Source: Flavobacteriaceae bacterium (GTDB lineage Bacteria > Bacteroidota > Bacteroidia > Flavobacteriales > Flavobacteriaceae). From it: a DNA stretch of 39,089 nt. Positions 1 to 39,089 of this stretch are shown here, piece after piece (the stretch's first letter is position 1; every line of letters starts with the position of its first letter). Made by a program: the position numbers and the translations under genes. The stretch covers positions 1 through 39,089 of the forward strand of contig JAOZLL010000014.1 of assembly GCA_029934835.1 (NCBI GenBank). The letters run 5' to 3'. The notes beneath the pieces are model-generated. The model worked only from the letters and a program-made list of their open reading frames with translations, was not told where the DNA came from and ran no database searches.

Positions 1-409
1 CACTTTGTAAATCTACTTTATTGAGAACTGGAATAATTTCTAAATCATTTTCTAAAGCTAAATAAAGATTAGATATGGTCTGTGCCTGAATACTTTGTGC
101 TGCATCAACGATTAATAAAGCACCTTCACAAGCAGCAATAGATCGTGATACTTCATACGAAAAATCAACATGACCAGGTGTATCAATTAAATTTAAGGTA
201 TACTTTTCACCTTCTTTTTCATAGTCCATTTGGATTGCGTGACTTTTAATGGTGATACCACGTTCACGCTCCAAATCCATTGTATCTAACAATTGTTCTT
301 GTTTTTCTCGCTCAGTTACCGTACCTGTATAATCTAATAGACGATCAGCCAAGGTACTTTTACCGTGATCAATATGGGCGATGATACAAAAATTTCGTAT
401 GTTTTTCAT
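1..409 (-). CDS. lepA: Elongation factor 4 (LepA), 5' part only
   Basis: Only the first 136 codons are inside the window; the gene runs off the left edge. LepA is a translational GTPase that acts on the ribosome. The translation starts [20 protein letters not shown], which holds the G1 P-loop (AHIDHGKST). It is followed by the switch I block with RERGITIK, the G3 motif DTPGHVDF and the start of G4 (VLNKVD). The spacing and the [25 protein letters not shown]-type N-terminus fit LepA rather than EF-Tu, EF-G or TypA. The ATG lies at 407-409. No standard TAnnTTTG box precedes it; the closest is TATCTTG on the minus strand near 430-436, one T short. Upstream is a repeat-filled gap shared with the divergent GSCFA gene. 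Confidence 0.95.
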
Positions 410-457
410 GAATAATTATAAGGGCTGCAAGATAGGGAAATTTGGATTAGTTTTACC

Positions 458-479
458 GCTAAGACGCTAAGTCGCAAAG
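458..479. repeat. Interspersed GCTAAGACGC / CGCAAAG repeat
   Basis: A short GC-richer stretch reads GCTAAGACGCTAAG then TCGCAAAG. The same words (CGCAAAG, GACGCnAAG) recur at 13405-13430 inside a coding gene. Repeats of this type are familiar in Bacteroidota intergenic DNA; the function is unknown. Confidence 0.6.
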
Positions 480-503
480 ATTTTATCTGTTTGAGAACCT
501 TAT

Positions 504-701
504 AACCTGAGTTCGGCGTAAGCTTTAATTCACAGAAGCAAAAGAAAAAGTAAGATTTGAAGTGAAAAATTAAAGGGAATATCTGGATATTTTGATGGTT
601 TTTCACAAAAAAGATTGCCTTTTCTTTTGTTTCCCTTTGGGCTTGATGAATTTGACAAAATTCATCTAAGCTGTGAAAAAATCTTACGCCGAACTCAGGT
701 T
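504..701. repeat. 198-bp inverted-repeat (MITE-like) intergenic element
   Basis: Perfect 19-bp terminal arms: 504-522 reads AACCTGAGTTCGGCGTAAG and 683-701 is its exact reverse complement. The pairing continues imperfectly inward (TTCACAG at 530-536 against CTGTGAA at 671-677). Inside lies a second perfect hairpin, GATGAATTT at 645-653 with AAATTCATC at 658-666. With the repeat at 458-479 it fills most of the 340-bp gap between lepA and the GSCFA gene. There is no transposase and no credible coding frame, so it is read as a non-autonomous or palindromic genome repeat. No flanking target duplication was recognised. Confidence 0.7.
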
Positions 702-724
702 TATATACTATAAAACGATTTGTG

Positions 725-732
725 TAGCTTTG
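725..732 (+). promoter_or_regulatory. Probable -7 box (TAGCTTTG) for the GSCFA gene
   Basis: It matches the Bacteroidota -7 consensus TAnnTTTG and lies 17 bases before the ATG at 750. It sits just outside the inverted-repeat element. No clear -33 TTTG at the usual distance was seen. Confidence 0.5.
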
Positions 733-749
733 TAATAAATTAATAAATA

Positions 750-1700
750 ATGAATTTTAGGACTCCAATAAATACAAATGATATTCAAAAATTAATTAAA
801 AAGATTAATTATCAGTCAAAAATAGGATTGATAGGCTCTTGTTTTGTGGAGAATATTGGAGCCAAATTATCCTATTACAAATTTGATCATTTTGTCAATC
901 CGTATGGGATTCTTTTTAATCCTATTGCCATTGAAAAATCTGTAGCAGATATCGTTCAAAAAAGAGTCTATACAAAATCTGATTTAGTATTTGAAAATGA
1001 GCGTTGGCACAGTTTGCATCACCATTCTGATTTTTCAAATTCTGATATAAAACAGATACTTACTGCTATAAACGATACTATCAAAAAATCATATCAAGCT
1101 TTAAAAGGAATGAGTCATGTAATTCTCACTTTTGGTACTGCATGGGTATATCATCATATTGAAACCAATCAATTAGTAGCGAATTGCCATAAAATTCCTC
1201 AAAAAAACTTTATAAAACGAATCCTATCTGTTACAGAAATTATTAAAAGTCTACAGAATAGTATTCAATTAATTCAAGAACTAAATCCTGAGGTACAAAT
1301 TATTTTAAGCTTAAGCCCTGTACGTCATTTAAAAGATGGTATGGTAGCCAATAACCAAAGCAAAGCACATTTGTTAACGGCTATACACCAAGTAATTACT
1401 GAGTTTCAAGCTTTCTATTTTCCTTCTTATGAAATAGTTATGGATGATTTAAGAGACTACCGTTTTTATGCATCCGATATGCTTCATCCTAACCAAACAG
1501 CAATAGAATATATCTGGGATATATTTAAAAATAACTGGATTTCTGATGAATCATATCCCATACTAGATCAAGTAGATCAAATACAAAAAGGCTTACAACA
1601 CAGATCTTTTGATCCTAAATCTGAACAACATATACTCTTTCTTGAAAAAATAAAACAACAACAAGAATCATTGCTAAAATCTCATGCTATTCAATTTTGA
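750..1700 (+). CDS. GSCFA domain protein (SGNH-hydrolase-like)
   Basis: A 316-aa protein of the GSCFA family, found mainly in Bacteroidota; its substrate is not known. The block I motif is IGSCFVEN with the candidate nucleophile Ser30. The mid-protein block FGTAWVY follows, then LSLSPVRH, and near the C-terminus SDMLHPN gives Asp243 and His246 in the usual block V spacing. This arrangement supports an SGNH/GDSL-type esterase fold. There is no signal peptide, so a cytoplasmic location is likely. The ATG at 750 is chosen because the conserved GSCF block then falls about 30 residues in. The M48 protease gene follows after about 115 bases on the same strand. The catalytic role of the residues is inferred from the motif pattern. 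Confidence 0.88.
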   Translation: MNFRTPINTNDIQKLIKKINYQSKIGLIGSCFVENIGAKLSYYKFDHFVNPYGILFNPIAIEKSVADIVQKRVYTKSDLVFENERWHSLHHHSDFSNSDIKQILTAINDTIKKSYQALKGMSHVILTFGTAWVYHHIETNQLVANCHKIPQKNFIKRILSVTEIIKSLQNSIQLIQELNPEVQIILSLSPVRHLKDGMVANNQSKAHLLTAIHQVITEFQAFYFPSYEIVMDDLRDYRFYASDMLHPNQTAIEYIWDIFKNNWISDESYPILDQVDQIQKGLQHRSFDPKSEQHILFLEKIKQQQESLLKSHAIQF

Positions 1701-1816
1701 CAACATAGTTTGCCTATAGTTTTACTTTGGTTTACAAAAATAATGCATCTAACATTTGGTGTATGACAAATTTAAAAAATTGTATATTTACCCAATCCAA
1801 ATTAAAATATTTAAGC

Positions 1817-2611
1817 ATGGCATACCGTACCCAACGTAAAAAAGGAGGATTTCCAATTAAATTAGTTTTAGCAGCTGGTATTATCTTATTCTCTCTGTTT
1901 AAATACTGGTCAAATACAGAAACAAATGAATGGACTGGAAGAAAACAACATATAACTCTTGAACCCAAACAAGAAATTGCTCTAGGACTTCAAAGTCTCC
2001 AACAGATGGCACACCAATATGGTGGTTTATTACCCGATCAAAAATTACAAAATTTAGTGGATCAAGTTGGACAAAAATTAGTAAATAGTAGTATTGCTCG
2101 ACAAACACCTTATCAGTATGATTTTCATTTATTAAGAGATCCTGAAACAATCAACGCTTTTGCGCTACCAGGTGGACAAGTTTTCATCACCTATGGATTA
2201 TTTAAAAGGTTAAAAAATGTAGACCAATTAGCTGGTGTTCTTGGTCATGAAATTGGTCATGTCGTTGGACGTCATTCAGCAGAACGTATTGCAAAACAAA
2301 GTTTGACTGAAGGTATCGTCAATGGTGTTTTAATAGGATCAGATGGTGGTGCAGGTGCGGCGCAAACAGCTGCTATGATTGGCAATATGATTAATATGAA
2401 ATATGGTCGTGATGATGAATTAGAAAGTGATGATTTAGGGGTGCGATTTATGATTGATGCAGGCTATAATCCAGAGCAAATGCTCGGTGTCATGAAAATA
2501 TTAAAACAAGCTGCAGGTGGTCAACGTGTCCCAGAATTTCAAAGTACACATCCTGATCCTGAAAATAGGATGGAGAAAATTGAAGAAGCTATCCGAAAAT
2601 ATCGTAAATAA
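1817..2611 (+). CDS. M48 family metallopeptidase (Ste24/BepA/LoiP-like)
   Basis: A zinc protease of 264 aa when read from the ATG at 1817 (MAYRTQRKKGGFP). The frame is open further upstream, but that N-terminus looks like translated non-coding DNA. A basic N-terminus is followed by one hydrophobic segment (about residues 14-30), a signal anchor or uncleaved signal. The catalytic motif HEIGH is at 144-148 and the third zinc-ligand region ELESDDLG has Glu203. FALPGGQVFI upstream of the zinc site is typical of periplasmic M48 proteases. The C-terminal THPDPENRM motif is typical of the same group. A role in envelope protein quality control is inferred from the family. psuG begins 14 bases downstream, so the two are probably co-transcribed. 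Confidence 0.93.
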   Translation: MAYRTQRKKGGFPIKLVLAAGIILFSLFKYWSNTETNEWTGRKQHITLEPKQEIALGLQSLQQMAHQYGGLLPDQKLQNLVDQVGQKLVNSSIARQTPYQYDFHLLRDPETINAFALPGGQVFITYGLFKRLKNVDQLAGVLGHEIGHVVGRHSAERIAKQSLTEGIVNGVLIGSDGGAGAAQTAAMIGNMINMKYGRDDELESDDLGVRFMIDAGYNPEQMLGVMKILKQAAGGQRVPEFQSTHPDPENRMEKIEEAIRKYRK

Positions 2612-2625
2612 GTATAAAAAAAACT

Positions 2626-3546
2626 ATGAAGCAATTCTTAAGCATCCACCCTATAGTACAAAAAGCATTAGATAATAATCAAGCAGTAGTCGCTTTAGAA
2701 TCAACTATTATTTCACATGGGATGCCTTATCCTAAAAATTTAGAAACGGCTTTGATGTTGGAAGATGAAGTACGAAAAAACGGAGCGATACCAGCAACCA
2801 TTGCTTTAATAAATGGTAAAATTAAAGTTGGTTTAACAAAAGAGGAACTTACTTATTTAGCTAAAGAAGGGACTAAAGTTATCAAAACCAGTCGTAGAGA
2901 TATACCTTATGTATTAGCTAAAAAATTAACAGGAGCAACAACAGTTGCTACCACGATGATTGCTGCCGAAAAAGCAGGAATAGCCATTTTTGCCACAGGA
3001 GGAATTGGTGGTGTTCACAGAGGTGCTTCAAAAACTTTTGATATCTCAGCTGATTTACAAGAATTAGCCCATACTAATGTTGCGGTAGTTTGCGCAGGTA
3101 TAAAAGCTATTTTAGATTTAGAACTAACCCTTGAGTATCTCGAAACACTCGGTGTACCGGTTTTAGGTTACAAAACTGATGAATTACCGGCATTTTATAC
3201 CCGAAAAAGTGGATTTAAGGTAGATTATAATATGCAAAACCCTCAAGAAATTGCAGATTTACTTAAAGCAAAATGGAATTTAGGTTTAAAAGGTGGTGTT
3301 GTACTAGCCAATCCTATTCCAGAAGCTAGCTCAATGGATTTTGACGAAATGACAATGGCAATTGATCAAGCAATTATTGAACAAAACAAATTGGGTATAA
3401 AAGGGAAAGAAAGTACGCCCTTTTTATTAGCCAAAGTTAAAGAACTCACCCAAGGAAAAAGCCTAGAATCTAATATTGAATTGGTAAGGAATAATGTGAT
3501 TTTGGCTTCGAAGTTGGCGGTGGCGTATGTGAAGACAACACTATAG
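2626..3546 (+). CDS. psuG: Pseudouridine-5'-phosphate glycosidase
   Basis: A 306-aa protein, full length for PsuG, which cleaves pseudouridine 5'-phosphate reversibly to uracil and ribose 5-phosphate. Family blocks are visible in order: ALESTIISHGMPYP (Glu25), IKTSRRD (Lys87), ATGGIGGVHRG, SADLQEL (Asp143), VCAGIKAILD (Lys160, the position of the Schiff-base lysine), and LVRNNVILASKLA near the C-terminus. No psuK kinase gene is visible beside it, so its substrate supply is not explained locally. The stop codon overlaps by six bases the end of the convergent LRR pseudogene. The last bases of psuG (GACAACACTATA) reappear at the internal junction of the tandem duplication downstream. Confidence 0.95.
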   Translation: MKQFLSIHPIVQKALDNNQAVVALESTIISHGMPYPKNLETALMLEDEVRKNGAIPATIALINGKIKVGLTKEELTYLAKEGTKVIKTSRRDIPYVLAKKLTGATTVATTMIAAEKAGIAIFATGGIGGVHRGASKTFDISADLQELAHTNVAVVCAGIKAILDLELTLEYLETLGVPVLGYKTDELPAFYTRKSGFKVDYNMQNPQEIADLLKAKWNLGLKGGVVLANPIPEASSMDFDEMTMAIDQAIIEQNKLGIKGKESTPFLLAKVKELTQGKSLESNIELVRNNVILASKLAVAYVKTTL

Positions 3547-4623
3547 CTTCCCAGCTTTGAATATTTTTTTAGATAATACTTTATTATTTTTGAGTTTAAT
3601 TTTTAGAATATAAAAACCATTCTTAAAACTACTTGTATCAATAAAACTATCTCTTGTTTTTAGTATTTCTTTACCTAATATATCAAAAACTGAAATATCA
3701 AATTCTTCATCATTACTGTAATCAATAGATAAAGAATTTATAAAAGGGTTTGGATAAACACTCAGTTTATTTGTATAACTATTTTCGTTAATATTTAATG
3801 CTTCACATTCGGTTACAGTTTCTACAAACGTGCTATTATCATCAACATTTAACCAGTTTTCAGTACTAAAAACTGCATCATTTACAAATATACAAGTAAG
3901 GTTTGGTGTGTCAGTTGAGATAAATTCAGTAATATTTATATTGTTCCCATTTCTAACATCAATTGTTTCTAGTTGACTATTCATACTACAGCCTATTTTT
4001 TCAATATTTGTGTTCTGTGATAAGTCAATGGTGTTAAACTGGTTCATAATACAATAAAAAGTATTTAAATTTACTAAATTACTTACATCAATAGATGTAA
4101 GATTATTATTACCTATCTGAATAAAGTCTAACATAGTATTATCCCCTGAAATAAATGTATCTATTTCGTTAATAGGACATGATAAATGGTTTAGTGATAG
4201 ATTGTTACTAATGTCCAAGCTTTCTAACATATTGCTTGAACAATATAAAACTTCTAATGCTAAGTTGTTACTAACATCTTATGTTGTAAGATTATTATCG
4301 CTACAACGCAATTCTTTTAATTTTAAATTTTGGCTCACATCAAGTTCTGATAAATTCATAAAGGTAACATTTAAAATCTCTAAATATTCAAAATCTTGAA
4401 TACCCGTTAAATCAGTTACTTGACAACCATCAGGAAGTACTTCTAGGGTTGTTATTGTGTTAATATCTGATGTAAGAACTTGTCCATCATGAGTTCCTTC
4501 ACTATCTATACCTTCTCCAATAAGAAACACCTCAAAACAAGGATCTGGTATTGTAGTATATTGGGCTTTTACAAGCCCAATATTTGCAATAATTAATAAT
4601 AAAAATAATTTTTTATTTATCAT
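3541..4623 (-). pseudogene. LRR protein with T9SS sorting domain, broken by one stop
   Basis: Copy A of a duplicated surface-protein gene. The same frame runs from MINKKLFLLLIIANIGLVKAQ (ATG at 4621-4623) to the stop at 3541. It is interrupted by one in-frame TAA at 4279-4281, inside the LRR motif NNLTT*DVSNN. Copy B has Leu (TTA) at the matching place, so a single T-to-A change explains it. Parts in order: signal peptide, YTTIPDPCFEVFLIGEG block, bacterial LRRs (LDVSQNLKLKELRCS), then a T9SS type A sorting domain (VYPNPFINSLSIDY to KKIFKAGKL). Unless the stop is read through or the base is an error, the truncated product would lack half of the LRRs and the sorting domain and could not be secreted by T9SS. 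Confidence 0.88.
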
Positions 4624-4654
4624 ATTTAAAATGCTTTCTGTTTTTGAGACAACA

Positions 4655-5737
4655 CTATAACTCACCAACTTTAAATATTTTTTTAGATATTACTTTATTA
4701 TTTTTGAGTTTAATTTTAAGAATATAAAAGCCATTCTTAAAACCGCTTGTATCAATAAAACTATCTCTTGTTTTTAGTATTTCTTTGCCTAATATATCAA
4801 AAACTGAAATTTCAAATCCTTCATCATTACTATAATCAATAGATAAAGAATTTGTAAAAGGATTTGGATAGACATTTAGTTTGTTAGTATAACTATTCTC
4901 GTTAATACCTAAGGCTTCACATTCTGTCTGAGTTTCTACAAATGTGCTATTATCATCAATATTTAACCAGTTTTCAGTACTAAAATCTGCATCATCTACA
5001 AATATACAAGTAAGGTTTGGTGTTGCTAAAGTACTATAATAAGTAATATTACCATTATTACCATTTCTTAAGTCTAATGTTTCAAGACTATCATTATTAC
5101 CACATCCCAATAGTTCAATATTGACATTTTGTATTAAGTCTATATTTGTTATAGAATTATGTCCGCAGCCAAAAGAAGTCAAATTAGTCAAGTTGCTTAC
5201 ATCTATAGTTGTTAAGTTGTTAAAACTGATTTCAAAATATTCTAAATTATTATTAGAACTTGAATTAAAAATGGTAATTTGATTTGATGGACAAGCTAAA
5301 TATTCTAATAACAAATTATTACTTATATTTAAGGAAGTTAATAAGTTATCAGCGCAATGTAATTTTTTTAGTTTTAAGTTTTGTGATATATCTAATTCTG
5401 TAAGAACATTAAAGCTACAACGCAATTCTTTTAATTCTAAATTTTGGCTCACGTCAAGTTCTGATAAATTCATAAAAGTAACATTTAAAATCTGTAAATA
5501 TTCAAAATCTTGAATACCCGTTAAATCAGTTACTTGACAACCATCAGGAAGTACTTCTAGGGTTGTTATTGTGTTAATATCTGATGTAAGAACTTGTCCA
5601 TCATGAGTTCCTTCACTATCTATACCTTCTCCTATAAGAAAAACTTCAAAACAAGGATCTGGTATTGCAGTATATTGGGCTTTTACAAGCCCAATATTTG
5701 TAATAATTATTAATATTAGTAAATTTTTATTTATCAT
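4655..5737 (-). CDS. Secreted LRR protein with T9SS sorting domain
   Basis: Copy B of the duplication, intact, 360 aa. The signal peptide MINKNLLILIIITNIGLVKAQ is followed by a short Cys-containing block (IPDPCFEVFLIGEGIDSEG). Then come LTGIQDFEYL and about eight short LRRs of the pattern L-x-x-L-x-x-L-D-[IV]-S-x-N-x-x-L. The C-terminus is a type A sorting domain: NVYPNPFTNSLSIDY, FDILGKEIL, GFYILKIKLKNNKVISKKIF. The product should cross the outer membrane by T9SS and be anchored or released, with the LRRs as a binding surface; the ligand is unknown. The N- and C-terminal DNA is nearly identical to copy A, whereas the central LRRs differ strongly. Confidence 0.9.
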   Translation of the reverse strand: MINKNLLILIIITNIGLVKAQYTAIPDPCFEVFLIGEGIDSEGTHDGQVLTSDINTITTLEVLPDGCQVTDLTGIQDFEYLQILNVTFMNLSELDVSQNLELKELRCSFNVLTELDISQNLKLKKLHCADNLLTSLNISNNLLLEYLACPSNQITIFNSSSNNNLEYFEISFNNLTTIDVSNLTNLTSFGCGHNSITNIDLIQNVNIELLGCGNNDSLETLDLRNGNNGNITYYSTLATPNLTCIFVDDADFSTENWLNIDDNSTFVETQTECEALGINENSYTNKLNVYPNPFTNSLSIDYSNDEGFEISVFDILGKEILKTRDSFIDTSGFKNGFYILKIKLKNNKVISKKIFKVGEL

Positions 5738-5781
5738 AATTAAAATACTTTCTGTTTTTATGTACCATCATCATCGTTCTT

Positions 5782-7272
5782 TTAATTATCTGTTTTGTAA
5801 ATTGTTTCTTCAACTTTATTGCCTTTTATACTCGTTTTTTCAATATGGTGATACTTATTATTTTCTAATTGTTGTATAAGGTTTGGATCACTTGCTTGAA
5901 TACTATCTAAAGTCTGTTCGGTATAATTTGGATTATTGTAATTAGTAAAAGTAAGTACTTTTCCACTACCTATAGCTTCTTCTACACAAATTTGTCCCCT
6001 TGCGCATACGCCACTAGTAAATACTATTGAGGAGTCATCTAATTGATAAATTTTAGTACCTATTTGATAGGTGTTGTTGAATATAGGAACGTCATATCCT
6101 GCTGTAAAGCTATCAAAAGGATCACTATTAGCATCAAGATAGAAATCATAATCAAAACCAGGTTGAAAATAATCTAAGTTAACAATGTTTCTACAAACTA
6201 ATAAAAACCCATTACCTAGGTCTTCTATACTAATTACGATATCACCAGCACCTAAATAATTTTTATAAGGTTCATATAATGCCGATACTACTGTCATCCT
6301 AGGTGTAAATTCCGTATTGGTTGGGTCAAGTATTGTTTCTCTCATTCTTACTCCTTGACCATTTGTAAAATGTATTTTACCCATATATCCATAAGCCATG
6401 AAATTTTGGATATCAACATCAATATAAGGCTCATCAGTTCCTGAATTATCAATAATATCAGGGTGAGAAATATAAGTTATTTCACCCGTTGTTAAATTTT
6501 TACAAAAATTATAGGTAGCATGATAAAATTGAGCTGGTGTGTCAATGACCATATCGCCTGTTACAGCAGCATTAAAATAAGAACTGTTTGCATCTCTAGT
6601 TACATTTTCTGAAGCGCTAGTATATGTTCCTGGTGTTATTAAATATTCGTTACTATAAGTAACATCAAGTATAGGAGGGCAAACATCATTAAAAATGGTT
6701 TCACTTGAAGCTGATGTTCCACGAAAAGGGTGCATTAAACCTGCTAAGTGACCAAATTCATGTGTTATGGTGGTATTACCAATTAATATGTTAGCAAAAT
6801 TCCATGCGGGCATTTTTACATATTGTTCTTGGAAGAGTGCTCCACCTGCGGCTACATATGTAGGTATAATCATTACATTTATAGAATCAGCATAATCTGT
6901 TTCAAGATTTAAAAGATCAAAGTATTGAGAATGATCTGTATCATAATATAGAACATCGTCGTCAATAGTTCTGTATCCTCGATATTTGTAAAAAATATTA
7001 TATTGATTAAAATTGATATTAAGTTGTGCGATACTAGCAAGTATATGATCTTCAGTTATACCATCAGGATTTATGCCATCACTAGGGTTTATTAGGTGGT
7101 AATATACATTAAAAACTATAGGATCATCAGTTGAGAAATCACTCCTTAAGGTTGTAGAATACTTTGAAGCATCTAACATATTTGGAGTTGGGATAAAATC
7201 ACATGAACCTGTTATTTGTGAATAAGCAAGAAAAGGTAATAGTAATAGAATAATAATAAGTTTTTTCATCAT
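5782..7272 (-). CDS. Secreted M43-type (pappalysin/cytophagalysin) zinc metalloprotease
   Basis: 496 aa from the ATG at 7270-7272 (MMKKLIIILLLLPFLAYSQ, a clear signal peptide). The longer frame, opening with a TTG at 7314, would bury this signal. The metzincin motif HEFGHLAGLMH is at residues 171-181. A later NFMAYGY Met-turn is followed by FTNGQGVRMRETI, the usual M43 arrangement. The N-terminal half has the M43 precursor-type block (FNVYYHLINPSDG). Unlike its neighbours, the C-terminus has no YPNP-type T9SS sorting domain (it ends in charged IEKTSIKGNKVEET), so it may stay periplasmic or use another route. It lies 45 bases upstream of the intact LRR copy and may form one secreted-protein operon with it. 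The substrate is unknown. Confidence 0.87.
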   Translation of the reverse strand: MMKKLIIILLLLPFLAYSQITGSCDFIPTPNMLDASKYSTTLRSDFSTDDPIVFNVYYHLINPSDGINPDGITEDHILASIAQLNINFNQYNIFYKYRGYRTIDDDVLYYDTDHSQYFDLLNLETDYADSINVMIIPTYVAAGGALFQEQYVKMPAWNFANILIGNTTITHEFGHLAGLMHPFRGTSASSETIFNDVCPPILDVTYSNEYLITPGTYTSASENVTRDANSSYFNAAVTGDMVIDTPAQFYHATYNFCKNLTTGEITYISHPDIIDNSGTDEPYIDVDIQNFMAYGYMGKIHFTNGQGVRMRETILDPTNTEFTPRMTVVSALYEPYKNYLGAGDIVISIEDLGNGFLLVCRNIVNLDYFQPGFDYDFYLDANSDPFDSFTAGYDVPIFNNTYQIGTKIYQLDDSSIVFTSGVCARGQICVEEAIGSGKVLTFTNYNNPNYTEQTLDSIQASDPNLIQQLENNKYHHIEKTSIKGNKVEETIYKTDN

Positions 7273-7306
7273 AAAAAAATAAAAATGGTATACACTAATA
7301 CCTTTC

Positions 7307-7371
7307 GTTAACAATTTTTAGTATGCTACAAAATTGTGGATTAATCAATCCGCTACAAGGCATTGTTAGGC
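7307..7371 (-). other. attC-like hairpin (integron-type site), tentative
   Basis: Read on the minus strand it opens GCCTAACAATGCC, an RYYYAAC-type R'' box, and closes AATTGTTAAC, only a partial GTTRRRY box. The ends pair (TAACAAT at 7309-7315, ATTGTTA at 7362-7368) and the centre forms a GGATT-AATC-AATCC hairpin. It lies 35 bases before the M43 protease start, where an attC would lie ahead of a cassette gene. No integrase and no second attC downstream of the protease are visible, so this may be only a structured repeat. Confidence 0.3.
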
Positions 7372-7379
7372 TAAAAGTG

Positions 7380-7387
7380 TATCTTTG
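7380..7387 (+). promoter_or_regulatory. Probable -7 box (TATCTTTG) for an untranslated transcript
   Basis: It matches TAnnTTTG exactly. There is no start codon with an open frame nearby; the next gene starts 322 bases downstream at 7709. The structured sequence at 7388-7507 follows at once. A TTG at 7363-7365 is the nearest -33 candidate, but the spacing is short. Confidence 0.45.
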
Positions 7388-7507
7388 CACTTCCTCTGTG
7401 TGGGTTTGGCTAGTTCATAGGCAAATTGGGTTTTAGGTTAATATTATTAGCGTACTATTTTTCTATCCCTTACACAGGGGGTTTTTCATGCCAGAGGCAG
7501 ACAAGTG
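7388..7507 (+). ncRNA. Candidate small RNA or attenuator with competing hairpins
   Basis: Visible pairings: CACTT (7388-7392) with AAGTG (7503-7507); CCTCTG (7393-7398) with CAGAGG (7492-7497); TGTGGG (7399-7404) with CCC and CACA at 7467-7476. An alternative hairpin CCCTT-acac-AGGGG at 7467-7480 is followed by GTTTTT and resembles an intrinsic terminator. The TGTGGG pairing uses the same bases and excludes it. The long-hairpin outline is loosely like 6S RNA, but no known family was recognised. The rest of the 436-bp gap (7508-7708) is AT-rich with a 14-T run, and no further gene is seen in it. Confidence 0.4.
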
Positions 7508-7632
7508 TTTTATATTAATTGTGATTTTTTGTAGCAATTCAATTTTAAGGGTGTTTTTTTAGGGAGTTAAACGTTTTGTAAATGTAAATAATAAAATTGT
7601 AAATACACTTATTTTTGATTGAAAAGTAAAAG

Positions 7633-7646
7633 TTTTTTTTTTTTTT
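7633..7646 (+). repeat. Homopolymer tract, 14 T
   Basis: An uninterrupted run of T lies 62 bases before the DUF4846 lipoprotein start. Such tracts slip in replication and are error-prone in sequencing. Confidence 0.9.
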
Positions 7647-7708
7647 GAATTGATAATCAGGTGGTTATATCAAACAAAATACTTAGGGAATTTCCACGTT
7701 ATCAATAC

Positions 7709-8572
7709 ATGAAAAAACTCATCTATCTATTTATAAATTTTTCAATCATTGTTTCCTGTCAAGATTCGGGAAGGAATATTCAAACTAAAACTTTATTCAC
7801 TGCCAAAGTTTCAACCAAACAACTACTCCAAAAAGAAGGGACTATTATTAAAACGCGCTTTAATCCACCAACAGGTTTTAGCAGATTACAAACGAAGTCA
7901 ACTAGTTTTGCTAGTTATCTACAAAACTTTAAACTTAAACCACACGATGCTAAAGTTCATTTATATAATGGGGAACTCAAATATAGACAAGATGTGCATT
8001 CTGCTGTTTTGGATATTGATGTAGGTACACGAGATTTACAGCAATGTGCTGATGCCACTATGAGATTAAGAGCAGAATATTTATACCAGCAAAAACAATT
8101 TGATAAAATCAGTTTTAATTTTACCAACGGTTTTAAAGCTACCTATTCCAAATGGCGGCAAGGAAATAGAATAAAAGTCAACGGAAATAAGGTTATTTGG
8201 GTGACATCTAATTCAGAATCAACATCATATAAATCATTTAGAAAGTATTTGGTGATGGTTTTTAGCTATGCGGGAACCTTATCTTTGGCTAAAGAACTGC
8301 CATCAGTTTCTTTAAAAAATTTAGAAATAGGCAATATATTTATTCAAGGAGGAAGTCCAGGTCATGCTATTATTGTAGTTGATATGGCAAAGAATGAACA
8401 AGGTAAAAAAATGTTTTTACTCGCTCAAAGCTATATGCCTGCACAAGAAATTCATATTTTAAAAAATCCAAACAACACCGAATTAAGCCCTTGGTATCAA
8501 ACTAAAAACTTAGAAAAACTAGTGACTCCAGAATGGACTTTTTCTAAGGAATATATAAAAGGTTTTAAATAA
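7709..8572 (+). CDS. DUF4846 family lipoprotein
   Basis: 287 aa from the ATG at 7709 (MKKLIYLFINFSIIVSC), with lipobox cysteine Cys17; the open frame extends upstream, but this start gives a proper lipoprotein signal. The body matches the DUF4846 pattern: a TRFNPPTGFSR opening, FKLKPHDAKVHLYNG, VLDIDVGTRDLQQCADA, and later GNIFIQGGSPGHAIIVVDMA and LLAQSYMPAQEIHIL before a conserved PWYQ. The family is common in Bacteroidota and has no established function. GSPGHAIIVVD and AQSYMPAQEIHIL contain His and Asp/Gln residues that could form an active site, but this is only a guess. It precedes ppdK in the same orientation by about 105 bases. Confidence 0.85.
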   Translation: MKKLIYLFINFSIIVSCQDSGRNIQTKTLFTAKVSTKQLLQKEGTIIKTRFNPPTGFSRLQTKSTSFASYLQNFKLKPHDAKVHLYNGELKYRQDVHSAVLDIDVGTRDLQQCADATMRLRAEYLYQQKQFDKISFNFTNGFKATYSKWRQGNRIKVNGNKVIWVTSNSESTSYKSFRKYLVMVFSYAGTLSLAKELPSVSLKNLEIGNIFIQGGSPGHAIIVVDMAKNEQGKKMFLLAQSYMPAQEIHILKNPNNTELSPWYQTKNLEKLVTPEWTFSKEYIKGFK

Positions 8573-8648
8573 ACTCATTTTCTGTTGTAACTATTCATCC
8601 AATAAAATATTTCTGATATTTATCAGCATCCATCTAATTGCATTTCCC

Positions 8649-8656
8649 TATTTTTG
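8649..8656 (+). promoter_or_regulatory. Probable -7 box (TATTTTTG) for ppdK
   Basis: An exact TAnnTTTG match 21 bases before the ATG at 8678. It suggests ppdK has its own short-leader promoter, separate from the DUF4846 gene. Confidence 0.5.
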
Positions 8657-8677
8657 TTGACTTAAATTCGAAATATT

Positions 8678-11386
8678 ATGACGACAACAAAAAATGTGTA
8701 CTTTTTTGGTAATAAAAAAGCTGATGGAGACACAACAATGAAAAACTTATTAGGTGGAAAAGGAGCTAACTTAGCTGAAATGAACCTTATTGGTGTTCCT
8801 GTACCTCCAGGTTTTACAATTACTACAGAAGTATGTACAGCATATAATAAAATAGGAAAAGAAAAAACGGTTGATTTACTCAAAAGTGAAGTAGAAGCAG
8901 CCATGAAAAAAGTTGAAGAGATCATGGGATCCAAGTTTGGGTCTAAAGAAAATCCACTTTTAATGTCTGTTCGTTCAGGAGCAAGAGTTTCTATGCCAGG
9001 TATGATGGATACCGTTCTAAATTTAGGTTTAAATGAAGAAGCTGTAGAAGGTATTGCAAAAAAATCTGGAAATGCTCGTTTTGCATGGGATTCTTACCGT
9101 CGTTTTGTACAGATGTATGGAGATGTTGTTTTAGGAATGAAACCAGAAACTAAAGAAGATATCGATCCATTTGAAGAAATAATGGAAGAATTAAAAGAGA
9201 AAAAAGGTTTAAAAGATGATACTGAATTTACAGTTGATGATTTAAAAACCTTAGTATCTCAATTTAAAACAGCTGTTAAAAAACGTACAGGACACGATTT
9301 TCCAGATAGCCCATGGGAACAACTTTGGGGTTCTGTAATGGCTGTATTTAACAGTTGGAATACTGATAGAGCGGTTTACTACAGAAGAATGAATAAAATT
9401 CCAGAAGAATGGGGAACTGCAGTAAATGTACAAGCCATGGTTTTTGGTAATATGGGACAAAATTCTGCTACAGGAGTTGCTTTTACACGTGATGCTGCTA
9501 CTGGAGAAAATATATTTATAGGAGAGTATTTAATTGATGCACAAGGAGAAGATGTAGTTGCCGGTGTAAGAACGCCACAACAAATTACTTTAGAAGGTTC
9601 AAAACGTTGGGCAAAATTAGCTCATGTTTCTGAAGAAGATAGAGCAGCAAACTATCCTTCTCTAGAAGAAAGAATGCCAGAGCGCTATACGGAACTAAAT
9701 AAAATTCAAAATGATTTAGAAGTACATTATAAAGATATGCAAGACATCGAATTTACCGTAGAAGATGGTAAATTATGGTTGTTGCAAACTCGTAATGGAA
9801 AACGTACAGGTGCTGCCATGATCAAGATTGCTATCGATATGGTAGATGAAGGAATGATCGACGAAAAAGAAGCATTATTACGTCAAGAACCAGAAAAATT
9901 AGATGAATTATTACATCCAGTATTTGACAAAAAAGCCATTAAATTAGCCAATGTTTGTGCAAAAGGATTGCCTGCATCACCTGGTGCAGCAACAGGTCAA
10001 TTGGTATTCTTTGCTGATGAAGCCAATAAATATGACGCTACCATTTTAGCACGTATTGAGACTTCTCCTGAAGATTTAGAAGGTATGAATATCGCTAAAG
10101 GTATTCTAACAGCTAAAGGAGGAATGACTTCTCATGCAGCTGTTGTTGCAAGAGGAATGGGTAAAACTTGTGTTTCTGGTGCTGGTGATATTAAAATTGA
10201 TTACCGTGCAAGAACTATGAAAACAGGTGGTAAAACCTATAAAGAAGGTGATTTTATCTCTTTAAATGGTTCTACTGGTGAAGTCTATGAAGGACAAATT
10301 GCTACAATCGAACCTAAAGTAGGTGGTGATTTTGGTAAATTAATGGACTTGACTTCTAAATACACTAGAATGTATGTAAGAACCAATGCAGACACGCCTC
10401 ATGATGCTCAAGTAGCTCGTGATTTTGGTGCAAAAGGTATTGGTCTGACAAGAACTGAACATATGTTCTTTGAAGGTGATAAAATTGTTGCCATGCGTGA
10501 AATGATTTTAGCAGATGATGTAGAAGGTAGAATAGCAGCTTTAGACAGATTATTACCGATTCAAAGAAAAGATTTTGAAGGAATTTTTGAAGCCATGCAC
10601 GATCTTCCTGTAACGGTTCGTTTATTGGATCCACCATTACACGAATTTGTACCTCATGACACAAAAGGTCAACAAGAGATGGCTGATGTTATGGGTGTAA
10701 GTATTGAGGTTATTAAAGAAAAGGTAGAAGGTCTTTCTGAATTTAACCCAATGTTAGGACATAGAGGTTGTCGTTTAGGAAATACCTATCCTGAAATTAC
10801 TGAAATGCAAACTAGAGCGATTATGGAAGCTGCATTAAACCTTAAACAAAGAGGTATTCATGCAAAACCAGAGATTATGGTTCCTTTAACTGGAACATTA
10901 GCTGAAATGAAAATGCAAGAAGGTATTATAAGAGAAACCATAGCTAAAATATTTGCAGAAAGAAATGATAGTATTGATCATATGGTTGGTACGATGATAG
11001 AAATTCCTCGTGCTGCCTTAACGGCAGATTTAATTGCTGAATCAGCTGAGTTTTTCTCTTTTGGAACAAATGATTTAACACAAATGGCATTTGGATATTC
11101 CCGTGATGATGCGGGTAAATTCTTACCTATCTATATTGAAAAAGGTATTTTAAAGAATGATCCTTTTGAAGTATTAGATCAAGAAGGTGTTGGACAATTA
11201 GTTGAGATGGCATGTGAGAAAGGAAAACAAACAAGACCTGACATCAAATTAGGAATCTGTGGAGAACACGGAGGAGAACCTTCATCTGTTGAATTCTGTC
11301 ACCGTACAGGATTAGAATATGTGAGTTGTTCACCTTATCGTGTGCCAATCGCAAGATTAGCAGCTGCTCAGGCTAATTTGAGATAA
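8678..11386 (+). CDS. ppdK: Pyruvate, phosphate dikinase
   Basis: 902 aa, within the usual size of PPDK, which interconverts pyruvate + ATP + phosphate and phosphoenolpyruvate + AMP + pyrophosphate in the cytoplasm. The N-terminal ATP-grasp half begins VYFFGNKKADG and has LGGKGANLAEM and SVRSGARVSMPGMMDT. The swivelling phosphohistidine domain has GGMTSHAAVVARGMGK with catalytic His486. The C-terminal PEP/pyruvate barrel has GIGLTRTEHMFF, FGTNDLTQMAFGYSRDD and GICGEHGGEPSSVEF with catalytic Cys861. All key motifs are intact. It has its own promoter box and a strong terminator, so it is likely a single-gene unit. Confidence 0.98.
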   Translation: MTTTKNVYFFGNKKADGDTTMKNLLGGKGANLAEMNLIGVPVPPGFTITTEVCTAYNKIGKEKTVDLLKSEVEAAMKKVEEIMGSKFGSKENPLLMSVRSGARVSMPGMMDTVLNLGLNEEAVEGIAKKSGNARFAWDSYRRFVQMYGDVVLGMKPETKEDIDPFEEIMEELKEKKGLKDDTEFTVDDLKTLVSQFKTAVKKRTGHDFPDSPWEQLWGSVMAVFNSWNTDRAVYYRRMNKIPEEWGTAVNVQAMVFGNMGQNSATGVAFTRDAATGENIFIGEYLIDAQGEDVVAGVRTPQQITLEGSKRWAKLAHVSEEDRAANYPSLEERMPERYTELNKIQNDLEVHYKDMQDIEFTVEDGKLWLLQTRNGKRTGAAMIKIAIDMVDEGMIDEKEALLRQEPEKLDELLHPVFDKKAIKLANVCAKGLPASPGAATGQLVFFADEANKYDATILARIETSPEDLEGMNIAKGILTAKGGMTSHAAVVARGMGKTCVSGAGDIKIDYRARTMKTGGKTYKEGDFISLNGSTGEVYEGQIATIEPKVGGDFGKLMDLTSKYTRMYVRTNADTPHDAQVARDFGAKGIGLTRTEHMFFEGDKIVAMREMILADDVEGRIAALDRLLPIQRKDFEGIFEAMHDLPVTVRLLDPPLHEFVPHDTKGQQEMADVMGVSIEVIKEKVEGLSEFNPMLGHRGCRLGNTYPEITEMQTRAIMEAALNLKQRGIHAKPEIMVPLTGTLAEMKMQEGIIRETIAKIFAERNDSIDHMVGTMIEIPRAALTADLIAESAEFFSFGTNDLTQMAFGYSRDDAGKFLPIYIEKGILKNDPFEVLDQEGVGQLVEMACEKGKQTRPDIKLGICGEHGGEPSSVEFCHRTGLEYVSCSPYRVPIARLAAAQANLR

Positions 11387-11410
11387 CAATAACTATCTTT
11401 TAAAAATATA

Positions 11411-11447
11411 AAAGGGAAACTTTCAACAAGAGTTTCCCTTTTTTTAT
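11411..11447. terminator. Bidirectional intrinsic terminator after ppdK
   Basis: A perfect 11-bp stem: AAAGGGAAACT at 11411-11421 with AGTTTCCCTTT at 11431-11441, followed by a T run on the + strand. It lies between the convergent ppdK and glycosyltransferase genes and can serve both; the A run at the left arm gives Ts on the other strand. Confidence 0.9.
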
Positions 11448-11465
11448 GATAAAAAGAAACTCATA

Positions 11466-12512
11466 TCATGTAAATCCCTCGTAGTTATCTACTTGTTCTA
11501 AGAGTTTAAGACGAAAATTTTTTTGTAAAGAAAAAGGAGCTATCTTTTGTTTCTCTAGATGTTGGGCAAGATAAAGCTGTTCTGACTGACCTGGTGTTGG
11601 AATAAAAAATGCTTTTTTTTCTAATTTACTCAAATCCATTAGAGTTGAATAACCCGAACGTGCTAGTACGAGTTCACTTTCATTGATTACTTTTTGCAAA
11701 TCATCACCTAAAAGGTAGTTGTAAATTGTCAGTGTATTTTCCTGTGTTTTATCTATTTCATTTTCAATAACACCACGTATAAGACAAACCTTTTTAGAGG
11801 TGTTTTTAAGTTCGTTTAACAGCTTTTTTTCTAATAGACTACGTTGTGGCTCTGGACCCGACAATAAGACCAGAATATCATACTTAATAGGAATATTTTG
11901 CTTTTCTAATGAACTTAAAATCCCAATATAGGTTCTTGGAATTGGAAAAGAATCAATATGAGATAATACGCCGCCAAGATTTGGTGATTTCTCTACATCA
12001 GGAATCCAACATAGATCAAAGTTTTTTATAATTTTCTGATGAAATTTAGTCGTTAAGAAAGTAAATAATCCTGATTTTACCTGTAATTGATGGGTTATAT
12101 AAATACTTGTAATATCCTCATGAAATGCACCAAAACGATTATCTGAAATTAGGATATCAATATTTTTCTTTTTTACTAACTCATGAATCCTTTTTTGTTC
12201 TTGTTTATATATTTTTATAAATCTTGGTAATTGACTCAGTAATTTCAAAGTAAAAAATCTAGATTTTTTAGCATATTCTACTTGATAGCTAGGCAAATCA
12301 TAACAAATTATATCTGGAAAAATCTTTTGTAATAGTTTTAAAGCATCACCATCAGATGCCAGTATAGGTGTAAATCCATTTTCTTGTAATTGTTTGATAA
12401 TAGGAATACATCGAGTTGCATGCCCAATTCCCCAATTAAGAGGAGCAACTAAAACATGCCCATTTTTGGGAAAAGTTTTTATATGTTTTGATAGGCAAAA
12501 AGACCGGAACAT
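11466..12512 (-). CDS. Glycosyltransferase family protein (GT28/MurG-like fold)
   Basis: 348 aa. The N-terminal block HVLVAPLNWGIGHATRCIPII (residues 19-39) is the glycine-rich sugar- or acceptor-binding loop of the MurG/GT28-like superfamily. The C-terminal half has ILVLLSGPEPQRS and LARSGYSTLMDLSKLEKKAFFIPTPGQSEQ, the place of the UDP-sugar binding site. Proteins of this type are common in Bacteroidota and usually annotated only as glycosyltransferases; donor and acceptor are unknown. The ATG at 12510-12512 gives 18 residues before the first conserved block, slightly long, but no other ATG lies between. A -7 box TAGTTTTG (12545-12552) with a TTG 17 bases upstream supports transcription from just before this start. 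Confidence 0.82.
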   Translation of the reverse strand: MFRSFCLSKHIKTFPKNGHVLVAPLNWGIGHATRCIPIIKQLQENGFTPILASDGDALKLLQKIFPDIICYDLPSYQVEYAKKSRFFTLKLLSQLPRFIKIYKQEQKRIHELVKKKNIDILISDNRFGAFHEDITSIYITHQLQVKSGLFTFLTTKFHQKIIKNFDLCWIPDVEKSPNLGGVLSHIDSFPIPRTYIGILSSLEKQNIPIKYDILVLLSGPEPQRSLLEKKLLNELKNTSKKVCLIRGVIENEIDKTQENTLTIYNYLLGDDLQKVINESELVLARSGYSTLMDLSKLEKKAFFIPTPGQSEQLYLAQHLEKQKIAPFSLQKNFRLKLLEQVDNYEGFT

Positions 12513-12544
12513 GAACTGAGGTTTTACTTCTTATTCGTTATATA

Positions 12545-12572
12545 CAAAACTACTCTTTTAAGATTATATCAA
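12545..12572 (-). promoter_or_regulatory. Probable promoter for the glycosyltransferase gene
   Basis: On the minus strand, TTG (12570-12572), 17 bases, then TAGTTTTG (12545-12552) fits the Bacteroidota -33/-7 pattern. The expected start point is about 12540, giving a leader of roughly 27 bases. Confidence 0.55.
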
Positions 12573-12725
12573 CTTAAAAATCGATCTAAACTAGCATTTT
12601 AATTAAAAACTCTATTTTTGGGAAATGTTTTATCAGCTAGTATCAATTGTCTTTTTAAAAAGTCTATCTCAAAACCTTTATCAAAGGAATAACAAAAGAC
12701 TTGCCTTAAAATCAGCATATAGTTT

Positions 12726-13646
12726 ATGATACATCAACTTCTATCGTTTGCTTTAAAAAAGGCTAAAATACTTCCTTTAAATAAGGATACTAAATACATT
12801 TTATTTAGTGACTTACATAAAGGTAACAATAGCTATGCAGATGATTTTTCGCATAATATGCGTATTTACAAAGAAGCTTTGCATCATTATTATAAAAATG
12901 ATTTTACTTATATTGAATTAGGTGATGGACTAGAACTTTGGGAGAATAGAAAAATAAAACCCATTATTGAAGCACATCAAGTTATCTTCGATTTATTAAA
13001 AGATTTTCACGAGCAGAAGAGATTATACTTGCTTTATGGTAATCACGATATGATTATGATGTATCCCTTTATGGTAAAAAAACTCTTGGGTTCCGTTTTT
13101 ACTGATTTAAAATATTATGAGAGTATTTTGCTACAAACGGAAAATCCTAAAAATAATTTTTTGTTACTCCATGGTCATCAAGCAGATTATATGAATTATC
13201 TTTTTTGGTGGTTTCATCGGTTTTTAGTGCGATATGTTTGGAAACCTTTACAATTAATTGGAATTACGGATCCTACGAGTCCTGCTAAGAATTTTAAAGA
13301 ATTGATAAAAGTAGAACGTAGAATGAAAGAATGGATTCAAAAAAATGACAACCAACCTGTTATTTTTGGGCATACACATCGACCGCGTTTTCCTTCACCT
13401 AGTCTCTCGCAAAGGCGCAAAGACGCCAAGAAAACCGATGAAAATAAAGTCTTAGAAAAAGAAATACCAATGTTTAATACAGGAAGCTGTGTGCATCCTG
13501 AATCTATTATTGGTATTGAGATCGTAAATATGCAAATTAGTATGGTGAAATGGCAAGATGATGGCGATTCACAAAAAACAGTAAAAGTGGTTTTGGAAGG
13601 ACCTGTTGATTTGGATAAATACTGGGCTTCGACAAGCTCAGCCTGA
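12726..13646 (+). CDS. Calcineurin-like metallophosphoesterase with repeat insertions
   Basis: 306 aa. The five metal-binding motifs of the metallophosphoesterase family are present in order: FSDLHKG, GDGLELW, YGNHD, LHGHQAD and FGHTHRP. Between HGHQAD and FGHTHRP there is a Trp/Phe-rich segment (MNYLFWWFHRFLVRYVW), probably membrane-associated. The overall plan recalls LpxH-type UDP-2,3-diacylglucosamine hydrolases, but the substrate cannot be assigned. Two oddities come from repeats: directly after GHTHRPRFPS the stretch LSQRRKDAKK is encoded by the CGCAAAG-type repeat at 13405-13430. The last codons (YWASTSSA and the stop) are encoded by a palindromic repeat. The core motifs are not interrupted, so the enzyme may still work. 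Confidence 0.88.
   Translation: MIHQLLSFALKKAKILPLNKDTKYILFSDLHKGNNSYADDFSHNMRIYKEALHHYYKNDFTYIELGDGLELWENRKIKPIIEAHQVIFDLLKDFHEQKRLYLLYGNHDMIMMYPFMVKKLLGSVFTDLKYYESILLQTENPKNNFLLLHGHQADYMNYLFWWFHRFLVRYVWKPLQLIGITDPTSPAKNFKELIKVERRMKEWIQKNDNQPVIFGHTHRPRFPSPSLSQRRKDAKKTDENKVLEKEIPMFNTGSCVHPESIIGIEIVNMQISMVKWQDDGDSQKTVKVVLEGPVDLDKYWASTSSA
13405..13430. repeat. Interspersed CGCAAAG-type repeat inside a coding region
   Basis: TCTCGCAAAGGCGCAAAG followed by ACGCCAAG, the same family as the intergenic copy at 458-479. It keeps the metallophosphoesterase frame open and adds a basic surface segment. Confidence 0.65.
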
Positions 13647-13647
13647 C
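13622..13647. repeat. Palindromic GGCTTCGACAAGCTCAG repeat forming the 3' end of a gene
   Basis: An 8-bp stem (CTGGGCTT 13622-13629 with AAGCTCAG 13634-13641, one G-U pair) and a CGAC loop. This repeat word is widespread in bacterial genomes, including Bacteroidota. It supplies the last codons and the TGA stop (13644-13646) of the metallophosphoesterase and may act as a weak terminator between convergent genes. Confidence 0.7.
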
Positions 13648-13662
13648 TAATAGTGTAAAAAA

Positions 13663-14403
13663 CTACAAACCTCGTTCTGCTTGAATAGCTTCGTACGCCT
13701 TTTGAATTCTTTTAAACTTTTCCTCAGCTCCTTTTTGATGTTCTTCTCCTAGATGTCGCACTTTATCTGGATGGAATTTTTTTGCCATCTTACGATAGGC
13801 TTTTTTTAACGCTATATTAGAGGCTGATTTGGTGATTTCTAGAATGCGGTAGTTGGCATCACTGGAATCATAAAACATGGCTTTTATAGATTCATAATCG
13901 CGCTGCCCTATTCCTAAATAATTGGCTATTTGACGAATTTTATTCTCCTCAAGATCATTAACATGTCCATCAGCCTTTGCTATATTGAATAAAAAATGAA
14001 GTAACTGCAAACGTGAAGGATGATCCATAAACTGGCGTACTTGCATGGCAACTTGCCGTGTTGAGATATCATCTTTACTTATTATTTGACTAAATAATTT
14101 AAAGGCTTTATCAGCACGTGCTTTTCCATACATAGAAATAAATTGTAGGCGCACAAATTCTTGTTCACGTTTGTCTACTTTACCATCTGCTTTTATGACA
14201 ATTGCTGCTAGTAGTAATAAGGAAACTTCAAAATCACCCGATTGGGTTTGATATCTATCGCGAGATTGTCTTGGATCAATATCTAATTGTTCAAACTTTA
14301 CACCATCGACAACACTACCTAAAATAAAACCAAGTGCCGCACCGATTGGACCACCAAATGACCATCCTAGTGTTGCTCCTACCCATTTTGAAAAGTTTGC
14401 CAT
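13663..14403 (-). CDS. TerB/J-domain protein (DjlA-like co-chaperone)
   Basis: 246 aa. The N-terminus has a glycine-rich membrane-prone segment (WSFGGPIGAALGFILGSVVDG, about residues 14-34). The middle (about 60-175) is a TerB-like all-helical domain with two acidic turns, KADGKVDKRE and AKADGHVND. The C-terminus (about 182-246) is a J domain with HPD at 211-213, which should stimulate an Hsp70 (DnaK). This order, TM-TerB-J, is that of DjlA, a membrane-attached J protein. Its client is unknown. The stop lies 16 bases from the convergent metallophosphoesterase, and a heptamer repeat array sits directly upstream of the start. Confidence 0.88.
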   Translation of the reverse strand: MANFSKWVGATLGWSFGGPIGAALGFILGSVVDGVKFEQLDIDPRQSRDRYQTQSGDFEVSLLLLAAIVIKADGKVDKREQEFVRLQFISMYGKARADKAFKLFSQIISKDDISTRQVAMQVRQFMDHPSRLQLLHFLFNIAKADGHVNDLEENKIRQIANYLGIGQRDYESIKAMFYDSSDANYRILEITKSASNIALKKAYRKMAKKFHPDKVRHLGEEHQKGAEEKFKRIQKAYEAIQAERGL

Positions 14404-14413
14404 TGTTATAGAT

Positions 14414-14462
14414 GTTAGTCGTTAGTCGTTAGTCGTTGGACGTTGGACGTTGGACGTTGGAC
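14414..14462. repeat. Heptamer tandem repeat (3 x GTTAGTC, 4 x GTTGGAC)
   Basis: Seven perfect 7-bp units fill 14414-14462, ending 10 bases from the ATG of the TerB/J-domain gene, so they lie in its 5' leader or promoter-proximal DNA. The two halves differ by two bases per unit, showing two expansion events. Confidence 0.92.
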
Positions 14463-14499
14463 GAAATTATTAATTATCCTAATCTCTGTAAAACGAGGT

Positions 14500-14507
14500 C
14501 AAAAGTA
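14500..14507 (-). promoter_or_regulatory. Possible -7 box (TACTTTTG) for the TerB/J-domain gene
   Basis: An exact TAnnTTTG match on the minus strand, 97 bases before the ATG. If used, the heptamer array would be transcribed within the leader. Confidence 0.4.
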
Positions 14508-14580
14508 GGGAAAAATTTGCTGTTAAAATTAGTGTAATTTTTTAATCAGGTTTAAGAGGAAATAGAATAAAAGATGCGAT

Positions 14581-14634
14581 AAAAAAAGAGCAGTGTCCTC
14601 ACACTGCTCTTAACGGTTTATCAAGTGATAAACC
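14581..14634 (-). terminator. Intrinsic terminator after the collagen-like lipoprotein gene
   Basis: A perfect 11-bp stem, AAGAGCAGTGT (14586-14596) and ACACTGCTCTT (14601-14611), has a run of T on the minus strand directly after it. A second hairpin, GGTTTATC with GATAAACC (14615-14634), lies just before it. Nothing else was recognised in the 281-bp gap apart from the heptamer array. Confidence 0.88.
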
Positions 14635-14684
14635 TTTCCCAAAAAAATATTTTTCTCTTTCTTAATTTATTATATTACTAAAAC

Positions 14685-15293
14685 TTACTCTGGATTGATA
14701 CCATAATAAGCACATACTGCGTAATAATCGTTTACTTCGATACCAGCTGCTTCTAATTCGTTATAAACTGCTTGTTGAGTACTTGCTACTCTACCATTAC
14801 CATCAGTATCTGTAGTTCCTGTTGATTCAATTATTATGACCTTTACCCAAGTCATTGCTGGTAAATCTGCTGTTGCGGTACGACCTCCATCTGGATCATA
14901 GGATATGATATCATAATTGCTACTAGCATAACTAACACCGTACTGTTTGTTTCCACTTGGCGTTATTACCGTTCCTGGAACTGAAAATATATTAGTAATA
15001 GCTGCCTGATTCACATAACCTAAAATTGCGTCTCCATTACTAACACTTGTTGATAAACTACCAATTGATAATCTTAAATAAGAATTAGAAGTAGACCATA
15101 ATGGGTTATTAAATACATAAGTTTGCACATTAGCATTACCATCAGTACCATCAGTACCATTTGTTCCAGCAGTTCCTGCAGGACCAGTTGCTCCATCTGC
15201 TCCATCTGCTCCGTCATCTCCACTACAAGATGAAACGGCAAAGCCTAAAAATAATACAAATGTTGCGTAGGTTAAAAATTTCATTGTTTTCAT
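14685..15293 (-). CDS. Lipoprotein with a short collagen-like stretch
   Basis: 202 aa. A signal peptide with lipobox ends at Cys23 (VSSC). It is followed by nine collagen-type G-x-y triplets in residues 28-54 (GADGADGATGPAG onward). The rest is a Ser/Thr/Tyr-rich beta domain (YVFNNPLWSTSNSYLRLSIG) with a GNGRVAST segment and a C-terminal YYAVCAYYGINPE. Collagen-like stalks behind a lipobox recur in Flavobacteriaceae surface proteins, where the stalk may space the C-terminal domain from the membrane; no function is established. It lies first in a run of signal-peptide genes and has its own strong terminator downstream. Confidence 0.8.
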   Translation of the reverse strand: MKTMKFLTYATFVLFLGFAVSSCSGDDGADGADGATGPAGTAGTNGTDGTDGNANVQTYVFNNPLWSTSNSYLRLSIGSLSTSVSNGDAILGYVNQAAITNIFSVPGTVITPSGNKQYGVSYASSNYDIISYDPDGGRTATADLPAMTWVKVIIIESTGTTDTDGNGRVASTQQAVYNELEAAGIEVNDYYAVCAYYGINPE

Positions 15294-15351
15294 AATAAAT
15301 CAGATTTTAAAAAAATTAATAATTGTTGCTTGTTATTTTATATTTGTTGTT

Positions 15352-15840
15352 CTATTTATCAAAATAATGTTCGTATTTCGCGCTGATTTGCTCAATACGA
15401 TCTTTAAATGCAGTGCCTACTTGCTCTAAGGCTTTTAGCTGCGTATCGTTAATTATTCCTTGTTCTTTTTGACTGGTAACATAGCTTTCAAATTTTTCCA
15501 TTGAAGCAATCATCTGTGTGCTATTACTCGCAAATTCTAGCATTAGTTTCCCTGCTTTAAGTTGATCCATTAAACCCGCTTCTTCGTCACTTTCACTTTT
15601 TTTCACTAAATCTTTACCATCTATGGCTAGTTGTTCCATATTATCTGAAAACTCGTTAATGGCTTTTTCAGAAGATTTAATGACTTCGACCAATGCTGTA
15701 TCATCTTTAATCTCATCAGCTATTTCTATTGTCATAGGAGCTAAAAAATCGGCACTTCGTTTTTTATCATTACCTGAACAAGCACTGATAAACAATATCA
15801 CCGTTACTAGTATTGCGACTATTTTTATACTTTTTATCAT
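15352..15840 (-). CDS. Hypothetical lipoprotein, helical
   Basis: 162 aa. Lipobox FISAC with Cys21 after a clear signal peptide. The mature part is charged and predicted helical (EIADEIKDDTALVEVIKSS, AINEFSDNMEQL), without recognised domains. The start is nine bases after the stop of the upstream lipoprotein gene, so they are almost certainly one operon. Not recognised as a known family. Confidence 0.78.
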   Translation of the reverse strand: MIKSIKIVAILVTVILFISACSGNDKKRSADFLAPMTIEIADEIKDDTALVEVIKSSEKAINEFSDNMEQLAIDGKDLVKKSESDEEAGLMDQLKAGKLMLEFASNSTQMIASMEKFESYVTSQKEQGIINDTQLKALEQVGTAFKDRIEQISAKYEHYFDK

Positions 15841-15849
15841 AATTTTCTT

Positions 15850-16743
15850 TTATTTTCCTTTACGCATTTTAATCATTTTTTGAATCATATCATAGTTTTG
15901 ATGTAATTCTTCATCACTCATTTGCTTCATTTCTTCATCTTCTGCCATTGCTACTTTTTTCCACTCTTCAAAAGACATTTTCTCTAGTTTGTCCATAGCG
16001 GCATTCATTTCATTGATATCTTCCTCAAATTCGTCATTATCCCTAAATCCTGCTTCTTTTTGGATTGGAAAATCGGGTAGTTTAAAATATTTATCCGAAA
16101 CCGACACATTAAATTTTGCACTTGTTGCTTCTTTTATGGTGGTAATACCCATTAAAGTTACTTCTAACTTAAGGACTGTCCCTTTATACATCCATTGTTT
16201 AGCTCCCATAACGTCCCAAACTTCACAATTGTAACCTAGGAATTTTTCATCTCTAATTTTTTTTCCACCTATGCTTTCTAGCATATTTTTACCAACATCA
16301 CCTGCATCTTCATTTGGGTGAAAAGCTTTGGTCATATCCATTGCCATATCTCGACGTAATGTGATTTGTTTTTTATCAAAATTAACATGATAACTTTCAC
16401 CGTTATCTAGCTTTGACATAGTATGTGTATTTGTGGTTTGAGTGCTTTTTTGTCCAAAAATATTGGTTTTGGTAGTTTGAGTTGATTTTTCTTCCAAAAG
16501 TTCTAAAGCACCCCAATCTTTAAAATAGACACTTTCAGTACCAGACCCTGTAATAACACTACCCATTACTTTTCCAGAAATAGTAGATTTATATTGTATA
16601 ATTCCTGATTTTACCTCGTAACGTTTCAGTTTGTTTTCTTGCTTATCTGATTTAACGGATAAACTGTCAGATGATTTGTTTTCGTTTCCTTTACAACTAA
16701 TGGTTAAAACGATTAGCGAAAGAATAATGCTTAATTTTTTCAT
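15850..16743 (-). CDS. Hypothetical lipoprotein (possible DUF4412-like)
   Basis: 297 aa from the ATG at 16741-16743 (MKKLSIILSLIVLTISC), with lipobox Cys17; the frame is open 13 codons upstream, but this start gives the proper signal. The body has a beta-rich region (IQYKSTISGKVMGSVITGSG, then VNFDKKQITLRRDM) and an acidic, Met-rich helical C-terminus (WKKVAMAEDEEMKQMSDEEL). FLGYNCEVWDV resembles the core of outer-membrane lipoprotein-carrier-like DUF4412 proteins, but this is uncertain. It is probably co-transcribed with the next lipoprotein gene, nine bases downstream. Confidence 0.75.
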   Translation of the reverse strand: MKKLSIILSLIVLTISCKGNENKSSDSLSVKSDKQENKLKRYEVKSGIIQYKSTISGKVMGSVITGSGTESVYFKDWGALELLEEKSTQTTKTNIFGQKSTQTTNTHTMSKLDNGESYHVNFDKKQITLRRDMAMDMTKAFHPNEDAGDVGKNMLESIGGKKIRDEKFLGYNCEVWDVMGAKQWMYKGTVLKLEVTLMGITTIKEATSAKFNVSVSDKYFKLPDFPIQKEAGFRDNDEFEEDINEMNAAMDKLEKMSFEEWKKVAMAEDEEMKQMSDEELHQNYDMIQKMIKMRKGK

Positions 16744-16841
16744 TTGTTTTGGTTTTACTCCAAAGCTTGTAAGAATATTCACAAGATTTGTTACGGTTTT
16801 TATAAATAATTATCTACTATAACTAGAAAAGTAGTTACTAG

Positions 16842-17375
16842 TTAATCTAATACAATTGCTCCCATATAAATGGTTGCTTTGAGTGTTCTTGTTGCTTCAC
16901 CAGTAGCTTCCATAATTGCATCATAAACTAATTTATCTTTTGAATGTCTTGTTACTGTTCCTCCTGTTGCAATAAAAGTAAGTGTTGCATAATGTTCAGC
17001 ACCTACTTCTAAATCTGGCAGGACAATACATGTACAACAATCATCACAATCATCATCATCGTCTACTGACAGTGTTTTTGTTTCACCTATATCGGGAACA
17101 CCTCCTGATATCAGTCCGAACTCTTCATTATCAGCCAACACCTTGCAAGACATTGTTAATATTCTAGCGCTCATTATAATATCATCTTTAAGATTGTTAT
17201 AGGTTTTTTCATTGGCTGTTCCTTCATCAAATACGAAAGTGTAACTTCCTTTATGTCCATCTGTAAAATGAGTTTCTGTTTCCCATGCCAGGTTTTCAAT
17301 TTCTTCTATAATACAGGAACTAAAGCTTAGTATACTTATTAATACTATAATGCTTATTTTAATTTTTGAATTCAT
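16842..17375 (-). CDS. Hypothetical lipoprotein with an Asp/Cys-rich cluster
   Basis: 177 aa from the ATG at 17373-17375; an ATG at 17382-17384 is also possible and adds MII. Lipobox LSFSSC with Cys21. The mature protein looks beta-rich (SYTFVFDEG, LTFIATGGTVTRHS) and holds an unusual cluster DDDDDCDDCCTC at residues 105-116. The five acidic residues, two more Asp and four Cys could bind a metal or form disulfides outside the cytoplasm; this is inference. No family was recognised. The codons are GAT/GAC and TGT repeats, so slippage could have built the run. Confidence 0.75.
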   Translation of the reverse strand: MNSKIKISIIVLISILSFSSCIIEEIENLAWETETHFTDGHKGSYTFVFDEGTANEKTYNNLKDDIIMSARILTMSCKVLADNEEFGLISGGVPDIGETKTLSVDDDDDCDDCCTCIVLPDLEVGAEHYATLTFIATGGTVTRHSKDKLVYDAIMEATGEATRTLKATIYMGAIVLD

Positions 17376-17481
17376 AATGATCATGTGTGTGTTTATATTT
17401 TATTAATTAATGATGAGGAATTTTCCATAAATAATATTGTTTTCTTTCCTATCCTTTTTTCTTTCTGCTTGGATTTAATGA

Positions 17482-17539
17482 ATTAACACATAAGAATACT
17501 TAAAATTTAAAGTATTAATTCTTTAAAATTCTTATGTGT
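17482..17539. repeat. Nested inverted repeat, 14-bp arms
   Basis: TAACACATAAGAAT at 17482-17495 is the exact reverse complement of 17526-17539. Between them AATACTT and AAGTATT form a second stem. It lies 30 bases beyond the stop of the beta-barrel gene (17569), so it may act as its terminator, although there is no clean T run. Confidence 0.75.
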
Positions 17540-17568
17540 TATCTTCATTTTTTGGAGTTTAACTTTTA

Positions 17569-18072
17569 TTATTTCCCTAAAGAAAATAACACTCCTGCTG
17601 AAGCAGTAGGTCCAAAACGTGTATATTTTAATTCTAGATAAGCTTTCATACTATCAGAGAATGCATACGTTGCTCCAGCACCTGCATTTATAAAAATTCT
17701 AGGACCAAAGTCATATGCATCCCAATACCAATTATTATCATCTACATTAGATACTAATAGATTAATCCCAGCTAATGGATATGCTTTAAATCCATCCATA
17801 ATTTCAAAATAGTAATGACCATCAAGACTTACTGTAAGTAATAAATCTACGCCATCATCTATTCCTAAAAGATCTGCTCCTGTAGGGAAGAAATAATCTA
17901 CAGAAGGAGAAACAGAAATTTTTTCTGAGATTCCAAAGTCTGCTTTAGCTTCTATGGCTAATGCACCATAAGCGTTGTCAGTTGCCATAAGACCGACACC
18001 TAGATCAATTTGTGCTATTGAGAACTGAGACATTCCGAATAGAACTACGAATGTTAAAATGATTTTTTTCAT
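17569..18072 (-). CDS. Outer-membrane beta-barrel protein
   Basis: 167 aa from the ATG at 18070-18072 (MKKIILTFVVLFGMSQFSIAQ, a cleavable signal peptide); the 44 codons open upstream are non-coding in character. The mature part shows alternating hydrophobic strands and aromatic girdle residues (LAIEAKADFGISEKISVSP, DGHYYFEIMDGFKAYPLAG, MKAYLELKYTRFG) and ends in a short strand. This fits a small eight-stranded OmpW/OmpX-like or porin-family barrel. No specific function. It lies between two lipoprotein genes on the same strand, about 100 bases downstream of the nearest. Confidence 0.75.
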   Translation of the reverse strand: MKKIILTFVVLFGMSQFSIAQIDLGVGLMATDNAYGALAIEAKADFGISEKISVSPSVDYFFPTGADLLGIDDGVDLLLTVSLDGHYYFEIMDGFKAYPLAGINLLVSNVDDNNWYWDAYDFGPRIFINAGAGATYAFSDSMKAYLELKYTRFGPTASAGVLFSLGK

Positions 18073-18172
18073 AAAATAATTATTGTTTAAATAGTTAAAA
18101 GTGATTATTTTGGGTGATTTAGTTTTTGAATAATCAAAAGCACACCCTTTACTTTTGCTTGTTATTTTTTTA

Positions 18173-18706
18173 TTATAATGGATTGGCCACGATAGTAACT
18201 CCAACAGTTACTTCAATTGTAAAATCCATATCAGCTGCATCACACAGTGCTGTTCCTTGGTATTTAGCAGTAACCGATTGACCGCTTTTTAATGCACTTG
18301 CTATTGCATTTAATTGTATGGTATTAGTCACTTCAAAAATACTACCAGCATCGGCTTGTATTTTTACAGTAAAGTCATTTGCTAATTGTGAAACGTTATC
18401 GACAAAGAATTCTACATCAATTGTACCTGCTGGATCTCCTGAAAAATTAATGACTTTATAACTTAAACTGTTGATGTTAACTTCTTCTATGTTGCTTAGA
18501 TAATCATGTGTATCTGCATTATCAAGACTTATAGTTTGTGTCATATTAAATGGAGCTGACGTACCATTTGTTTGATCTATATGTACTACTATTTCATCAG
18601 TTAATGTAGTATTAAAAGTTACATCGGCTAGGTCTTCTATTGATTCACAAGAAGCAAAACTAATAAGGAAGGTTAAAACTGATAAAAATTTGATTGTAGT
18701 TTTCAT
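18173..18706 (-). CDS. Hypothetical lipoprotein
   Basis: 177 aa. Signal peptide with lipobox FASC, Cys20. The mature part is Thr/Asp-rich and beta-like (FNTTLTDEIVVHIDQTNG, ISLDNADTHDYLSNIEEV) and ends in hydrophobic beta strands (DFTIEVTVGVTIVANPL). It has no recognised domain. The start is preceded by AT-rich DNA with TACTTTTA (18769-18776 on the minus strand), one base off the -7 consensus. Codon use is like its neighbours. Confidence 0.75.
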   Translation of the reverse strand: MKTTIKFLSVLTFLISFASCESIEDLADVTFNTTLTDEIVVHIDQTNGTSAPFNMTQTISLDNADTHDYLSNIEEVNINSLSYKVINFSGDPAGTIDVEFFVDNVSQLANDFTVKIQADAGSIFEVTNTIQLNAIASALKSGQSVTAKYQGTALCDAADMDFTIEVTVGVTIVANPL

Positions 18707-18822
18707 AATGTAAAAAAGTGTTAAATGTTAAGTGTTAAATTTTTAATGATATTTATCTTATATTTTTCTGTAAAAGTACGGCTAAAACTTATCTATATCT
18801 AAAGGAAAAACCCTATTTTTTA

Positions 18823-19512
18823 TTATCTATTCTCCCAAGCTTTACGTATTTCTTCATCTGAGACACTTGGGTTTAAAATGTTGATTGCTTCTTTATATTC
18901 TTGATAGGTTTTGGCATTTTGCATTTGATTAAAAGCTTTTACTTGCTTTTGAGTTTCAGTGTCTTGATTATCGGCTACCGATATAGAAACGATTTTTCCA
19001 TCATTTTGGTGTAGTTTGTTATAAGATTCTTTTATTTCTCTTCTACTGACCATAGGGTTTGCTGCCCAGATAGATTTTTCATATTCTGCATAAGACATGG
19101 ATAACAGGTGGTTTTTTGCTGCATCAAAATATTCTTGTGCTTTTTCTTGAACTTCTGGTGTGTCTTTGATAGCTATCTGTTTGTTTGTTGGTTTGTTTTG
19201 TGATGGGGCTTTGTCTGCTTCAATATAAGCATCAATCACTTTAAAAGAATCGGCTTTATCTTTTTCACTAACTGTTCCTTTACCTGCCATATCATCAATG
19301 GCTTTGTCTAGTGCATCTTTTTTTTCTTTTTTTGAGGTATTTTCATCATACTTTTCGTAATACTCAAAGAGTGATTTTACTTGATTTTGTAATTCGTTTA
19401 CTCCTTGCTTAACTTCTTCTGCCGATGGTGTTTCTGTAGGTGGATTGTCTTGAGCTTGTAACGTAAAACTCAATGAAAAAAGGAAAAAACCTATTGAAAT
19501 AATTATTTTCAT
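18823..19512 (-). CDS. Hypothetical secreted helical protein
   Basis: 229 aa. A signal peptide (MKIIISIGFFLFSLSFTLQAQ) is followed by a Lys/Glu/Gln-rich helical body. It holds two similar segments that look like an internal duplication: YAEYEKSIWAANPMVSRREI (about residues 147-166) and YQEYKEAINILNPSVSDEEI (about 204-223). Both share YxEYxxxIxxxNPxVSxxEI. No family was recognised. It begins 15 bases after the stop of the lipocalin-like gene upstream and is probably co-transcribed with it. Confidence 0.75.
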   Translation of the reverse strand: MKIIISIGFFLFSLSFTLQAQDNPPTETPSAEEVKQGVNELQNQVKSLFEYYEKYDENTSKKEKKDALDKAIDDMAGKGTVSEKDKADSFKVIDAYIEADKAPSQNKPTNKQIAIKDTPEVQEKAQEYFDAAKNHLLSMSYAEYEKSIWAANPMVSRREIKESYNKLHQNDGKIVSISVADNQDTETQKQVKAFNQMQNAKTYQEYKEAINILNPSVSDEEIRKAWENR

Positions 19513-19527
19513 TCTTTTTATATTTAC

Positions 19528-21033
19528 TTATTTGATATCTTGTAATTTATAGACTTTATAATATCCGAAGTCACCTGCTTTATCTTTTATAACTTTGGCA
19601 AGTACACCTGGTTTATCATTAATCATCCATAATTTTATTCTTTCGTCAAAACTAGCTGTGGTTTCTATGACTGTACAAGTAAATGTTCCTACAGGAATAG
19701 AAATTTCTTCTATGCCAACTACTCTAAAAGAATGACCTTCTAAGGGATATAATTTATTATAACTGTCAAAATTATTTGTTGGTAATTCATAATCCTCAGG
19801 TAAATTATATCGATCGTAGCCGTCAAAAATATTATCAATACTCAAGGATTGTTCTTCTTCATTTGCGACAACATCTGCGGTTAAAATTTTAGTTTCAAAA
19901 GATCTTGTACTCTCTATTAAAGTTGAAAATTTATAGACTAGCTGATTAATCTGTATGAGGTCTGCAATCATTTGATACGAATCTTGCCAAGGCAGCTTTG
20001 CTTCATCTTCATAGTATTTGTAATCGCCATTTTCATCATAAAAATCTCCTTCTGAAAAATGCAATCTTTTAATATCAATGGCATCTTGTATGACTTTTTT
20101 TAATGTAAAAATTCCTTTTTTATTCTTTAGTGAAATTTTTTTATCAGTTATACTAATTAGGGTATTAAAACCTCTTAGGTTTTCTACCTGTCCGATTAAA
20201 ATGAGTGATTTATCCTTTTTATCAAACATCCATATACCGCTTGACTTACTTTCCATGCCTTCTCCTTTTTCTAGTAAGGTAAACTTGTCGGGTACTTTAA
20301 ACGTAATAAATGTTTTTAGGTCAGAATTGGTTTTTTTTTCAAATTCCCAAACACCCAATAATCCTGATGCTTCATTTTTAATCTTAATTTCTTGTCTATC
20401 AATTTTTATAAAATATAGTTTTTCTCCTTCTTTTTCTATGATGAGTTTTGTTTTATCATTTTTAAGAATAGCATGATCTCCTGTTATTCTTTTTGTATCT
20501 ATATTCAATAGTTGCTTGGATTCATTGTAAGACCAAGTACCCAAAATCATTCCTTGTACATAGAAAACCCCATTTTTATTAAAGTCTACCAATTGCCCAA
20601 TATAATCCACTTTAGCCTTTTTTTCTATCTTTTCAAGTAACCATTCGCCTGTAGCATTATTGTTTAATTCGGCATTTTTTGAAAGACTCATTCGTGTAAG
20701 TCTATTGGTGTCTCCTTTTGAGTTAAACAATACTAATTCTTCATTGTTAAGTGTCTTTATGCTATTATCACCTTCAAGAGACATTAAAAAATTGCTACTT
20801 ATACGAAGTGTTTTTTTGGATGAATTTGTTGACCAATTTCCTGCATCACCTCCAGAAAGTTCTATTTGTCCGTTTTCTTTAAAATTAACTGTTGCATTTA
20901 TTGGATAGGTTTCATCCCCATCATGAATTTCTGAGAGTTTCCAAATTCCTTCTATAGTAAATGATTGAGCATTAGTTATACCGATAAAGACAAATAATAA
21001 AAAAGGTAAAAATAATTTTTTTACTGTATCCAT
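19528..21033 (-). CDS. Secreted protein with lipocalin-like repeats
   Basis: 501 aa with signal peptide MDTVKKLFLPFLLFVFIGITNAQ. The first two thirds hold three related beta-barrel-like units, each opening with a G-x-W motif (IEGIWKLSEIHDG, ATGEWLLEKIEKK, LLGVWEFEKKTNS) and including an NxxGxWxxN/D block (GNWSTNSSKKTL, GTWSYNESKQLL, GIWMFDKKDKSL). This is the pattern of Bacteroidota lipocalin-like domains. The C-terminal third (after YDENGDYKYYEDE) is a different domain with SIPVGTFTCTVIETT. Ligand unknown. A perfect hairpin lies upstream, between this gene and the OmpA-like gene. Confidence 0.72.
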   Translation of the reverse strand: MDTVKKLFLPFLLFVFIGITNAQSFTIEGIWKLSEIHDGDETYPINATVNFKENGQIELSGGDAGNWSTNSSKKTLRISSNFLMSLEGDNSIKTLNNEELVLFNSKGDTNRLTRMSLSKNAELNNNATGEWLLEKIEKKAKVDYIGQLVDFNKNGVFYVQGMILGTWSYNESKQLLNIDTKRITGDHAILKNDKTKLIIEKEGEKLYFIKIDRQEIKIKNEASGLLGVWEFEKKTNSDLKTFITFKVPDKFTLLEKGEGMESKSSGIWMFDKKDKSLILIGQVENLRGFNTLISITDKKISLKNKKGIFTLKKVIQDAIDIKRLHFSEGDFYDENGDYKYYEDEAKLPWQDSYQMIADLIQINQLVYKFSTLIESTRSFETKILTADVVANEEEQSLSIDNIFDGYDRYNLPEDYELPTNNFDSYNKLYPLEGHSFRVVGIEEISIPVGTFTCTVIETTASFDERIKLWMINDKPGVLAKVIKDKAGDFGYYKVYKLQDIK

Positions 21034-21068
21034 TTGTTTACTCGTTTTACAGATTAGGTTTAATAATA

Positions 21069-21095
21069 CCTAACAGGTCTTTGAGACCTGTTAGG
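21069..21095. terminator. Perfect 12-bp hairpin between two secreted-protein genes
   Basis: CCTAACAGGTCT (21069-21080), loop TTG, AGACCTGTTAGG (21084-21095). It lies directly after the OmpA-like gene (stop at 21105) on the minus strand. The words CCTAACAGGT and ACCTGTTAGG recur as a palindromic repeat in Bacteroidota intergenic DNA, so this is either a repeat or a terminator, or both. There is no strong T run. Confidence 0.65.
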
Positions 21096-21104
21096 ATAAT
21101 TAAC

Positions 21105-22403
21105 TCAAAATTTTACAAATTCTACTCTACGGTTATTGGCTTTACCTTCAGGTGTGCTATTGTTGTCTAGAGGTTTGCTTTCTCCAAAACCATCTGATTT
21201 TAATCTATCTTTAGAAATTCCCATAGCAATTAATTTATCCATAACCGCTTTTCCTCTGGCTTTAGATAAGGTCATATTAGCATCATCGCCACCATCAGCA
21301 TCAGTATGCCCTTCAACACTGAAATTAAGTTCTGTATTTTTTGTCATCAACTTATAGATTTTGTTGATAGGTCCCATGCTTTCAGGTTTTAGGGTAGCTT
21401 TGTTGATGTCGAACCTAATACCGTTTACTATGATTTTTCCTTCGGATAAAACACGGTCGTAATATTTTACACCACCTTTGGCAATACGAATGTTTTTGAG
21501 ATATTTTTCATTGACTGTATTATTTTCTCCTGCTATTGTAATACCTGTTGGAAAGTCTTCAAAATGAGGGATATTAATCAGCCTTGTATCATCCATATAA
21601 GCTTTAAATTTTCCTTTAGTGTAGGCAACAGATATGTGACGCCATTTTCCTTCGTGGTTTTCATTCCAATTCATACCATCTGTTCCTGGGTATCTTTTAT
21701 TAGAATTTTCAATTTCTAATCCATTTACATAAATTTCTAAAGGAGGATATAAATTACTTTGGTTTTTATTGTCAGAGAAATGTAGCCAATATCTACCAGG
21801 ATTGTCTTCTTTAAAATACACATCAAACTCAATAGTAAATATCTCTGGTAAATAATCTTCCTTAGAATTTTTTAGATAGGGAACTATGTTTCCTCCTTGT
21901 AAGAACATAATTACATTATCTCCATCTACATTTCCAATTTCGGCATTTCCTTTATATAAATCCCAACGACTAGGAAACTCACCATTTTCTTCATCGGTAC
22001 TTGGCATGTCTTCAAAAATCACTGTATCACCTGGTACAAAATCAAATTTACTCCAAACTACGGTTGGTTTTTTAGATTTGGCATTGGCTTTATTAGCGCT
22101 TATATTTTCATCTACTTCAGCATCATTATTTTCTTTCGATTTTTTATTCTTTTTCCCTGCTTTACTAGAGGAGTCATCTTTATCTGACTTTTTATCTTTG
22201 TTTTTTCCATCAATTTCATCTTCTAAACTATCAAACTCTTCATCAATTTTTTTATCGACACGTCGTTCAGCACGGCGTTCTGCTTCACGTTCAACTTTAT
22301 TTTCAGCATGTTTAGCTAATTTTTTTAAAAACTGAGCTTCTGCCTTTGGTGGTGTTAAAAAAAATCCTAGAATAATGATAGTGATTTTGAGAAAAGTTTT
22401 CAT
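21105..22403 (-). CDS. OmpA-family outer-membrane protein
   Basis: 432 aa. Signal peptide to AEAQ (residue 24). A highly charged coiled region follows (about 25-100: KKLAKHAENKVEREAERRAE, then Asp/Lys-rich). The middle (about 105-320) is a LamG/concanavalin-like beta-sandwich (VIFEDMPSTDEENGEFPSRW, TIEFDVYFKEDNPGRYWLHF, RHISVAYTKGKFKAYMDDTR). The C-terminus (about 325-432) is an OmpA peptidoglycan-binding domain: IRFDINKATLKPESM, FSVEGHTDADG, LSKARGKAVMDKLIAMGI, GFGESKPLDNNSTPEGKANNRRVEF. It should link the outer membrane to peptidoglycan while displaying a sandwich domain. The order coiled region-LamG-OmpA is recurrent in Bacteroidota. Confidence 0.88.
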   Translation of the reverse strand: MKTFLKITIIILGFFLTPPKAEAQFLKKLAKHAENKVEREAERRAERRVDKKIDEEFDSLEDEIDGKNKDKKSDKDDSSSKAGKKNKKSKENNDAEVDENISANKANAKSKKPTVVWSKFDFVPGDTVIFEDMPSTDEENGEFPSRWDLYKGNAEIGNVDGDNVIMFLQGGNIVPYLKNSKEDYLPEIFTIEFDVYFKEDNPGRYWLHFSDNKNQSNLYPPLEIYVNGLEIENSNKRYPGTDGMNWNENHEGKWRHISVAYTKGKFKAYMDDTRLINIPHFEDFPTGITIAGENNTVNEKYLKNIRIAKGGVKYYDRVLSEGKIIVNGIRFDINKATLKPESMGPINKIYKLMTKNTELNFSVEGHTDADGGDDANMTLSKARGKAVMDKLIAMGISKDRLKSDGFGESKPLDNNSTPEGKANNRRVEFVKF

Positions 22404-22458
22404 TTGTTTATGGTTTTGCAGCTAAGCGATGTAGCGCTAAGCAAATTAGTATTACTGT

Positions 22459-24627
22459 TTATTCTTTAATTAGTTTAAATGTTCCCAAATGATTACCAAC
22501 TTGTGCTTTAATAAAATAAGTGCCTGTTTGTAAATCTGAGATATCAAGTGATAAATTTGTAGTTAAAGGTACACTATTTTTCATTTCTTGACCAAGCATA
22601 TTATAAATGCTTATTTTCTCAATATTCTCTTGTGCTGAAAGGTATAACACATCTGTTGCTGGGTTTGGATAATATTTAAAGCCAACTGCTACTAAATCAT
22701 CGTAACCTATTGTATCTACTTCTTCTAAACAAATATTTACCGAACCAAAATCATTATTATTATACTCCCAAATTCGTAACCAATAGGTATTTCCAACTGT
22801 TAAACCAGTTACAGAATTACCTTCAGTTACATTTTCTGCAATAAAAGCACAAGTTAAAATATCACTATTATCACCATTAGGAGAATCATATAAGGCATAA
22901 CCCAAAGCTCCCCAATCTCCTGCACCAGCTCTTAAAACTCGTATGCCGCCCGAAGCTGGGACTACAAATTTGTACCATAAATCTCCACCTGCATAATAAC
23001 CACAAACTGGTATATCATTTGTACTTTCAGAACTTGTTGTACCATTATTGTTCCATACTGTTGTTGGACTAACGCAACCTGCATCTATTGCATTTACATC
23101 CATTAAAATAGCGCCGGTTGCTTCATCATTAACTGGAGCAGTACAGGATACATTTAATGAGAATTCTCCCGTATAATCAGAATAACCTACTACATAAATA
23201 TAGTAATCAGTTTCAGGTAAAGTTTCAATTTCGATATAAGGTTGATTTCCATTAGTATCATCATCATATGCCAAACAACTCAATGAACCACAATTACCTG
23301 AGTAAACGGCTAGTTTTGTATCAAAATCTGCCGTTGTCCAAATAGCCGTAATACCACCTCCATTTGTGGGAGCAAAATGATACCAAACTCCTAAGCTACT
23401 AGCATTTAAACCACAAGAAGTTAGCCCCGTTCCTATAGCACCTATATTTGTTCCATCTAGTGTATCTCCACAGTTAATTTCTATTGCATCTGCACATACA
23501 TCGTTGACTGGAGGATTGTAATTTACATTTATGGTAAGGTTACCTGTTTCTTGATGGTCATAACCGCTGTAATAAGCTCCTGCATTTACCCAATACTGCG
23601 TACCCGTAGTTACATCGATGGTAACTTGTTCAGTTCCACTAAGCGTTGTATCAGCATTTTCAACACAAACAAAACTGCCACAACTGCCAGTATAAACTCC
23701 AAGTTCTACATAAAACTCATCAGCAGTAACGTCAATAGTAATTTCACCATCATAATCTGGTGTAAAAGTATACCAGACACCATCATTCATTCCATCTCCA
23801 CAACCTGAAGGTGTGATAAAACCATCATTATTATCGGTACCATTCATTATTTGGGTATTTGTATAGTCGTGAGGATCGATCACAATGGCATCTTCACAAG
23901 CATCATTGTGAGGGCCATATTTGAATGTGTAACTACTATATTTCACATAATCATTATATTCTGAAGGCATAATAGCATTGTTGGCAACACTTGTACTAGT
24001 TGTTGTGGTCGTTGATGTACCTGGTGTAACACTTATAAAATTATCACCTGAGGTTCCTGCATTTAAACCTATTGAAGCGCCTATTTCTCCTCCTGTTTCT
24101 TCTACATCAACACCACTGTAATACATCTCTATATCATTAGAGGATTCATTAAGATATAGTTTAAAAGTAACACTACTTCCGGCACCCCACCAATTCACAT
24201 TACGCCATTCTATTGCAAAATATCTATTGGGTGAAGTCCCCGATAAATCTGTGCGTATTTCAGCATCATCACCTGAACTAAAGTACAAATCATCCCAAAG
24301 AGGTGCAATAATATCAGTAGTATTAGTGGAAGTTCCATCTAATTCATTTCCACCAAATACATCATTCCCTGTAAAAGTAATAGCTCCGTTTACACCAATC
24401 GTTAAGGATGAATAGGTGGTTCCTGCATACTCAAAATCGAAACCTATAGCAACATTAGTGATTTCACCTCCATCAGAATCTGTATTCTGTAAAATGATAT
24501 CTCCATTATATAGATAGGTGTAATCCCCAATATATGATCTTGAGAACGTGTAATACTCTGAAATATGTTGGGAAAAAAGATTTGTTGTCAATAATAAGAT
24601 TGCTAGATAAAGTAATGCTTTTTTCAT
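22459..24627 (-). CDS. Large T9SS-sorted surface protein with PPC-like domains
   Basis: 722 aa from the ATG at 24625-24627 (MKKALLYLAILLLTTNLFSQ, a signal peptide). N-terminal domain (about 20-235): a nidogen-like beta domain with IGVNGAITF, IIAPLWDDLYF and FAIEWRNVNWWG; the same domain type opens the 1075-aa LRR protein at 31295-34522. Then three PPC-like sandwiches, each with a conserved core (NDACEDAIVI...VWYTFTPDYDG; NDVCADAIEINCGD...VWYHFAPTNGG; LWYKFVVPASGG). The C-terminus is a type A sorting domain: YYPNPATDVLYLSA, ISIYNMLGQEM, LQTGTYFIKAQVG. It is probably an adhesin or other secreted surface protein. A -7 box and a cluster of dyad half-sites lie upstream, next to a LuxR-type regulator gene. 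Confidence 0.9.
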   Translation of the reverse strand: MKKALLYLAILLLTTNLFSQHISEYYTFSRSYIGDYTYLYNGDIILQNTDSDGGEITNVAIGFDFEYAGTTYSSLTIGVNGAITFTGNDVFGGNELDGTSTNTTDIIAPLWDDLYFSSGDDAEIRTDLSGTSPNRYFAIEWRNVNWWGAGSSVTFKLYLNESSNDIEMYYSGVDVEETGGEIGASIGLNAGTSGDNFISVTPGTSTTTTTSTSVANNAIMPSEYNDYVKYSSYTFKYGPHNDACEDAIVIDPHDYTNTQIMNGTDNNDGFITPSGCGDGMNDGVWYTFTPDYDGEITIDVTADEFYVELGVYTGSCGSFVCVENADTTLSGTEQVTIDVTTGTQYWVNAGAYYSGYDHQETGNLTINVNYNPPVNDVCADAIEINCGDTLDGTNIGAIGTGLTSCGLNASSLGVWYHFAPTNGGGITAIWTTADFDTKLAVYSGNCGSLSCLAYDDDTNGNQPYIEIETLPETDYYIYVVGYSDYTGEFSLNVSCTAPVNDEATGAILMDVNAIDAGCVSPTTVWNNNGTTSSESTNDIPVCGYYAGGDLWYKFVVPASGGIRVLRAGAGDWGALGYALYDSPNGDNSDILTCAFIAENVTEGNSVTGLTVGNTYWLRIWEYNNNDFGSVNICLEEVDTIGYDDLVAVGFKYYPNPATDVLYLSAQENIEKISIYNMLGQEMKNSVPLTTNLSLDISDLQTGTYFIKAQVGNHLGTFKLIKE

Positions 24628-24670
24628 AATGTTTATTTGGTGATTATTCTTTTGGTTTATAAATACTAGG

Positions 24671-24678
24671 CAAAAATA
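24671..24678 (-). promoter_or_regulatory. Probable -7 box (TATTTTTG) for the 722-aa T9SS gene
   Basis: An exact TAnnTTTG match on the minus strand, 43 bases before the ATG. No clear -33 TTTG is present, which would suit an activated promoter. Confidence 0.5.
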
Positions 24679-24710
24679 GATGAATATGTATTTTTTTACT
24701 TCATAATATA

Positions 24711-24747
24711 GGGTGATTTGTATCACCCAAAAGGGTGATATTTCACC
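24711..24747. promoter_or_regulatory. Cluster of four GGGTGA/TCACCC half-sites, possible operator
   Basis: Half-sites alternate: GGGTGAT (24711-24717), ATCACCC (24722-24728), GGGTGATA (24733-24740) and TTCACC (24742-24747). The centre, TATCACCC-AAAA-GGGTGATA, is a perfect 8-bp dyad. The block lies 33-69 bases upstream of the -7 box, where an activator would bind. It also lies after the regulator's stop, so a terminator hairpin is the alternative; there is no T run. Confidence 0.5.
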
Positions 24748-24850
24748 AAAGAAGTCAATAAATTAAGGTTATTAGCAGCTATACTATGTTACAGAAAACA
24801 ATAGTATTGGTTTACAAAAAACCATTAACCAAAAAAATAGAAACTACTCT

Positions 24851-26464
24851 TTAAAAAATAGTGGTATGGTTTGACGTAATTTTTTTAATGGCTTGTACTC
24901 TATTTTTAACATCTAATTTAGAATAGATGTTTGAAATATGTGTTTTAATGGTGTTGTTAGAAACAAACATTTCTTCTGCAATTTCGGTATTATTTAGACC
25001 ATTTGAAATATGCTTGAGCACTTCTATTTGTCTCTTTGAAAGTTCATATTCATCAAACTTATGCGATATATCTTGCTTAGCCAATTTTGTGTGGTTTGCT
25101 GATTTTTCCTCAAGCTCATCTATATATAACAAATAGTTTTGTAGCTCTGTGTTTTTTTGTTCGATTTCTAAATCACTATTTTTTCTGAATAAAACAATCA
25201 AAAATAATAAGCCGACAATAATAATAACACTCACCAGTATACTAAAAATAAACCGCCAGTAATTTGATTTTGCTTTTTCATCACTAAGCTCTTTGGATCT
25301 TGCTAAATCTTGTATTACCTGATCTTTTTTATAGGTTTCATAAGCTACTTGCGTACTTGTAATAATTTTTTGAGCTGCTAAACTTATAATACTATCATGA
25401 TAGGCTGTTGCATATTGTTGCGTAATCAATGCATTTTTATAGTCTTTTGTCAACTTGTAATAATCGGTTAAGGCTTTATAAGCAAGTATGGTGTTTTCTT
25501 TTGATTTAACTTGTTTTGCTTTTTCTAAACCGAGTTCAATATTATTTTTAGCTTTTTTGTATTGTTTTAATTCTAATTGGTTAATCCCAATATTAATTAA
25601 GGTATTACTTAAATACCGAGTATTTTTATATTTTTTAAAATCTGGAATTGCTTTTTGATAAAAATTTAATGATTTTGTATAATCACCAGTCTTTTGATAC
25701 AACAGGCCAAAAAGATTATACTTAATTGCTGTACTTTCTTTTCTAGGATTATTTAATGATATTTTTAATGATTTATCAAAGTAATAATAAGCTGAATCAT
25801 ATTGTTTTTTAAACAAATAAGCTTCTCCAACATTTGCCGAACTATACTCTTGACCTCTTGGGTTTTCTGATTCAATTTCAAGAGCAAGGGCTTTTTTTAA
25901 ATACAGTAATGCTTCATCGTATTGCTCCATATTTAAAAAAACATTACCCATTCCGTTTAACGAAATGGTAATCCCTTTTTTATCATCAATTAGTTCTGCA
26001 AGTTTTAATGCTTTATAATAATTATCAAAAGCTTCTTTTTCTAAATTTAGTTTTCTATAGGTTACGGCTAAGCTTGTTAAGCATTTTGCTTTTTGAAACG
26101 TATCATTTGTTTGTTCGAAAAACGAAAGTGCTCTTTTATGATAAATAACAGAATTCGTGTAATCTTGTTCATAACGTGCAGTTATGCCTTTTCTATCATA
26201 ACAAAGGCCAATTCCTTTAATATAAAATATCTCTTTTGCAATTTCTAAAGCTTCATCTAATAAATCTGTTCTGATTTTTTTAGTTCGTGTTGATTTTTTA
26301 TATAGATAAATTAAATCATCAACTTTCTTTGTAGAGTTGGGTTCAGTTTTCAGTTCATTATACAGACTATCAATGTTAATCTTCTTTTTTTTACTCTGCG
26401 CCTCAGCTTGAGTTATAAAGAAAAAAAACAGGATAAAAAGTAATTTATATTTTTGGGAAATCAT
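24851..26464 (-). CDS. Membrane TPR protein with LuxR-type HTH
   Basis: 537 aa. A signal peptide or first anchor ([17 protein letters not shown]) is followed by about eight TPR-like units (about residues 40-380; [29 protein letters not shown] is typical). Then one transmembrane segment (about 400-424), a short coiled coil ([21 protein letters not shown]), and a C-terminal LuxR/GerE HTH (about 473-532: [31 protein letters not shown]). The topology puts the TPRs in the periplasm and the DNA-binding domain in the cytoplasm, a one-component transmembrane regulator. The signal is unknown. The neighbouring T9SS gene is a plausible target. Confidence 0.88.
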
Positions 26465-26600
26465 AGATTATCTTATTCCTAATGGTCTCATATTAATAAC
26501 TAGCACAATATTAAAATTTTATTAGCAAAAAACCATGATAAATACTAGTTATTTTAATTGACCTAAAGTTAAATTCATAAATTCTGCGAAAGCCTAAACT

Positions 26601-27182
26601 TTATTTTTTTATATATTTAAAATATTCTTGGGCTGCTTGATCTAGTTCCTCATACCAATCTTGACCAAACCTTCGGACTAGAGCATTTTTTACAAATTTA
26701 TAAGTAGGAACTTTAAGTTCTTTTCCTAAAATACAGGCATCATTGCAAATAGGCCATGCATGATAATTAACTGCCGTTAAGGTACTATATTCTTGAATAC
26801 GAATAGGATATAAATGACAAGAAATGGGTTTTTGAAACGAAACAATACCTTTATTATAAGCTTCTTCAATACCACATTTTGCAATTCCTGCTGAATCAAA
26901 AATAGCATAAGCACATTCTTTTTTATTCACTAAAGTAGTTTCAAAATCACCAACAGGATTGGTGGTAAAGAAACCTTGCTTTTCGATAGCCTCAATTCCT
27001 TCATTTCGTAAAAAAGGTTTCACTTTTGGAAATATCTGTTTAAGAATCTCCGTTTCCTCTTTTGTGACTGGCGCTCCAGCTTCACCTTCAACACAACAAG
27101 CACCTTTGCAAGCATTTAGATTGCATACAAACTCACGGTCTAAAATATCTTCTGATACTATGGTTTTTCCTACTTGAAACAT
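26601..27182 (-). CDS. DUF3109 family Cys-rich protein
   Basis: 193 aa, full length for DUF3109. The N-terminal cysteine block FVCNLNACKGACCVEGEAG is of the C-x4-C-x3-CC type, and further cysteines follow in ECAYAIFDSAGIAKCGIEEAY, ISCHLYPIRI and ICNDACILG. It is related to the YkgJ-type putative Fe-S or zinc cluster proteins; the bound metal and role are not established. It has a possible own promoter (TAATTTTG at 27188-27195), which would place the transcript start almost on the ATG. A 136-bp gap to the regulator gene downstream holds only an AT-rich 9-bp inverted repeat (AATAACTAG 26495-26503 with 26545-26553). Confidence 0.88.
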   Translation of the reverse strand: MFQVGKTIVSEDILDREFVCNLNACKGACCVEGEAGAPVTKEETEILKQIFPKVKPFLRNEGIEAIEKQGFFTTNPVGDFETTLVNKKECAYAIFDSAGIAKCGIEEAYNKGIVSFQKPISCHLYPIRIQEYSTLTAVNYHAWPICNDACILGKELKVPTYKFVKNALVRRFGQDWYEELDQAAQEYFKYIKK

Positions 27183-27187
27183 GTGCG

Positions 27188-27195
27188 CAAAATTA
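27188..27195 (-). promoter_or_regulatory. Possible -7 box (TAATTTTG) for the DUF3109 gene
   Basis: An exact TAnnTTTG match on the minus strand five bases before the ATG. If real, the transcript would have almost no leader. Confidence 0.4.
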
Positions 27196-27241
27196 ACTAA
27201 ATATTTTACATATAATCATTTGGATAATTCTATTAAATAAT

Positions 27242-27249
27242 TACTTTTG
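27242..27249 (+). promoter_or_regulatory. Probable -7 box (TACTTTTG) for marC
   Basis: An exact TAnnTTTG match 61 bases before the marC ATG, in the divergent gap with the DUF3109 gene. Confidence 0.45.
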
Positions 27250-27310
27250 CCGCCGAAAAAATGAATTAAATTAAATCTACAAACTGATTGTAACATAAAA
27301 TTTACGAAAA

Positions 27311-27889
27311 ATGGATTTTAACATTAAAGAAATAATTACTGCAACTATGGTTTTATTTGCAGTAATAGATATTATCGGAAGTATCCCAATTATCATAGAT
27401 TTAAGAAATAAAGTAGGACATATTCAATCTGAAAAAGCCTCTTTTGTTTCTGCACTCATCATGATTGCTTTCTTGTTTATTGGAGAAGGCTTACTCAATC
27501 TTATTGGTATTGATGTAAACTCCTTTGCAGTAGCTGGGTCATTTGTATTACTTTTTTTAGCACTAGAAATGATTTTAGGAATAAAACTCTACAAAGATGA
27601 TGCTCCAGAAACAGCAAGTGTAGTACCTTTAGCTTTTCCATTAATAGCAGGAGCAGGTAGTATGACAACAATATTATCTATTAAAGCTGAATTTGCAACT
27701 ATCAATATTTTAATTGCAATTATTGTAAATATTATATTTGTATATGGTGTTTTAAAATCATCTAGAAAGTTAGAAAACTTATTTGGAAAAGGTGGTTTGT
27801 CTGTTATTCGTAAAATATTTGGTGTTATTCTATTGGCCATTGCTGTTAAATTATTTGCTTATAACATTCAAGGTTTGTTTGTACATTAA
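27311..27889 (+). CDS. MarC family integral membrane protein
   Basis: 192 aa with about six hydrophobic segments filling the protein. Family features: MVLFAVIDIIGSIPIIIDL at the N-terminus, FLALEMILGIKLY before the central loop, and VPLAFPLIAGAGSMTTIL after it, which is the second copy of the internal repeat. MarC/UPF0056 proteins are inner-membrane proteins of unknown transport function; an early link to multiple antibiotic resistance was not upheld. The gene is alone on its strand here and ends before a small hairpin with a T run. Confidence 0.9.
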   Translation: MDFNIKEIITATMVLFAVIDIIGSIPIIIDLRNKVGHIQSEKASFVSALIMIAFLFIGEGLLNLIGIDVNSFAVAGSFVLLFLALEMILGIKLYKDDAPETASVVPLAFPLIAGAGSMTTILSIKAEFATINILIAIIVNIIFVYGVLKSSRKLENLFGKGGLSVIRKIFGVILLAIAVKLFAYNIQGLFVH

Positions 27890-27944
27890 CTATTTAGGCA
27901 ATAGGCAAAGATAGAATAAGTGGCTTACAGAAAAGAAACATTCT

Positions 27945-27965
27945 GCGTATAGCATATCGCTTTTT
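27945..27965 (+). terminator. Possible terminator after marC
   Basis: GCGTATA and TATCGC pair with a one-base bulge (27945-27960), followed by five T. A weak stem. The remaining 216-bp gap to rplU is AT-rich with no gene. Confidence 0.45.
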
Positions 27966-28037
27966 GTGTGAAGCATTTAACAAAAGATTATTCTCGAAAA
28001 ATTCTAGATTCAAAATCTGAAATCTGAATTAAATTAC

Positions 28038-28045
28038 TATCTTTG
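28038..28045 (+). promoter_or_regulatory. Probable -7 box (TATCTTTG) of the rplU-rpmA operon
   Basis: An exact TAnnTTTG match, followed by GCGCCCGCC and a leader of about 55 bases before the rplU ATG at 28106. The leader contains CTTGGAATGAATTCAAGG, an imperfect hairpin that could serve r-protein feedback control, but this is speculative. Confidence 0.55.
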
Positions 28046-28105
28046 CGCCCGCCTTGGAATGAATTCAAGGTTATTTAAGTATAATAAATTCATAATCAAA
28101 AACTT

Positions 28106-28831
28106 ATGTACGCAATCGTAGAGATGGCAGGGCAGCAATTTAAAGTTGCAAAAGATCAAAAAGTTTTTGTTCATCGTTTACCTGGTAATGAAGGTGATAA
28201 AGTAACCTTTGATAAGGTACTATTATTAGACGATGGCAAAATAACTATTGGCGCCCCAGCTATAGCAGGAGCCGCTGTAACGGCTAAAATCTTAAGTCAC
28301 CTTAAAGGTGATAAAGTAATCGTTTTTAAGAAAAAACGTCGTAAAGGATACCGTAAGAAAAACGGTCACAGACAAGCCTTTACTCAAATTCAAATTGAAA
28401 CAATAGCTACTTCAGGTCACAAGCCTGCAAAAGCTAAAAAAGAAACTGCAAAGCCTGTAGCTAAAAAAGCTACAACTAAGGCTAAAGCAGTTACAAAAAA
28501 AGAAGCACCTAAAGCAGCTGTAAAACCAGCCGCTAAGAAAGCTACTCCTAAAAAAACTGCTCCAAAAAAAGTAGCTAAAGCTGATGATTTAAAAAAAGTT
28601 GAGGGAATCGGACCTAAAATTGCAAGTTTATTTGTAGAAGCTGGTATTGATACTTTTACTAAACTAGCCAAAGCTGATATAGAAAAGTTAAAAGAAGTTT
28701 TAGCTGCAGCAGGTTCTAGATATGCCTCTAAAAATCCTACTTCATGGCCAAAACAAGCAAAAATGGCTGCTGATGGAAAATGGGATGAATTAAAAGAATG
28801 GCAAGATAATGTTAAAGGTGGTGTTGAATAA
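28106..28831 (+). CDS. rplU: Ribosomal protein L21 with C-terminal HhH extension
   Basis: 241 aa, more than twice the usual L21 (about 100 aa). Residues 1-103 are L21: [49 protein letters not shown]. Residues 104-158 are a Lys/Ala/Pro-rich linker. Residues 160-205 form a helix-hairpin-helix type domain ([32 protein letters not shown]). A tail follows with [19 protein letters not shown]. The frame is continuous with no stop, and rpmA follows at the standard place, so the extension is genuine coding sequence. L21 binds 23S rRNA; the HhH unit may bind nucleic acid. Such long L21 proteins occur in other Flavobacteriia, to my recollection. Confidence 0.95.
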
Positions 28832-28880
28832 TTAATTCAAACCTTTATCATTTTAACAGTTAACATTAAATTAAAATATT

Positions 28881-29141
28881 ATGGCACATAAGAAAGGAGT
28901 TGGTAGTTCCAAGAACGGTAGAGAGTCAGAATCGAAACGATTAGGCGTTAAAATTTTCGGTGGGCAAGCAGCCTTAGCAGGAAATATTATTGTTCGTCAA
29001 AGAGGAACCAAACACAATCCAGGTGATAACGTATATATGGGAAAAGACCATACATTACATGCTAGAGTAGATGGTATTGTTGTTTTCACCAAAAAAAGAG
29101 ACAATAAATCTTATGTTTCTATCGATCCGATAGAAGCTTAA
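28881..29141 (+). CDS. rpmA: Ribosomal protein L27
   Basis: 86 aa, standard length. It opens [16 protein letters not shown], with the flexible N-terminal tail that reaches the peptidyl transferase centre; there is no Firmicutes-type leader to be cleaved. Conserved blocks [28 protein letters not shown] and [12 protein letters not shown] are intact. It follows rplU after 49 bases in the usual L21-L27 order and is followed by a strong terminator. Confidence 0.98.
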
Positions 29142-29158
29142 TTGAACTCATATTTAAC

Positions 29159-29199
29159 AAAAAAAGTAGAGCTGTTGCATGCAACAGCTCTACTTTTTT
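29159..29199 (+). terminator. Strong intrinsic terminator of rplU-rpmA
   Basis: A long, nearly self-complementary stem: A-run, GTAGAGCTGTTGCA (29166-29179), then TGCAACAGCTCTAC (29180-29193), then six T. The sequence is symmetric and could terminate in both directions. The kdtA promoter follows directly. Confidence 0.93.
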
Positions 29200-29204
29200 G
29201 TTTG

Positions 29205-29212
29205 TACCTTTG
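29205..29212 (+). promoter_or_regulatory. -7 box (TACCTTTG) immediately before the kdtA start
   Basis: An exact TAnnTTTG match; the ATG at 29217 is only four bases further. The expected start point falls on or beside the ATG, pointing to a leaderless transcript. Confidence 0.55.
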
Positions 29213-29216
29213 TCAA

Positions 29217-30455
29217 ATGCAATTTCTGTACAACATACTTCTTTTTGTAGCAAATACTTTTATTCCATTGATTGCCGTATTTCATCCAAAAATGAAATTA
29301 TTTTATTCTGGAAGAAAAGAAACATTTACCAAACTTCAGAATACCATAACCGCTACAGATAAGACCGTTTGGATTCACTGTGCCTCTTTAGGCGAATTTG
29401 AACAAGGTAGGCCCATCATTGAAAATATTAAATCGAAATATCCAAATTATAAACTAATAGTATCCTTTTTCTCACCATCAGGTTATGAAATTCGAAAAAA
29501 CTATGATTTAGCTGATGTTGTTGTTTATTTACCTTTAGACACCGTGAAAAAAGCAACTCAATTTATTAAATTTACACATCCTACTCTAGCCATATTTGTA
29601 AAATATGAATTCTGGCCTAATATATTACAGATTCTAAAGAAAGAGAAAATTAAAACAATTCTTATTTCTGGAATCTTTAGAAAAAAACAGGCTTTTTTTA
29701 GAAAGAATGGTAGTTGGTTTAGAAATTCATTAAGCACTTTTTCTCATTTTTTTGTACAGGATGAAGATTCTGTTAATCTTTTAAAAGGTATCGGATATAG
29801 CAATGCAACTGAAAGTGGAGATACGCGTTTTGACCGTGTTCATGAATTGATAAATCAAAAAATTAATCTGCCGTTAATTGCCTCTTTTAGCTCACAACAT
29901 CATACTTTAGTAGCAGGAAGTACTTGGCCAAAAGATGAAGAGCTACTAATTCAGTATATCAATAAGAAAGCGTCAAATAAAGAAAAATTCATCATTGCAC
30001 CGCACAATATAAATCTAAAAGAAATTAAAAGATTAGTAGAACAAATTCAGAAAAAAGTGGTTTTATTTTCACAAGCAAAAAAACAGGATTTATCTGATGC
30101 TCAAGTACTAATTATTGACTCAATTGGGATCTTAACTAGTGTTTATAATTATGCCAATGTCGCTTATGTTGGTGGTGGTTTTGGTGCTGGTATTCATAAT
30201 ATTTTAGAACCTGCAACTTATGGAATACCCATAATTATTGGACCTAATTATCAAAAATTTAAAGAAGCAAATGATTTGGTATTAAACAATGCCTGTTTTG
30301 AAATTAATTCTATTGAAAGTTTAACAAAACAACTTCACAATTTCAGTAATAATAAAAAAATTACTACTGCTTCAGGGAACATTACTTTAGATTATATTCA
30401 AAAAAATATTGGTGCAACTAAAAAAATAATGGAATATATCAATAAGGTATTGTAA
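29217..30455 (+). CDS. waaA: 3-deoxy-D-manno-octulosonic acid (Kdo) transferase
   Basis: 412 aa from the ATG at 29217 (MQFLYNILLFVANTFIPL). The frame is open to 29142, but those codons are the rpmA terminator and promoter, so the internal start is preferred. KdtA adds Kdo to lipid A precursor at the inner membrane. Visible features: an N-terminal membrane anchor, WIHCASLGEFEQGRPIIE, KYEFWPNIL, the ESGDTRFDRV motif, and YVGGGFGAGIHNILEPATYGIPIIIGP in the donor-binding C-terminal half. Presence of KdtA shows a lipid A-Kdo containing outer membrane. The Crp/Fnr gene follows after 44 bases with its own promoter box. Confidence 0.95.
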   Translation: MQFLYNILLFVANTFIPLIAVFHPKMKLFYSGRKETFTKLQNTITATDKTVWIHCASLGEFEQGRPIIENIKSKYPNYKLIVSFFSPSGYEIRKNYDLADVVVYLPLDTVKKATQFIKFTHPTLAIFVKYEFWPNILQILKKEKIKTILISGIFRKKQAFFRKNGSWFRNSLSTFSHFFVQDEDSVNLLKGIGYSNATESGDTRFDRVHELINQKINLPLIASFSSQHHTLVAGSTWPKDEELLIQYINKKASNKEKFIIAPHNINLKEIKRLVEQIQKKVVLFSQAKKQDLSDAQVLIIDSIGILTSVYNYANVAYVGGGFGAGIHNILEPATYGIPIIIGPNYQKFKEANDLVLNNACFEINSIESLTKQLHNFSNNKKITTASGNITLDYIQKNIGATKKIMEYINKVL

Positions 30456-30460
30456 ATTTG
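30453..30460 (+). promoter_or_regulatory. Probable -7 box (TAAATTTG) for the Crp/Fnr gene
   Basis: An exact TAnnTTTG match overlapping the kdtA stop codon, 39 bases before the ATG at 30500. Confidence 0.45.
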
Positions 30461-30499
30461 CTGTACTTACAGATAATAAACTAACTAAATTAGTGAAAG

Positions 30500-31135
30500 A
30501 TGAGAGATAAACTTAAAGACTTTTTCGCAGTTCAATTTGAAGAAGAACTAATTGAAGAAATAATTGAAACTGGAGAATTAAAATTCTACAGAGAAGGAGA
30601 ACTAATGATGGATGTTGGTGATCAAATTAATTTTGTCCCATTTCTATTACGTGGTGTTTTTAAAATCTTAAGTGAAGATGAAACTGGAGGTGAAATAGCT
30701 ATGTACTTTTTAGAACGTGGAGACACCTGCGCTTGTGCTTTTATTAATTCATTACATAATCCACAAAAAAGCCGTATTAGAGCTATTGCTGAAATTGATT
30801 CTGAAGTTATTTTAGTGAGTTTAAAGAATTTTGATGAATGGATGGTGAAGTATAAATCATTTAGACATTATGTTATTGAAAGTTATAGTATCCGACTAAG
30901 AGAAATGATAGATGCAATTGATACATTAGCATTTATGAAAATGGATGAACGACTTTTAAAATATCTACATGATAGAGCACAAGTACTTCGTGATACGATG
31001 TTAAATATTACACATCAAGAAATAGCTTATGATTTAAACACTTCAAGAGTTGTGGTTTCTCGTTTATTGAAACAACTTGAAAACTTAGGTAAAATTAAAC
31101 TAAATCGTAATAGAATTGAGGTATTGGATCTATAA
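30500..31135 (+). CDS. Crp/Fnr family transcriptional regulator
   Basis: 211 aa. N-terminal cyclic-nucleotide-binding-like domain (about 20-135) with the beta-roll (GELKFYREGELMMDVGDQIN, FLLRGVFKIL). A long dimerisation helix follows, then a C-terminal winged HTH (about 150-211) with ITHQEIAYDLNTSRVVVSRLLKQLENLG as recognition region. The Fnr N-terminal cysteine cluster is absent; a CACAF motif in the effector pocket is notable, but no family meaning is known to me. The cAMP-contact Arg/Ser pattern is not evident, so the effector is unknown. Two terminator-like hairpins follow. Confidence 0.88.
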   Translation: MRDKLKDFFAVQFEEELIEEIIETGELKFYREGELMMDVGDQINFVPFLLRGVFKILSEDETGGEIAMYFLERGDTCACAFINSLHNPQKSRIRAIAEIDSEVILVSLKNFDEWMVKYKSFRHYVIESYSIRLREMIDAIDTLAFMKMDERLLKYLHDRAQVLRDTMLNITHQEIAYDLNTSRVVVSRLLKQLENLGKIKLNRNRIEVLDL

Positions 31136-31168
31136 AAACCAATTAACCTACAACGCAATCAAGCATAT

Positions 31169-31200
31169 TACTAACTGATAATCAGTAAGTAGCGTTTTTA
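31169..31200 (+). terminator. Terminator after the Crp/Fnr gene
   Basis: TACTAACTGAT and ATCAGTAAGTA (31169-31191) form a dyad centred on 31180 with one A-A mismatch, followed by GCGTTTTT. Confidence 0.7.
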
Positions 31201-31240
31201 ATTATTATCTAATTCAATTATTTTGAGTGAATACTTAAAT

Positions 31241-31271
31241 AAGAAACCGTCCTTTCAGACGATTTCTTTAT
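31241..31271 (+). terminator. Second terminator in the convergent gap
   Basis: AAGAAACCGTC (31241-31251) pairs with GACGATTTCTT (31258-31268), with one mismatch and a six-base loop. It lies 24 bases from the stop of the convergent LRR gene; on the minus strand it could terminate that gene as well. Confidence 0.6.
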
Positions 31272-31294
31272 AAAATAATGAGTAAACTCTCTTA

Positions 31295-34200
31295 TCATTC
31301 AACCACAATTCGCTTAATTCCATACCCATTTTTAGTAGCTACTTTTACTATATAAATACCACTTGAAAACTCGTTAGTAGCATAGCTGTCTTGTGAAGAA
31401 TAACTAGCTACTTGTTTTCCTAGATAATCGTAAATCTTTACAGCTATTATGACTTCTTGTGTACGAATAGTAAAGCTATCTTTTACGGGATTTGGATAGA
31501 CTAAAAAACTGAATTCCTGTACTTCATCATCATAACCTAAACTACTACAATTATCACTATAACTAGCTGTGGCATCTTTTGTCCATGTCATTCCTGTTGG
31601 AGGTGTGTTGGTTTCATCGTCTACCTGAATACAGGTAAGGTTTGAATTACCTGTTGCATCCATAGTGGTCGTATTGCTATTGTTTCCATTTTTTAGATTC
31701 AATGTTGTTAAAGAATTATTAAAACAATTTAAACTAGTCAAAACGGTATTCGTGCTTACATCTAATATGGTTAAAGAATTATTCCAACAATCTAAATTAG
31801 TCAAAGCGGTGTTCGCACTTACATCTAATACAGTTAAAGAATTATCATTATTTTGTAATAAAGTCAAAGCGGTATTCGTACTTATATTTAATGTGGTTAT
31901 AGAAGTATAAGAACACCATAAATGAGTCAAAGCAGTATTCGTACTTATATCTAATGTAGTTATATAAGTATAAGCACAATCTAAATGAATCAAAGCGGTA
32001 TTCGTACTTATATTTAATGTAGTTAAAGAAAAATTATTAGAACAATATAAATGAGTCAAAGCGGTATTCGCACTCATATCTAATGTAGTTAAAGAATTAC
32101 CATAACAATTTATATAAGTCAAAGCAACAAAATCTTCAATACCCGTAAGGTCTGCAATATTTTCACTAGAAACATCTAAATTGGTAACACTAGAAATCCT
32201 TGCTGTAAATACAGCATCATCATTAAGAATACCGTTACCCATACTTGTGGCACTATCTAAAGCTACTACACTTCCACTTGCATCATGGGTTTCTAAATAG
32301 GCTTCAAAGTTATTATCTGGAATAGCGGTTTCAGCAGCACTACAATCATTACTATAGCTGGCACTTGCATCCTTAGCCCAAGCTGCTGGTATATTACTTG
32401 AATCATCAACTTGAATACAGGTAAGACTAGCATTATTGGTAGCGTTCATTTCAGTCATATTGCTGTTGTTTCCGTTTTTAATTTTTAAAGTTGTTAAGGA
32501 GTTATTACTACAATTCAGATTAGTTAAACTAGTACAATTATTTACATTTAAACCAGTTATGGAATTGTTGTTTGCATATAATTTCTGTAAAATTGTATTG
32601 TGACTTACATCTAAAGTGGTTAAATTATTAAAAGAACAGTACAATTCAATTAAACCAATACAACCGCTAATATCAATGTCTGTCAAAGAATTTAAAGCAC
32701 AGTTTAAATTGATTAAACTGATATTACTAGATACATCTAAACTTGTCAAGGAATTACCATGACATGCTAAATTTGCTAGATTTTCAAAGGCTTCAATACC
32801 TGTAAGATTTGAAATAGTCTGATATGAAACATCTAATGTATGTACATTTGCAATTCTAGCTGTAGTTACATAATTATCGTTAGCAATCCCATTTCCTAGG
32901 CTTGTAGAGTTTCCTACAGCCACGACAGCTCCGCTGAGATTATGCGTCTCTAAATAGGCTTCAAAATTGTCATCTGGCACATTAGTATCTAAATTACAAT
33001 CATCACTATAACTAGCAGTTGCTTCTTTAAGCCATCCTTCTGGAATATTATTTTCGTCATCTACTTGAATACAAGTTAGGTCAAAATTATTCTGTGCCCA
33101 TAATGTTGTAATTGCTGCGTTATGACCGTTTGCTACATTTAATGTTTCTAGATTAAAATTACTACTACAATATGCGGTAATTAAGGCTGTAAGTATATGT
33201 AAATCAAGGTGAACAAAATCATTAAATCTACAATCAAAATGTATTAATGCCGTATTTAAGTAGATATTTATCATGTCGTTAGAAGTACAGGACAACTCCG
33301 TCATGCTATTGTTAGCACTTACATCTAAGCTTATTAATTCATTATCATCGCATTTTAAAGTTGTTAAATTCGTATTAGCAGTTACATCCAAACTGCTTAT
33401 TTGATTATAACTTATATCTAGTATTTCCAATGCAGTATTAGCCGTTGTATTAAAACTAGAAAAATCACAATGATCGCCATAAAATTCAGTTAAATTTGTA
33501 TTGTGACTAATATCTATACTAGATAAGTTCAAATTGTTATTACAATATAATGTTGATAACATTGTATTGTTACTAACATCTAAGCTGGATAAATCATTAC
33601 CGGCAAGGTGTAAGTATTCAAGTAATAAATTAGAATTGATATTTATACCAGTTAAATCATTATTAATAAGTGTCAATCTTGTTAATGACATAAAAGCTTC
33701 TATTCCTGTAAGGTCTGCAATACTTAAATTACTTAAAGATAATTCGGTAGCATTTACAATTTTTGAAGTTGTAACATAGTTGTCATTTGCAATACCATTA
33801 CCCATACTGGTAGCATCACCAACAGACACAACATCACCATTTTCATCATGTGTTTCTAAATAATTTTCAAAATTATCATCAGGAACGTAGGTAATTGTTG
33901 GTGTAAAAACCAATTTTAAATTATCAATTAAGTCAGCTGCACCATACGAAAATTGTGTAACTTCTGCACTGGTAGCTATTCCTACAGTTGCAGATAGACC
34001 ATCGTCTTGGGCTGTGCCATCTAAATCAACATCACCATATTGAAAATTGATATTTTTATCAAACTCATTAAATACCAATTGAAAACTTGCAGGGTCAGTA
34101 TTGGTATTTGTTCCGCTCATATAATGAACTCTATCCCATTGAATGGTAAACTGTCTTTCAGGGCTGACACCTGTCGTAGTGTAATAAACACCTCCAATTT

Positions 34201-34522
34201 CTGAATCAAAATCATCCCAAAAAGGTGCAATCATAGGGTAATTTGTTGCTAAAGCACCATTACTAGAATCTATTTCACCACTTGTAACACCAAATAGTAC
34301 AGCTCCATTATTTCCTATTCTAAGATCTGTTGATGATTGTGTTCCAAAATAAATGGTAAATGGTACTGTAATATTCTCTTCGGCATCATCATCTAAATCA
34401 ATGGATGTGCCTGAGCTACTAATATCAGGATAAGATGCAAGTGTATAAGTTGCATAACTGTACTGTGCCATACTTGCACTTGAAATTAATAAAGCAAATA
34501 AAAATGTAATTGTGGCTTTCAT
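31295..34522 (-). CDS. Giant three-module LRR surface protein with T9SS sorting domain
   Basis: 1075 aa. Signal peptide MKATITFLFALLISSASMAQ. Residues about 20-215: a nidogen-like domain (IGNNGAVLFG, IAPFWDDFDS, FTIQWDRVHY). Then three modules beginning near residues 217, 511 and 734. Each opens with I/V-P-D-[DN]-N-F-E-x-Y-L-E-T-H, continues GNGIxND and DLTGIExF or NLTGIEAF, and holds a block of 21-residue LRRs (LDVSxNTxLTxLxCxxN). A Cys-containing cap (LTCIQVDD, YSDDC) closes each. The C-terminus (about 990-1075) is a type A sorting domain (YPNPVKDSFTIRT, IYDYLGKQVASY, SSGIYIVKVATKNGYGIKR). It is a predicted cell-surface LRR ligand-binder. The third module contains near-identical repeats at DNA level. 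Confidence 0.92.
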   Translation of the reverse strand: MKATITFLFALLISSASMAQYSYATYTLASYPDISSSGTSIDLDDDAEENITVPFTIYFGTQSSTDLRIGNNGAVLFGVTSGEIDSSNGALATNYPMIAPFWDDFDSEIGGVYYTTTGVSPERQFTIQWDRVHYMSGTNTNTDPASFQLVFNEFDKNINFQYGDVDLDGTAQDDGLSATVGIATSAEVTQFSYGAADLIDNLKLVFTPTITYVPDDNFENYLETHDENGDVVSVGDATSMGNGIANDNYVTTSKIVNATELSLSNLSIADLTGIEAFMSLTRLTLINNDLTGININSNLLLEYLHLAGNDLSSLDVSNNTMLSTLYCNNNLNLSSIDISHNTNLTEFYGDHCDFSSFNTTANTALEILDISYNQISSLDVTANTNLTTLKCDDNELISLDVSANNSMTELSCTSNDMINIYLNTALIHFDCRFNDFVHLDLHILTALITAYCSSNFNLETLNVANGHNAAITTLWAQNNFDLTCIQVDDENNIPEGWLKEATASYSDDCNLDTNVPDDNFEAYLETHNLSGAVVAVGNSTSLGNGIANDNYVTTARIANVHTLDVSYQTISNLTGIEAFENLANLACHGNSLTSLDVSSNISLINLNCALNSLTDIDISGCIGLIELYCSFNNLTTLDVSHNTILQKLYANNNSITGLNVNNCTSLTNLNCSNNSLTTLKIKNGNNSNMTEMNATNNASLTCIQVDDSSNIPAAWAKDASASYSNDCSAAETAIPDNNFEAYLETHDASGSVVALDSATSMGNGILNDDAVFTARISSVTNLDVSSENIADLTGIEDFVALTYINCYGNSLTTLDMSANTALTHLYCSNNFSLTTLNISTNTALIHLDCAYTYITTLDISTNTALTHLWCSYTSITTLNISTNTALTLLQNNDNSLTVLDVSANTALTNLDCWNNSLTILDVSTNTVLTSLNCFNNSLTTLNLKNGNNSNTTTMDATGNSNLTCIQVDDETNTPPTGMTWTKDATASYSDNCSSLGYDDEVQEFSFLVYPNPVKDSFTIRTQEVIIAVKIYDYLGKQVASYSSQDSYATNEFSSGIYIVKVATKNGYGIKRIVVE
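31737..32117 (-). repeat. Tandem 63-66 bp LRR-coding repeats
   Basis: Six units start at 31737, 31800, 31863, 31926, 31989 and 32055 (spacing 63, 63, 63, 63, 66), each opening GTCAAAGCGGTATTCG or close to it. They encode 21- or 22-residue LRRs of the third module. The identity at silent positions shows recent expansion. Confidence 0.9.
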
Positions 34523-34605
34523 AATATATTATTTTTGATTTATATCTGTTTAATTTTAATTCGTATGCTAATAAGAGAATTTAGCATTATTGACTAACAT
34601 CATAT

Positions 34606-34613
34606 CAAAGGTA
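34606..34613 (-). promoter_or_regulatory. Possible -7 box (TACCTTTG) for the LRR gene
   Basis: An exact TAnnTTTG match on the minus strand, 84 bases before the LRR gene ATG, in the 300-bp divergent gap with the LytTR operon. The rest of the gap holds short direct repeats (TAGAAGT twice near 34647-34662) and the 21-bp-spaced pair described separately; there is no gene. Confidence 0.45.
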
Positions 34614-34723
34614 AAAGGCTTATAGGTCAAGATATTTGTGAAATGTATAGAAGTCTAGAAGTAGTTAGTATTTGGAAATAAACAGCTGATAAATCATTAT
34701 AACCTTGCAAAAGTCATATTTTT

Positions 34724-34759
34724 AGTAGATTGGTCTAAATATTAAGTAGAATAGTCTGT
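34724..34759 (+). promoter_or_regulatory. Direct repeat spaced by 21 bp, possible LytTR operator
   Basis: AGTAGATTGGTCTAA (34724-34738) and AGTAGAATAGTCTGT (34745-34759) agree at 11 of 15 positions and are offset by exactly 21 bases, two helical turns. LytTR dimers typically bind direct repeats spaced about this far apart. They lie upstream of the response-regulator gene and of a near-consensus -7 box (TACTTTTA, 34797-34804). Confidence 0.5.
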
Positions 34760-34822
34760 ATCTTTAAGACTTGCTAAACTTAAAGTTGTTTCGTTATACT
34801 TTTATAGTCTAAATAACAAACC

Positions 34823-35575
34823 ATGATAAAAGCCATTTTAATAGACGATGAACAAGATGCTCTAGAAAGCTTGACTTGGATAATCAAAAAATTTAGTGAA
34901 CATATAGAGGTTGTTGATACATTTACCAATCCTGAAGAAGCTATTTCGGCTATCAATTATTTGAAACCAGATTGTGTGTTTTTAGATATTGAAATGCCTG
35001 AAATGGATGGTTTTCAATTATTATCTCAATTGAATTATAAAGATTTTGATCTAGTGATTACTACGGCTTATGATAATTATGCCATTCAAGCTTTTAAAGA
35101 AAGTGCTATTGATTATTTGCTAAAACCTATTGACTTTGATGATATTGCTAAAGTGAGTAAAAAAATACTAAAGAATAAAGAAAGTAATCGTCTTGGGAAA
35201 GAACTAAAAGCTACCTTAGATGATATTATGGCATCCCATTTTCATACGATTAACAAAGTAGCACTACCGCTTAATAAAAAAACAGTATTTGTCAATTTAG
35301 ATGATATTATTTATTGTAAATCTGATGGTAACTATACAACAGTTTATTTGATAAATGATGAAAAACACTTACTATCAAAAATCATTAAAGAGGTACAAGA
35401 AATAATAAATTCTACTCACTTTATTAGAATACACCAATCGTATCTCGTCAATATAAATTTTGTAAAAGAATACATTAAAAGCGATGGCTATTATTTGGTA
35501 TTACAAAACGGAACAAGTATTCCTGTTTCTAAGGCTAATCGGGGATTTTTACAAAAAACAATAGAGAATATCTAG
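34823..35575 (+). CDS. LytTR family response regulator
   Basis: 250 aa. N-terminal receiver domain (about 1-118) with acidic pocket IDDEQDA and phospho-acceptor Asp55 in CVFLDIEMPEMDG; the conserved Thr region and Lys (DYLLKPID) are present. C-terminal LytTR DNA-binding domain (about 142-248): VALPLNKKTVFVNLDDIIYCKSDGNYTTVY, and FIRIHQSYLVNINFVKEYI near the end. The order fits LytR/AlgR regulators. The LytS kinase gene starts four bases after the stop, giving one operon and the likely phosphodonor. The upstream direct repeat suggests autoregulation, and perhaps control of the divergent LRR gene. Confidence 0.95.
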   Translation: MIKAILIDDEQDALESLTWIIKKFSEHIEVVDTFTNPEEAISAINYLKPDCVFLDIEMPEMDGFQLLSQLNYKDFDLVITTAYDNYAIQAFKESAIDYLLKPIDFDDIAKVSKKILKNKESNRLGKELKATLDDIMASHFHTINKVALPLNKKTVFVNLDDIIYCKSDGNYTTVYLINDEKHLLSKIIKEVQEIINSTHFIRIHQSYLVNINFVKEYIKSDGYYLVLQNGTSIPVSKANRGFLQKTIENI

Positions 35576-35579
35576 GCAA

Positions 35580-37115
35580 ATGATAGATGCTATTCGCAAT
35601 ATACTTTTTGAAAGCTCATTAGGAGTTTATGTGCCTTTTTTACTAGGTATTCTAATTATTATCTCCGTTCAAAATTTCTTTTTTTATTTTAGTTATAAAG
35701 ACAAAGCCTTTTTGTGGTATGCTACCTATGCAATAACCATATTTTTTGATCAAATATTGATTATGTTTGGGGAACATATTGGTAACTATTTTGATATAGG
35801 AACCAGCTTTCTTTATTCTTCACTTCACCCAGCTATACAATGGTTGTATAATTCAGCCTATCTTATTTTTGTTTTACAATTTGGAGATATCTTTTTAGTT
35901 GCTCAAAAGTCAGCTAAAAAAATAAAACATATAGTTTATCTGTCTATCGCAGTTATGCTACTGGTTTTTGTTGTAGATATAATACTAAATATTGGGTTAG
36001 TTGGAAAAGTCTTGTTTTTTGTTCAAATGCCCATTTTTCTTGTTTTAGCAGTTTTTGTTTATTATTTCTTATTTCAAATTAAATCTAAAATAAAATACCT
36101 AATTATTCCTGGAAGTCTTATCTATATTGTTTTTGCATTAGCAGCTACCATTTATTCTATGATTTCAGACAATGGTGGATATACCATAGGTTGGATTATT
36201 TTTTATGTAGGGATTTTTCTAGAAAATCTATTCTTTTCATTAGGACTTATTGTGAAACAAAAAATTGTACTGAAAGAACGAAATCAATCGCAAGAAGAGC
36301 TAATAATTCAGTTGAACAAAAATGAAGAATTAAAAAATAGGCTAAATAAAGAATTACAAGAAGATGTGGCTCAAAAAACATCAGAAATAATAAGTCTTAA
36401 TAAAAAAGCCGAAGAAGAAAGAATAAAACAACTAGAAGCAAATTATAAAAAAAAGATTGCCGAGTTAAAAGTAACATCATTGCAAAGCCAAATGAATCCT
36501 CATTTTATCTTTAATTCTTTAAACTCAATTAATCTCCATATTATTAAAAATGATAAAGAAAATGCCGTTAATTATATTAATAAATTTTCAAAACTAATGC
36601 GTAAAATACTAACTGCTTCTCGAAAAATAGAGGTCTCCTTACAAGAAGAGTTAGAAACCGCAGAACTGTACATAAGAATTGAAAATATCCGTTTTAAAAA
36701 TACTATTGATTTTAATCTAGAGATCGAAGAAAATCTCAACCTTTCTACTATAAAAATTCCACCACTTATTTTACAACCCTTTATTGAAAATGCCTTATGG
36801 CATGGCTTATCACCTAAAAAAGGAGACAAAAAACTATATATTAAAGTTTGGAAAGAATCTACTGATTTTATCTCCATATCAATTAAAGACAATGGAATAG
36901 GTAGAGAAAAAGCAGGCGAAATAAAAAGCAAAAAAATTCATAAGAAAACTTCAATCGGTATAAAACTCACCAAAGAACGACTAGTTACTTTTTCTGACAA
37001 ATATCAAACTAAACACCATTTGACATTTACTGACCTAAAAGAGAATGGGAAACCTACTGGCACCATAGTCACTATTAATTTACCAATTTGTTTGTTTTCT
37101 GGTGATGAGAGTTAG
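35580..37115 (+). CDS. LytS-type sensor histidine kinase
   Basis: 511 aa. The N-terminal half (about 15-225) holds seven hydrophobic segments (for example VPFLLGILIIISVQNFFFYF), the 7TMR-DISM type of sensor plan without an obvious N-terminal extracellular domain. A coiled coil (about 236-300: LKERNQSQEELIIQLNKNEE) leads to the His_kinase domain with the phospho-acceptor His308 in QMNPHFIFNSLNSIN. The HATPase domain has PPLILQPFIENALWHG (N box) and IKDNGIGREKAG (G box). It partners with the LytTR regulator four bases upstream. The input signal is unknown. The convergent lipoprotein gene ends 14 bases downstream and no terminator was seen between them. Confidence 0.93.
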   Translation: MIDAIRNILFESSLGVYVPFLLGILIIISVQNFFFYFSYKDKAFLWYATYAITIFFDQILIMFGEHIGNYFDIGTSFLYSSLHPAIQWLYNSAYLIFVLQFGDIFLVAQKSAKKIKHIVYLSIAVMLLVFVVDIILNIGLVGKVLFFVQMPIFLVLAVFVYYFLFQIKSKIKYLIIPGSLIYIVFALAATIYSMISDNGGYTIGWIIFYVGIFLENLFFSLGLIVKQKIVLKERNQSQEELIIQLNKNEELKNRLNKELQEDVAQKTSEIISLNKKAEEERIKQLEANYKKKIAELKVTSLQSQMNPHFIFNSLNSINLHIIKNDKENAVNYINKFSKLMRKILTASRKIEVSLQEELETAELYIRIENIRFKNTIDFNLEIEENLNLSTIKIPPLILQPFIENALWHGLSPKKGDKKLYIKVWKESTDFISISIKDNGIGREKAGEIKSKKIHKKTSIGIKLTKERLVTFSDKYQTKHHLTFTDLKENGKPTGTIVTINLPICLFSGDES

Positions 37116-37129
37116 TTGTTAAACTTAAA

Positions 37130-37789
37130 TTATTTTAGTGAAGTTCCATCAGTAAACTTAAAAGAGTTTAGTATTATGGCAACATCTTGTAAATAATCTG
37201 TATGTTTTTCTAAAATGAAAGAATAGCTTAATGTATAGATCTTTTTGTCTTTCTGAATATAATGTATTAAATGATTTTGGTAAATTCGATTAGGTTTAGT
37301 CCCTGTTATGTTATAATCTTCAATAAAATGAGTTTCAGATTCTTTATTGAATGATATTTCCCTTTCACAAGTACATTCATCGTTATTTTTATCATTAAAG
37401 TTTTTTTTTCTATCATTGATGAAAACTTCTAAATTATCAAACATTAAAGAATCTACAGATATAAAAAAATGAATAAACGAAAATTTTGCAGATGCATTAA
37501 ATCCGTATTCTTTTTCTAACTTTTCTATCCTTTTTTTCTTCTGCTGATAAGAATAGTTTGGGGGAAATTTAACTTGACTTCTCAATTCTTTTGAAGGTGC
37601 TACATCTACTATTACTTCTTTCTTGCTATGTGACATTCTGAACTTCTCCCAATTCTTAGGATAATAAAATGAAAATTCCTCATTCTCAAAAACCTTAACT
37701 TCTTTTTTTGAAATCGGGTCGATGATGGTTTGAGTGGTGCTGCAAGAAAATAAGACAAACAATGTAAAAAAGAGGGTATAGCTTTTCAT
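37130..37789 (-). CDS. Hypothetical lipoprotein
   Basis: 219 aa from the ATG at 37787-37789 (MKSYTLFFTLFVLFSC), with lipobox Cys16; the frame opens seven codons earlier, but this start gives the expected signal. The mature protein includes a FSFYYPKNWEKF segment, as in PsbP-like or DUF-type periplasmic folds that begin with a W-x-x-F motif. It also has a Lys/Asn-rich middle (NDRKKNFNDKNNDECTCERE) and a final YSFILEKHTDYLQDVAIILNSFKF that resembles the last helix of such domains. No certain family. It is likely transcribed with the LolC/E permease upstream (32-bp gap). Confidence 0.72.
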   Translation of the reverse strand: MKSYTLFFTLFVLFSCSTTQTIIDPISKKEVKVFENEEFSFYYPKNWEKFRMSHSKKEVIVDVAPSKELRSQVKFPPNYSYQQKKKRIEKLEKEYGFNASAKFSFIHFFISVDSLMFDNLEVFINDRKKNFNDKNNDECTCEREISFNKESETHFIEDYNITGTKPNRIYQNHLIHYIQKDKKIYTLSYSFILEKHTDYLQDVAIILNSFKFTDGTSLK

Positions 37790-37821
37790 AGTGTAAAGTT
37801 TATTCAACAAATATAAAAAAA

Positions 37822-39021
37822 CTATTCCAACATAGTCTCGTTAATTCGGCTACTAGCAATTCGTGCAGCTAAATAGCCTAGTACAACCATCGTTACGACA
37901 ACAAGTAGTACATTTTTTAAGGTAAAAGCAACAGGATATGCCAATACTTCATTGATCTTAAACAATTGAAAACGATCTTGTAGAAAAACAAGAATAATTC
38001 CTAAAGCCAAGCCAACTACTAAACCAAAAAGTGTCAGTAAAAAACCTTGATACACAAATATTTTTTTCAATTCTTTTATACCTGTTCCCAAGTTTAATAA
38101 GGTTTTTAAATTACTTTTTTTATCTAATATCATCATGATAATGGCTCCAATAATATTAAAAAGAGCAATAATTAATACCAAAGTAAAGATAAAGTATAAA
38201 ACCAGATTTTCTGTATTGAGCATCTTGTAAAAAACAGCATTTAATTGTGCGCGTGTTTGAACTTTATAACTACTTCCTAATGTATTTTGCAGTTCTTTTG
38301 CACAATCTTTGGCATCGACTCCATCAGCAAGTTTAATAGATATCCCACTAATTTTATTTAAAGGGTATTGCAACAATTCTTGAGCAATTGGTAAATAAGT
38401 ATAGACATATTTACTATCGACATCATCAATGATAGCAAAAATTCCAGTACTTCGTGTTTCTATACTAGTTACTAAACTAGAAATACTAGGATCATAAGTT
38501 GTTCCTGGTTTCGGAACATATACGGTTAAAGGATCTAAATAATCAATTCCTAAAGTCAATTTATTAGCAATACCATTTCCTACTATAACACCATACGGAA
38601 AATCAGGGTTAAGCCATTTTCCAACAATAATTGCAGTATCTATCCGTACTACATTTAAATAGTTCTCATCAACACCTTTAATAAAAGCAATATGTTCTTT
38701 ATTTCTATAATTAAAAAAAGCGCGTTCTTCTAATATTTTAGTATAAGCAAAAATTGATTTATCATGTTTTAAAGTATTGTCTAACGAATCTGAAAAGAGA
38801 AATGTTTTTCCTGTTGTAGCAGTTATTTTAATGTCTGGATCGGCAGCTTTAACAAAAGAAAGGCTAAATTCTTTCAATCCAGAAAAACCTGAAAGCACGA
38901 CAAATAAAGCCGCTGTAGCTACAATTGCTCCCAATGTAGCAATAATAGTAATAATATTTATTGCATTATTACTGTTAGTAGATACTAAATACCGTTTTGC
39001 TATGTAGAAGGAAAAGTTCAA
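37822..39021 (-). CDS. LolC/LolE-type ABC transporter permease
   Basis: 399 aa. One N-terminal TM (SNNAINIITIIATLGAIVATAALFVVL), a large periplasmic domain (about 45-260), then three TMs (LYFIFTLVLIIALFNIIGAIIMMIL, FLLTLFGLVVGLALGIILVF, VLLVVVTMVVLGYLAARIA), the FtsX/LolE plan. The N-terminal IAKRYLVSTNSNNAINIIT block is typical of the lipoprotein-release permease group. It probably helps move lipoproteins from the inner membrane toward the outer membrane with a LolD-type ATPase encoded elsewhere. The start is TTG (39019-39021): no ATG is in frame nearby upstream, and MNFSFYIAKRYL matches the family N-terminus. The next gene upstream ends two bases before it. Confidence 0.9.
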   Translation of the reverse strand: MNFSFYIAKRYLVSTNSNNAINIITIIATLGAIVATAALFVVLSGFSGLKEFSLSFVKAADPDIKITATTGKTFLFSDSLDNTLKHDKSIFAYTKILEERAFFNYRNKEHIAFIKGVDENYLNVVRIDTAIIVGKWLNPDFPYGVIVGNGIANKLTLGIDYLDPLTVYVPKPGTTYDPSISSLVTSIETRSTGIFAIIDDVDSKYVYTYLPIAQELLQYPLNKISGISIKLADGVDAKDCAKELQNTLGSSYKVQTRAQLNAVFYKMLNTENLVLYFIFTLVLIIALFNIIGAIIMMILDKKSNLKTLLNLGTGIKELKKIFVYQGFLLTLFGLVVGLALGIILVFLQDRFQLFKINEVLAYPVAFTLKNVLLVVVTMVVLGYLAARIASSRINETMLE

Positions 39022-39023
39022 TT

Positions 39024-39089
39024 TTATTTTTTTATGGCTACAACCGAATACAACATCGGAATATTATTTTTTAAATGCTTTATTCTAAA
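39024..39089 (-). CDS. C-terminal end of an unidentified gene
   Basis: The last 21 codons and the stop (TAA at 39024-39026) of a frame that runs off the right edge: FRIKHLKNNIPMLYSVVAIKK. It is supported by the tight two-base spacing to the permease start, which implies an operon. The ending resembles that of class I methyltransferases, but too little is visible to name it. Confidence 0.5.
   Translation of the reverse strand, partial: FRIKHLKNNIPMLYSVVAIKK

Follow-up and report, generated by a model that had tools for sequence, protein, structure and literature searches.

A predicted structured small-RNA gene in Flavobacteriaceae, usually back to back with genes for exported proteins

In the 39,089-nucleotide stretch of Flavobacteriaceae DNA analyzed here (the window, which is contig C66 of a genome of 2.47 Mb in 179 contigs, 88% complete), the sequence TATCTTTG at 7380 to 7387 is followed by a foldable stretch of about 95 nt that ends in GTTTTTC. 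TATCTTTG fits the TAnnTTTG consensus of a promoter box, which the available text of a study of Flavobacterium psychrophilum locates at −12 to −5 (PMC9723704), and from this placement the RNA is predicted to start at about 7392. On the opposite strand lies a gene for a protein of 495 amino acids, reading away from the box. The next gene on the + strand is, as had been annotated from the sequence, that of the DUF4846 protein, with its ATG at 7709, about 220 nt past the T-run. The features of the locus are as follows.

5782..7269, − strand: divergent partner gene, 495 aa, with a signal sequence by eye; its start codon lies 124 nt before P1
7380..7387, + strand: promoter −7 box TATCTTTG, from the exact sequence and the TAnnTTTG consensus
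7392..7487, + strand: RNA gene with a predicted transcript of about 95 nt, from the geometry of the promoter box, the covarying closing helix, and the T-run
7393..7402, + strand: 5′ arm CCTCTGTGTG of the closing helix P1, from covariation
7405..7412, + strand: 5′ arm TTTGGCTA of the P2 hairpin, from pair probabilities and an arm-permutation test
7418..7425, + strand: 3′ arm TAGGCAAA of the P2 hairpin, inside a conserved CATAGGC motif, from the fold, the alignment, and permutation
7431..7445, + strand: conserved, mostly unpaired segment, from near-invariant columns in alignments A7 and A8
7465..7482, + strand: alternative local hairpin ATCCCTT-ACAC-AGGGGGT, which competes with P1 (−6.9 kcal/mol alone)
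7471..7480, + strand: 3′ arm TACACAGGGG of P1, from the fold and covariation
7482..7486, + strand: T-run, the 3′ end of the predicted terminator, from the T count after P1

The stretch from 7388 to 7507 has a folding energy of −32.5 kcal/mol (z −2.34), which was equalled by 2 of 200 dinucleotide shuffles; the fold of the opposite strand is unremarkable (z −1.04), with 31 of 200 shuffles as good. P1 is one 10-bp helix in the minimum-free-energy fold, joining 7393 to 7402 with 7471 to 7480 at pair probabilities of 0.79 to 0.94. P2 has pair probabilities of 0.87 to 0.99, except for the G at 7409, which is unpaired. The mostly unpaired segment 3′ of P2 has a family consensus of about TTTTAARTTAAACA and reads TTTTAGGTTAATATT in the window. 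A first-pass annotation had described a promoter box followed by mutually exclusive hairpins, and the sequences it named are all in place: the box, the CCCTT-acac-AGGGG hairpin with its T-run (7465 to 7486), TGTGGG (7399 to 7404), and CCC and CACA (7467 to 7476). The long-range helix that it built on TGTGGG is largely part of P1, but the 10-bp helix had been split in two. A further, outer helix between CCTCTG (7393 to 7398) and CAGAGG (7492 to 7497) is not supported; the letters are present, but the second arm lies beyond the T-run.

BLASTN over 60 genomes, its own included, found no homologue of the element beyond its own genome, and the hits in close relatives were short chance matches in AT-rich DNA, except for one match of 22 nt adjoining DUF4846 in a congener (G006). 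Among 397 genomes of the family, two matches with the same architecture were found (L045 and L047, the latter being one locus with L066), and their P1 arms, CCTCCGGTTA/TAACCGGAGG and CCTCCAGT/ACTGGAGG, make the same helix from different letters. A DNA pattern of the conserved core, in which P1 was not used, was scanned over genome contigs and gave 25 loci. Nine of them have P1 plus a box or near box and come from Aureibaculum marinum, A. flavum, Tenacibaculum aquimarinum, Polaribacter sp. IC073, and five MAGs; the remaining 16 are without P1 and were taken as chance. The covariance model searches scored about 10 candidates per genome, so that their genome counts are lower bounds: model R1 (the window, L045, and L047) found the element in 7 of the 397 genomes; model R2 (14 members) in 16 of 397 at an E value of ≤0.1, or 14 once the chance hits L110 and L111 are removed; and model R3 (28 members), run on 346 genomes of the order with an E value of ≤0.01, in 9, with 7 genuine cases that all belong to the window's family.

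We counted 35 intact members. Those from the sampled genomes are all within the Flavobacteriaceae, the window's family, and one member (L082) is labelled just as a Bacteroidetes MAG. In the window's genus the element is present in one of seven genomes; three others gave four weak hits, all put down to chance. Among 12 genomes, there are seven copies in G181, five in T. aquimarinum, two each in G401, G243, G398, and Polaribacter sp. IC073, and one in each of the other six. Two of the G181 copies (L151 and L152) look decayed and stand outside the 35, so that G181 and T. aquimarinum have five intact copies each, with differing peptides. Loci in or across ORFs or without P1 were dropped (L110, L111, L126, L127, L129, and L160 to L163), and sites met again were counted once (L044, L045, L047, L064, L075, L089, L090, L096 to L102, L119, L120, L122, L123, L125, L130 to L140, L142, L144, L145, and L147 to L149).

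The compensatory changes that the first-pass annotation proposed to look for in relatives are present in P1, which covaries: alignment A8 (28 members) has 242 P1 cells, 97.1% of them paired, and 26 double-sided changes. Its covariation score is 0.385 in A8, against 0.183 in shuffled alignments (0 of 500 as high) and 0.094 in the best slid control. In alignment A7 (MAFFT, 14 members), with 16 double-sided changes in P1, the score is 0.368, against 0.197 in shuffled alignments (0 of 500) and 0.204 in the best slid control. One P1 position shows G-U, G-C, U-A, C-G, and U-G. Two of the five measures in each covariation test are not clearly above shuffles: for pairs changed on both sides, 183 of 500 shuffles were as high in A7 and 239 of 500 in A8, and for further pair types, 499 and 13 of 500, respectively. 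The P1 cells of A8 include 27 G-U and 0 A-C pairs among the 242, and those of A7 include 4 G-U and 2 A-C, both A-C pairs being from one misaligned row. The excess of G-U over A-C favors RNA pairing on the + strand. Both this excess and the paired percentage lean toward the P1 reading because selection used P1 on the + strand: pattern hits without P1 were discarded, R1 to R3 contain P1, and the best P1 partner on the + strand decided where each row ended. BLAST or the core pattern had been the first route to nine of the 14 A7 members, one of them the window. For P2, each 5′ arm was set against every 3′ arm, and the mean was 14.6 with its own partner and 11.1 with the others, which 0 of 20,000 permutations matched, and likewise 0 of 20,000 with 18 less redundant members, in a permutation that ignores relatedness among members.

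A strict TAnnTTTG box ends 5 to 13 nt before P1 in 20 of the 35 members, and a near box like TAnnTTCG takes the same position in three more (L067, L082, and L083). The box is found 52 to 60 nt upstream in seven members, and the near box TACTTTTA is found there in three; in several members of this distant-box group an extra hairpin can be seen by eye between box and P1. No clear box was found in L070 and L109. At least six T's stand in the 12 bases after P1 in all 35 members, in DNA that is AT rich. AGG occurs within 14 nt upstream of the box in 21 of the 30 boxed members, compared with 9.3% of 14-mers in upstream DNA, and often takes the form ctacGAGGa or aAGGAAAtac, which hints at shared control. 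Sequences of the GAGGA/AGGAAA type stand shortly before TAcTTTTG in, for example, L103, L107, L108, L114, and L076b, and are possibly a site for a dedicated activator or sigma factor.

The divergent partner in the window has weak similarity to metallopeptidase M43 (Pfam E value of 4.5e-4, below the cutoff) and to NCBIfam TIGR03952 (E value of 1.8e-4, far below the cutoff). By script, a divergent upstream ORF is present in 34 of the 35 loci, the exception (L080) ending at a contig edge, and its size is 66 to 140 aa in 26 of the 34. The divergent start codon lies 50 to 180 nt before P1, with the peptide of L121 starting farther away. As judged by eye from a signal sequence or lipobox, the partner is exported in 31 of 33 assessable loci (L109 and L112 are ambiguous), be it a peptide, a protease-like protein, or a lipoprotein; in L115, a fragment of a small HTH protein stands in place of the divergent exported gene. 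Sixteen of the small peptides, five of them without their C termini and one (L070) the second peptide of its row, had no Pfam match at an E value of ≤0.01, and the comparison of small peptides with NCBIfam gave two weak matches below the cutoff. The gene that follows encodes a Porph_ging/GLPGLI protein (PF09697) in six of six chosen loci (L066, L067, L068, L076, L086, and L103). In another five chosen loci, it encodes a DUF5128 6-bladed propeller (PF17170) in four (L104, L106, L113, and L116) and DUF4221 in L108. No Pfam match was found for L107, L114, and L150, which have larger first proteins. Genes for export are seen on the other side in several loci: outer membrane efflux in L116, HlyD in L070 and L143, AcrB-like in L112, and signal peptidase in L113.

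A small HTH protein of 66 aa recurs beside the RNA, downstream in L104, L106, L108, L116, and L121 and upstream in L144. It starts with MTYPERKEKEKHLL in several loci, has a sub-threshold DeoR HTH match, is accompanied in some loci by an outer membrane efflux gene, and is a candidate regulator. The exported peptides of G181, G401, G375, G073, and G680 have a common N-terminal part ending near ANAE or ANAQ, with 6-bladed-propeller proteins next in several loci. Six peptides of this type were tested and matched no Pfam model; we take them to be reminiscent of NVEAL peptides.

On the other side of the element, counting ORFs of 100 aa or more that start at least 80 nt after P1 begins, 21 loci have a convergent first ORF, 7 have a codirectional one (239 to 461 nt away), and 7 have none. 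In two loci without a scored ORF (L070 and L109), the 3′ end of the RNA is overlapped by a convergent gene (HlyD-like in L070), and the two transcripts would overlap in antisense. Comparison of the 35 loci found no conserved gene downstream of the element, and the element is absent from all five DUF4846 orthologues of the genus (69 to 76% identity). The 22-nt match, at 7533 to 7554 (96%, E value of 0.023), occupies the same place upstream of the DUF4846 orthologue in G006 (locus L039), and its position just after the element, in one of the five orthologues, suggests that the DUF4846 leader starts beyond the element. In two other congeners (L038 and L041), an Indigoidine_A gene directly adjoins DUF4846; the protein in L041 is 87% identical to that of the window, and L038 shows the end of the same protein. 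A block of about 4 kb, made up of the RNA and the divergent genes, is thus present in the window and absent at this junction, which indicates that the RNA and the divergent genes are gained or lost together; insertion would be the simpler reading.

The block spans 3541 to 7530 of the window and encodes Por_Secre_tail and LRR proteins, the M43-like protein, and the RNA. In the third congener (L039), DUF4846 is preceded by a gene containing a GLPGLI motif, and the RNA is missing. Two adjacent genes on the − strand, 4279 to 4668 and 4655 to 5737, have nearly identical starts, the second being the LRR/Por_Secre_tail gene, which suggests a tandem duplication with one copy truncated. The interval from the divergent gene to the promoter box contains, at 7303 to 7372, a palindrome, GTGGATT-aatc-AATCCGC, flanked by AACAAT/ATTGTT and a repeated GCTACAA; by eye it is integron attC-like, with outer boxes that fit poorly. 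An ORF of 24 aa at 7488 to 7562, with GGGGG in front, was considered as a toxin with a sequestered start and rejected because it enters the stretch shared with G006 and because the G run is the P1 arm.

The first-pass annotation had seen in its mutually exclusive hairpins the logic of an attenuator or riboswitch. The competition itself is there in the window, where the local hairpin on the 3′ P1 arm excludes P1, and a hairpin of at least four pairs, three of them G-C, was found on this arm in 9 of the 35 members (the window, L065, L066, L067, L088, L082, and L083, with another form in L124 and L128). It was not found in the other 26, so the exclusion is not conserved, and because the local hairpin and P1 precede the same T-run, either fold would terminate, which leaves the logic of an attenuator absent. 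Together with the lack of a consistent gene downstream and of conserved alternative structures in front of one, and with a DUF4846 leader that seems to begin past the element, this largely refutes control of a downstream gene, which we regard as very improbable. The same annotation had also suggested a small RNA of the 6S type, which would mimic an open promoter; a closing helix, a stand-alone position, and a similar length speak for it. Compared with the 6S models, as had been proposed, the element matched neither RF00013 nor RF01685, at the gathering threshold or up to an E value of 10. The 6S-Flavo RNA (RF01685, 105.6 bits) is found on contig C126 of the same genome, with RF01685 present in seven of seven genomes of the genus and 0 of 14 control genomes and RF00013 in none of the seven at an E value of ≤1. 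The defining feature of 6S RNA is a central open bubble, and instead of a long helix with such a bubble, the structure supported here consists of P1, P2, and the unpaired segment. Membership in the 6S family is refuted, and we give a 6S-type RNA almost no credence.

The divergent layout, with a short peptide of hydrophobic start in most relatives, would also suit the antitoxin RNA of a type I pair like IstR/TisB, in which the hydrophobic peptide would be the toxin and the RNA would silence its mRNA by pairing. Antisense complementarity to the leader and first codons was not seen, as pairing of the RNA with its cognate leader has a mean z of +0.36 over 34 loci, without enrichment. An apparent leader pairing with a permutation value of 0 was an artefact of three strong cases (L068, L107, and L114) in which the leader taken overlaps the RNA gene. 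Some of the partners have 375 to 495 aa (the window, L082, L083, and L107), and the peptides, by eye, have signal sequences and long mature parts; an antitoxin is therefore unlikely. The position of the element by exchangeable genes and in multicopy arrays, together with the conservation immediately before the −7 box, could point to an element that folds only in DNA: a promoter or operator serving both directions, or a site of recombination or mobility. The 27 G-U and 0 A-C pairs of A8 fit pairing in RNA from one strand, though selection leaned that way, and the order of promoter box and T-run is correct. The element had no match in a plasmid collection nor, with one strict pattern, in viral contigs. 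We consider a pure DNA element unlikely.

A search of Rfam 15 at the gathering threshold gave no match at the window and nine other members (L045, L047/L066, L068, L070, L076, L082, L083, L086, and L088). In permissive searches, one match to LLnc147 was found in the window (E value of 8.9, 14 bits versus a cutoff of 127), and six loci, including L108, L114, and L116 as additional ones, gave nothing at the element. The scans thus covered 13 of the 35 members, and at these 13 loci no Rfam family matched, in line with the first-pass annotation, which recognized none. Our literature searches on flavobacterial small RNAs and peptide-linked RNAs turned up no description of this RNA family. It is apparently undescribed in flavobacteria, though it may be related to Rfp18, discussed below.

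An independent small RNA, which the first-pass annotation had considered at least as likely, is strongly supported by covariation, its own promoter box, its own T-run, the relatives, and the lack of a linked downstream gene. We think it fairly probable, from sequence comparison, that 7392 to 7487 is a stand-alone structured small-RNA gene of a Flavobacteriaceae family, predicted to act as a diffusible regulator tied to modules of exported proteins. Since its relatives usually stand divergently beside a gene encoding a small exported peptide or a lipoprotein, the RNA is probably part of a regulated secretion module. It would be transcribed and released at the T-run, with P1 and the following T-run doubling as terminator, and P1, by locking its ends, would keep it stable. 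The conserved loop of the P2 hairpin and the unpaired segment may bind a shared RNA or protein target instead of the cognate leader. Control of the divergent promoters is probably joint, with the RNA coupled to the exported operon through the common promoter region, and in this way the RNA might tie the production of, or the response to, the neighboring exported proteins to the state of the cell. Points against this explanation, besides the selection and the weaker covariation measures described above, are that pairing with the cognate leader was not seen, that the family is sparse, in at least 14 of 397 sampled genomes of the family and one of seven in the window's genus, and that the window's own partner is protease-like rather than a small peptide.

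A more specific version, by analogy, is that a modular peptide-signaling or peptide-weapon system of flavobacteria has this RNA as its effector inside the cell, as agr pairs a pheromone operon with RNAIII. In each cassette, one copy of the conserved RNA would go with a single variable exported peptide, which has a GLPGLI or propeller protein as partner and is at times accompanied by export genes, and such copies would multiply within a genome; we put this forward as speculation with a rather small chance of being right. The element would add a structured RNA family that has covariation support and, in the members scanned, no match in Rfam 15. Two groups of flavobacterial genes about which little is understood, those for small exported peptides with GLPGLI or with 6-bladed-propeller partners, would gain a shared candidate regulator, and the repeated layout of one RNA per peptide makes the role of the exported peptides approachable.

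Among known RNAs, 6S-Flavo (RF01685) is likewise a stand-alone flavobacterial RNA of about 100 nt, but it is a separate gene on C126, and the element fails its model. For F. psychrophilum, the available text of the study cited above reports 85 new RNAs, including Rfp18, which affects metalloprotease mRNA levels and reportedly uses its third stem-loop for pairing (PMC9723704). Going by that description, which is the only basis of the comparison, the element resembles Rfp18 as a stand-alone flavobacterial small RNA, with the metalloprotease link set beside the weak M43 partner of the window, and differs from it in having two conserved helices where Rfp18 has a third stem-loop. In IstR-1/tisB and other divergent type I antitoxin RNAs, a small RNA is divergent from a short peptide gene; the element shares this arrangement, whereas its antisense complementarity to the cognate leader is not beyond chance. 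RNAIII is a regulatory RNA head to head with the agr operon for an exported peptide, and the element, whose RNA is much shorter, is like it in layout only, as a predicted regulatory RNA head to head with an exported-peptide operon.
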